Source: Clostridiales bacterium (GTDB lineage: Bacteria; Bacillota; Clostridia; Lachnospirales; Lachnospiraceae). Taken from it: a DNA stretch of 37,525 nucleotides. Made by a program: the position numbers and the translations under genes. The notes below the pieces were generated by a model that saw only the letters and a program-made list of their open reading frames with translations, was not told the origin of the DNA and did no database searches. Shown here piece after piece: positions 1 through 37,525 of the stretch; position 1 is the stretch's first letter, and each line of letters starts with the position of its first letter. Where the stretch lies: positions 1 through 37,525 of the forward strand of contig JAQXPY010000130.1 of the NCBI GenBank assembly GCA_029100885.1. Reading direction: 5' to 3'.

Positions 1-17
1 AGAGAAGGAAAAGGAAT

Positions 18-91
18 GCCTCAATAGCTCAGTTGGTCAGAGCATCTGACTGTTAATCAGGGGGTCCCAGGTTCAAGTCCTGGTTGGGGCG
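18..91 (+). tRNA. tRNA-Asn (anticodon GTT)
   Basis: The sequence folds as a complete cloverleaf. The acceptor stem GCCTCAA (18-24) pairs with TTGGGGC (84-90), with one G-U pair. The D arm has the AGCTCAGTTGG motif, the anticodon loop CTGTTAA carries GTT at 52-54, and the T arm has GGTTCAAGTCC. Base 91 is the discriminator. CCA is not encoded, as is common for many Firmicute tRNAs. A strong intrinsic terminator follows within 20 nt, so this is the last or only tRNA of its unit. Confidence 0.96.
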
Positions 92-108
92 CTTACATTA
101 ACAGCAAG

Positions 109-132
109 CACAGTCGATGACTGTGTTTTTTT
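109..132 (+). terminator. Rho-independent terminator of tRNA-Asn
   Basis: A perfect 7-bp stem, CACAGTC (109-115) with GACTGTG (119-125), has a GAT loop and is followed by seven T residues. It lies directly after the tRNA. Confidence 0.9.
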
Positions 133-141
133 GTGTATAGA

Positions 142-246
142 GGTAACGGTTCAGCACGGACTGAAGGACAGACGGCAGAGACATGAGCAAGAAGCGAACG
201 ACAGTGAGCGGATTTCGAATGTGATGCCGTCTGCCGAACTGTTGCC
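142..246 (+). repeat. Dispersed structured intergenic repeat, copy A
   Basis: This stretch between the tRNA terminator and the GNAT gene is related to 27678-27835 on the opposite strand. Over an ungapped 53-nt core (169-221 versus 27753-27701), 43 positions are identical by my count. Both copies have near-complementary ends: here 142-156 pairs with 232-246 except for two G-U pairs and one A-C. An inner stem AGACGGCA (170-177) pairs with TGCCGTCT (225-232). A third, partial copy is at 2442-2479. No convincing coding frame is present. It may be a small palindromic mobile repeat or a structured RNA. Confidence 0.75.
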
Positions 247-313
247 GGACAATAAAACTTAGAGCGGAAATGTACTCGTATATTTCCTGCCATTCAGAAT
301 AGGAGATCATTGT

Positions 314-862
314 ATGATTATATTGAACGCTGTTTTAGAGGATGCTGAGGAGCTTCTGAACATATACGCTCCTTATGTGTCAGATACGGCTGTTTCATTT
401 GAATATGACATACCTGACCTTGAGGAGTTTCGCGGCAGGCTCGTTTCAATAAGCGCTCACTATCCTTATCTGAAGGCTGTTGAGGGCGAACACATTGTAG
501 GTTACGCATATGCGTCTGCGTTTAAGAACAGATCAGCTTACGACTGGTCGGTGGAATCTACGATATATCTTAGACAGGCTGCCAGAGGCAAGGGGATCGG
601 CAGAGAGCTGTACAGCGCGCTGGAAGCAGAGCTCAGGCACAGAGGCTTCCTTAATATGAACGCATGCATTGCTGTACCGATTTCAGAGGATGATCCTTTT
701 CTGACCGATGCCAGCAGAAGCTTTCATTTGAAACAGGGCTTTTCCGAGGTCGGTATTTTTCATAAGAGCGGATATAAATTCGGTCGATGGTATGACATGG
801 TATGGATGGAAAAGCTGCTCGGAGACCATTCCGAAAGCATTTCTCGTCCGTTATTTCTTTAA
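314..862 (+). CDS. GNAT-family N-acetyltransferase, phosphinothricin-acetyltransferase-like
   Basis: The 182-residue protein is a single GNAT domain of the COG1247 (Pat/Bar-like) type, which moves an acetyl group from acetyl-CoA to a small amine or amino acid analogue in the cytoplasm. The acetyl-CoA pyrophosphate-binding loop is seen at residues 91-96 (RGKGIG, fitting Q/RxxGxG/A). It is preceded by the YLRQAA strand and followed by the usual helix, and the C-terminal half has the HLKQGFSEVGIFHKSG segment typical of this subfamily. AGGAGA about 8 nt before the ATG fixes the start. The last 15 residues (HSESISRPLFL end) extend beyond the usual domain. The true substrate cannot be told from sequence; drug resistance should not be assumed. 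It appears to be a single-gene unit. Confidence 0.88.
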   Translation: MIILNAVLEDAEELLNIYAPYVSDTAVSFEYDIPDLEEFRGRLVSISAHYPYLKAVEGEHIVGYAYASAFKNRSAYDWSVESTIYLRQAARGKGIGRELYSALEAELRHRGFLNMNACIAVPISEDDPFLTDASRSFHLKQGFSEVGIFHKSGYKFGRWYDMVWMEKLLGDHSESISRPLFL

Positions 863-978
863 TCACGAATAAATTCTGCCGGATTCCGGATAGTTCCTTA
901 TTATCAGGGATGGTTCTTATCTCTTCATAAGCTTTCAAAATTACTTACAAAAATTAAATTATATTACTGATTTTTTTG

Positions 979-1007
979 TTCAATTGTTCTGCTTATCATG
1001 GTATCAT
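979..1007 (+). promoter_or_regulatory. Candidate promoter for the Gly-rich / DUF6734 pair
   Basis: TTCAAT (979-984), a 17-nt spacer, and TATCAT (1002-1007) preceded by TG in the extended -10 position. The octamer TCATGATA occurs twice here, at 1004-1011 and 1022-1029, overlapping the -10 and the likely start site, so a repressor could bind there. The rest of the 211-nt gap (863-1073) is AT-rich and shows no gene. Confidence 0.4.
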
Positions 1008-1073
1008 GATATCTGAAGCTTTCATGATAATGGTTTATATATTTTTTCGATAAAGGAGAAGTCATTAAACAAG

Positions 1074-1565
1074 ATGAGCGAAACAAGCTACAGAAAAGAT
1101 CTATGGAGACTTTCGGACAGGAATGAGTGGCTCGGCAGCTATGCTGAGATGGTTAATCGTGAGGACCTGGTTCATTTTGATAAAATGTATTCAGGCTCCG
1201 GCAGAGGTACCTCTCTGTCTGCTTCATTCAGAACCGGCTCCCGTGTCGGCAGCGGTGCCGGACAAGGGCAGGGATTCGGCTATGGTTTTGGGTACGGGCA
1301 GAGTTCAGGAAGAGGCTCCGGATATTTTTTGGGATTTAGTTCCGGTCGTTTTGGTTCAGGGTCAGGATATTTCAGAACAGGATCATTTCGGTCAGGTTTT
1401 ATTGGAGGCTCCTACAGATCCGGTTCTGTCAGGACAGGCTCTGGCCCGGGACCGTATTTTGTCGGCTCGGGAGCATATAGAGCATCCTGTCGTCAGGACA
1501 TGACATATGGTATGAATGTTGAGCTCGGTGTCTGCGGTCTCGGCTATGGCATCGGACTTCTTTGA
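1074..1565 (+). CDS. Gly/Ser/Arg/Tyr-rich low-complexity protein, unknown function
   Basis: A 163-residue protein with no family I recognise. Residues 1-38 are ordinary and charged (leader-like, Trp11 and Trp19). Residues 39-137 are almost only Gly, Ser, Arg, Phe, Tyr and Thr, with repeats such as FRTGS, GSGYF and GFGYG. No Asp or Glu occurs between D36 and D142, and no Lys after K37, so the tract is strongly basic. Twelve Tyr are spread along the chain and two Cys lie near the end (139, 154). There is no signal peptide. AAGGAG lies about 16 nt upstream of the ATG, somewhat far. The next gene starts 10 nt after the stop and its GAGG ribosome site overlaps this stop codon, so the two are probably coupled. 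It could be a coat-like structural protein, a phase-separating protein, or a substrate of the neighbouring enzyme. Confidence 0.65.
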   Translation: MSETSYRKDLWRLSDRNEWLGSYAEMVNREDLVHFDKMYSGSGRGTSLSASFRTGSRVGSGAGQGQGFGYGFGYGQSSGRGSGYFLGFSSGRFGSGSGYFRTGSFRSGFIGGSYRSGSVRTGSGPGPYFVGSGAYRASCRQDMTYGMNVELGVCGLGYGIGLL

Positions 1566-1575
1566 GGCTCGTTCC

Positions 1576-2442
1576 ATGAGGGCGTTTCATTCCTTCTGGT
1601 CCGAGCCTAACAGATCCAGACACAACGGAAGCATCGTATTCCCTGATTTTGAGCAGCTGACCGCTATTCTGTCTGCTTTGGAATGGAGATCTCATTCCGG
1701 TCCTGTCTGTATGATAACCGACAGTGACGGCGCCGAATATTTCAGGAGAGCAGGGCTGTCGGTTTTCTGGGATTCGACGGAGACGGCTTTGGATGATCTT
1801 TCCGGCAAGACTGATCCGTTTCTCTTCTGGGCCGCGGGCAAGCTGTACAGCCTTAAGACCATGAAGGCTCCTTGTGTAATGCTCGACACGGATATCATTA
1901 TCTGGAAGGATATCCGGGATATGCTTTCTGCCGATGTGGTCGCAGCTCATCCTGAGCAGTTAAATGAAAATGTTTATCCTGACAGAGCTGTTTTCAGGCT
2001 GAAGAACGGGTATGAGTTTCCTTCAGAATGGGATTTTTCATTGGATGCTGCAAATACCGCATTTTTGTATATCAGGAATCAGGATTTTTTGGAGCATTAT
2101 GTGGATCGGGCTGCGGAGTTTTTCGCAAACGTTGAAGCAGAAGGCTTAAACCCTGTTACAGCTATGTGCTTTGCGGAACAGAGAGTGCTGCCGATGTGCG
2201 CGGCTGCAAAAAAACAGTCCATAGGATTTCTGTTTGATATTTGTGATGCGGATATTCAGGACATCGCCACTCATACATGGGGCTTCAAGCAGGTTCTGGA
2301 GGAGCTGCCGGAGTCCAGATATCAGTTCTGTATGAGATGCGTTCGCAGGATAGCTGTGGATTTTCCTGAATTTGCGGACAGATTGAAGCAGTGCCCGGAT
2401 CTTGCTGCATATTATGAGGATTATTGCAGAGAGCCTAAGTAG
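1576..2442 (+). CDS. DUF6734-like putative glycosyltransferase (GT-A fold)
   Basis: A 288-residue protein that begins MRAFHSFWSEPN, as I recall for DUF6734 proteins, and carries a D104-T-D106 motif after a hydrophobic strand (CVMLDTDIII). This is the usual metal and nucleotide-sugar site of GT-A glycosyltransferases. The start at 1576 is preferred over the in-frame ATG at 1516 because GAGG (1564-1567) sits 8 nt before it, overlapping the upstream stop. The 1516 start would also lie deep inside the previous gene. There is no signal peptide or membrane segment, so it is likely cytoplasmic. Its tight coupling to the Gly/Ser/Tyr-rich protein suggests that protein may be its acceptor (inference). 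The stop codon TAG abuts the fragment of the dispersed repeat. The donor sugar and real activity are unknown. Confidence 0.7.
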   Translation: MRAFHSFWSEPNRSRHNGSIVFPDFEQLTAILSALEWRSHSGPVCMITDSDGAEYFRRAGLSVFWDSTETALDDLSGKTDPFLFWAAGKLYSLKTMKAPCVMLDTDIIIWKDIRDMLSADVVAAHPEQLNENVYPDRAVFRLKNGYEFPSEWDFSLDAANTAFLYIRNQDFLEHYVDRAAEFFANVEAEGLNPVTAMCFAEQRVLPMCAAAKKQSIGFLFDICDADIQDIATHTWGFKQVLEELPESRYQFCMRCVRRIAVDFPEFADRLKQCPDLAAYYEDYCREPK

Positions 2443-2479
2443 AACGGCTTGCGAATAGTCTTGCCGGGTGCTGAACGGC
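2442..2479 (+). repeat. Dispersed intergenic repeat, 3' fragment (copy C)
   Basis: This resembles only the 3' part of copies A and B: the shared pieces are GA-CGG-TTGCGAAT, then TTGCCG and TGCTGAA. No left arm is seen upstream, where the DUF6734 coding region ends, so this looks like a truncated copy. Its first base is the last base of that gene's stop codon. Confidence 0.55.
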
Positions 2480-2532
2480 AGCAAAATTTCTAAGCAGCAA
2501 TAAGAATCCAAAGCGGCAGCATAAATCCAAGG
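2476..2532 (+). repeat. Three imperfect 19-bp tandem units
   Basis: Units at 2476-2494, 2495-2513 and 2514-2532 share the pattern (CGG)CAGCA..A..AAATCCAAG. They fill most of the 117-nt gap between the converging DUF6734 and M18 genes. No clear terminator hairpin with a T tract is seen there. Confidence 0.55.
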
Positions 2533-2559
2533 CAGCATGTGACTGAAATAATGCGGTCT

Positions 2560-3987
2560 TTACTGCCTCAGTGTTATGCTGCCGTCTTCGTCTATATTCA
2601 GGGAGCATCCGAAAAATGCCGTCATCGCGTCGATAAGATATCTCGTATCTTTTACTCCTGCGGTCTCGTAAGGTGAATGCATGGCAAGCTGCGCTGCTCC
2701 GATATCAGCAGAATAGACGGATACGTGAGAACCTGAAATACTGCCGAGAGTAGAGCCGCCCGGAATGTCGGAATTGTTTACATACTCCTGAAAAGGAATA
2801 CTGTTTCTCAGGCACAGCTCTCTGAATACGGATGCCGAGACGGCGTTTGTGGTATATTTTCCTGCGGCACTGTGCTTGATCAGGATCCCATGGTTCATGT
2901 ATACATGATTTGTAGGGTCGTTCTTGTCAATGTGGTTCGGATGCACCGCATGACCGTTATCCGCTGAGAGCATGAAGCTTCGGGACAGCATGCACAGAGA
3001 CTGCTCATGTGAGATACAAAGACAGGAAAGGATCCTGTCCATCACTGTCTTAAGATATTCGGAATCGGCTCCGTTCATCGTGCAGCTGCCGATTTCCTCG
3101 CTGTCGAAGATGCAGCACACGGAAATGCTGTCTGATTTCTCAGCAGACAGCAAGGCTTCGATGGAAGAAAAGACACACATGAGGTCATCAAGGCGAGGAG
3201 AGGAAATATATTCCCTGTCAGCTCCCCAAATGCAGGGACGGCTGCGGTCATACAGGAACAGGTCGTAGCCAAGTATATTTTCAGCCTTTGTCCGTGCCTC
3301 TTTTGCCAGCATATCTTTAAAACGTCCGTGTATCTCCTCCGATCCCATCAGAGGAAGCATATCGGACTGTATCCTGAATGCGGTACCTTTGTTTGCTTCA
3401 CGGTTTAAATGAATTGCAAGGCTTGGAAGCATGACCAGATCCCTGTCGAAGCTTATCAGTTCGGATCTCAGTCTTCCTTCGCCATCCCTTACGGTCAAAC
3501 GGCCGGCTATGGAAAGCGGGCGGTCAAACCAGGGAGCACACAGCATTCCTCCGTATTTTTCAACATTCAGCTCTGTATATTTGCCGTCGCGAAGTATCTC
3601 GCAGTTTTCCTTCAGCTTAAAGGATGGAGAATCACAATGTGATGCTGTCATATGAAAGCTGTGTGCCGTGCCCTCAGGCAGCCTGAAGGCTATCAGAGAC
3701 GAGTCCGCTCGAATCGTATAGTAGCTTTTTCCGGGAACAAGATGCCATTCTTTTTCGTAACAAAGCTTCTCATAGCCGGCATCATCCAGCCTCCCGGAAA
3801 TATTTTTTACGGTATGAAAGCAGGTCGGCGATGCCTGAATGAAATCAAGCAGCCTTGAAGCCACAGCTTCAAAATCCTGTGCCGAATACTTCTGCGCCGA
3901 ATACTCCTGAGCCGAATACTCCTGAGCCGAAAGAGTATCCGGCTCATTTCCTTGCTTTATATTATTATTATTATTATTATTATTCAT
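2560..3987 (-). CDS. M18-family metalloaminopeptidase (aspartyl aminopeptidase type)
   Basis: A 475-residue cytoplasmic dizinc peptidase that removes N-terminal residues, often acidic ones. Metal-ligand motifs are visible in order: H117 in TASHCDSPSF, the SPRLDD aspartates, the DSEEIGS glutamates, and the C-terminal MHSPYETAG histidine. The family core (about 430 residues) starts near residue 40 with FEAVASRLLDFIQASPT. Before it lies an unusual extension: eight Asn in a row (residues 2-9, all AAT) and four copies of SAQEY/SAQKY/SAQDF (residues 20-39). AAAGGAATGAAATG places the ribosome site correctly for this ATG, so the extension is probably translated. It is the only - strand gene in the window and stands alone. 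The start region is divergent from the VOC gene. Confidence 0.93.
   Translation of the reverse strand: MNNNNNNNNIKQGNEPDTLSAQEYSAQEYSAQKYSAQDFEAVASRLLDFIQASPTCFHTVKNISGRLDDAGYEKLCYEKEWHLVPGKSYYTIRADSSLIAFRLPEGTAHSFHMTASHCDSPSFKLKENCEILRDGKYTELNVEKYGGMLCAPWFDRPLSIAGRLTVRDGEGRLRSELISFDRDLVMLPSLAIHLNREANKGTAFRIQSDMLPLMGSEEIHGRFKDMLAKEARTKAENILGYDLFLYDRSRPCIWGADREYISSPRLDDLMCVFSSIEALLSAEKSDSISVCCIFDSEEIGSCTMNGADSEYLKTVMDRILSCLCISHEQSLCMLSRSFMLSADNGHAVHPNHIDKNDPTNHVYMNHGILIKHSAAGKYTTNAVSASVFRELCLRNSIPFQEYVNNSDIPGGSTLGSISGSHVSVYSADIGAAQLAMHSPYETAGVKDTRYLIDAMTAFFGCSLNIDEDGSITLRQ
3961..3984 (-). repeat. (AAT)8 trinucleotide repeat encoding poly-Asn
   Basis: Eight perfect AAT codons directly follow the ATG of the M18 peptidase. 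A change in copy number would keep the frame but alter the Asn tract and the sequence just after the start codon. Four 15-bp units encoding SAQEY-like repeats follow at 3871-3930. Confidence 0.9.
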
Positions 3988-4121
3988 TTCATTCCTTTTT
4001 TGATACTGTCGTTATTGTTATGTGCTACTTTCGTTATTGATAGATGCAATATATAATTATGGCAATTTTACCGGGAAGAATCAAGACGATGTGAATAAAT
4101 GGAGCAAGTATAGTAAGGCTT

Positions 4122-4481
4122 TTGCCGGTTGAAGAAGTTGAAGAAGTAAAGCAATTCTACTCGGAGGTGCTTGAAATGCCTATGCTGAGGAGCTGGGGCG
4201 AAGAGGGAACCGAGTCATACGGAATGATGTTTGATACAGGAAGCGGAGTGATTGAGGTGTTTGCCGAGGCTAAGGAACAGCTTTTGCAGGGAGCGATAAG
4301 ACATTTTGCGCTTTCTACGGAGGAGGTTGACAGATGTGTGGAAAAGGTAAGGGCTGCGGGCTATAAGATCACTATGGAGCCTAACGATATCGTTATAGGA
4401 TCCCAGCCTCCGCTTCCGGCAAGAATAGCGTTTGTTATCGGACCTGTCGGAGAAGAGATAGAATTTTTCTGTGAGAAGTAA
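4122..4481 (+). CDS. VOC (glyoxalase/bleomycin-resistance fold) family protein, start uncertain
   Basis: A small protein of about 120 residues with the vicinal-oxygen-chelate pattern: VKQFYSEVLEM, then MMFDTGSGVIEVF, then RHFALSTEEVDRCVEKVRAAGYKI, ending in GPVGEEIEFF. The family includes glyoxalase I, dioxygenases and antibiotic-binding proteins; the substrate here is unknown. Only a TTG (4122) is available as a standard start, with AAGG 3 nt before it. The first beta strand, residues like ASIVRLLPVEEV, lies partly upstream in the same open frame (back to the TGA at 4092-4094), where the only start-like codon is ATA at 4095. The gene may therefore use a rare start, begin short, or be N-terminally damaged. 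A strong terminator follows directly. Confidence 0.75.
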   Translation: MPVEEVEEVKQFYSEVLEMPMLRSWGEEGTESYGMMFDTGSGVIEVFAEAKEQLLQGAIRHFALSTEEVDRCVEKVRAAGYKITMEPNDIVIGSQPPLPARIAFVIGPVGEEIEFFCEK

Positions 4482-4486
4482 ATTAT

Positions 4487-4539
4487 GAGGAGATTGTCAA
4501 AGATATTAAAGGCATCATTGATGATCTCCTCTTTTTTTT
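4487..4539 (+). terminator. Rho-independent terminator after the VOC gene
   Basis: GAGGAGAT (4487-4494) pairs with ATCTCCTC (4524-4531). The stem extends inward by six pairs (two G-U), and eight T residues follow at 4532-4539. Confidence 0.93.
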
Positions 4540-4649
4540 ATTTTATAAGAACCCTGTTTTAATCTAATTGGCAGGATCGGACTCCTGGCCTGACCTGCTG
4601 TGCTTCCAAATTGTAATCCGGCGCAGCGCTCCGGGGATCGGATCATAAG

Positions 4650-4719
4650 CCGTATGTGAAAAATATGTAAACATATGTAAACATATGTAAGCATATGAAA
4701 TCATATTTTTTACATACGG
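4650..4719. repeat. 70-bp hairpin with three CATATG-containing tandem units, upstream of glgB
   Basis: Arms of 18 nt (4650-4667 and 4702-4719) are complementary except for one G-U pair. The loop contains three 10-bp units TAAACATATG, TAAACATATG and TAAGCATATG. There is no T tract outside the stem, so it is not an ordinary terminator. It lies in the 407-nt gap between the VOC gene and glgB, about 60 bp before the likely glgB promoter, and could be a regulator-binding cluster or a cruciform. The rest of the gap (4540-4649) shows only a duplicated GGATCGGA and no gene. Confidence 0.7.
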
Positions 4720-4778
4720 TTCTTATTATATCTAATGGTTTCCATAAAAAATAATGTGTCGACAGTATTAGGAAATAG

Positions 4779-4787
4779 TTGTATAAT
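4779..4787 (+). promoter_or_regulatory. Candidate extended -10 promoter of glgB
   Basis: TATAAT at 4782-4787 with a TG just upstream (TTGTATAAT). No good -35 is present at 17 nt; the nearest candidate is the TGTCGACAG area at 4756-4764. The glgB ATG is 102 nt downstream. Confidence 0.5.
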
Positions 4788-4888
4788 AATTACAAAATAG
4801 TCCGAAAAACAAATTGAATAATTTGTGAAAACGACCAATTTCCGTATTGTTCATGCGGGGATTGAGTTATTGTATATAAGGAGAGAAT

Positions 4889-6967
4889 ATGGCGGAAAAA
4901 TGGGCGGAGCAATTCAGAGCCGGCGAGCTGACTGACGGCTGGCACTATTTCGGAGCACATCCGTGTGAAAAGGATGGTATGAAGGGCTGGAATTTCTGCG
5001 TTTGGGCACCGAATGCAAGAGCAGTTTCTGTTGTGGGAGACTTTAACGGATGGGAGCCGGGGGTCAATCCGCTTGAAAATGAGCTCGGTATCTGGCAGGG
5101 CTTTATCCCGAGGCTGGAGCAGTATGCGGTGTATAAATTTGCGATAGAGGCTCAGGACGGCACTGTCAGGTTTAAGGCGGATCCTTATGCCTTTCATGCC
5201 GAGACACGGCCTTCAAACGGCAGCAAGCTCTACGGGCTTAAGGCTTTTGACTGGTCCGACGAAGAATATATCAGGTCGAGAAAAGACCGCAGACTGTATG
5301 ACGGTCCGCTTAATATCTATGAGGTCCATATCGGATCATGGAAGCAGCGGAGCAACGGGGATTTCTTTGATTACAGGTCATTTGGATATGAGATTTCCAA
5401 ATACGTCAAGGAGATGGGCTTCAATGCGGTGGAGCTGATGCCTATCACAGAGTATCCTCTGGATGATTCGTGGGGATATCAGGTCACCGGATATTTTGCA
5501 CCTACATCAAGATACGGAACTCCCGAGGATGCAAAATGGATGATAGATTATCTCCACAAGGAGGGAATCGCAGTCATTCTTGATTGGGTACCTTCACATT
5601 TCTGCAAGGACGGCTTCGGTCTTATAGACTTTGACGGAGGAAGCTGCTACGAATATGCCGACCCGAACAAGAAGGAGCATGCTTCATGGGGTACCAGAGT
5701 GTTTGATTTCGGAAGACCTGAGGTGATCAGCTTTCTCTGCTCGTCCGCAAGATACTGGCTGGAGGAGTTTCATGTGGACGGCCTCCGTGTGGATGCGGTA
5801 GCATCGATGCTCTATCTGGATTACGACAGGCCTGACGGACGCTGGAGTCCTAACAAGTACGGTGGAAAGGAAAATATCGAGGCCATAGAGTTCCTCAGAA
5901 AGCTCAACAGGATGGCGTTCTCGGTCAATCCGTATGTGATGATGATAGCCGAGGAGTCAACGGCATGGCCTATGGTTTCAAAGCCGGTGGAGTCGGGCGG
6001 ACTCGGATTTAATTTCAAATGGAATATGGGCTGGATGAACGACATGTGCCATTATCTGAAAATGGATCCGTTCTTCCGCAAAGACAATCATAATGACATT
6101 ACCTTTTCTCTTATGTATGCCTTCAGTGAGAATTTCATTCTCCCTATGTCACACGATGAGGTGGTGCATATGAAGGGCTCCCTTGTCAACAAGATGCCGG
6201 GAGCATATGAGAACCAGCTGAAATGTGTAAGAGGCTTTTACTCATACATGCTCACGCACCCTGGCAAAAATATGCTCTTTATGGGTCCGGAGATAGGACA
6301 GTGGCATGAGTGGGATTCCAAGGGTCAGCTGGACTGGTATCTGCTGGACAACAGGCTGAACAGGCAGCTTCAGACATTCTTCAAGGAGATTAACAGATTT
6401 TATCTGGAGAGTCCTGAGCTGTGGGAGGTGGATTACGAGCAGAGCGGCTTTGAGTGGCTTGTGACAGACGATACCCGCAATAATATGGTCGTATTTTTGA
6501 GGAAGGACAAAAAGGGCAATGATCTGCTCTGCGCGGTAAATTTCTCACCTAATGAGATAAGCAATTATCGAGTCGGCGTGCCAGAGCGCAGAAGATATGT
6601 GCCTGTATTTAATACCGATAAGGAAGAGTTCGGAGGCACAGGCTTTGGAGATACGCAGCCGGTAAAGGTCGAGAGGATAGAATCAAACGGCAGAAACGCC
6701 TCTGTTTCCATCAGGATCCCTGCCTTCAGCGGAGTGTTTTTCAGAGGAGAGGGCAAGCTTCCTAAGCTCAGAAAGAAAAAAACATCTTCAGAGACAGCTG
6801 CTGCAGAGAAAAAATCAGCAGTCGAAAAGAAGGCGTCAGCCAAAAAGGAAGCGTCAGCCGTAAAGAAAGCTGCAGGAAAAAAATCAGCAGTCGAAAAGAA
6901 GGCGGCAGCCGGGAAAAAGACAGCACAAGGTAATATCCAGGAAAATAACACAGCCGGGATCGTATGA
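4889..6967 (+). CDS. glgB: 1,4-alpha-glucan branching enzyme
   Basis: The enzyme cuts alpha-1,4-glucan chains and rejoins them as alpha-1,6 branches. The 692 residues hold an N-terminal CBM48 (FCVWAPNARAVSVVGDFNGW), the GH13 barrel, and the C-terminal all-beta domain. Catalytic residues are visible: nucleophile D302 in GLRVDAV, acid/base E355 in IAEES, and D423 in MSHDEVVH, with region I as DWVPSHF. AAGGAGAG precedes the ATG. The last ~70 residues (from about 622) form a Lys/Ala-rich tail with repeated KKSAVEKKA and KKxA units. Branching enzymes normally lack this, and it resembles histone-H1-like tails. It is the first gene of the glycogen locus. The Ala-rich frame remains open for a further stretch after the TGA. 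Confidence 0.97.
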   Translation: MAEKWAEQFRAGELTDGWHYFGAHPCEKDGMKGWNFCVWAPNARAVSVVGDFNGWEPGVNPLENELGIWQGFIPRLEQYAVYKFAIEAQDGTVRFKADPYAFHAETRPSNGSKLYGLKAFDWSDEEYIRSRKDRRLYDGPLNIYEVHIGSWKQRSNGDFFDYRSFGYEISKYVKEMGFNAVELMPITEYPLDDSWGYQVTGYFAPTSRYGTPEDAKWMIDYLHKEGIAVILDWVPSHFCKDGFGLIDFDGGSCYEYADPNKKEHASWGTRVFDFGRPEVISFLCSSARYWLEEFHVDGLRVDAVASMLYLDYDRPDGRWSPNKYGGKENIEAIEFLRKLNRMAFSVNPYVMMIAEESTAWPMVSKPVESGGLGFNFKWNMGWMNDMCHYLKMDPFFRKDNHNDITFSLMYAFSENFILPMSHDEVVHMKGSLVNKMPGAYENQLKCVRGFYSYMLTHPGKNMLFMGPEIGQWHEWDSKGQLDWYLLDNRLNRQLQTFFKEINRFYLESPELWEVDYEQSGFEWLVTDDTRNNMVVFLRKDKKGNDLLCAVNFSPNEISNYRVGVPERRRYVPVFNTDKEEFGGTGFGDTQPVKVERIESNGRNASVSIRIPAFSGVFFRGEGKLPKLRKKKTSSETAAAEKKSAVEKKASAKKEASAVKKAAGKKSAVEKKAAAGKKTAQGNIQENNTAGIV

Positions 6968-7077
6968 ACCGTCGGAACCGCCGCAGCAGCCGTAACAGTC
7001 GCAGCAGCTGTAATGGTCCGGCAGACCGGCGCTTTCGGATCAGATATGTTATAAAAAGGGTTTATATATTTAGATAA
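6964..7077 (+). CDS. Possible 37-residue Arg/Ser-rich small protein between glgB and glgC
   Basis: The ATG overlaps the glgB stop as ATGA, and the TAA ends inside the glgC ribosome binding region (TAAGGAG). The protein would start MNRRNRRSSRNSRSSCNG and be very basic. The DNA contains an 18-bp imperfect duplication (GCCGCAGCAGCCGTAACA-like), so the open frame could be a by-product of repeat growth of the glgB tail. No family is recognised. The coupled overlap is the main support. Confidence 0.3.
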   Translation: MNRRNRRSSRNSRSSCNGPADRRFRIRYVIKRVYIFR

Positions 7078-7089
7078 GGAGAGAAGCTT

Positions 7090-8295
7090 ATGAAGAAGGA
7101 ATGTGTTGCTATGCTTTTAGCGGGCGGACAGGGCAGCCGTCTTTATGTCCTGACCGGCAGTGTAGCAAAACCTGCAGTTTCATTTGGAGGAAAATACCGC
7201 ATTATTGACTTTCCGCTGTCAAACTGCACCAATTCCGGTATTGATACAGTAGGCGTGCTTACACAGTACAGACCTCTGGAGCTCAACAGCTATATCGGAA
7301 GCGGTCAGGCCTGGGATCTTGACTCGTCCGTCGGCGGAGTACATATACTGCCACCGTACATGGGATCCTCAGGAGGCTCATGGTATAAAGGAACAGCTAA
7401 TGCCATCTACCAGAATATCGGCTTTGTGGATATGTATGATCCGGATTATGTGGTTATCCTTTCGGGAGATCATATCTATAAGATGGATTATGCAAAGATG
7501 GTCGATGCCCACAAAAAGGCAGGAGCAGCCTGCACGATCTCCGTTATGGAGGTTCCGTGGGCTGATGCCTCCAGATTTGGAATCATGAGCGTTGATGCCG
7601 ATATGAACATCACAGAGTTTGCCGAAAAGCCGAAGGAGCCAAAGAGTAATCTGGCATCGATGGGAATCTATGTATTCTCATGGAAGGAACTCAAGAAGTA
7701 TCTGAATGAGGACGAGGCAGATCCGGCATCCGAGAACGATTTCGGAAAGAACATTATTCCTAATATGCTCAAGGCAGGGGAGAAAATGCTGGCATACCGC
7801 TTCGAGGGCTACTGGAAGGATGTAGGAACCCTCGAGTCCCTTTGGGATGCTAATATGGATATGCTGACACCTGACAGCGGACTGGACCTTCTGGACAATT
7901 CATGGCCGATATATGCTCAGACGGTTGCCGCTCCTGCAGCATTTATAGGAACGGAATCAGAGGTCATTCACAGCGCCTTCAACAGAGGTGATGATATAGA
8001 GGGCAAGGTGGAGGAATCCGTTCTTTCCCAGAATGTTACAATTGAAAAAGGAGCTGTTGTGGATCATTCCGTTCTTTTCCCGGGCGTCAAGGTCGAGGCC
8101 GGAGCGGTTATAAGCTATGCGATCATCGGTGAAGGCTGCGCTATCGGAAAGGACTGCCGTATAGGAGAAGCACCGGGCAAGTCAGATGGAGAGTGGGGAG
8201 TTACCGTTCTCGGACCGGGCTGCAGTGTTGAAGCAGGCAGAGTGATCAAAGCAAAGAGAATGCTCGACAGCGAGGGTAAGGAGATAGCAAGATGA
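7090..8295 (+). CDS. glgC: Glucose-1-phosphate adenylyltransferase, catalytic subunit
   Basis: This enzyme makes ADP-glucose from ATP and glucose-1-phosphate, the committed step of bacterial glycogen synthesis. At 401 residues it matches the family. The N-terminal nucleotidyl-transferase domain shows [50 protein letters not shown] and EFAEKPKEP. The C-terminal left-handed beta-helix has hexapeptide repeats ([15 protein letters not shown]-type). AAGGAGAG lies 7 nt before the ATG. Its stop overlaps the glgD start by 4 nt, so the subunits are made together and probably form a GlgC/GlgD heterotetramer. Confidence 0.97.
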
Positions 8296-9404
8296 TTGGA
8301 ATTCACGGTATAGTTTTTGCATATCAGAAACGAAATAATCTTCAGGAGCTTGTATCCATGCGTGCATCCGCATCCGTTCCGTTCGGCGGCAGATATCGTG
8401 CTATCGACTTTGCGATATCAAATCTGGTAAACGCCGGAGCGAAGGACGTCGGGGTACTGGTTCAGGAGAGATATCAGAGTCTTCTTGACCATATCGGAAC
8501 CGGAAAGGATTTTGATCTGTCCAAGAAGAGAGGAGGACTGCGTATACTGCCTCCGTTCTCCATCAGAGACGGTCATGGCTCGGATACCTTCCGCGGCAAG
8601 ATGGAGGCCCTCTGCGGCGTCAGGTCATATATTGCGGACATCCGTCAGGAATATGTCGTAATGATGGACGGAGACCTTGTTACAAATCTTCCTCTGCGTC
8701 AGATAGTTGACAACCACATCAAGAGTGATGCGGATATCACGGTGGTCTGCGGAAATGACAGCTTCTATGTGGACAGCGGAACGTATTTCCAGACAGATGA
8801 AACAGGCAGAGTTAATGATGTTCTTTACAACATACATACTCCGAGGGGAAGAAGAGGACTGGAGGTATATATCCTTTCCAAGAAGCTGCTTCTGGAGATA
8901 GTTGATGACTGTCTGTCACATGACAAATACAGCCTGCGCCGCGATGTGCTTCAGGCCAAGAAGGACGAGCTTGTTATAAAGACGTATGTATGGAACGGCT
9001 TTGCCGCACAGGTAAGATCTGTCAAGGAGTATTTCGAGCGCAGCATGCAGCTGCTCAATCCGGCCATCAGAAAAGAACTGTTCTGTGAGGAAAGACCGAT
9101 CAGGGCTAAGAGTGCGGACAAGTCTTCGGCATATCTGGCACCGGGAGGAAGTATTCACAATTCGCTTATTGCCGACGGCTGCAGCGTTGCGGGAACCGTT
9201 GAAAATTCCATTCTGTTCCCGGGCGTAGTAGTTGAAAAGGGTGCGGTTGTCAGAAACAGCGTACTGTTCAAGGAGACCTATGTCGGAGAAAGAAGCGAGA
9301 CTGCATTTGTTATTGCCGATAAGAGAGTATCACTCTCTGCAGGAAGCACCATAATAGGAAGCGCATCATATCCTATTGCCATTGCCAAGGAGAGCAAGAT
9401 CTGA
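8292..9404 (+). CDS. glgD: Glucose-1-phosphate adenylyltransferase, GlgD regulatory subunit
   Basis: A 370-residue GlgC homologue of the Firmicute GlgD type. The fold is kept ([18 protein letters not shown], hexapeptide repeats near residues 290-350). However, the N-terminal GGxGxRL nucleotide loop is replaced by [11 protein letters not shown], so it should be non-catalytic and act by modulating GlgC. The ATGA overlap with glgC indicates translational coupling. A terminator follows about 30 nt after its stop, closing the glgBCD unit. Confidence 0.95.
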
Positions 9405-9433
9405 TAAACATCAGCGCGATGCTGAAAAAGAGA

Positions 9434-9473
9434 CCGGGAGACGGAGCAAAAAGCTTTCGTTTCCCGGGTTTTT
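9434..9473 (+). terminator. Rho-independent terminator after glgD
   Basis: CCGGGAGACGGAGC (9434-9447) pairs with the segment 9453-9467, allowing G-U pairs and one bulge, and runs into TTTTT. It separates glgBCD from glgA. Confidence 0.8.
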
Positions 9474-9497
9474 GCTTCCCTGCCCTTTTACTAAGGC

Positions 9498-9526
9498 TTC
9501 ACGGAACACCGGATTTATGGTAGTAT
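9498..9526 (+). promoter_or_regulatory. Candidate glgA promoter
   Basis: TTCACG (9498-9503), a 17-nt spacer and TAGTAT (9521-9526), between the glgD terminator and the glgA ribosome site. The same -10 variant occurs before carA (31821-31826). Confidence 0.45.
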
Positions 9527-9561
9527 TAAAAAATAGGTGAGTAATATAAGGAGGAAGCGTG

Positions 9562-10995
9562 ATGAAGGTTTTATATGCAGCCTCAGAAGCAGTACCATTT
9601 TGCAGGACGGGAGGATTGGGCGATATTGCCGGATCTCTGCCGCCGGCTCTCGCGGCATCAGGGATCGAGACAGCGGTCGTTCTGCCATTGTATCAGACGA
9701 TCAGGGAGCATTTTTCGTCCCAGATGGAGTTTGTCGTAGCGGATCATGTGATGCTGTCCTGGAGAAGAGCATACTGCGGCCTGTTTAAGATGGTCAGAAA
9801 CGGTATCACGTTCTATTTCATAGATAACGAGCAGTATTTTGACAGAGAAGCCCTGTACGGACATATCGATGACGGGGAGAGATTTGGTTTTTTCTCCCGG
9901 GCGGTGGTCTCCATGCTCATGTATATGGATTTTAAACCGGATATCATTCACTGCAACGACTGGCAGACATCCCTGATACCTGTTTATCTCAGAGTGGAGG
10001 GAGAAAGGGAGCCATGGCTGCGTTCCATCAGAACGGTGCTCAATATACATAATATTGAATATCAGGGACAGTTCGGACCGTATACTCTCGGAGATATCTT
10101 CGGTCTGTACAGGACTTCGGTCGATGACGGCACGATGATCATGAACGGCAGTGTCAATCTGCTCAAGGGTGGGATCGTCTGCGCCAATGCGGTCATCACT
10201 GATTCTCCGACATACGCCAACGAGATCAGGCTGGAGTATTTCGCTCATGGACTGGAATCGGTGGTACAGAGAAATTCCTTTAAAATAAAGGGTATTTTGA
10301 ACGGTTTGGATATTGTGAAGTACAACCCTGAGATTGACAAACTGCTTGCCGTTAATTACAATTTAAACTCTATCGAAAAAAAGAAAAAGAACAAGGCTCA
10401 TCTCCAGTCTGTTATGGGACTCAAGCAGAAGGAGGATATCCCGGTCATCGGTATTGTATCCAGGTTAGTGGGACACAAGGGCTTTGATCTCGTCTGCGAG
10501 GCCTTCGGTGACATCATGAAGCTGGGAGTCCAGCTGGCAGTCATCGGACAGGGCGAGACCAGATATGAGAACTTCTTCAGATGGGCCTCGGAGCAGTATC
10601 CGGGCAGTGTCGGATATAAGCATGGCTTTAGCGACGATACGGCGGTAGCGATCTACGGAGGCTCCGATCTGTATCTGATGCCTTCAAGATCCGAGCCGTG
10701 CGGTCTGTCACAGATGATAGCCATGAGATACGGTGCTATTCCTGTAGTCAGAGAGACGGGAGGACTGAAGGATACCGTTAAGCCTTATGAGGCCATGAGA
10801 GATATCGGAACAGGCTTTGTGTTCAATTCCTATACCCCGGGAGACATGTTCTTTATGATCAATCAGGCGGTCGAGCTCTACAGACATAATCCTGAGGCGT
10901 TCCTCCATATGCAGAAGAGAGATATGGCTCAGGATTTCAGCTGGGACAGCAGCGCCGCAAAGTATAAAGAGGTATATGAGTCGATCATGCACTGA
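9562..10995 (+). CDS. glgA: Glycogen synthase (ADP-glucose dependent, GT5)
   Basis: The enzyme adds glucose from ADP-glucose to the non-reducing end of alpha-1,4-glucan. The 477 residues start MKVLYAASEAVPF. The ATG at 9562 is preferred over the GTG three bases earlier because AAGGAGG (9548-9554) is spaced 7 nt from it. GT-B motifs are visible: RTGGLGD at 15-21, HCNDWQTSL, HNIEYQG, and the C-terminal SRSEPCGLSQMIAMRYG donor site. The normal KTGGL lysine (Lys15 in E. coli) is Arg15 here, a conservative change at the ADP-glucose contact. It is transcribed separately from glgBCD, judging by the terminator and promoter upstream. It ends about 110 nt before glgP. Confidence 0.96.
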   Translation: MKVLYAASEAVPFCRTGGLGDIAGSLPPALAASGIETAVVLPLYQTIREHFSSQMEFVVADHVMLSWRRAYCGLFKMVRNGITFYFIDNEQYFDREALYGHIDDGERFGFFSRAVVSMLMYMDFKPDIIHCNDWQTSLIPVYLRVEGEREPWLRSIRTVLNIHNIEYQGQFGPYTLGDIFGLYRTSVDDGTMIMNGSVNLLKGGIVCANAVITDSPTYANEIRLEYFAHGLESVVQRNSFKIKGILNGLDIVKYNPEIDKLLAVNYNLNSIEKKKKNKAHLQSVMGLKQKEDIPVIGIVSRLVGHKGFDLVCEAFGDIMKLGVQLAVIGQGETRYENFFRWASEQYPGSVGYKHGFSDDTAVAIYGGSDLYLMPSRSEPCGLSQMIAMRYGAIPVVRETGGLKDTVKPYEAMRDIGTGFVFNSYTPGDMFFMINQAVELYRHNPEAFLHMQKRDMAQDFSWDSSAAKYKEVYESIMH

Positions 10996-11025
10996 TCGGG
11001 ACTGCGGGATTCATTGCAGCGACAA

Positions 11026-11073
11026 TATAATAAACCGGTTTTGATCTTACCGTTGCTGCCATAACCGGGCAGC
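11026..11073 (+). promoter_or_regulatory. glgA-glgP spacer: -10-like TATAAT and two competing hairpins
   Basis: TATAAT at 11026-11031 has no good -35. After it, CCGGTT (11035-11040) can pair with AACCGG (11063-11068), or GCTGCC (11055-11060) with GGCAGC (11068-11073); the two folds exclude each other. glgP may be read from here or by read-through from glgA. Confidence 0.3.
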
Positions 11074-11107
11074 AGAAAAGATAAAATAATATGGGGAAGG
11101 TTAATAA

Positions 11108-13534
11108 ATGACAATTTCAAGTACAGTCGAAATGGAAAGAGCCTTAGTTGATAAGCTGATGATCCACTTTGGCAAAACTGCTGAGGAAGCAAGTGATTCC
11201 GAAATGGTCAAGGCCTGTGCTCTGGTGATCAGAGATCAGATGGCAGTCCGTGAGGTTGAGACAAGAAAGAAGACACTTAAGGATAAGAAGAAGCAGGTGC
11301 ATTATCTGTCTCTGGAGTTCCTGATGGGACGCAGCCTGATGAAGAATGCATTCAATCTGGGTATACTGGATACGCTTAAGGATGCCCTCCGGAATCTTGG
11401 ATTTAATGCATCCGATATTTTTGAGACAGAGCCTGATGCGGCTCTCGGAAACGGCGGTCTGGGAAGACTGGCTGCCTGCTATCTTGAGTCGATGACAACA
11501 CTGGAAATCCCGGCAACAGGATATTCTATCTGCTACGAGCTCGGTATCTTCAAGCAGAAGATCATTGACGGTCAGCAGGTCGAGCTGCCGGATAACTGGC
11601 GTTCTATAGGAGATGCCTGGCTTCTGCCTAAGCCTGAGGAGTCGGAGGAGATTCTTTTCGGAGGAGAGGTACATGAGTACTGGGAGAACGGAAAGAACAG
11701 AGTTGTACTTGAAAACGCCACAAAGGTTACAGCCGTTCCATGCGACATGATCATTGCCGGCTACAATACCAGACATTCAAATGTTCTTCGTCTCTGGGAT
11801 GCCAAGTCCTCCAATCCGGTAGATATGTCCTTCTATTCCAGAGGAGAGTATGTCAAGGCGGTCGAGGAGCAGGCCATGGCCGAAAGTATTGCCAAGGTAC
11901 TTTATCCTGAGGACAAGCATTCGGAGGGTAAGTCCCTGAGACTTAAGCAGCAGTATTTCTTTGTGTCTGCTACTATTCAGAGCATAGTACGCAAGCATCT
12001 TGCCGTATACGGAACACTGGACAATTTCCATGAGAAGAATGCGATCCAGATCAACGATACCCATCCTACTCTGGTCATTCCTGAGCTTATGCGTCTCTTT
12101 ATGGATGAGCACGGAATGTCATGGGATAAGGCATGGAGCATAACCACCAAGTCCGTGGCCTACACCAATCATACGGTAATGTGGGAGGCGCTGGAGCGAT
12201 GGCCTCAGGGACTTATTACCAGAAGGCTTCCTCGTATATGGCAGATCATTGTTGAGATCGCAAAGCGCTGGCAGAGGCAGTGTGAGGAGTTTTACCATGA
12301 CGACTCCAAGGTTAAGGAGCTGGCTATCATCTGGGACGGAGAGGTGCGCATGGCAAACCTCTGCGTTGCAGGCGGCATGGCCGTTAACGGTGTCAGTGCT
12401 CTCCACTCGGATATTCTGAAGAATGACGTATTCAAGTATTTCTATCAGATGACTCCGGAGAAGTTCCAAAATGTCACAAACGGTATCGATCATCGCCGCT
12501 GGCTCGGTGAGATTAATCCGGGTCTTGACAAGCTGGTTCGCGAGCGTACAGGCGGCGGCAATTATCTGAGTGTACCTTCGGAGCTCAGAAAGCTGGATAA
12601 GTATGCCGATGACAAGGAGGTTCTGGACAGGCTCGAGAAGGTCAAGCTTGAAAACAAGAAGTCCTTTGCAGATTACATTTTCAAGGAGCAGGGTGTTGTC
12701 CTTGATCCGAATTCCATCTTTGATGTTCAGGCCAAGAGACTTCACGAGTATAAGCGTCAGCTGCTCAATGTCATGCATATCGTGTATCTGTATCAGAGTC
12801 TGCATGAGGATCCGAATGTGATAAGCACTCCGCAGACCTTCCTTTTCGGAGCCAAGGCGGCTCCGGGCTATGATGTGGCAAAGCGTATCATTCGCCTTAT
12901 CAACTCACTGGCAGCTGCTATAGACAAGGATCCTGTCTGCAAGGACAGGCTGAAGGTGGCATTCCTGGAGAACTACAGAGTTTCTCTGGCAGAGCATCTT
13001 ATGCCGGCAGCGGAGGTTTCCGAGCAGATCTCAACAGCCGGAAAGGAAGCCAGCGGAACCGGAAACATGAAGTTCATGATAAACGGAGCGCTTACCATAG
13101 GCACACTTGACGGAGCCAATGTTGAAATGCATGAGGTTCTCGGAGACGAGAACATGTTCCTGTTCGGACTTCATGCGGACGAGGTCGTATCTCTCAAGAG
13201 AGAGGGCTACAATCCGCAGAGGATATATTCACAGGACGAAAGGATCCGCAGAGTCTTAGACAGGATCAGAGACGGCTTCGGAGACGGAGAGCGGTATGAG
13301 GATCTTTACAACAGGCTGCTTATGGGAGCCGGCGGCAGCAGTGCTGATGACTTCATGCTTATAGCGGATTTCAACAGCTATCTGGATGCACAGCATCGCA
13401 TGCAGGAGACATATCTTGACAGAGAGCTGTGGAACAGAATGAGTCTTCACAATATTGCGCGTGCGGACATTTTTGCCGCAGACCGCGCTATTGCACAGTA
13501 TGCAGATAACATCTGGCATGTAAATCATAAATAA
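11108..13534 (+). CDS. glgP: Glycogen/maltodextrin phosphorylase
   Basis: This PLP enzyme releases glucose-1-phosphate from alpha-1,4-glucan by phosphorolysis (GT35). At 808 residues it matches the family. Visible motifs are SLEFLMGRSL, ALGNGGLGRLAACYLES, NDTHPT, the VQAKRLHEYKRQLLN phosphate region and EASGTGNMKFMINGALTIGT, in which K655 should carry PLP. There is a reasonable GGGAAGG ribosome site. It lies directly after glgA, allowing degradation and synthesis to be encoded side by side. A perfect terminator stem follows. Confidence 0.97.
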   Translation: MTISSTVEMERALVDKLMIHFGKTAEEASDSEMVKACALVIRDQMAVREVETRKKTLKDKKKQVHYLSLEFLMGRSLMKNAFNLGILDTLKDALRNLGFNASDIFETEPDAALGNGGLGRLAACYLESMTTLEIPATGYSICYELGIFKQKIIDGQQVELPDNWRSIGDAWLLPKPEESEEILFGGEVHEYWENGKNRVVLENATKVTAVPCDMIIAGYNTRHSNVLRLWDAKSSNPVDMSFYSRGEYVKAVEEQAMAESIAKVLYPEDKHSEGKSLRLKQQYFFVSATIQSIVRKHLAVYGTLDNFHEKNAIQINDTHPTLVIPELMRLFMDEHGMSWDKAWSITTKSVAYTNHTVMWEALERWPQGLITRRLPRIWQIIVEIAKRWQRQCEEFYHDDSKVKELAIIWDGEVRMANLCVAGGMAVNGVSALHSDILKNDVFKYFYQMTPEKFQNVTNGIDHRRWLGEINPGLDKLVRERTGGGNYLSVPSELRKLDKYADDKEVLDRLEKVKLENKKSFADYIFKEQGVVLDPNSIFDVQAKRLHEYKRQLLNVMHIVYLYQSLHEDPNVISTPQTFLFGAKAAPGYDVAKRIIRLINSLAAAIDKDPVCKDRLKVAFLENYRVSLAEHLMPAAEVSEQISTAGKEASGTGNMKFMINGALTIGTLDGANVEMHEVLGDENMFLFGLHADEVVSLKREGYNPQRIYSQDERIRRVLDRIRDGFGDGERYEDLYNRLLMGAGGSSADDFMLIADFNSYLDAQHRMQETYLDRELWNRMSLHNIARADIFAADRAIAQYADNIWHVNHK

Positions 13535-13542
13535 ACAGGGTA

Positions 13543-13596
13543 CTCCGGCAGTTCACACAATTATATAGCAGGCTGAACTGCCGGAGTTTTATTTTT
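13543..13596 (+). terminator. Rho-independent terminator after glgP
   Basis: A perfect 13-bp stem, 13543-13555 (CTCCGGCAGTTCA) with 13574-13586, is followed by TTTTATTTTT. Confidence 0.93.
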
Positions 13597-13598
13597 CT

Positions 13599-13635
13599 GC
13601 AGTTCATATGGATTTATCAAAGCATGAACTGCCGG
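13599..13635 (+). promoter_or_regulatory. Hairpin over the candidate start codon of the GH13-GH77 gene
   Basis: GCAGTTCAT (13599-13607) is complementary to ATGAACTGC (13624-13632), which includes the first ATG of the next gene. The same arms are copies of the terminator arms: TGAACTGCCGG occurs at 13574-13584 and 13625-13635. The fold could hide the start, or the start could pair with the glgP terminator's left arm instead. Confidence 0.45.
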
Positions 13636-16600
13636 TATTTATTATATATGGAAGCATATCATAACAGCAGAGAGAAAAGATTCCGCACACCCTTCGGGGC
13701 ATTGCAGGCGGGACAGAAAACAGAGATACAGATAGATATCTGGAACGGCGACCCTGAGTCGGCGACTTTCAGACTGTGGAACGACAGGACCGGAGAGCTG
13801 CGCATACCTATGAGGCTTGTCAGGCGTGCAGGCGGCTACACAGCATATTCGGAATTCTGTCCTGAGGAGCCGGATCTGTTCTGGTACAGATTTGATATAA
13901 GAGACAGAAACGGAGAGATGTATTTTTACGGACCTGTATCGGGAAAAACCGGAGGTACGGGAAGACTGTACACAGATGCTGCTCAGTGCCCGTCCTATCA
14001 GATAACGGTGAGCCGCAGGAGGAAAGTTCCGGAATGGTACAGGAAGGGAATCGTATATCAGATATTTCCTGACAGATTTTCCCGTTCAAAGGACGATACT
14101 GAAAAGAAGCTGGAAGCAAGACTTGAGGGACACAAGAAGGGACCGAAAAGAAGGATCGTTCCATGGAACAGACCTGCCGCATATGAAAAGAAAAAGGACG
14201 GCAGTATAGCCGCATGGGATTTTTACGGAGGCAGTCTTAAGGGTGTAGAAGAAAAGCTCCCGTACCTTGAACAGCTGGGAATTAGTGTTATCTATCTGAA
14301 TCCGATCTTTGAAGCCGCAAGCAATCACCGCTATGATACAGGAAACTACAACAGGATCGATCCGCTCCTTGGAAACGAGGAGGATTTTGTCAGGCTGTGT
14401 GCGAAAGCGAAGGAACATGGTATTTCCGTGATACTGGACGGCGTTTTCAATCATACCGGCTGCGACAGCATATACTTTAACAAGTACGGCAACTACCCGT
14501 CAGTTGGGGCATATCAGAGCGAGACTTCCGAATACAGGGACTGGTTCAGCTTTAATCCGGAGGTTCCGGACGGCTATGACAGCTGGTGGGGAGTTGGAGA
14601 TCTGCCGAATATCAGAGAGGAAAATGAGAGCTACCGCAGCTTTATTTTCGGAGGTCCCGAAAGCATTGTCAGAAAATGGATGAGGCTGGGAGCTAAGGGC
14701 TGGAGACTGGATGTGGCGGATGAACTCCCTGATGATTTTATCGCAGAGATCAAAACAGCCATGCTTAAGGAAGCTAATGACGATGCGCTTCTGATGGGCG
14801 AGGTATGGGAGGATGCGTCCCGCAAGGAGGCCTACGGAGTTAAACGCAGATATTTCCAGGGTGATGAACTGGACTGTGTAATGAACTATCCGTTCAGAGA
14901 CGGAATATGCAAATATCTGACGGGCGGCTGCACTGCGGAGGATTTTGCTGAGGTCAATTATTCCCTGTATGAGAATTATCCGGCGGAAGCCTTTTATGCC
15001 GGGCTCAATCTGATCGGAAGCCATGACAGGATGAGGATACTCAGTATTTTAGGGGAGGCACCTGCAGAGAACACGCTGACCGAAAAGGAAAAGACAGTAT
15101 TCAGACTGGACGAGGAGAGCAGAAAGCTTGCCAAGGCCAGGCTGTGGCTGGCAGTGCTTATTCAGATGACCATGCCGGGTGTTCCGTGTATTTATTACGG
15201 AGACGAGGCCGGTATGGAGGGCTATTCGGATCCTTATAACAGAGGCGCATTTCCTTGGGGACATGAGGATGAGGACTGTCTTAACATATACAGAAACGCT
15301 ATAGGCATAAGACGCTCTCACCGCATTTTTACCGATGGAGATTTTGAACCGTTTGCCCTGAATGAGGATGTATTCGCTTTCAAAAGGACTCTGGAAAATG
15401 AGACCGTTGTCGTTATCATCAACAGGAATGCGGGTGAAAAGCATAGGATAAGGATCAGAAAATACGGAGAATACTGCGCGGATCTCCTAAGCGGCAGAGA
15501 ATATACATCAGCCCAGGGGGACGACGACAGCATAGAGCTTGAGCTGGATAAGACAGGCTCTGCTGTGATCTACTTTTCTCCGAGGCAGAGACTGGGCAGA
15601 CTCCTCGAAAACGGTACCGGAGTTCTGTGTCACATTACAAGCCTTCCGAATGACGGAAGGCAGGGAGTGATCGGACCGCAGGTATTCAGGTTTCTCAATA
15701 TTCTTAAGGAGCATGGAGAAAAATACTGGCAGATACTTCCTCTCAATCCTGTCGATCCTACAGGCAGTCCATATGCCGGAACCTCAGCATTTGCAGGCAA
15801 CATGAATCTGCTGCCGTATTCGATGGAGGAGCTGAAAAGGCAGCACAGCGTTTATCTGATGCGTACAGGAGTAGTGCGCTCTGCCGGAATGTGCAGTGAA
15901 AAGGGAGATGAGTATGAGCGGTTCCTCAGAAAAAACTCCTACTGGATAGACGGCTATGCCATGTACTGTGCGATAAATGAGGAACGCTCAGGAAACGGAA
16001 AAAGGACCAAAGGCGGCAAAGGCAGCAGGGGCAGAAAGCAGGAAAGGCTTCCCGACAATGCTGTATACACAGAGACTCTCTGGGAGGATAAGAAGCTTTC
16101 GGAGAAGGCAGATCTATACAGATACATCCAGTTTATGTTTGATAAGAGCTGGCAGGAGGTAAGAAAATACGCTGCTTCACTCGGAATCAGCATAATAGGC
16201 GATATGCCTCTGTATGTAGCCGGGGATTCTGCGGATGTATGGCAGCATCCGGAGCTTTTTACCCTTAAAGAACAGGGAGCAGCCTCTGACAGCAAGGCGC
16301 CGGCGCTTGTCGCCGGGGTACCTCCGGATTATTTCAGCAGGGAAGGTCAGCTGTGGGGCAATCCTCTGTACAGATGGGATAAAATGAAAGAGGACGGTTT
16401 CGAATGGTGGATGCACAGATTTGAAAGAGCCTTCAGTCTGTATGATGTGGTAAGGCTGGATCATTTCAGAGGCTTTGAGGCATACTGGGCTATTCCGGCA
16501 GGGAAAAAGGCAGTCGAGGGCTGCTGGATGCCTGGACCTGGAAGAAGGCTGTTTGAAGAGGCCTTCAGAAGATTCGGTCCGCTGCCGGTGATTGCGGAGG

Positions 16601-17259
16601 ATCTCGGCTTTATTACTCCGGGAGTTCATTCCCTTATAGCCACGACCGGATTTCCGGGTATGGATATCATGGAGTTTGCAGACAGGGATCCGAGGACGGG
16701 CTATGAACCTTCCCGCGACAGAGTGGCCTATACCGGGACCCATGACAATGAAACCCTGCTCGGCTGGTGTATGAACAGATATAAGGATGAGATAAGCGCT
16801 GAAGAAGCCGAAGAGGATACAGGAACGGATAACGGAGCGGAGTCGAAAAAGCATGACGGAGAAAAAACGGAATTGACTGCCGGCAGAGGAACTGAAAACC
16901 ACGGCGGATCTGATTCGGAAAAGTATGCGGCAGCGGAAGTCGAAATGCCTGTCGGTAAAATGCCGACGGCTGCCGCGGAGGTCATTGACAAGTATATCCG
17001 CAGTAAAAATGAGACCAGAGAGGAGCTCGCGGTAAGGAAAAGGAAGCAGCTTGAGGAAAAAAGAGCTGTAAGAATATCCGAGGAGCTGCTGAAGAGGTTT
17101 TACAGCTGCGGCGCCCTTATCAGGATCGTTCCGCTTCAGGATCTGCTGGGTCTCGATAATTCTGCAAGAATGAATATTCCGGGAACTGTGGGAGGAAACT
17201 GGTCCTGGCAGGCTGAGGAGCCGATAGGCTGGAAAAAGTATGGAGAAAAAAATAACTGA
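13624..17259 (+). CDS. Bifunctional glycogen debranching fusion: GH13 alpha-glucosidase/pullulanase-type plus GH77 4-alpha-glucanotransferase
   Basis: A 1211-residue fusion. Residues ~1-130 are a beta-rich N-terminal domain. A GH13 barrel follows, with D363 (GWRLDVADE), E393 (LMGEVWED) and D468 (GSHDR). From about residue 665 a MalQ-like GH77 domain follows, with QILPLNPVDPTGSPY, D946 (VRLDHFRG), E992 (IAEDLG) and D1041 (GTHDNE). Together they would cut alpha-1,6 branches and reshuffle alpha-1,4 chains during glycogen breakdown. The GH77 part contains a low-complexity charged insert near 1058-1118 and a basic one near 795-808. The start is uncertain: ATG 13624 has a weak ribosome site, and ATG 13648 (MEAYHNS) is the alternative. 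The 3' end overlaps the ROK gene by 20 nt. I recall such fusions in Lachnospiraceae. Confidence 0.92.
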   Translation: MNCRYLLYMEAYHNSREKRFRTPFGALQAGQKTEIQIDIWNGDPESATFRLWNDRTGELRIPMRLVRRAGGYTAYSEFCPEEPDLFWYRFDIRDRNGEMYFYGPVSGKTGGTGRLYTDAAQCPSYQITVSRRRKVPEWYRKGIVYQIFPDRFSRSKDDTEKKLEARLEGHKKGPKRRIVPWNRPAAYEKKKDGSIAAWDFYGGSLKGVEEKLPYLEQLGISVIYLNPIFEAASNHRYDTGNYNRIDPLLGNEEDFVRLCAKAKEHGISVILDGVFNHTGCDSIYFNKYGNYPSVGAYQSETSEYRDWFSFNPEVPDGYDSWWGVGDLPNIREENESYRSFIFGGPESIVRKWMRLGAKGWRLDVADELPDDFIAEIKTAMLKEANDDALLMGEVWEDASRKEAYGVKRRYFQGDELDCVMNYPFRDGICKYLTGGCTAEDFAEVNYSLYENYPAEAFYAGLNLIGSHDRMRILSILGEAPAENTLTEKEKTVFRLDEESRKLAKARLWLAVLIQMTMPGVPCIYYGDEAGMEGYSDPYNRGAFPWGHEDEDCLNIYRNAIGIRRSHRIFTDGDFEPFALNEDVFAFKRTLENETVVVIINRNAGEKHRIRIRKYGEYCADLLSGREYTSAQGDDDSIELELDKTGSAVIYFSPRQRLGRLLENGTGVLCHITSLPNDGRQGVIGPQVFRFLNILKEHGEKYWQILPLNPVDPTGSPYAGTSAFAGNMNLLPYSMEELKRQHSVYLMRTGVVRSAGMCSEKGDEYERFLRKNSYWIDGYAMYCAINEERSGNGKRTKGGKGSRGRKQERLPDNAVYTETLWEDKKLSEKADLYRYIQFMFDKSWQEVRKYAASLGISIIGDMPLYVAGDSADVWQHPELFTLKEQGAASDSKAPALVAGVPPDYFSREGQLWGNPLYRWDKMKEDGFEWWMHRFERAFSLYDVVRLDHFRGFEAYWAIPAGKKAVEGCWMPGPGRRLFEEAFRRFGPLPVIAEDLGFITPGVHSLIATTGFPGMDIMEFADRDPRTGYEPSRDRVAYTGTHDNETLLGWCMNRYKDEISAEEAEEDTGTDNGAESKKHDGEKTELTAGRGTENHGGSDSEKYAAAEVEMPVGKMPTAAAEVIDKYIRSKNETREELAVRKRKQLEEKRAVRISEELLKRFYSCGALIRIVPLQDLLGLDNSARMNIPGTVGGNWSWQAEEPIGWKKYGEKNN

Positions 17260-18259
17260 TGTTTACGCTGCTGCGGATATCGGCGGTACTTCCGTCAAGC
17301 TGGGGCTGTTCAGCGAAAAAACAGAGCTCCTGAAAAAGTGGGAGATCAGAACAGACAGGTCTCAGGGAGGAAAAAATATTCTTCCTTCACTGTGCAGCTC
17401 CCTGATAAGCACTGCAGGCAGCCTGCACATAAAAGGACTTGGTATCGGTGTGCCGGGAGCGGTAAACGAGAGGTCCGAGGTACACGGCTGTGTGAATCTG
17501 GGCTGGGGATATACCGATCTGAGAGCAGAGGTGAAAAGGCTGATGCCGGATACAGAGAGGCTGGCCTTTGCCAATGATGCCACTGCCGCAGCCCTCGGCG
17601 AGCTGTACTTCGGAGCAGGAAAGGGCTATGACTCGGTCTGTCTGATGACGCTCGGAACGGGAGTGGGAGGCGGCTTTGCTCTGAGGGGCAGGGTGATAAA
17701 CGGAGCCCACGGAGCAGCAGGCGAGATCGGACATATCAAAATAAATCCCTTTGAGACCGTGAAATGCTCCTGCGGAGGAAGAGGATGTCTTGAGCAGTAT
17801 GCATCGGCGGAAGGTCTGGTAAGACTGGCACAAAATATTCTTGCTTTAAAAGAAAAAGGAAGGCAGTCTCGGCACCGGGAGACTCTGCATATAGAAAGAC
17901 TGTTTAACACAGACATTCCATCAGATGCTTCGCCTCTTGAGGGTATGCAGAGCTTCAGCTCCAGAGATATCTGCGGTCTGGCAAAGGAGGGAGATCCGCT
18001 TTGCGGCTGTATTATGCAGCTTTGGGGAAGGTGCATGGGGCTTGCCATGAGCAGCATTGCCTGCAGCGTGGATCCGAGGGTGTTTATCCTCGGCGGAGGA
18101 ATGAGCGCTGCCGGAGAGCTCCTCACAGACTGCATAGCTCCGTATTTCAGAGAATATGCTTATCCGGATTGCGCGGATACAGGGATCCTCCTTGCAGATC
18201 TCGGAAATGATGCAGGAATATACGGCTGCGCCGCTCTTGTATCTGAAGGAACGATCTGA
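17240..18259 (+). CDS. glcK: ROK-family glucokinase
   Basis: The enzyme phosphorylates glucose freed by glycogen debranching to glucose-6-phosphate. The 339 residues show the ATP loop AADIGGTSVKLGLF, the catalytic D113 in FANDATAAALGEL, LGTGVGGG, and the ROK zinc motif CSCGGRGCLEQYAS. There is no N-terminal helix-turn-helix, so it is a kinase and not a repressor. It overlaps the GH13-GH77 gene by 20 nt, with the ribosome site inside that gene, so the two are co-translated and functionally linked. An insert (residues ~205-240, LKEKGRQSRHRETLHIERLF) is somewhat longer than usual. Confidence 0.93.
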   Translation: MEKKITDVYAAADIGGTSVKLGLFSEKTELLKKWEIRTDRSQGGKNILPSLCSSLISTAGSLHIKGLGIGVPGAVNERSEVHGCVNLGWGYTDLRAEVKRLMPDTERLAFANDATAAALGELYFGAGKGYDSVCLMTLGTGVGGGFALRGRVINGAHGAAGEIGHIKINPFETVKCSCGGRGCLEQYASAEGLVRLAQNILALKEKGRQSRHRETLHIERLFNTDIPSDASPLEGMQSFSSRDICGLAKEGDPLCGCIMQLWGRCMGLAMSSIACSVDPRVFILGGGMSAAGELLTDCIAPYFREYAYPDCADTGILLADLGNDAGIYGCAALVSEGTI

Positions 18260-18312
18260 ACAGGATCGAGGGAGAATAATGTTAATATTCGGCAAGGAAA
18301 AAAAGCGAATAT

Positions 18313-19071
18313 ATGGATGACAGAGAACTGCTGAAAAAGAGAATAACAGAAGCAGACAGAACCGCGTACGAGAGAAGCATTCTTAAGGTATGCGGTTTTT
18401 TGTCTGCTGAGGAACAAGGTGAGTATTACAGGCTGGAACGAGGCTTTGTGTCGGAACAGCATTTTCTGAACGGAGGACATCCGGAGGCTGAAAGACAGAT
18501 GGCATTTTTTGTTCCGGAATATATGGATAAGGATGAAGCGGTAGCCGAAAAGATCAGCATATTGAAGATCACGCCTGTAAATACCAGGTTTTCCGAGGAA
18601 CTGAATCACAGGGATTATCTCGGGGCACTTATGAATCTTGGAATAGAACGGGAATGCACAGGTGATATAATAGCTGATAGAGACAGGTGTTTTGTATTTG
18701 TATATAAGGAACTGGAGGAAATGATCTGCAGGGAGCTGACACGTATCAGACACACCACTGTCAGCTGCGTTCCCGCAGATGAGGCGCCGGAGACCATACT
18801 GCCGACCTTTGAAAAGCTATGCATCAATATTGCTTCGGAAAGAATAGACGCGGTAGCTGCAGCGGTATTCAGGGCGTCAAGACAGAAGGCTGCCGCAGCA
18901 GTCTCTTCGGAAAGAATACTTATCAACGGAGTTTTGACTCTGTCGCCCTCCAGACAGCTTAAGCCGGGAGACCGGGTATCGGTCAGAGGAGCGGGAAAGT
19001 TTATATATGACGGTATCAGCGGCAGCTCCAGAAAGGGCAGACTGTTCGCGGATATCAGAAAATATGTGTAA
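18313..19071 (+). CDS. YlmH-like RNA-binding protein with S4 domain
   Basis: A 252-residue protein of the YlmH family, linked in Gram-positives to cell division and to ribosome rescue or quality control. The N-terminal two thirds carry the characteristic HRDYLGALMNLGIERECTGDI segment. The C-terminal part (from about 175) is an S4 RNA-binding domain (ASERIDAVAAAVFRASRQKA ... ILINGVLTLSPSRQLKPGDRVSVRG). Its own ribosome site (AAGGAAAAA) is about 12 nt from the ATG. A 13-codon frame (18279-18320) with a better GGGAGAA site overlaps the start in another frame and could act as a translated leader. It lies 53 nt after the glucokinase, probably in the same transcript. Confidence 0.88.
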   Translation: MDDRELLKKRITEADRTAYERSILKVCGFLSAEEQGEYYRLERGFVSEQHFLNGGHPEAERQMAFFVPEYMDKDEAVAEKISILKITPVNTRFSEELNHRDYLGALMNLGIERECTGDIIADRDRCFVFVYKELEEMICRELTRIRHTTVSCVPADEAPETILPTFEKLCINIASERIDAVAAAVFRASRQKAAAAVSSERILINGVLTLSPSRQLKPGDRVSVRGAGKFIYDGISGSSRKGRLFADIRKYV

Positions 19072-19115
19072 CCGGAAATATAACGAAAAACGGGGACGGA
19101 AAGGAGAATATCAGG

Positions 19116-20306
19116 ATGGATACCGACAGAAGAAAGGAATCTGTTGTTGCCGCCGCATACTGCGGCAGTTATGATGAAGAAGAAGTATACAATGCTGTTA
19201 AGGCCTGTACGGATGCGCTGGGAGGCATAGCGGCCTTTGTGAGAAGAGATGAAAAAATACTTGTGAAGCCAAACTTTCTTACAGCCTCCGATCCTGAGCT
19301 GGCGATAGTGACTCATCCGTCAGTGACGGGAGCTGTGCTTAGGCTTCTTCATGAGGAGGGCTGTACGAATGTGGTTTGCGGGGATTCGCCGGGTCACGGA
19401 AGCCCCGAGTCTGCCGCGGAGAAGGCGGGACTCCCGGAATTGTTTAAAAGATACGGTGCAAGGCAGGCCGACATGTCCACCGAGGTGAGTGTGGATTATC
19501 CCGGGGGAGCGGCAGCCGATCGGTTTTATCTTACAAAGGACGCCGCGGAGGCAGATGCCATAATCGGTGTATGTAAAATGAAGACACATGCTTTAGAACG
19601 TATCACCGGTGCAGTCAAAAACATGTACGGGCTTGTCTGCGGTTACAGAAAGGCAGCAGGACATGTCAGGTTTCCGAATGCCGTGATATTTGCCAGAATG
19701 CTGGCCGATATCCATAATCTGAGAAAACCGAGACTGCATATCATGGACGGCATTGTGGCTATGGAGGGCAACGGCCCCGGCTCCGGTGATCCGGTACAGA
19801 TGAATATCATTCTTGCGTCAGCGGATCCTGTAGCCCTGGATACCGTATTCTGCCAGCTGATAAATATGGATCCGGAGCTGATACCTACAAATGTTCAGGG
19901 AGAGCTGCTGGGAGTCGGCTGCAGCCACCTTGACAAAATACGGATAATCGAAACAGAGCCTGCAGCCGTAAAGAACAGGGGAGAAAGGGAGATATCGGCT
20001 GATGAGCTGTTTAAAAAATACGGCAAAGCGGATTTTGATGCGGACAGGACCGGAACGAAAAAGACCTTTCTCAGCAGATTTTCAGATGCCATGACTGCTA
20101 TAGCAAAAAGACCGTTTATCTCCGCAGAGCTGTGTGTAAAATGCGGCATATGTGTGGAGCATTGTCCAGTGCCGGGAAAGGCAGTCAGCTTTAAAAACGG
20201 GAAAACAGAACCGCCGGTATATGATTACTCAAAATGCATCAGGTGCTATTGCTGTCAGGAAATGTGTCCGCAGAATGCAATAAAGGTCAAGGGTCACGGA
20301 AGATAA
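19116..20306 (+). CDS. DUF362 domain protein with C-terminal 2x[4Fe-4S] ferredoxin domain
   Basis: A 396-residue iron-sulfur protein. The DUF362 part starts with RDEKILVKPNFLTASDPE and continues through IIGVCKMKTHALERITGAVKN. The end has two ferredoxin-type cysteine sets, CVKCGICVEHCP and CIRCYCCQEMCP, which would hold two [4Fe-4S] clusters. The cellular role of the family is not established; an electron-transfer role is likely. AAGGAGAATATCAGG precedes the ATG. It sits between ylmH and the cyclo-ligase with short gaps, so it is probably co-transcribed. Its stop codon lies in a 14-bp tandem duplication. Confidence 0.9.
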   Translation: MDTDRRKESVVAAAYCGSYDEEEVYNAVKACTDALGGIAAFVRRDEKILVKPNFLTASDPELAIVTHPSVTGAVLRLLHEEGCTNVVCGDSPGHGSPESAAEKAGLPELFKRYGARQADMSTEVSVDYPGGAAADRFYLTKDAAEADAIIGVCKMKTHALERITGAVKNMYGLVCGYRKAAGHVRFPNAVIFARMLADIHNLRKPRLHIMDGIVAMEGNGPGSGDPVQMNIILASADPVALDTVFCQLINMDPELIPTNVQGELLGVGCSHLDKIRIIETEPAAVKNRGEREISADELFKKYGKADFDADRTGTKKTFLSRFSDAMTAIAKRPFISAELCVKCGICVEHCPVPGKAVSFKNGKTEPPVYDYSKCIRCYCCQEMCPQNAIKVKGHGR

Positions 20307-20330
20307 ACAGTACGGGATAAACAGTACGGG
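20303..20330 (+). repeat. Perfect 14-bp tandem duplication
   Basis: ATAAACAGTACGGG occurs at 20303-20316 and again at 20317-20330 without change. It includes the DUF362 stop codon and supplies a GGGAG ribosome site for the next gene. Confidence 0.95.
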
Positions 20331-20341
20331 AGAAACAGAGG

Positions 20342-20914
20342 ATGAATGATATAACAACCAGAAAAAACGAGGTAAGAAAGCAGCTGAAGGAGATCACGAG
20401 GGGACTTTCCGAAGAGTATATGAGCAGTGCCTCAGATATCATAGCCGGAAAATGCATTGAAAGCAGCGAATTCAAAAATGCCGACAGGATTTTCATATTT
20501 GTTTCAATGAAGGGAGAACCGGATACTACGAAGGTAATTGAGAGGGCTCTTGAGGACGGAAAAGCGGTATATGTGCCGAGATGTCTCGGAAACGGTATTA
20601 TGGAGGCTATAAGGCTTCGTTCCTTTGAGGATCTGGAACCGGGGCATTACGGCATACTTGAGCCGCGGGCCGGGCTTAAGCCTGCGGAGCCTTCAGAATA
20701 TGATTCAGAAACCGCGGCGGCCTTTATTCCGTGTGTTGCCGCCGCGAAAGACGGAAAGCGGCTCGGTCACGGAGCAGGCTATTACGATCGCTTTCTGGAG
20801 GGACGCAGTATGAAAAAGCTTATGCTGGTATACGGAAAACAGCTGCTGGATGACATCCCCTGCGACAGTCATGATCTGGTCATGGACAGAGTCATAAGCG
20901 AACTGGACGAGTGA
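20342..20914 (+). CDS. 5-formyltetrahydrofolate cyclo-ligase
   Basis: The enzyme converts 5-formyl-THF to 5,10-methenyl-THF with ATP, recycling folate. The 190 residues match the family length. The diagnostic GKRLGHGAGYYDRFL motif (phosphate and folate site) is near residues 140-155, and the N-terminal basic helix RKNEVRKQLKEI is present. The ribosome site GGGAG comes from the duplicated spacer. It is the last gene of the run that began with the GH13-GH77 gene. A hairpin follows at 21051-21089. Confidence 0.93.
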   Translation: MNDITTRKNEVRKQLKEITRGLSEEYMSSASDIIAGKCIESSEFKNADRIFIFVSMKGEPDTTKVIERALEDGKAVYVPRCLGNGIMEAIRLRSFEDLEPGHYGILEPRAGLKPAEPSEYDSETAAAFIPCVAAAKDGKRLGHGAGYYDRFLEGRSMKKLMLVYGKQLLDDIPCDSHDLVMDRVISELDE

Positions 20915-21050
20915 AGCCGAGGGTTCAGTGTAAACAGGTCCGGAGCGTGAAAATGTCAACAACCCCGGAGGCTCGGGACTTATGCAAAAGATGCAGAAAG
21001 GATGATCTTCAGCGGATATAGGGGAAATTAAATAAATATCAGTCTTATTG

Positions 21051-21089
21051 AGGTGCATATATTTAGCTTAATGCTGAAATATGCGCCTT
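21051..21089 (+). terminator. Hairpin, possible terminator of the upstream operon
   Basis: The arm 21051-21067 (AGGTGCATATATTTAGC) pairs with 21073-21089 apart from a 2-nt bulge and a few wobble or mismatched pairs. The following bases TTAGTTGTTT are only partly T-rich, and they are also the first operator. The 332-nt gap 20915-21246 holds this hairpin, two operators and a promoter, but no gene. Confidence 0.45.
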
Positions 21090-21090
21090 A

Positions 21091-21102
21091 GTTGTTTACA
21101 AC
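21091..21102. promoter_or_regulatory. Palindromic operator 1 (GTTGT-TT-ACAAC)
   Basis: GTTGTTTACAAC is a perfect inverted repeat with a 2-bp centre, of the TTGTnnACAA type bound by FadR/FCD-class GntR regulators. An identical site lies at 21165-21176. The GntR gene at 25707 is the natural candidate to bind both. Confidence 0.7.
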
Positions 21103-21164
21103 TTTTTCTTGAATCATCAAAAAAAATGATGAAAAAAGGCATAAAAACCCTTGCGCTTCGGAAA

Positions 21165-21176
21165 GTTGTTTACAAC
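21165..21176. promoter_or_regulatory. Palindromic operator 2 (GTTGT-TT-ACAAC), next to the -35
   Basis: Identical to the site at 21091-21102. The centres are 74 bp apart, close to seven helical turns, so two bound dimers would face the same side and could loop. The site ends 2 bp before the candidate -35. Confidence 0.72.
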
Positions 21177-21178
21177 CG

Positions 21179-21207
21179 GTAACATTTGTTCGCCGTTTAC
21201 ATATAAT
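21179..21207 (+). promoter_or_regulatory. Candidate promoter of the LarA-like/TRAP cluster
   Basis: GTAACA (21179-21184), a 17-nt spacer and a perfect TATAAT (21202-21207). Transcription would begin near 21213, which supports the TTG start at 21247 and excludes the longer in-frame start at 21151. Confidence 0.6.
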
Positions 21208-21246
21208 TGCCGAAGAGAAAAAAAGGAAAAGGCAGGTGGAATTACA

Positions 21247-22578
21247 TTGAAGATTCCAAAGGTCATAAAAGCTGTTCAGCATTATAAGGAGGTTCCGAGA
21301 GTTGAGGATCCGAGGGGAGAGATCAGCAGTAAGCTGGCTCAGTTCGGTCTTGCAGAAAAGATAAGACCGGGGATGAGGATAGCCATCACAGCCGGAAGCC
21401 GGGGTGTGGACGGAATGGTGGAGGTCATTGCCCAGATCGTTCAGGAGGTCAAGAACTGCGGAGGAGATCCGTTTATCTTTCCTTCGATGGGAAGTCATGC
21501 GGGAGCTACCAGCGAGGGACAGCTCAACATGCTCAGAAGCCTTGGATATACAGATGACGTGATAAAATGCCCTATTCTTTCGGAGATCACACCGGTCTGC
21601 ATAGGAGAGACAGAGCTTGGCACCCCGTGCTATATCGATAAGAACGCATGGGAGGCAGACGGGGTTATCGTTGTCAACCGTATTAAGAAGCACACAGATC
21701 ATAACAATAAGACCGAAAGCGGTCTGCTCAAGATGATGACCATCGGTATGGGCAAGAGGGTCATGGCATCATATGTTCATGCCCAGGGAGTATGGGGACT
21801 GACAAATATCATTCCGGCAAACGGAAAATTTGTCTGCCGCAATCCGGAGGTCAATGTCATATGCGGAGTAGCACTGCTTGAAAATCAGGAGGACAAGCTC
21901 GGCTATCTGGAGGTCGTCAACGGCTGGGACATCCCGGACAGGGAACCGGAGCTCTTCAAGCTGGCAGACAGGCTGTTTCCTCATCTTCCGTTCAGAACCT
22001 GTGATTTCCTCATAATAAGAAGAGGAGGCAAGGAGATAAGCGGAACCGGTGTCGACTGCAACATGATCGGACGATACGGAGTATGGGGACTGTATGAGCC
22101 GGAGAAGCTGTTTGCCGCAGGGGAAAACGAGGATTTCAGAGGAGATCCTCTTATCGACAAGATAGCTCTGCTGGATCTGACGGAGATAAGCCACGGCAAT
22201 GCTATCGGAGTCGGACAGGTAGACCTTATTACAAAGAAATACTACGACAAGATAGATTTCAATGCCACATATACAAACGGTCTTACTACGACCTTCCTGC
22301 AGAAGATCAAGATACCGTATGTTGCACCTACGGATAAGGATGCGATACAGACAGGAATGAACTGCCTGAACGGACTGATCAGACTGGAAGGAAAGAAGAA
22401 TGACGATACGGTGAAGGTATGTGTCATTGACAGCACTCTTCACGAAGGAAAGTTCCTTGTTTCAAAGGGTCTTTACGATGAGCTTAAGAAGAGGGATGAT
22501 TTTGAGTTTATCGGAGACTTTGAGGAGCTTGAATTTGATAAAGACGGCAATCTGCTCAGCAATCCGCTGAAGGACTGA
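21247..22578 (+). CDS. LarA-like nickel-pincer-nucleotide-dependent isomerase (DUF2088 family)
   Basis: A 443-residue homologue of lactate racemase LarA, an enzyme class that racemises or epimerises 2-hydroxy acids by hydride transfer with a nickel-pincer cofactor. H84 (GSHAGAT), H152 and K162 in KKHTDHNNKTESGLLKM, and H178 (YVHAQG) fall at spacings close to the catalytic and nickel-binding H108/H174/K184/H200 of LarA as I recall them. The exact substrate is unknown; related enzymes act on lactate, malate, gluconate and others. The start is the TTG at 21247, with AGGTGG 7 nt before it. No larB/larC/larE cofactor genes are in the window, so the cofactor must be made elsewhere. It heads the TRAP cluster and lies just downstream of the operator pair. 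Confidence 0.8.
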   Translation: MKIPKVIKAVQHYKEVPRVEDPRGEISSKLAQFGLAEKIRPGMRIAITAGSRGVDGMVEVIAQIVQEVKNCGGDPFIFPSMGSHAGATSEGQLNMLRSLGYTDDVIKCPILSEITPVCIGETELGTPCYIDKNAWEADGVIVVNRIKKHTDHNNKTESGLLKMMTIGMGKRVMASYVHAQGVWGLTNIIPANGKFVCRNPEVNVICGVALLENQEDKLGYLEVVNGWDIPDREPELFKLADRLFPHLPFRTCDFLIIRRGGKEISGTGVDCNMIGRYGVWGLYEPEKLFAAGENEDFRGDPLIDKIALLDLTEISHGNAIGVGQVDLITKKYYDKIDFNATYTNGLTTTFLQKIKIPYVAPTDKDAIQTGMNCLNGLIRLEGKKNDDTVKVCVIDSTLHEGKFLVSKGLYDELKKRDDFEFIGDFEELEFDKDGNLLSNPLKD

Positions 22579-22694
22579 TACCGGCACTAACGGCGGTATT
22601 CGTTCTGAAGTACCGTGCTGTTAAAAGGTTTATGGGTAAGCAGGCAGATCCCTACCCGGGGTCTGTTAAGCAATATATTAATCAGGAGGGAAAA

Positions 22695-23771
22695 ATGAAA
22701 AAGAGAATTTTTGCAGGCATCATGGCTGCTGCCATGGTTGCATCACTGACTGCATGCGGCGGCGGCTCATCCAGCACAGCTTCAACAACAGCTGCTCCGG
22801 CAGAGACAAAGGCTGAGGCTGCAGCAGAGACAGAGGCTCCGGCAGAGTCTGCTGATCAGGTGGTTACACTTAAGCTCGGACATATCCAGAACGAGCAGGA
22901 TATCTGGCATCTTTCGGCAGAGGTTCTTGCTGAGAAGGCTAAGGAGTATTCAAACGGAACTATCAATATCGAGATCTATCCTAACTCCACACTCGGCGGA
23001 GACCGTGACCTGGCAGAGGGAATGCAGATGGGTACTGTAGATATGGCTCTTATCGCAGGTGTTCTTTCAAACTTCGATGAGTCTATCTCACTCCTTGAGA
23101 TCCCTTATCTCTTCCACAGCAACGAAGAGTTCGAGAAGATCGTTTACGGACCTTGCGGAGAAGAGATCGCTGCAAACGTACTTGAGAATTCAGGCATCAA
23201 GATCCTTGATTGGTGGGAGAGAGGTCCTCGTCTCATTACATCAAGCAGACCTATCAACAGCGTTGAGGATATGAAGGGTCTTAAGATCCGTCTTCCTGAG
23301 ATCAAGGCAATGCAGGAGGTATTCACAGCATGGGGTGCAGCTCCTACAACAATGAGCTGGTCTGAGGTTTATCCAAGCCTTCAGCAGGGCGTTATCGAGG
23401 CTCAGGAGAACCCTATTCCGTTCTTCTACTCAGGCTCGATCTTCGAGGTTAACAAGTACATCGCTAACACAGAGCATAAGTATGAGTATGTATGCATCAC
23501 AATTGCCGGCGATTCCTGGGACAAGCTGAGCGCAGCACAGCAGGAAGCTCTTATGAAGGCAAGCGCAGAGGCTACAGAGTATCACAACAGCCATGTAAGC
23601 GATATCGCTGCTGAGGATCTCAAGGACATGGTAGACAACCATGGCGTAACAGTTACAGATCCTGATACAACAGGCTTCATCGCAATAGCTGAGGAAGTTG
23701 CTCCTAAGTATGCAGAGAGCATCGGATATCTTGATCTCTACAACAAGATTCAGGCTGAATTAGGCCGTTAA
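22695..23771 (+). CDS. dctP: TRAP transporter substrate-binding lipoprotein (DctP family)
   Basis: The extracytoplasmic receptor of a TRAP carboxylate importer. Translation starts at ATG 22695, with AGGAGGG 5 nt upstream, not at the earlier in-frame ATG 22632. The first 20 residues are a lipoprotein signal ending in the lipobox LTAC, with C21 to be lipidated. An Ala/Glu/Thr-rich linker follows to about residue 55. The DctP core has GLKIRLPEIKAMQEVFTAWGAAPTTM and VYPSLQQGVIEAQENP; the Arg in KIRLP usually binds the substrate carboxylate. The ligand is therefore probably a hydroxy or sugar acid (inference from neighbours). Codon use looks strongly biased, which suggests high expression. A hairpin separates it from dctQ. 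Confidence 0.95.
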   Translation: MKKRIFAGIMAAAMVASLTACGGGSSSTASTTAAPAETKAEAAAETEAPAESADQVVTLKLGHIQNEQDIWHLSAEVLAEKAKEYSNGTINIEIYPNSTLGGDRDLAEGMQMGTVDMALIAGVLSNFDESISLLEIPYLFHSNEEFEKIVYGPCGEEIAANVLENSGIKILDWWERGPRLITSSRPINSVEDMKGLKIRLPEIKAMQEVFTAWGAAPTTMSWSEVYPSLQQGVIEAQENPIPFFYSGSIFEVNKYIANTEHKYEYVCITIAGDSWDKLSAAQQEALMKASAEATEYHNSHVSDIAAEDLKDMVDNHGVTVTDPDTTGFIAIAEEVAPKYAESIGYLDLYNKIQAELGR

Positions 23772-23788
23772 TCAAAGCTTTAGCTCAC

Positions 23789-23824
23789 AGAGGCGGAGAT
23801 GGGGCTATCCTGTCCCGCCTCTTT
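23789..23824 (+). terminator. Intercistronic hairpin between dctP and dctQ
   Basis: AGAGGCGG (23789-23796) pairs with CCGCCTCT (23815-23822), followed by a short TTTATATA. The T tract is weak, so partial termination or mRNA protection is likely. That would give more binding protein than membrane subunits. Confidence 0.6.
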
Positions 23825-23886
23825 ATATAGACGGCAGTCATAAGGAAAGAAGGGTTTCGGACTGCCGGGCTGTCAGGAGGTTCTTA

Positions 23887-24363
23887 ATGAAAAAAGTTGA
23901 AGGAGCTATTCTGAAGGTATTAGGATGGTTTATGGCGCTGCTGATATTTGCCATGATGGTGGATATTTTCGCTGCGGTACTGTCAAGATACATTTTCCGT
24001 TTCTCTATTCCGTTTGCCGAGGAGCTGGGAAGGTATCTGTTTGTATGGATCACCTTTACAGGAATGGCAAGATGTGTAGCGGACGAAAAGCACGTAGCTT
24101 TGGATCTTATTTCACATGTTCTTAAGGGGCCTGTCAAGAAGGGCTGGAAGCTGGCTGTATATGCCATTACAGCATTTTTCTTTGCGGCTCTTACACGCTC
24201 GGGCTATGCTCTCTGCCTGGTTGGACTTAAGCAGAAGAGCCCGACCATGAGGATTCCGATGCAGTATATGTATATGATAATACCTATCTGCGGAGTTCTC
24301 AGTCTGTTCTTTATTGTGATGAGAGTTATTGATCTTTTGAGAAAGGAGAATGAGGAATCATGA
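23887..24363 (+). CDS. dctQ: TRAP transporter small membrane subunit (DctQ family)
   Basis: A 158-residue protein with four predicted hydrophobic segments: near 12-32, 46-63 with the conserved FAEELGRYLFVWITFTG motif, 87-105 and 130-150. This is the fold of the small TRAP subunit. The ATG follows GTCAGGAGGTTCTTA. It overlaps dctM by 4 nt (ATGA), so the two membrane subunits are co-translated. Confidence 0.94.
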   Translation: MKKVEGAILKVLGWFMALLIFAMMVDIFAAVLSRYIFRFSIPFAEELGRYLFVWITFTGMARCVADEKHVALDLISHVLKGPVKKGWKLAVYAITAFFFAALTRSGYALCLVGLKQKSPTMRIPMQYMYMIIPICGVLSLFFIVMRVIDLLRKENEES

Positions 24364-25622
24364 TAGGCATCTTATTATTCACAATATTCTTGATTTTCCT
24401 TTTCTTCGGTCTTCCTGTAGGCTTTGCCCTCGGTATCGCAAGCCTTGGAGGTATCGCATACGGAAGCTACCCTATAAGCGTTATGGCACAGCGGTTCTTC
24501 ACGGCTGTTGACTCATTCCCGCTTATGGCTATTCCGCTTTTCATGCTGGCCGGAGCTCTTATGAGTCACGGAGGCATTACAAAGAGAATTATTGACTTCG
24601 CGCTCTGCTTTGTAGGTCATATCAAGGGCGGCCTTGCAATGGTAGTGGCGATCACAGGTATCATCATGGGAGGTATTTCCGGTTCGGGAGTTGCCGATGC
24701 AGCGGCTATCGGTGCGATCATGGTTCCGGAGATGAGCAAGAGAAAATATGACAGAGCCTTTTCGGGTGCGCTTTGTGCATGCTGCGGCTCTATCGGACTC
24801 ATCATTCCTCCGTCAATTGCCATCATTATTTTTGCATGTACAGCCAATGTATCGATCGGTGACCTGTTTATGGCAGCATATGCTCCGGGCATCTGCATCG
24901 GTCTGGGCTTCCTTTTATACTGCTATATCATCGCCAGGATCAAGAATTATCCTAATGAGGAAAAGATCCAGGCAAAAGAAACGATCAGAAGGTTCAAGGA
25001 TGCTATCTGGGCGCTGATCATGCCGCTGATCATCGTAGTCGGCATCAGAGGCGGTATTTTCACCGCTACAGAGGGAGGAGCCGTTATATCGATATACGGT
25101 CTTCTTGTCGGCATGTTCATATACAAGGATATCAAGATAAAGGATCTTCCGGCTATCCTGCTGGAGGCAGCAGAGAGCACAGCTACTATCGGAACGATCA
25201 TCTGTGCAACTACTCTTTTCAGCTGGCTGCTTACCAGTGAGCAGATTCCGGCCAAGATCACAACATGGCTTATCAGCCTTACGGACAATAAGTTCCTGCT
25301 GCTTTTCCTTATAAATGTCCTGCTGCTTATTACAGGTATGTTTATCGACAGCGGCCCGGCGATCATGCTTCTGGCGCCTATCCTGTGCCCGGTAGCCACA
25401 TCTCTCGGTGTGAATCTTGTTCAGTTCGGTCTTGTGATGGTAATGAACCTTACTATCGGACTTCTTACTCCTCCGGTAGGAACGGCTATGTATGTAGGCT
25501 CTAATGTCTCAGGTGTTCCGATCAAGGACATTAGCCGAGCCTTGCTTCCGTTTATAGGAATCATGTTCGCGGCTCTTATGCTTGTGACATATGTTCCTGC
25601 ATTCACAAGCTGGGCTTATTGA
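24360..25622 (+). CDS. dctM: TRAP transporter large membrane subunit (DctM family)
   Basis: A 420-residue, strongly hydrophobic protein of the DctM ion-coupled permease type, with about eleven or twelve membrane segments. Family motifs are seen: FPLMAIPLFMLAGALMSHGG, ISGSGVADAAAIGAIMVPEM, IIPPSIAIIIF, FTATEGGAV, and NLTIGLLTPPVGTAMYV. With dctP and dctQ it completes a sodium-driven TRAP importer. It is followed at once by a large hairpin and then the regulator gene. Confidence 0.96.
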   Translation: MIGILLFTIFLIFLFFGLPVGFALGIASLGGIAYGSYPISVMAQRFFTAVDSFPLMAIPLFMLAGALMSHGGITKRIIDFALCFVGHIKGGLAMVVAITGIIMGGISGSGVADAAAIGAIMVPEMSKRKYDRAFSGALCACCGSIGLIIPPSIAIIIFACTANVSIGDLFMAAYAPGICIGLGFLLYCYIIARIKNYPNEEKIQAKETIRRFKDAIWALIMPLIIVVGIRGGIFTATEGGAVISIYGLLVGMFIYKDIKIKDLPAILLEAAESTATIGTIICATTLFSWLLTSEQIPAKITTWLISLTDNKFLLLFLINVLLLITGMFIDSGPAIMLLAPILCPVATSLGVNLVQFGLVMVMNLTIGLLTPPVGTAMYVGSNVSGVPIKDISRALLPFIGIMFAALMLVTYVPAFTSWAY

Positions 25623-25635
25623 TAACAGTGCTTTA

Positions 25636-25689
25636 TTTTAGGGCTGAGCCTTAAGGGTAAATATGATCCTTAAAGCCTCAGCCCTAAAA
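25636..25689. other. Large hairpin between dctM and gntR, no T tract
   Basis: A perfect 13-bp outer stem (25636-25648 with 25677-25689, TTTTAGGGCTGAG) is extended by an inner CTTAAGG/CCTTAA stem. Neither strand has a T run after the stem, apart from the T/A ends of the arms themselves. It could be a terminator whose U run is part of the stem (bidirectional A-T ended), an mRNA end protector, or a regulatory fold just upstream of the gntR ribosome site. Confidence 0.65.
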
Positions 25690-25706
25690 ATTACAGAGGA
25701 ATACTG

Positions 25707-26483
25707 ATGGATAACAAGGAAGAACGCTACGGACTGATACTTGATAAGGTCATCAGCATGATCTATGACTTGAATATCAGAAGCGGAGACAAGATGTTTT
25801 CCGAAAACAGGCTGGCAAAAGCACTAAATGTTTCGAGAGCAAATGTCAGAGAGATATACAGCGCATTGAATATCCTCGGCATTCTTGAGAGCAGAAGGGG
25901 AGAAGGGACATTTTTCAGAGGTGCGGACAACAGTATTATCTTCAAGATACTTATGCTCGTTATATATGATGATTCGGCTGACGTCAGCGAGATCATGGAG
26001 GTAAGAAAGATCATTGAGATAGGAATCGCCGAGAAGGCAGCTGTAAACAGAAGTCAGGAGGATGTCAGAAAGCTTAAGAAATGTATAAACGACATGGAAA
26101 ACTGCTCTGACGGAAACCGGCTCAGCGAACTGGACAATGAGCTGCATTCTATTATAGGCAGAGCCTGCGGAAACACGCTTCTGTCGAATATGTCCGAGAT
26201 CATTTCCAGCCTTGTCATCAGATCGATCAGGGAACACTGGAACTATATTCTGTCGGATAAGAAAAGAGATACAAAGCAGATCACCTTTGAACAGCACAAG
26301 GAGCTGGCGGAAGCAATAATTCACAAAAAGCCGTACATTGCAAGAGTTGTTGCGCAGGAGCACCTTGAGTTCGTTTCTAACAGTCTGGAAAGGTATAAAA
26401 AGGAGTATTCCGAGCATCTGTTGTTGATATCCGATTCAAAAGATGAGAGGCCAAGGTTAAAATACCGGCAGTATCATTCCTGA
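25707..26483 (+). CDS. GntR-family transcriptional regulator, FadR/FCD subfamily
   Basis: A 258-residue DNA-binding regulator. The N-terminal winged helix-turn-helix is seen in residues ~8-70 (IRSGDKMFSENRLAKALNVSRANVREIYSAL ... RRGEGTFF). The C-terminal FCD helical domain (~80-230) keeps a likely metal/ligand set: D and H in LDNELHSIIG, H in EQHKELAEAI, and H in AQEHLEFV. Such proteins sense organic acids or sugar acids. The ribosome site is AGAGGA. Its place inside the TRAP cluster and the two GTTGTTTACAAC sites before the first gene make it the likely local regulator. The ~25-residue C-terminal extension after the FCD domain is not explained. Confidence 0.92.
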   Translation: MDNKEERYGLILDKVISMIYDLNIRSGDKMFSENRLAKALNVSRANVREIYSALNILGILESRRGEGTFFRGADNSIIFKILMLVIYDDSADVSEIMEVRKIIEIGIAEKAAVNRSQEDVRKLKKCINDMENCSDGNRLSELDNELHSIIGRACGNTLLSNMSEIISSLVIRSIREHWNYILSDKKRDTKQITFEQHKELAEAIIHKKPYIARVVAQEHLEFVSNSLERYKKEYSEHLLLISDSKDERPRLKYRQYHS

Positions 26484-26528
26484 GATTGTATAAAATAAAT
26501 ACAGAAGATTGATAAAACTCTGTCGTGA

Positions 26529-26557
26529 TTGACAAAAAGTTGTCAGAATAATAAAAT
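26529..26557 (+). promoter_or_regulatory. Strong candidate promoter of the ketopantoate-reductase-like gene
   Basis: A perfect TTGACA (26529-26534), 17-nt spacer and TAAAAT (26552-26557). A small inverted repeat TGACAA-AAAG-TTGTCA (26530-26545) overlaps the -35, a possible operator. It shows that the reductase gene can be read independently of the TRAP operon. Confidence 0.65.
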
Positions 26558-26674
26558 CACATAGCAGGATCAATTATTCAGAATTATAATGCCAGAATAT
26601 GTGGATTTTGCTGAAATTGATTCCGGGTATAAAACTAAATATAAGACAGGATCGTTTATGTTGGGGGTATATCA

Positions 26675-27616
26675 ATGAAGATTACTATGATGGGCGCCGG
26701 CGCCATGGGAGGCATGATCGGCGGCAGACTTGCAGCGGCAGGCAACGACGTATGGCTTGTTGATACCTGGGCGGAGCATGTTGACAGTATGAAGCAGAAT
26801 GGTCTCATTCTTGATACCAGAGAGGGAAGACAGATACTTAAGGTCAATGCTACGACAAATGTTTCAGAGGTCTATGAAGCCGACGGCTATATGGAGCTTG
26901 TAATAATCTTTGTCAATACCAACTTCACGGATCAGATCACAAGGGATGCTCTGGCAGTGATAGGACCGGACACATATGTGCTGACGGTTCAGAACGGTGT
27001 AGGAAATGCCGATATCATTGCAAGATATGTTAAGAAGGACAGAATCATCCTCGGAACAACTCTTGCTGCGGGTGTCGTTGAGGGACCGGGACATGTAAGA
27101 GATTCCGGAACAAACACATTTACACAGATAATGCCTATGGAGGGACCGGTAACGCCGGTGGTGGAGAAGATCTGCGCCACTTTGAGCGACGCCGGACTTC
27201 AGACTGAGGCAACACCTGAAGCCGAGACAGCCATCTGGCGCAAGCTGTGCGTCAACTGCTGCACCTGCGGCATCGGAACAGTAACAAGACTTACCTGCGG
27301 ACAGGTCTGTGAAGAGCCGGACGGTGCTCCGCTGGTTCGTGAGATCATCAGAGAGGTATGCGCCGTTGCCAACGCAAAGGGGCTTAAGCTTGATTACGAG
27401 ACGGAGGTCAGTCATTTCTTTGAGGTGTATACACCGAGTACCCATTATGCGTCAATGGTTCAGAATGCAAAGAAGCATATCAGGACCGAGGCGGAGACGA
27501 TTATGGGAGCGGTAGTGCATGAAGGAGAGAGACTGGGAATTCCTGTTCCGTACAACACTACTATCTATCATCTTGTGAGAATGATCCAGGATCATTACGA
27601 GGATCAGATGTATTGA
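26675..27616 (+). CDS. 2-dehydropantoate 2-reductase family oxidoreductase (ApbA/PanE-like)
   Basis: A 313-residue NADP-type dehydrogenase. Motifs: GAGAMGGMIGGRL (residues 7-19, Rossmann loop), VQNGVGN, ETAIWRKLCVNCC with the likely catalytic K190, and a C-terminal TEAETIMGAVVHEGERLGIPVPYNTTIY helix pair. True PanE reduces 2-dehydropantoate to pantoate. No panB or panC is nearby, and many homologues act on other 2-keto/2-hydroxy acids, so a role in the catabolic island is more likely (inference). GGGGGTATATCA lies before the ATG. An unusual cluster of four Cys falls in residues ~192-209 (CVNCCTCG). It has its own strong promoter. Confidence 0.88.
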   Translation: MKITMMGAGAMGGMIGGRLAAAGNDVWLVDTWAEHVDSMKQNGLILDTREGRQILKVNATTNVSEVYEADGYMELVIIFVNTNFTDQITRDALAVIGPDTYVLTVQNGVGNADIIARYVKKDRIILGTTLAAGVVEGPGHVRDSGTNTFTQIMPMEGPVTPVVEKICATLSDAGLQTEATPEAETAIWRKLCVNCCTCGIGTVTRLTCGQVCEEPDGAPLVREIIREVCAVANAKGLKLDYETEVSHFFEVYTPSTHYASMVQNAKKHIRTEAETIMGAVVHEGERLGIPVPYNTTIYHLVRMIQDHYEDQMY

Positions 27617-27634
27617 TCGGAACATTTCCGTTTT

Positions 27635-27684
27635 GGAATAAACTATTTAAATACACTATTTAAATAAACTATTAAATAAACTAT
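27635..27684 (+). repeat. Four AT-rich tandem units of 12-13 bp
   Basis: Units at 27635-27647, 27648-27660, 27661-27672 and 27673-27684 follow (A)AATAAACTATT(T). The last unit forms the left end of repeat copy B, so the units may be duplications of that end or of its target site. Confidence 0.75.
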
Positions 27685-27835
27685 TCAGCACGGCAAAAGG
27701 CCATTCGCAATCCGCTCGTGGTTTTTCGCTGATTGCTCATGTTTTTGCCGTCTGCTCCTCAGACCAATCCTTGGTACAAACAGGAAAAAATGTAAACACT
27801 TTTTCCTGATTGTACCAGGTCCGGTGCTGAATAGT
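27678..27835 (-). repeat. Dispersed structured intergenic repeat, copy B
   Basis: The copy is inverted relative to copy A at 142-246. The ends are a perfect 13-bp inverted repeat (27678-27690 with 27823-27835, AACTATTCAGCAC). Inside, ACGGCAAAA (27689-27697) pairs with TTTTGCCGT (27742-27750) and GCAATC (27706-27711) with GATTGC (27730-27735). Relative to copy A it carries about 58 extra bases containing a long hairpin (18-nt arms 27771-27788 and 27799-27816, one mismatch). The end stem differs in sequence from copy A yet still pairs. It fills the 274-nt gap between the reductase and ilvD-like genes; no gene is seen in that gap. Confidence 0.78.
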
Positions 27836-27890
27836 TAAGTTGTTTTTCAGATAACAGAGTAAATTTTTATATATTTAACAGGGGGTAATT

Positions 27891-29597
27891 ATGGCACATT
27901 TCAGAAGTGCGGACCTTATGCAGCTTTCCTATAAGGGCTATTTTAAGGCAATGGGATACTCAGATGACGAGCTTTCAGAGAGAAAGCCGAGGATCGGTAT
28001 CGCAAACTCATGGAATCAGCTTGTTCCTGGTCACTACAATCTCAACCAGGTAGCTGAGTATGTTAAGAGGGGCATCTATGAGGCAGGCGGTACAGCATGC
28101 GAGTTTGGTGTAATGGCATGCTGCGACGGCATTGCTCAGGGACATGTAGGTATGAGCTACATTCTTCCTTCAAGAGAGATCATCTGCGACTCTGTTGAGC
28201 TTATGGTTCAGGCTCATCAGCTGGATGCGGTGGTTCTGCTTGCTTCCTGCGACAAGATCGTTCCGGGCATGATCATGGCAGCAGCAAGACTTAACGTTCC
28301 GGCTATCCTTATCAACGGCGGTCCTATGCTCAGCGGTATTGAGTTTGACGGAAGAAAGTCAGACGGAACAGCACCGGATGAGGCTATGGGTATGCTTTCG
28401 GCAGGCAAGATCACACAGGAAGATCTGGATACACTTGTTGATGCATGCTGCCCTGGCTGCGGATCGTGCTCATTCTTCGGAACAGCAAATACAATGGGAT
28501 GCGCTATCGAGGCTCTCGGTATGTCACTCTCAGGCAGCGCTGTTATTCCGGCAGTATATTCAGACAGACTCAGATATGCATTCAAGACAGGTCAGAAGAT
28601 CGTTGAGCTGACAATGAAGGACATTCGTCCTCGCGATATCATCACAAAGCAGTCCATCAGAAACTCCATTATCGCTACAATGGCAGTCTGCGGATCAACA
28701 AACGCATGTCTCCATCTTCCGGCTATAGCTATGGAAGCAGGCATCAAGGATTGGGATGTTATTGACGAGTTCGACAAGCTCAACAAGAAGACTCCTCAGC
28801 TTGCACGTATTTATCCGGCATCCGACTGGTCGCTTGAGGACTTCTATAAGGCAGGCGGTATGCAGAGAGTAATGCGCAACCTCGGCGATCTTCTTGATAC
28901 AAGCGTTATGACAGTTGACTGCTGCACTCTCGGAGAGGCTCTTTCAAAGGCTAAGTTCATCTATCCTGAAAATCCTGACCTCATTAAGACAAGAGAGAAT
29001 CCGTTTGCACCTACAGGCGGAATTGCAGTGCTCAGAGGAAATATCTGTCCGGATACAGGTATCACAAAGCCGGGTGCATATGATCCTTGCATGTATGACT
29101 TCACAGGTACGGCTATCTGCTTTGACTGTGAGGAGGATGCTGAGGAGGCTATCCTTGCGGGTAAGGTTAAGCCGGGTCATGTTGTGGTAGTAAGATATGA
29201 GGGTCCTAAGGGCGGTCCTGGTATGAGAGAGATGTACAAGGCTATGAAGTATCTCTATGGACAGGGCCTCAACAAGTGTACAGCACTTATCACAGACGGA
29301 CGTTTCTCCGGAACAAACAACGGATGCTTTGTTGGTCATATTTCTCCTGAGGCAGCTGACGGCGGTCCTCTGGCTCTGCTTAAGGACGGAGATACTATCC
29401 ACCTTGATGTTATGAACGGCATCCTGGAGGCAGTTGATGTTACTCCTGAGGAGTTTGCAGAGAGAAAGAAGAACTGGAAGAGGCCTGCAAAGGACATCCC
29501 TAACGGATATCTCAGGCTCTATTCAAAGGTTGCTTCTTCAGCAGCTAAGGGTGCTGTGATCGACGAGGAACAGATCTACTCAAAGGCAGAGGGCTGA
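27891..29597 (+). CDS. IlvD/Edd-family dehydratase (dihydroxy-acid or sugar-acid dehydratase)
   Basis: A 568-residue iron-sulfur dehydratase that converts a 2,3-dihydroxy acid to a 2-keto-3-deoxy acid. Motifs: NSWNQLVPGHYNL, SCDKIVPGMIMAAARLNVP, CCPGCGSCSFFGTANTMGC (cluster cysteines), TDGRFSGTNNGCFVGHISPEA. The PGH form of the first motif is like E. coli IlvD. It may be biosynthetic (valine/isoleucine), but no ilvB/ilvC/ilvE is present. The neighbouring LarA-like enzyme, TRAP importer and GntR regulator favour a catabolic sugar-acid or hydroxy-acid role (inference). CDGIAQGH replaces the usual DGIAMGH. The ribosome site is CAGGGGGTAATT. Codon use is strongly biased, suggesting high expression. 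A perfect terminator stem follows. Confidence 0.9.
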   Translation: MAHFRSADLMQLSYKGYFKAMGYSDDELSERKPRIGIANSWNQLVPGHYNLNQVAEYVKRGIYEAGGTACEFGVMACCDGIAQGHVGMSYILPSREIICDSVELMVQAHQLDAVVLLASCDKIVPGMIMAAARLNVPAILINGGPMLSGIEFDGRKSDGTAPDEAMGMLSAGKITQEDLDTLVDACCPGCGSCSFFGTANTMGCAIEALGMSLSGSAVIPAVYSDRLRYAFKTGQKIVELTMKDIRPRDIITKQSIRNSIIATMAVCGSTNACLHLPAIAMEAGIKDWDVIDEFDKLNKKTPQLARIYPASDWSLEDFYKAGGMQRVMRNLGDLLDTSVMTVDCCTLGEALSKAKFIYPENPDLIKTRENPFAPTGGIAVLRGNICPDTGITKPGAYDPCMYDFTGTAICFDCEEDAEEAILAGKVKPGHVVVVRYEGPKGGPGMREMYKAMKYLYGQGLNKCTALITDGRFSGTNNGCFVGHISPEAADGGPLALLKDGDTIHLDVMNGILEAVDVTPEEFAERKKNWKRPAKDIPNGYLRLYSKVASSAAKGAVIDEEQIYSKAEG

Positions 29598-29637
29598 TCT
29601 GAGAGGTCTCTCGGTCATTGGTCCGAATATTGAAAAC

Positions 29638-29695
29638 ATACTCCGCTATGTAAAAGCTGTTATTGCTTTTTTAATAGCGGAGTATTATTGTTTTT
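29638..29695 (+). terminator. Rho-independent terminator after the ilvD-like gene
   Basis: A perfect 12-bp stem, ATACTCCGCTAT (29638-29649) with ATAGCGGAGTAT (29674-29685), is followed by TATTGTTTTT. Confidence 0.88.
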
Positions 29696-29756
29696 ACAGC
29701 AGCAGGTATAGTAACAGTAAATGGATGATCGTTTGAAAGGCAGGAAGAATATCTGT

Positions 29757-30674
29757 ATGATGACCAAGACTTGTTGGGTACTCAGGAAAGTACTGTGCTC
29801 TTTTCTTTTTGCGGCAGTCGGTTTATGGACTTTGAATGCGAATATGCTGCATGTACAGGCGGAAACAGCCGGGAATGTGATCTATGCATTCGAAAAAACT
29901 GATGAAGTCAGCATACCCGTCAAAGCGAGTACGGATAATATTATATATGCATTTGAGTACTCGCAGAACGGGCCGGGAGGCGGATGGAAGGATCAAGGAA
30001 ACGGGATCTGGAAATTCGTAAAGAACGGATCCGAGCTTTCCGACTGCTGGGAGCTGATAGATGGAAAATGGTATCTTTTCGGGACGGACGGCAGGATGCT
30101 GACAGGCTGGCAGACTGTGAACGGAGTGCAGTATTATCTGTCAGAAAACAGCACCGCGGGACATCCTATGGGCTCCTGCTATATCGGTGAGAAGACTCCG
30201 GACGGCTGCACGGTGGATGAAAGAGGGGCCATGATCCATAACCCTAATACCCTGACGGAGGGTCTCGTCAGGGCAAATCCTTACGGAAATCAGACATGTG
30301 TCGAGCTTTCCCTGTCCGAGCAGAGGATATATGTTTATCAGGGAGCCGAGCTGGTTCTGACCTCGCCTTGTGTTACCGGAAATGTTGCAGGAGGACATGC
30401 CACACCTGCCGGTGATTATAAGATCTTTGCCAAAGAGGAAAACAGAACGCTCAGAGGCTATAACGACGACGGAACAAAATATAATGCCTTTGTGAACTTC
30501 TGGATGCCTTTTAACGGGGGAATAGGCTTTCATGATGCTAACTGGAGAAACAGCTACGGCGGAGACATATATGTATCCGGAGGCTCCCACGGCTGTGTAA
30601 ACCTGCCTTACGACAGAGCGGCCGCACTTTACGGCATGGCCTACATAGGCATGCCTGTTCATGTTCACAACTGA
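29757..30674 (+). CDS. Secreted L,D-transpeptidase (YkuD domain) with cell-wall-binding-like repeats
   Basis: A cell-wall enzyme that forms or exchanges L,D cross-links in peptidoglycan. A signal peptide (basic CWVLRKV, then a hydrophobic stretch ending near HVQAE) leads a mature part in which the phrase IYAFE occurs twice. Then come choline-binding-like repeats (GIWKFVKNG, GKWYLFGTDGRMLTGW, GVQYYL). The C-terminal YkuD domain ends with SGGSHGCVNLP, with C280 as nucleophile and TPAGDYKIF before it. ATG 29757 has AGGAAG about 9 nt upstream; an in-frame ATG at 29721 would add 12 residues and has a poorer site. It stands alone between a terminator and a repeat-filled gap. Confidence 0.9.
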   Translation: MMTKTCWVLRKVLCSFLFAAVGLWTLNANMLHVQAETAGNVIYAFEKTDEVSIPVKASTDNIIYAFEYSQNGPGGGWKDQGNGIWKFVKNGSELSDCWELIDGKWYLFGTDGRMLTGWQTVNGVQYYLSENSTAGHPMGSCYIGEKTPDGCTVDERGAMIHNPNTLTEGLVRANPYGNQTCVELSLSEQRIYVYQGAELVLTSPCVTGNVAGGHATPAGDYKIFAKEENRTLRGYNDDGTKYNAFVNFWMPFNGGIGFHDANWRNSYGGDIYVSGGSHGCVNLPYDRAAALYGMAYIGMPVHVHN

Positions 30675-30719
30675 AAAGCAATATAAGATTCAAATTAATA
30701 ATTATAAGAAATCAACAGC

Positions 30720-30800
30720 ATATTCATGATCGAAGAACGGAACAGTATGTTCATGATCAAAGAACAGAACGTCATGTTCGTGATCGAAGAACGGATGTAT
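30720..30800 (+). repeat. Three 27-bp tandem units
   Basis: Units at 30720-30746, 30747-30773 and 30774-30800 share AT(A/G)TTC(A/G)TGATC(A/G)AAGAAC. The unit is a multiple of three and one frame stays open through all copies (ATG 30726 to TAA 30809, 27 codons), but no ribosome site precedes it. They lie in the 160-nt gap before the AEC gene. Confidence 0.85.
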
Positions 30801-30834
30801 ATGCTATAAAACAAAATTGTCTGTATAAATATTT

Positions 30835-31758
30835 ATGTCGGAATTCAACAATCTGATTGAGCTTCAGATGATGATGTGTCTGCTTATGGCAGTCGGAGCT
30901 CTGTTTAGAAAGATCAACCTGATAACAAAAGAAGGAAAGTCGGTGCTGACGGACCTGATCATATACTACCTGCTTCCGTGCAGCATCATCCGGTCCTTCT
31001 GGGTGGAGTTTGACAGCACCATTATCAGCGCAGGACTGACAGTGTTTCTGATGTCTGTCGGAATACAGGTGGGCTGCAGCCTCGTAAGCGCATTCTGTTA
31101 TAACAGTATTCAAAAGGAGCAGAGGGTCATAATGCAGTACGGAACCATTTGCTCCAACGCAGGCATACTGGGCAATCCCTTAGCCGAAGGTCTGTACGGT
31201 CCGCTGGGTCTGCTGTATGCGTCCATATATACGATTCCCCAGCGAATAGCTATGTGGTCCGAGGGAGTCTCGTTTTTTACCGAATCGCCGGACAAGCTGA
31301 CACTGGTAAAAAAAGTCATTACCCATCCGTGTGTTATTGCATGTATGATCGGAATCGTAATGATGCTTTCGGGAATCCGTTTTCCGGGCTTTGTTTCCAG
31401 AGCGGTGGATGCTTCCGCCGACTGTCTGACAGCGGTCTCAATGATATTTGTCGGGACGGTTCTCTACGAAGCCGGACTTAAAAATGTGATATCCGCTCTT
31501 TCTTTGCTGTACTCGGCAATAAGGCTTTTTATCATACCGCTTATTACCATGGCTGTGTGCATGGTGATAGGCACAGACAAGTTAGCGGGAAGCGTCTGTG
31601 TCATACTGGCAGCCATGCCGGCAGGCAACACTACAGCTATCATGGCCGCAAAATACGGCGGAGATGAGGAATTTGCCACCCAGCTCGTTCTGCTTACAAC
31701 AGTGCTTTCCATGGTTCTGCTCCCGGTATGGAGTCTGGTACTGGATAAGGTGCTGTGA
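30835..31758 (+). CDS. AEC-family (auxin efflux carrier-like) transporter
   Basis: A 307-residue membrane protein with about eight to ten hydrophobic segments in the inverted-repeat AEC arrangement: LMAVGALFRKINLITKEGKSVLTDLIIYYLLPCSII at the start, SNAGILGNPLAEGLYG in the middle, and VILAAMPAGNTTAIMAAKYGGDEEFATQLVLLTTVLSM at the end. Bacterial members export or exchange organic acids such as malate or lactate; the substrate here is unknown. The ribosome site before ATG 30835 is weak, and the start could be at one of the following ATGs near 30871. No strong terminator follows before the carA promoter. Confidence 0.9.
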   Translation: MSEFNNLIELQMMMCLLMAVGALFRKINLITKEGKSVLTDLIIYYLLPCSIIRSFWVEFDSTIISAGLTVFLMSVGIQVGCSLVSAFCYNSIQKEQRVIMQYGTICSNAGILGNPLAEGLYGPLGLLYASIYTIPQRIAMWSEGVSFFTESPDKLTLVKKVITHPCVIACMIGIVMMLSGIRFPGFVSRAVDASADCLTAVSMIFVGTVLYEAGLKNVISALSLLYSAIRLFIIPLITMAVCMVIGTDKLAGSVCVILAAMPAGNTTAIMAAKYGGDEEFATQLVLLTTVLSMVLLPVWSLVLDKVL

Positions 31759-31797
31759 GCCCTGGGGCATGGACACAGAATAAAACAAAAAATCCAC

Positions 31798-31826
31798 TTG
31801 AACTTATCTTTGGGGTTTGTTAGTAT
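31798..31826 (+). promoter_or_regulatory. Candidate carA promoter
   Basis: TTGAAC (31798-31803), 17-nt spacer, TAGTAT (31821-31826). A transcript would have a leader of about 170 nt before carA, which contains a duplicated segment (31843-31872 and 31883-31909, sharing TATTATTCTAAAA) and a terminator. Confidence 0.5.
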
Positions 31827-31950
31827 AGTCGGAAGAATACACGAGCGGTCAGATGAGTATTATTCTAAAAGGAATAAATATACGGGCGGCTGAATATTAT
31901 TCTAAAACGAAATCAGTTTTATATTGTATTAATTATGGAAGTAGTTACAA

Positions 31951-31984
31951 AGAGGTAACAGCGTCTGCTGTTATCTCTTTTTTT
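31951..31984 (+). terminator. Terminator in the carA leader, candidate attenuator
   Basis: AGAGGTAACAGC (31951-31962) pairs with GCTGTTATCTCT (31967-31978) with one G-U pair, and TTTTTT follows. It ends 17 nt before the carA ATG. GTTAC (31944-31948) could instead pair with GTAAC (31955-31959), disrupting the stem. This arrangement suggests control of the carAB operon by attenuation. Confidence 0.75.
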
Positions 31985-32001
31985 ATGGCTGGGGGTAAAA
32001 G

Positions 32002-33078
32002 ATGCAGAAGGCATATCTTGTGTTAAGCAACGGAAGGATCTTTGAAGGAAAACGAATCGGCGCAGACAGGGATTCGATCGGAGAGGTCGTATTCACCACC
32101 GGTGTCGAGGGATATCTTGAGACATTGACAGATCCGAGCTATGCGGGGCAGATGATCGTTCAGACATTTCCTCTCATAGGAAATTACGGAGTCATAGAGG
32201 AGGATTTTGAGGGCGGAACCTTCGCCAGAGGATATATTGTAAGAGAGCTCTGTGATACACCGTCCAACTTCAGATGTCAATATACGCTGGAGGAGTTTCT
32301 TAAGAAGAAGGATATTCCCGGGATCGCCGGAATAGATACGAGAGAGCTTACCAGGATCATCAGAGAAAACGGCTGCATGAACGCGGCTATTCTGAGTGCG
32401 CCTCCTTCAGAGACCGATATGCAGAAAATAAACAGCTATAAGGTATCCGGAGTGGTGGAGGAGACCGGGATTCGGGAGAAGCAGGTTCTGCCGTCGGAGT
32501 GCGGGGAAAGCTTCAGAGTCACACTTATCGATTACGGTGCCAAGCGAAATATCGCCAGATCCCTCTGCAGGAGAGGCTGCTGCGTGACAGTTGTTCCTCA
32601 CACCATGACTGCAGAGGAAATACTTGCCGATGCACCTGACGGTGTAATGCTTTCGAACGGCCCGGGAGATCCGGCTGAAAATACCTTCTGCATAGAACAG
32701 ATAAAGAAGCTGATAGGAAAGCTGCCGATCTTCGGAATATGCCTCGGTCATCAGCTTACAGCCATTGCCATGGGCGGAAGCACAGTGAAGCTGAAATACG
32801 GTCATCACGGTGCAAATCAGCCTGTAAGAAGGCATGACGGCTCACGAACCTACATAACAAGTCAGAATCATAACTTTGCAGTGGTGTCTGACAGCCTTGC
32901 CGGGGTAGGAAAGGAAATATTTTCAAATGCCAATGACGGCAGCTGTGAGGGAATGGAATACCCCGGAAAAAAATGCTTTACCGTCCAGTTCCATCCCGAG
33001 GCCTGCGGAGGACCTAAGGATACGGAGTTTCTGTTTGACAGATTCATTGAGATGATGGAGGAAGAAAAAAATGCCTAA
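32002..33078 (+). CDS. carA: Carbamoyl-phosphate synthase small (glutaminase) subunit
   Basis: It hydrolyses glutamine and feeds ammonia to CarB for carbamoyl phosphate, used for pyrimidines and arginine. The 358 residues comprise the N-terminal CarA domain (LVLSNGRIFEGKRIG, VFTTGVEGYLETLTDPSYAGQ, GIDTRELTR) and a class I glutamine amidotransferase domain with nucleophile C247 in FGICLGHQL and the FHPEA histidine and glutamate near the end. GGGGGTAAAAG is the ribosome site. It overlaps carB by 8 nt. Expression is probably governed by the leader attenuator. Confidence 0.96.
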   Translation: MQKAYLVLSNGRIFEGKRIGADRDSIGEVVFTTGVEGYLETLTDPSYAGQMIVQTFPLIGNYGVIEEDFEGGTFARGYIVRELCDTPSNFRCQYTLEEFLKKKDIPGIAGIDTRELTRIIRENGCMNAAILSAPPSETDMQKINSYKVSGVVEETGIREKQVLPSECGESFRVTLIDYGAKRNIARSLCRRGCCVTVVPHTMTAEEILADAPDGVMLSNGPGDPAENTFCIEQIKKLIGKLPIFGICLGHQLTAIAMGGSTVKLKYGHHGANQPVRRHDGSRTYITSQNHNFAVVSDSLAGVGKEIFSNANDGSCEGMEYPGKKCFTVQFHPEACGGPKDTEFLFDRFIEMMEEEKNA

Positions 33079-36000
33079 GGATAAAACGATCAGAAAGGTT
33101 TTGATGATAGGCTCAGGACCAATTATCATCGGACAGGCAGCGGAGTTTGATTATGCGGGAGCCCAGGCCTGCCGCGTACTCAGGGAGGAAGGAATAAACG
33201 TCGTCCTCGTCAACTCCAATCCGGCGACCATCATGACAGACAAGGATCTGGCAGATGAAATATATCTTGAGCCGCTCAATATGGAAACGGTGGAGCGTAT
33301 TATAGAAAAGGAGAGACCGGACGGAATACTTGCCGGTCTAGGAGGACAGACCGGTCTCACCATTGCAATGCAGCTGAAAAAATCCGGTGTTCTGGACAGA
33401 TATAATGTCAGACTGCTGGGCTCAGACATAGATGCTATCGAAAAGGCGGAGGACAGAGAGTTGTTCAAGGAGACGATGAATGCCATCGGTCAGCCTGTGG
33501 TTCCTTCCGATATAGCGGTCTCACCGGAGGAAGCCCTTGCCATTGCAGAAAGGATCGGTTACCCGGTAATAGTACGTCCCGCCTATACGCTCGGAGGAAG
33601 CGGAGGCGGAATCGCACAGAATGAGGATGAGCTCCGGGTGATAGCAGTAAACGGTCTGGATATGTCTCCGATCACCCAGGTCCTTATCGAAAAATGCATC
33701 TCGGGATGGAAGGAGATCGAGTTTGAGACCATGAGAGATGCATTGGGCAATGTCATCGCTGTCTGCTCGATGGAAAATCTCGATCCTGTTGGCATTCACA
33801 CGGGAGACTCGATAGTAACCGCTCCGGCACTGACCCTTTCGGACAAGGAATATCAGATGCTGAGGTCCGCATCACTCGATATGATCAGCGCACTGGGAAT
33901 AGTGGGAGGCTGCAACTGTCAGTTTGCGCTTGATCCGAATAGCTTTGAATATGCTGTAATAGAGGTGAATCCTCGAGTATCCAGATCCTCGGCTCTTGCC
34001 AGCAAGGCTACCGGATATCCTATAGCCAAGATCACCACAAAGATAGCTCTCGGCTATTCTCTTGATGAGATAATGAACGACATTACTAAAAAGACCTGCG
34101 CATGCTTTGAGCCTACGCTGGATTATGTTGTCGTAAAATTCCCAAAGTGGCCGTTTGACAAATTTATGGGCTCCAGCAGAAAGCTTGGCACTCAGATGAA
34201 GGCCACAGGAGAGGTAATGGCGATAGCCAACAGCTTTGAAATGGCTTTGATGAAGGCGGTCAGAGGCTCGGAGACAGGCTTCGATACGTTAAATGCTCCG
34301 CCGCTCAGTGATAAGCCTGTAATGGAGAGGGTGGCAGAGCAGAATGACCGCAGGATATTTACAATATTTGAGGCATTAAAGGCAGGACATACGCCGGAAG
34401 AGATCCATGAACTCACCCTGATAGACATGTTCTTCTTGAACAAGCTTAAGAAACTGGCGGATTTTGAGCTTGCCATAGAGGGAAGAGCTGAGGACAAAGC
34501 TGCCGGGGCACAGCTTACCGGTGAGGAGTATGAGCTGGGAAAGAGATATGGATATACGGATGCGGCTCTGTCAAGGCTCAGCGGTATTCCGCAGCCGCAG
34601 CTTCCGGGCAAGGCCTTCAGCTATAAGATGGTGGATACCTGCGGCGCCGAATTCGATGCGGCTACCCCGTATTTTTATTCCACGACGGATACGGAATGCG
34701 AGTCCCGCAAATTTACAAGGAGCAGCAAGGAAGTGGTAATGGTACTGGGCTCCGGACCTATCAGAATAGGTCAGGGAATAGAGTTCGATTACTCCTCCGT
34801 ACACTGTGTATGGACCCTGCAGCAGCTGGGTTATGATGTTGTCAGAGTCAACAACAATCCGGAAACCGTATCTACCGATTATGACACGGCGGACAGACTG
34901 TATTTCGAGGCTCTTACCCCTGAGGATGTTATGAACATCATCAATGTGGAAAAGCCTATCGGTGTTGTGGTGGCATTCGGCGGACAGACTGCCATCAAGC
35001 TGACTAATTATCTGGATTCCAGGGGGATCAGGATCCTCGGAACCAGCGCAGAGGGAATCGACACCGCCGAGGACAGGGAGAAGTTTGACAGGCTGCTTGA
35101 AAACTTCGGCATTACAAGGCCTAAGGGAATGGGCGTTAATTCGGTTCAGGAGGCCGTGGACGCGGCCGAAAAGCTGGGATATCCGGTGCTGCTTCGACCA
35201 AGCTACGTTATCGGCGGACAGAATATGACGATATCCTATGATGACGAGCATACCAGAAGGTACATGGAGACTATCTTAAGCGGCGGCATTGAAAATCCTG
35301 TACTGGTAGATAAATATATGCCGGGAACCGAGCTGGAGGTGGATGTTATCTCCGACGGTGAGGATGTACTTATTCCGGGAATAATGGAGCATATCGAGAG
35401 AGCGGGAGTACATTCGGGAGACTCCATTGCCGTATATCCACCGTACAATCTGAGTGATAAATTCCTGAAGATCATCTGCGAAAGCTCGGAAAAGCTGGCT
35501 CTGGCACTGGGAACAAGGGGACTTGTAAATATTCAGTATCTTATATATGACGGAAAGCTATATGTAATCGAGGTGAATCCAAGAGCCTCCAGAACAGTGC
35601 CTTACATCAGCAAGGTAACAAATGTTCCGATGGTCGATCTGGCCACAAGAGTCATGCTTGGAGCAAAGCTGAAGGATCTGGGATACGGAACCGGACTTTA
35701 CAGGACGCCGCCTTACTGCGCCGTAAAGGTTCCTGTATTCTCCTTTGAAAAGCTCACGGATGCCAACTCCATTCTCGGTCCGGAAATGAAATCCACCGGA
35801 GAGGTGCTGGGAATAGGCAAGACCATATCCGAGGCATTGTACAAGGGACTCATAGCGGCAGGCTTTACTGTTCCTCCGGCTGACAGCAGAACGAAGCCGG
35901 GAGTGCTGCTGTCCGTTGAAGCAAATGATTATCCGGAGATCATGGGAGTAGCAAAGAGATTTTACGATCTGGGCATGGAGCTGTATGCCACCTCCGGAAC

Positions 36001-37147
36001 TGCTAAGGTGATCAGGCAGATGGGCATTACGGTCAAGGCTGTGGAGAACGCCTCGGAGAGCGGAGATATTTACGACCTGATCGAGAACAAGCGTCTCAGT
36101 TATATAATCTATACCGGAACTGACAGGGACGAGAGGATAGGAAGCTATACGGCGCTCCACAGGAAGGCGATGGCGACAGGGATTCCTTGTCTGACAAGTC
36201 TGGACACCGCAGGAGCGCTGGCGAAGATGCTGGAAAGCCGATTCAGCATTTACAACACGGAGCTTGTTGATATAAACAGCATGCGCGAAGAGCATCTCAA
36301 GGTGCATTTCACAAAAATGCAGGCCGCAGGAAATGATTATATATTTATCGAGAACTTTGACGGCAGCATAACCTGCCCTGAGTCCCTCTGCGTTAATCTC
36401 TGCACACAGCACTATGGCATCGGAGCGGACGGAATAGTTCTCATAGAGAATTCAGAGCTCTGTGATGTATCCATCAGAACCTTCAACCGTGACGGAAGCA
36501 ACGGAGGAATGGCCGGAAACAACATGCGCTGCGTCGCAAAATACCTGTATGACAACGGCATAGTCGACAGCTCAAGGGAGACGGTGACCATCGAGATGTC
36601 AGGAAAGGCCCATGAACTGTATCTAAACTTCAGGGACGGAAAGGTAAGCTCGGTGACAGCGGATATGGGAAGCATCAGCTTTGAGGCAGATAAGGTTCCG
36701 GTAGTATTCAGGGACGGAAGTCCTAAGGTCATCAACAGACTGATAAGAAAGCTGGATGAGGATTTCAGGATCACTTGTCTTTCGGTGGGAAATCCGCATT
36801 GTGTTACCTTCTGCGACAACATAGATAATCTGGAGCTGGAGAAGCTGGGACCTTCCTTTGAATACGCGGGAATTTTCCCTGAGAGGGTCAATACCGAATT
36901 TGTAAGGGTGGTAAACAGAAATACCCTGCGAATGAGGGTATGGGAGCGAGGAAGCGGAGAGACTCTGGCCTGCGGAACAGGCGCCTGTGCCGCCGTGGCT
37001 GCCGCAGCCGTAAACGGATATTGTGACGAGGGAACCGATGTGACTGTAAAGGTACTCGGAGGAGACCTTGTTGTAAACTATACACCCGAGCGAGTCCTGC
37101 TGACAGGCTCCGTGGTCAAGGTATTCGAGGGAGAGTTTGAATACTGA
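33071..37147 (+). CDS. carB: Fusion of carbamoyl-phosphate synthase large subunit (CarB) with a diaminopimelate epimerase (DapF) domain
   Basis: A 1358-residue open frame. Residues 1 to about 1075 are a complete CarB: two ATP-grasp halves (IGSGPIIIGQAAEFDYAG and LGSGPIRIGQGIEFDYSS) and the C-terminal MGS-like allosteric domain (KPGVLLSVEANDYPEIMGVA). From about 1079 a DapF domain follows without a break: FTKMQAAGNDYIFIENF, HYGIGADGIVL, FNRDGSNGG, SVGNPHCVTF, WERGSGETLACGTGACAA. DapF interconverts LL- and meso-diaminopimelate for lysine and peptidoglycan. The second catalytic Cys is C1301. The first (normally in MCGNG) is A1148 in MAGNNMRC. No internal ribosome site for a separate DapF is evident. 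CarB activity is confident; DapF activity is uncertain. Confidence 0.95.
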   Translation: MPKDKTIRKVLMIGSGPIIIGQAAEFDYAGAQACRVLREEGINVVLVNSNPATIMTDKDLADEIYLEPLNMETVERIIEKERPDGILAGLGGQTGLTIAMQLKKSGVLDRYNVRLLGSDIDAIEKAEDRELFKETMNAIGQPVVPSDIAVSPEEALAIAERIGYPVIVRPAYTLGGSGGGIAQNEDELRVIAVNGLDMSPITQVLIEKCISGWKEIEFETMRDALGNVIAVCSMENLDPVGIHTGDSIVTAPALTLSDKEYQMLRSASLDMISALGIVGGCNCQFALDPNSFEYAVIEVNPRVSRSSALASKATGYPIAKITTKIALGYSLDEIMNDITKKTCACFEPTLDYVVVKFPKWPFDKFMGSSRKLGTQMKATGEVMAIANSFEMALMKAVRGSETGFDTLNAPPLSDKPVMERVAEQNDRRIFTIFEALKAGHTPEEIHELTLIDMFFLNKLKKLADFELAIEGRAEDKAAGAQLTGEEYELGKRYGYTDAALSRLSGIPQPQLPGKAFSYKMVDTCGAEFDAATPYFYSTTDTECESRKFTRSSKEVVMVLGSGPIRIGQGIEFDYSSVHCVWTLQQLGYDVVRVNNNPETVSTDYDTADRLYFEALTPEDVMNIINVEKPIGVVVAFGGQTAIKLTNYLDSRGIRILGTSAEGIDTAEDREKFDRLLENFGITRPKGMGVNSVQEAVDAAEKLGYPVLLRPSYVIGGQNMTISYDDEHTRRYMETILSGGIENPVLVDKYMPGTELEVDVISDGEDVLIPGIMEHIERAGVHSGDSIAVYPPYNLSDKFLKIICESSEKLALALGTRGLVNIQYLIYDGKLYVIEVNPRASRTVPYISKVTNVPMVDLATRVMLGAKLKDLGYGTGLYRTPPYCAVKVPVFSFEKLTDANSILGPEMKSTGEVLGIGKTISEALYKGLIAAGFTVPPADSRTKPGVLLSVEANDYPEIMGVAKRFYDLGMELYATSGTAKVIRQMGITVKAVENASESGDIYDLIENKRLSYIIYTGTDRDERIGSYTALHRKAMATGIPCLTSLDTAGALAKMLESRFSIYNTELVDINSMREEHLKVHFTKMQAAGNDYIFIENFDGSITCPESLCVNLCTQHYGIGADGIVLIENSELCDVSIRTFNRDGSNGGMAGNNMRCVAKYLYDNGIVDSSRETVTIEMSGKAHELYLNFRDGKVSSVTADMGSISFEADKVPVVFRDGSPKVINRLIRKLDEDFRITCLSVGNPHCVTFCDNIDNLELEKLGPSFEYAGIFPERVNTEFVRVVNRNTLRMRVWERGSGETLACGTGACAAVAAAAVNGYCDEGTDVTVKVLGGDLVVNYTPERVLLTGSVVKVFEGEFEY

Positions 37148-37180
37148 TACTTCTGAATAACCGGTATCTCCGAAATAAAA

Positions 37181-37236
37181 ATGCCGCAGAGAGAATGCCG
37201 CAGAGAGAATGCCGCAGAGAGGATACTGCAGAGAGT
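37181..37236 (+). repeat. Four 14-bp tandem units
   Basis: ATGCCGCAGAGAGA occurs at 37181-37194 and 37195-37208 exactly, then with one change at 37209-37222 and three at 37223-37236. It lies between the carB-dapF stop and the next promoter. Confidence 0.95.
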
Positions 37237-37237
37237 A

Positions 37238-37266
37238 TTGACATTTGCACTGAAAGCTCTGATTAT
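37238..37266 (+). promoter_or_regulatory. Candidate promoter of the sulfhydrylase gene
   Basis: A perfect TTGACA (37238-37243), 17-nt spacer, GATTAT (37261-37266). The last tandem unit abuts the -35. A short stem (TACCC with GGGTA) followed by TTATTTTT lies at about 37271-37308 in the leader, which is too short for a known SAM riboswitch. Confidence 0.6.
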
Positions 37267-37347
37267 CGATTACCCTTTACTAAGGCGGAAAAAAGGGGTA
37301 TTATTTTTAGGAAAATCATTCGCTGAAAAAACGGAGGAAAACCAGCA

Positions 37348-37525
37348 ATGTCAGACTACAGAATGGGAACAAAGTGTGTGCAGGGAGGCTACAGACCCGG
37401 AAACGGAGAGCCGAGACAGATACCTATCGTCCAGAGCACCACATTCAAATATGCCACAAGCGAGGATATGGGCAGACTTTTTGATCTTGAAGCATCGGGC
37501 TATTTCTACACACGTCTTCAGAACC
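37348..37525 (+). CDS. O-acetylhomoserine sulfhydrylase / Cys-Met metabolism PLP enzyme, 5' part only
   Basis: The first 59 codons of a gene cut by the window edge. The protein starts MSDYRMGTKCVQGGYRPGNG and continues PRQIPIVQSTTFKYATSEDMGRLF, then YFYTRLQN. This is the typical start of the Cys/Met-metabolism PLP-dependent family (O-acetylhomoserine sulfhydrylase, cystathionine gamma-synthase, methionine gamma-lyase). The GGEPRQIPIVQSTTF wording favours the O-acetylhomoserine sulfhydrylase type. GGAGG lies 10 nt before the ATG. The PLP lysine lies outside the window. Confidence 0.85.
   Translation, partial: MSDYRMGTKCVQGGYRPGNGEPRQIPIVQSTTFKYATSEDMGRLFDLEASGYFYTRLQN

Follow-up and report, generated by a model that had tools for sequence, protein, structure and literature searches.

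Paired putative operators of a GntR/FCD regulator upstream of a larA–dctPQM operon in gut Lachnospirales

In Escherichia coli, the FCD-type regulator LldR is encoded within its own operon, lldPRD, together with genes for hydroxy-acid uptake and metabolism, and two operators are present. The locus analysed here shares all of these features. However, the LldR box is composed of TGGT half-sites around a 3-nt centre, whereas the operators of our locus are composed of TTGT half-sites around a 2-nt centre. The work of Aguilera in 2008 is said to have placed one lldPRD operator downstream of the transcription start, while both operators of our locus lie upstream. E. coli FadR, which has fatty acyl-CoA as its ligand and TGGTnnnACCA as its operator, acts at fabA as an activator from a single site adjoining the −35 element. 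The regulator described here resembles FadR at fabA in being of the GntR/FadR type and in having a site that adjoins −35, but differs in having two sites of the form TTGT-nn-ACAA.

A DNA loop and a dual repressor/activator role have been proposed for LldR (PMC5412874; PMC10272880), but no repression by looping was obtained when the LldR sites of E. coli were placed in a synthetic lacUV5 assay (PMC7804116), and published results disagree on both looping and activation. For Atu1419, an FCD repressor of the VanR group in Agrobacterium fabrum, a DNA loop between palindromes 190 bp apart was observed by electron microscopy (PMC7797058). Our system has the FCD fold and the two palindromes in common with Atu1419; the tetramer and the repression at 190 bp were established by experiment for Atu1419, whereas the 74–85 bp reported here are read from sequence alone. 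Looping of DNA by FCD proteins on two palindromes is already known, and the comparative evidence presented here is unusually clean. A GT-nn-AC spacing like that of our sites occurs in the UxuR, GntR, HypR, MdcY and PrpR groups, a likeness in spacing alone, and the survey of the FadR subfamily that described it included only one regulator from Clostridia (PMC4494728).

FCD regulons are barely described in gut Lachnospirales. Here we describe a predicted, testable regulator–operator pair for a hydroxy-acid uptake/isomerase operon of these bacteria, with natural variants of 74, 75, 76 and 85 bp and one single-site promoter that bear on looping and activation by FCD proteins. The sequence comparison suggests that the operator pair is probably part of an acid-sensing genetic switch, and its nearly fixed spacing in gut bacteria with this regulator gene marks the sites as the putative paired docking site of that regulator.

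The operator pair and its conservation

The window, the whole 37,525-nucleotide stretch of DNA that was analysed, contains two exact copies of GTTGTTTACAAC (Table 1), as proposed in a sequence-only reading of this DNA. Each copy is formed by perfect 5-bp arms, GTTGT-TT-ACAAC. The start-to-start distance of 74 bp corresponds to 7.05 turns at 10.5 bp per turn; the two sites are in phase, in agreement with the proposed spacing of nearly seven helical turns. When scored with a leave-one-out site matrix, built from the other loci only, the distal operator reached 18.7 bits, with P about 0.001 relative to shuffles.

Orthologs of the regulator were detected in nine other genomes, and those that were aligned are 44–63% identical to the window protein. 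The ortholog loci were found by three routes and number ten with the window, the others being L084, L085, L086, L087, L088, L055 (identical to L089), L056 (identical to L090), L125 and L126. The upstream region is missing from L084, L087 and L056 because these loci begin inside the operon. Among the seven readable operon starts, including the window, the proximal site was present in all seven and the pair in six; for the relatives with a sequenced operon start, the corresponding numbers were 6/6 and 5/6. Conservation of the sites in relatives, which had been set as the test that could refute the proposal, was thus observed in every ortholog with a sequenced operon start. At each of the six paired loci, the operators scored highest and second highest within 300 bp upstream (P 0.001–0.003 against dinucleotide shuffles). 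In the relatives dctP comes first and larA follows dctM, whereas larA comes first in the window. Since the sites precede the first gene despite this difference in gene order, the pair keeps its place at the head of the operon. No ortholog outside the order was found in 391 genomes of the class at E 1e-50; a match in genome G571 was rejected as a distant relative without the upstream pair.

Table 1. Coordinates of the window features and operators of the orthologous loci
Feature	Position	Strand	Remarks
Distal operator GTTGTTTACAAC	21091–21102	.	Centre about −117.5 from inferred transcription start
Spacer, 62 bp	21103–21164	.	A-tracts every about 11–13 bp; length conserved, sequence little conserved
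Proximal operator GTTGTTTACAAC	21165–21176	.	Centre about −43.5; counterpart in 6/6 readable relatives
−35 hexamer GTAACA	21179–21184	+	4/6; begins 2 bp past proximal operator
−10 hexamer TATAAT	21202–21207	+	25 bp past operator; position conserved in 7/7 promoters
larA-like gene, TTG start	21247–22578	+	NF052515 412.7 bits, cut-off 400
dctP, TRAP transporter solute-binding protein	22632–23771	+	
dctQ, TRAP small permease	23887–24363	+	
dctM, TRAP large permease	24360–25622	+	
Strong hairpin	25636–25689	+	−29.4 kcal/mol; between dctM and regulator gene
GntR/FCD regulator	25707–26483	+	PF00392 and PF07729 above cut-off; inferred binder of both operators
Separate near-consensus promoter TTGACA-17-TAAAAT	26529–26557	+	Serves ketopantoate-reductase-like gene at 26675
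Different, shorter FCD regulator	L083:1970–2632	−	Divergent from adjoining larA, L083:2971–4299
Racemase-family operon continuation	L055:10473–14820, L084:4743–5402, L085:10732–11382, L126:2839–3525, L056:3921–4607		
Operators, window	distal GTTGTTTACAAC / proximal GTTGTTTACAAC		74 bp
Operators, L085	distal GTTGTTAACAAG / proximal GTTGTTAACAAC		75 bp
Operators, L086	distal ATTGTCAACAAG / proximal GTTGTTAACAAC		75 bp
Operators, L088	distal CTTGTAAACAAG / proximal GCTGTTTACAAC		74 bp
Operators, L126	distal GTTGTTTACAAC / proximal GTTGTTAACAAG		76 bp
Operators, L125	distal CTTGTTCACAAC / proximal GTTGTAAACAAG		85 bp
Operator, L055	proximal only, GTTGTTAACAAC		Distal site not detectable

Promoter geometry and the sign of control

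The proximal operator directly precedes the −35 hexamer of a promoter, GTAACA-17-bp spacer-TATAAT, as had been noted from the sequence. About 0.9 promoters scoring as well as this one are expected per shuffled 400-bp region, and the promoter assignment therefore rests on conservation, not on score. A −10-like hexamer (TATAAT, TATTAT, TATTAT, TAAAAT, TATAAT, TAAAAT and TATTCT) starts 25 or 26 bp past the proximal operator in each of the seven promoters. The summed −10 match was 36/42, while the best of 5000 shuffles reached 31. The −35 hexamers at 17-bp spacing are usually poor, with one to four of six consensus matches; four matches were found in two of the seven promoters, including that of the window. 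The distance from operator to start codon ranges from about 70 to 188 bp and is not conserved. With the −10 element at 25–26 bp and the inferred transcription start taken as 7 bp after it, which would put that of the window near 21214, the centres of the operators fall near −43 and −117. Relative to this inferred start, the promoters show the features of class II activation, that is, an operator centre near −41.5, a fixed distance to −10 and a poor −35.

The sequences themselves show the sites, how they are conserved and spaced, the −10 geometry and the co-occurrence with the regulator. The model that we infer from them, in its binding, loop, ligand and positive sign alike, is as follows. The GntR/FCD regulator encoded at 25707–26483 would bind the two sites as paired operators and so regulate its own expression. 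One dimer would occupy the site at about −43, where it abuts the −35 region and keeps a constant distance to −10. A second dimer would bind on that same DNA face, seven turns of the helix further upstream, and the two would touch across a short loop rich in A-tracts. The complex would be switched by a carboxylate ligand, which is probably the hydroxy acid that the TRAP transporter imports and the LarA-like enzyme isomerises, and the proximal dimer would then recruit RNA polymerase to the weak −35 promoter, turning on larA-dctPQM and the regulator gene. Taken as a whole, this model of a paired, autoregulatory, looped and ligand-switched activator has, in our estimate, a chance barely above even. 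More tentatively, and with a chance that falls short of even, the orthologs may represent an undescribed Lachnospirales group of FCD proteins, namely ligand-switched, loop-forming class II activators with operators at about −43 and −117, a spacing that changes by whole turns only, and control over TRAP uptake and nickel-pincer isomerisation of a hydroxy acid.

Alternatively, the same regulator and operators could form a ligand-released repressor, in which looped dimers or a tetramer block the polymerase at −35. Many FCD regulators of catabolic operons act as repressors, and an operator that adjoins −35, with its centre at −43, can also repress. Precedents are provided by Atu1419, an FCD protein whose tetramer loops two palindromes and represses (PMC7797058), and by the LldR model, in which the apo protein on both operators sequesters the promoter (PMC5412874). 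Such repression is a reading that we consider quite possible, though less likely than activation, given that the core promoter lies downstream of both operators and that a simple blocker would need neither the fixed 25–26 bp to −10 in seven promoters nor their mostly poor −35 elements. Because a fixed −10 distance and a poor −35 are what contact with RNA polymerase requires, we modestly favour activation; on these sequence features, an activator that is switched by a ligand and able to loop is slightly preferred to a simple repressor. The sequence-only reading had predicted ligand-dependent induction in a sense that implied de-repression. The operator at about −43, its fixed 25–26 bp to −10 and the poor −35 fit activation at least as well.

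Spacing, assignment of the binder and recurrence of the motif

The spacings, including that of the window, are 74, 74, 75, 75, 76 and 85 bp and agree in helical phase (R = 0.92 at 10.5 bp), with the qualification that they come from related, non-independent loci. The 85-bp spacing of L125 is 9–11 bp longer than the rest, close to one helical turn; it is the only clear independent change in length, because the five near-equal spacings may partly reflect descent. The computed curvature of the spacer exceeded the mean of the shuffles at each of the six paired loci and is used here as a hint, since it was singly significant in only one of them, L126. These properties make a loop between two bound dimers plausible. 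The pair is not strictly required, because L055 has no detectable distal site. This single-site ortholog would also suit two independent operators, on which bound dimers make no contact and whose spacing was inherited and not selected, as would the distal scores, which are lower than the proximal scores in several loci, and the weak residual similarity among some spacers (z up to 3.2). We regard such independence as unlikely, since the spacers otherwise align poorly between loci while their length is conserved, and since the sole large change in length is near a helical turn.

The window regulator carries an N-terminal GntR winged helix (PF00392, 38 bits, cut-off 27) and a C-terminal FCD domain (PF07729, 75.4 bits, cut-off 24.3), but falls below the cut-off of the LldR equivalog NF007741 of NCBIfam (112.8 versus 311 bits). 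Its AlphaFold model (mean pLDDT 79.6) confirms the predicted fold only. Compared with FCD structures, the model gave a Foldseek probability of 1.00 and a low overall TM-score, the latter suggesting that the domains are arranged differently in the model. Residues D143, H147, H197 and H219, which we assign to the metal site of the FCD domain (one Asp, three His), are invariant in eight orthologs. In the consensus of the FadR subfamily, TKGT/ACMA, GT and AC are separated by 3 nt, or by 2 nt in some groups (PMC4494728). TTGT-nn-ACAA was found in 12 of the 13 sites, the remaining one having CTGT; this matches the FadR-subfamily palindrome with a 2-nt centre and bears out the original description of the sites as FadR-type (GntR/FCD) operators. 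Within the subfamily, Arg at position 28 of the helix–turn–helix domain accompanies TGGT half-sites, and Gly at position 59, as in the regulator here, would favour G/C (PMC4494728). Position 28, which corresponds to residue 34 of the window regulator in an alignment to E. coli FadR, is Asn in six of eight orthologs and Thr or Ile in the other two. Asn at this position is consistent with TTGT half-sites, short of proof.

The binder had been proposed to be the FadR-type protein encoded inside the cluster. Because the sites co-occur with the ortholog group and vanish where the ortholog is replaced, the 25707–26483 protein is a well-supported candidate for binding both operators. The replacement was observed in genome G010 (locus L083), which lacks the FCD ortholog although its LarA is 88% identical and dctPQM follow in identical order. 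The FCD regulator present instead (Table 1) aligns with the window protein over a single weak stretch at 26% identity. No operator was detected upstream of the larA gene of L083, the best score there being 0.6 bits compared with 14–21 bits for true proximal sites. This one regulator swap is a single event, though it goes in the predicted direction. The genome of the window encodes six further FCD proteins, to any of which the sites might belong, but no matching site pair was found near these six genes, which argues against another FCD protein, and the sites precede the operon of the ortholog group itself in every testable case. Together with the loss of the sites at L083, this leaves a different regulator as a very improbable owner.

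With up to two mismatches, the window contains seven matches to the operator, of which two are the identical sites counted on the opposite strand, against 1.35 expected; seven were reached in none of 100 shuffles. The genome search, which had been suggested for further sites, yielded four exact copies of the 12-mer GTTGTTTACAAC in the 1.96-Mb draft genome, of which the window pair are the only intergenic ones. The other two sit within open frames, one rnpA-like and one long. The pattern TTGTTWACAA occurred 12 times genome-wide, compared with 10 for the reversed-pattern control, again with only the two window sites in intergenic DNA. In view of this lack of enrichment and of the intragenic position of all remaining exact copies, a wider regulon in this genome was rejected. 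Two intergenic copies with one mismatch (C139:22492 and C146:12461) had no link to anything found. A TTGTTWACAA pair spaced 55–75 bp apart was present in two of 397 genomes of the family, counting that of the window. Searching the literature with the exact motif brought up only unrelated work among the matches listed. Although isolated exact 12-mers do turn up within genes, a repeat by chance has a negligible probability and is ruled out by the conservation of the sites in relatives, with nearly fixed spacing across genera and families.

Extent of control and neighbouring genes

The larA-like product passes the equivalog cut-off for the nickel-pincer cofactor-dependent isomerases of group 22 (NCBIfam NF052515), and the ligand of the regulator would indicate the substrate of these enzymes. 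The TTG start of the gene (21247–21249) aligns with the ATG of the 88% identical relative in L083. No terminator was called between dctM and the regulator gene, the hairpin at this position being without a T run; the hairpin may lower expression of the regulator gene.

Past the regulator gene lie a ketopantoate-reductase-like gene and then a dihydroxy-acid-dehydratase-like gene. The promoter that serves the former (Table 1) has 11/12 consensus matches and is without a GTTGTTTACAAC site, and a search of the window found no operator upstream of either the reductase or the dehydratase gene. Because the reductase gene has its own promoter without an operator, the most likely regulon is larA-dctPQM-regulator, and control probably spans this unit and not the entire island. 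The earlier expectation that the whole cluster is induced is thus probably too broad with respect to the reductase and dehydratase genes. The separate promoter overlaps an inverted repeat, TGACAAAAAGTTGTCA (26530–26545), at which a different regulator may control these two genes.

In relatives, the operon is extended by a racemase-family gene (Asp/Glu/hydantoin) that did not appear in the cluster of the window. A dihydroxy-acid dehydratase and an auxin-efflux-type transporter are encoded in L055 as well, and the window has both of them further downstream. L126 carries a third site, GTTGTTAACAAT (complement of 9074–9085), about 50 bp before a divergent gene (L126:9137–10186, plus strand) that encodes 349 aa with no Pfam match and may be another member of the regulon there. 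Finally, two more LarA-like paralogs with 35–37% identity are encoded in the genome of the window (G000:C26:8158–9387 and G000:C45:4913–6142), and genomes of the genus contain up to seven LarA-like matches.
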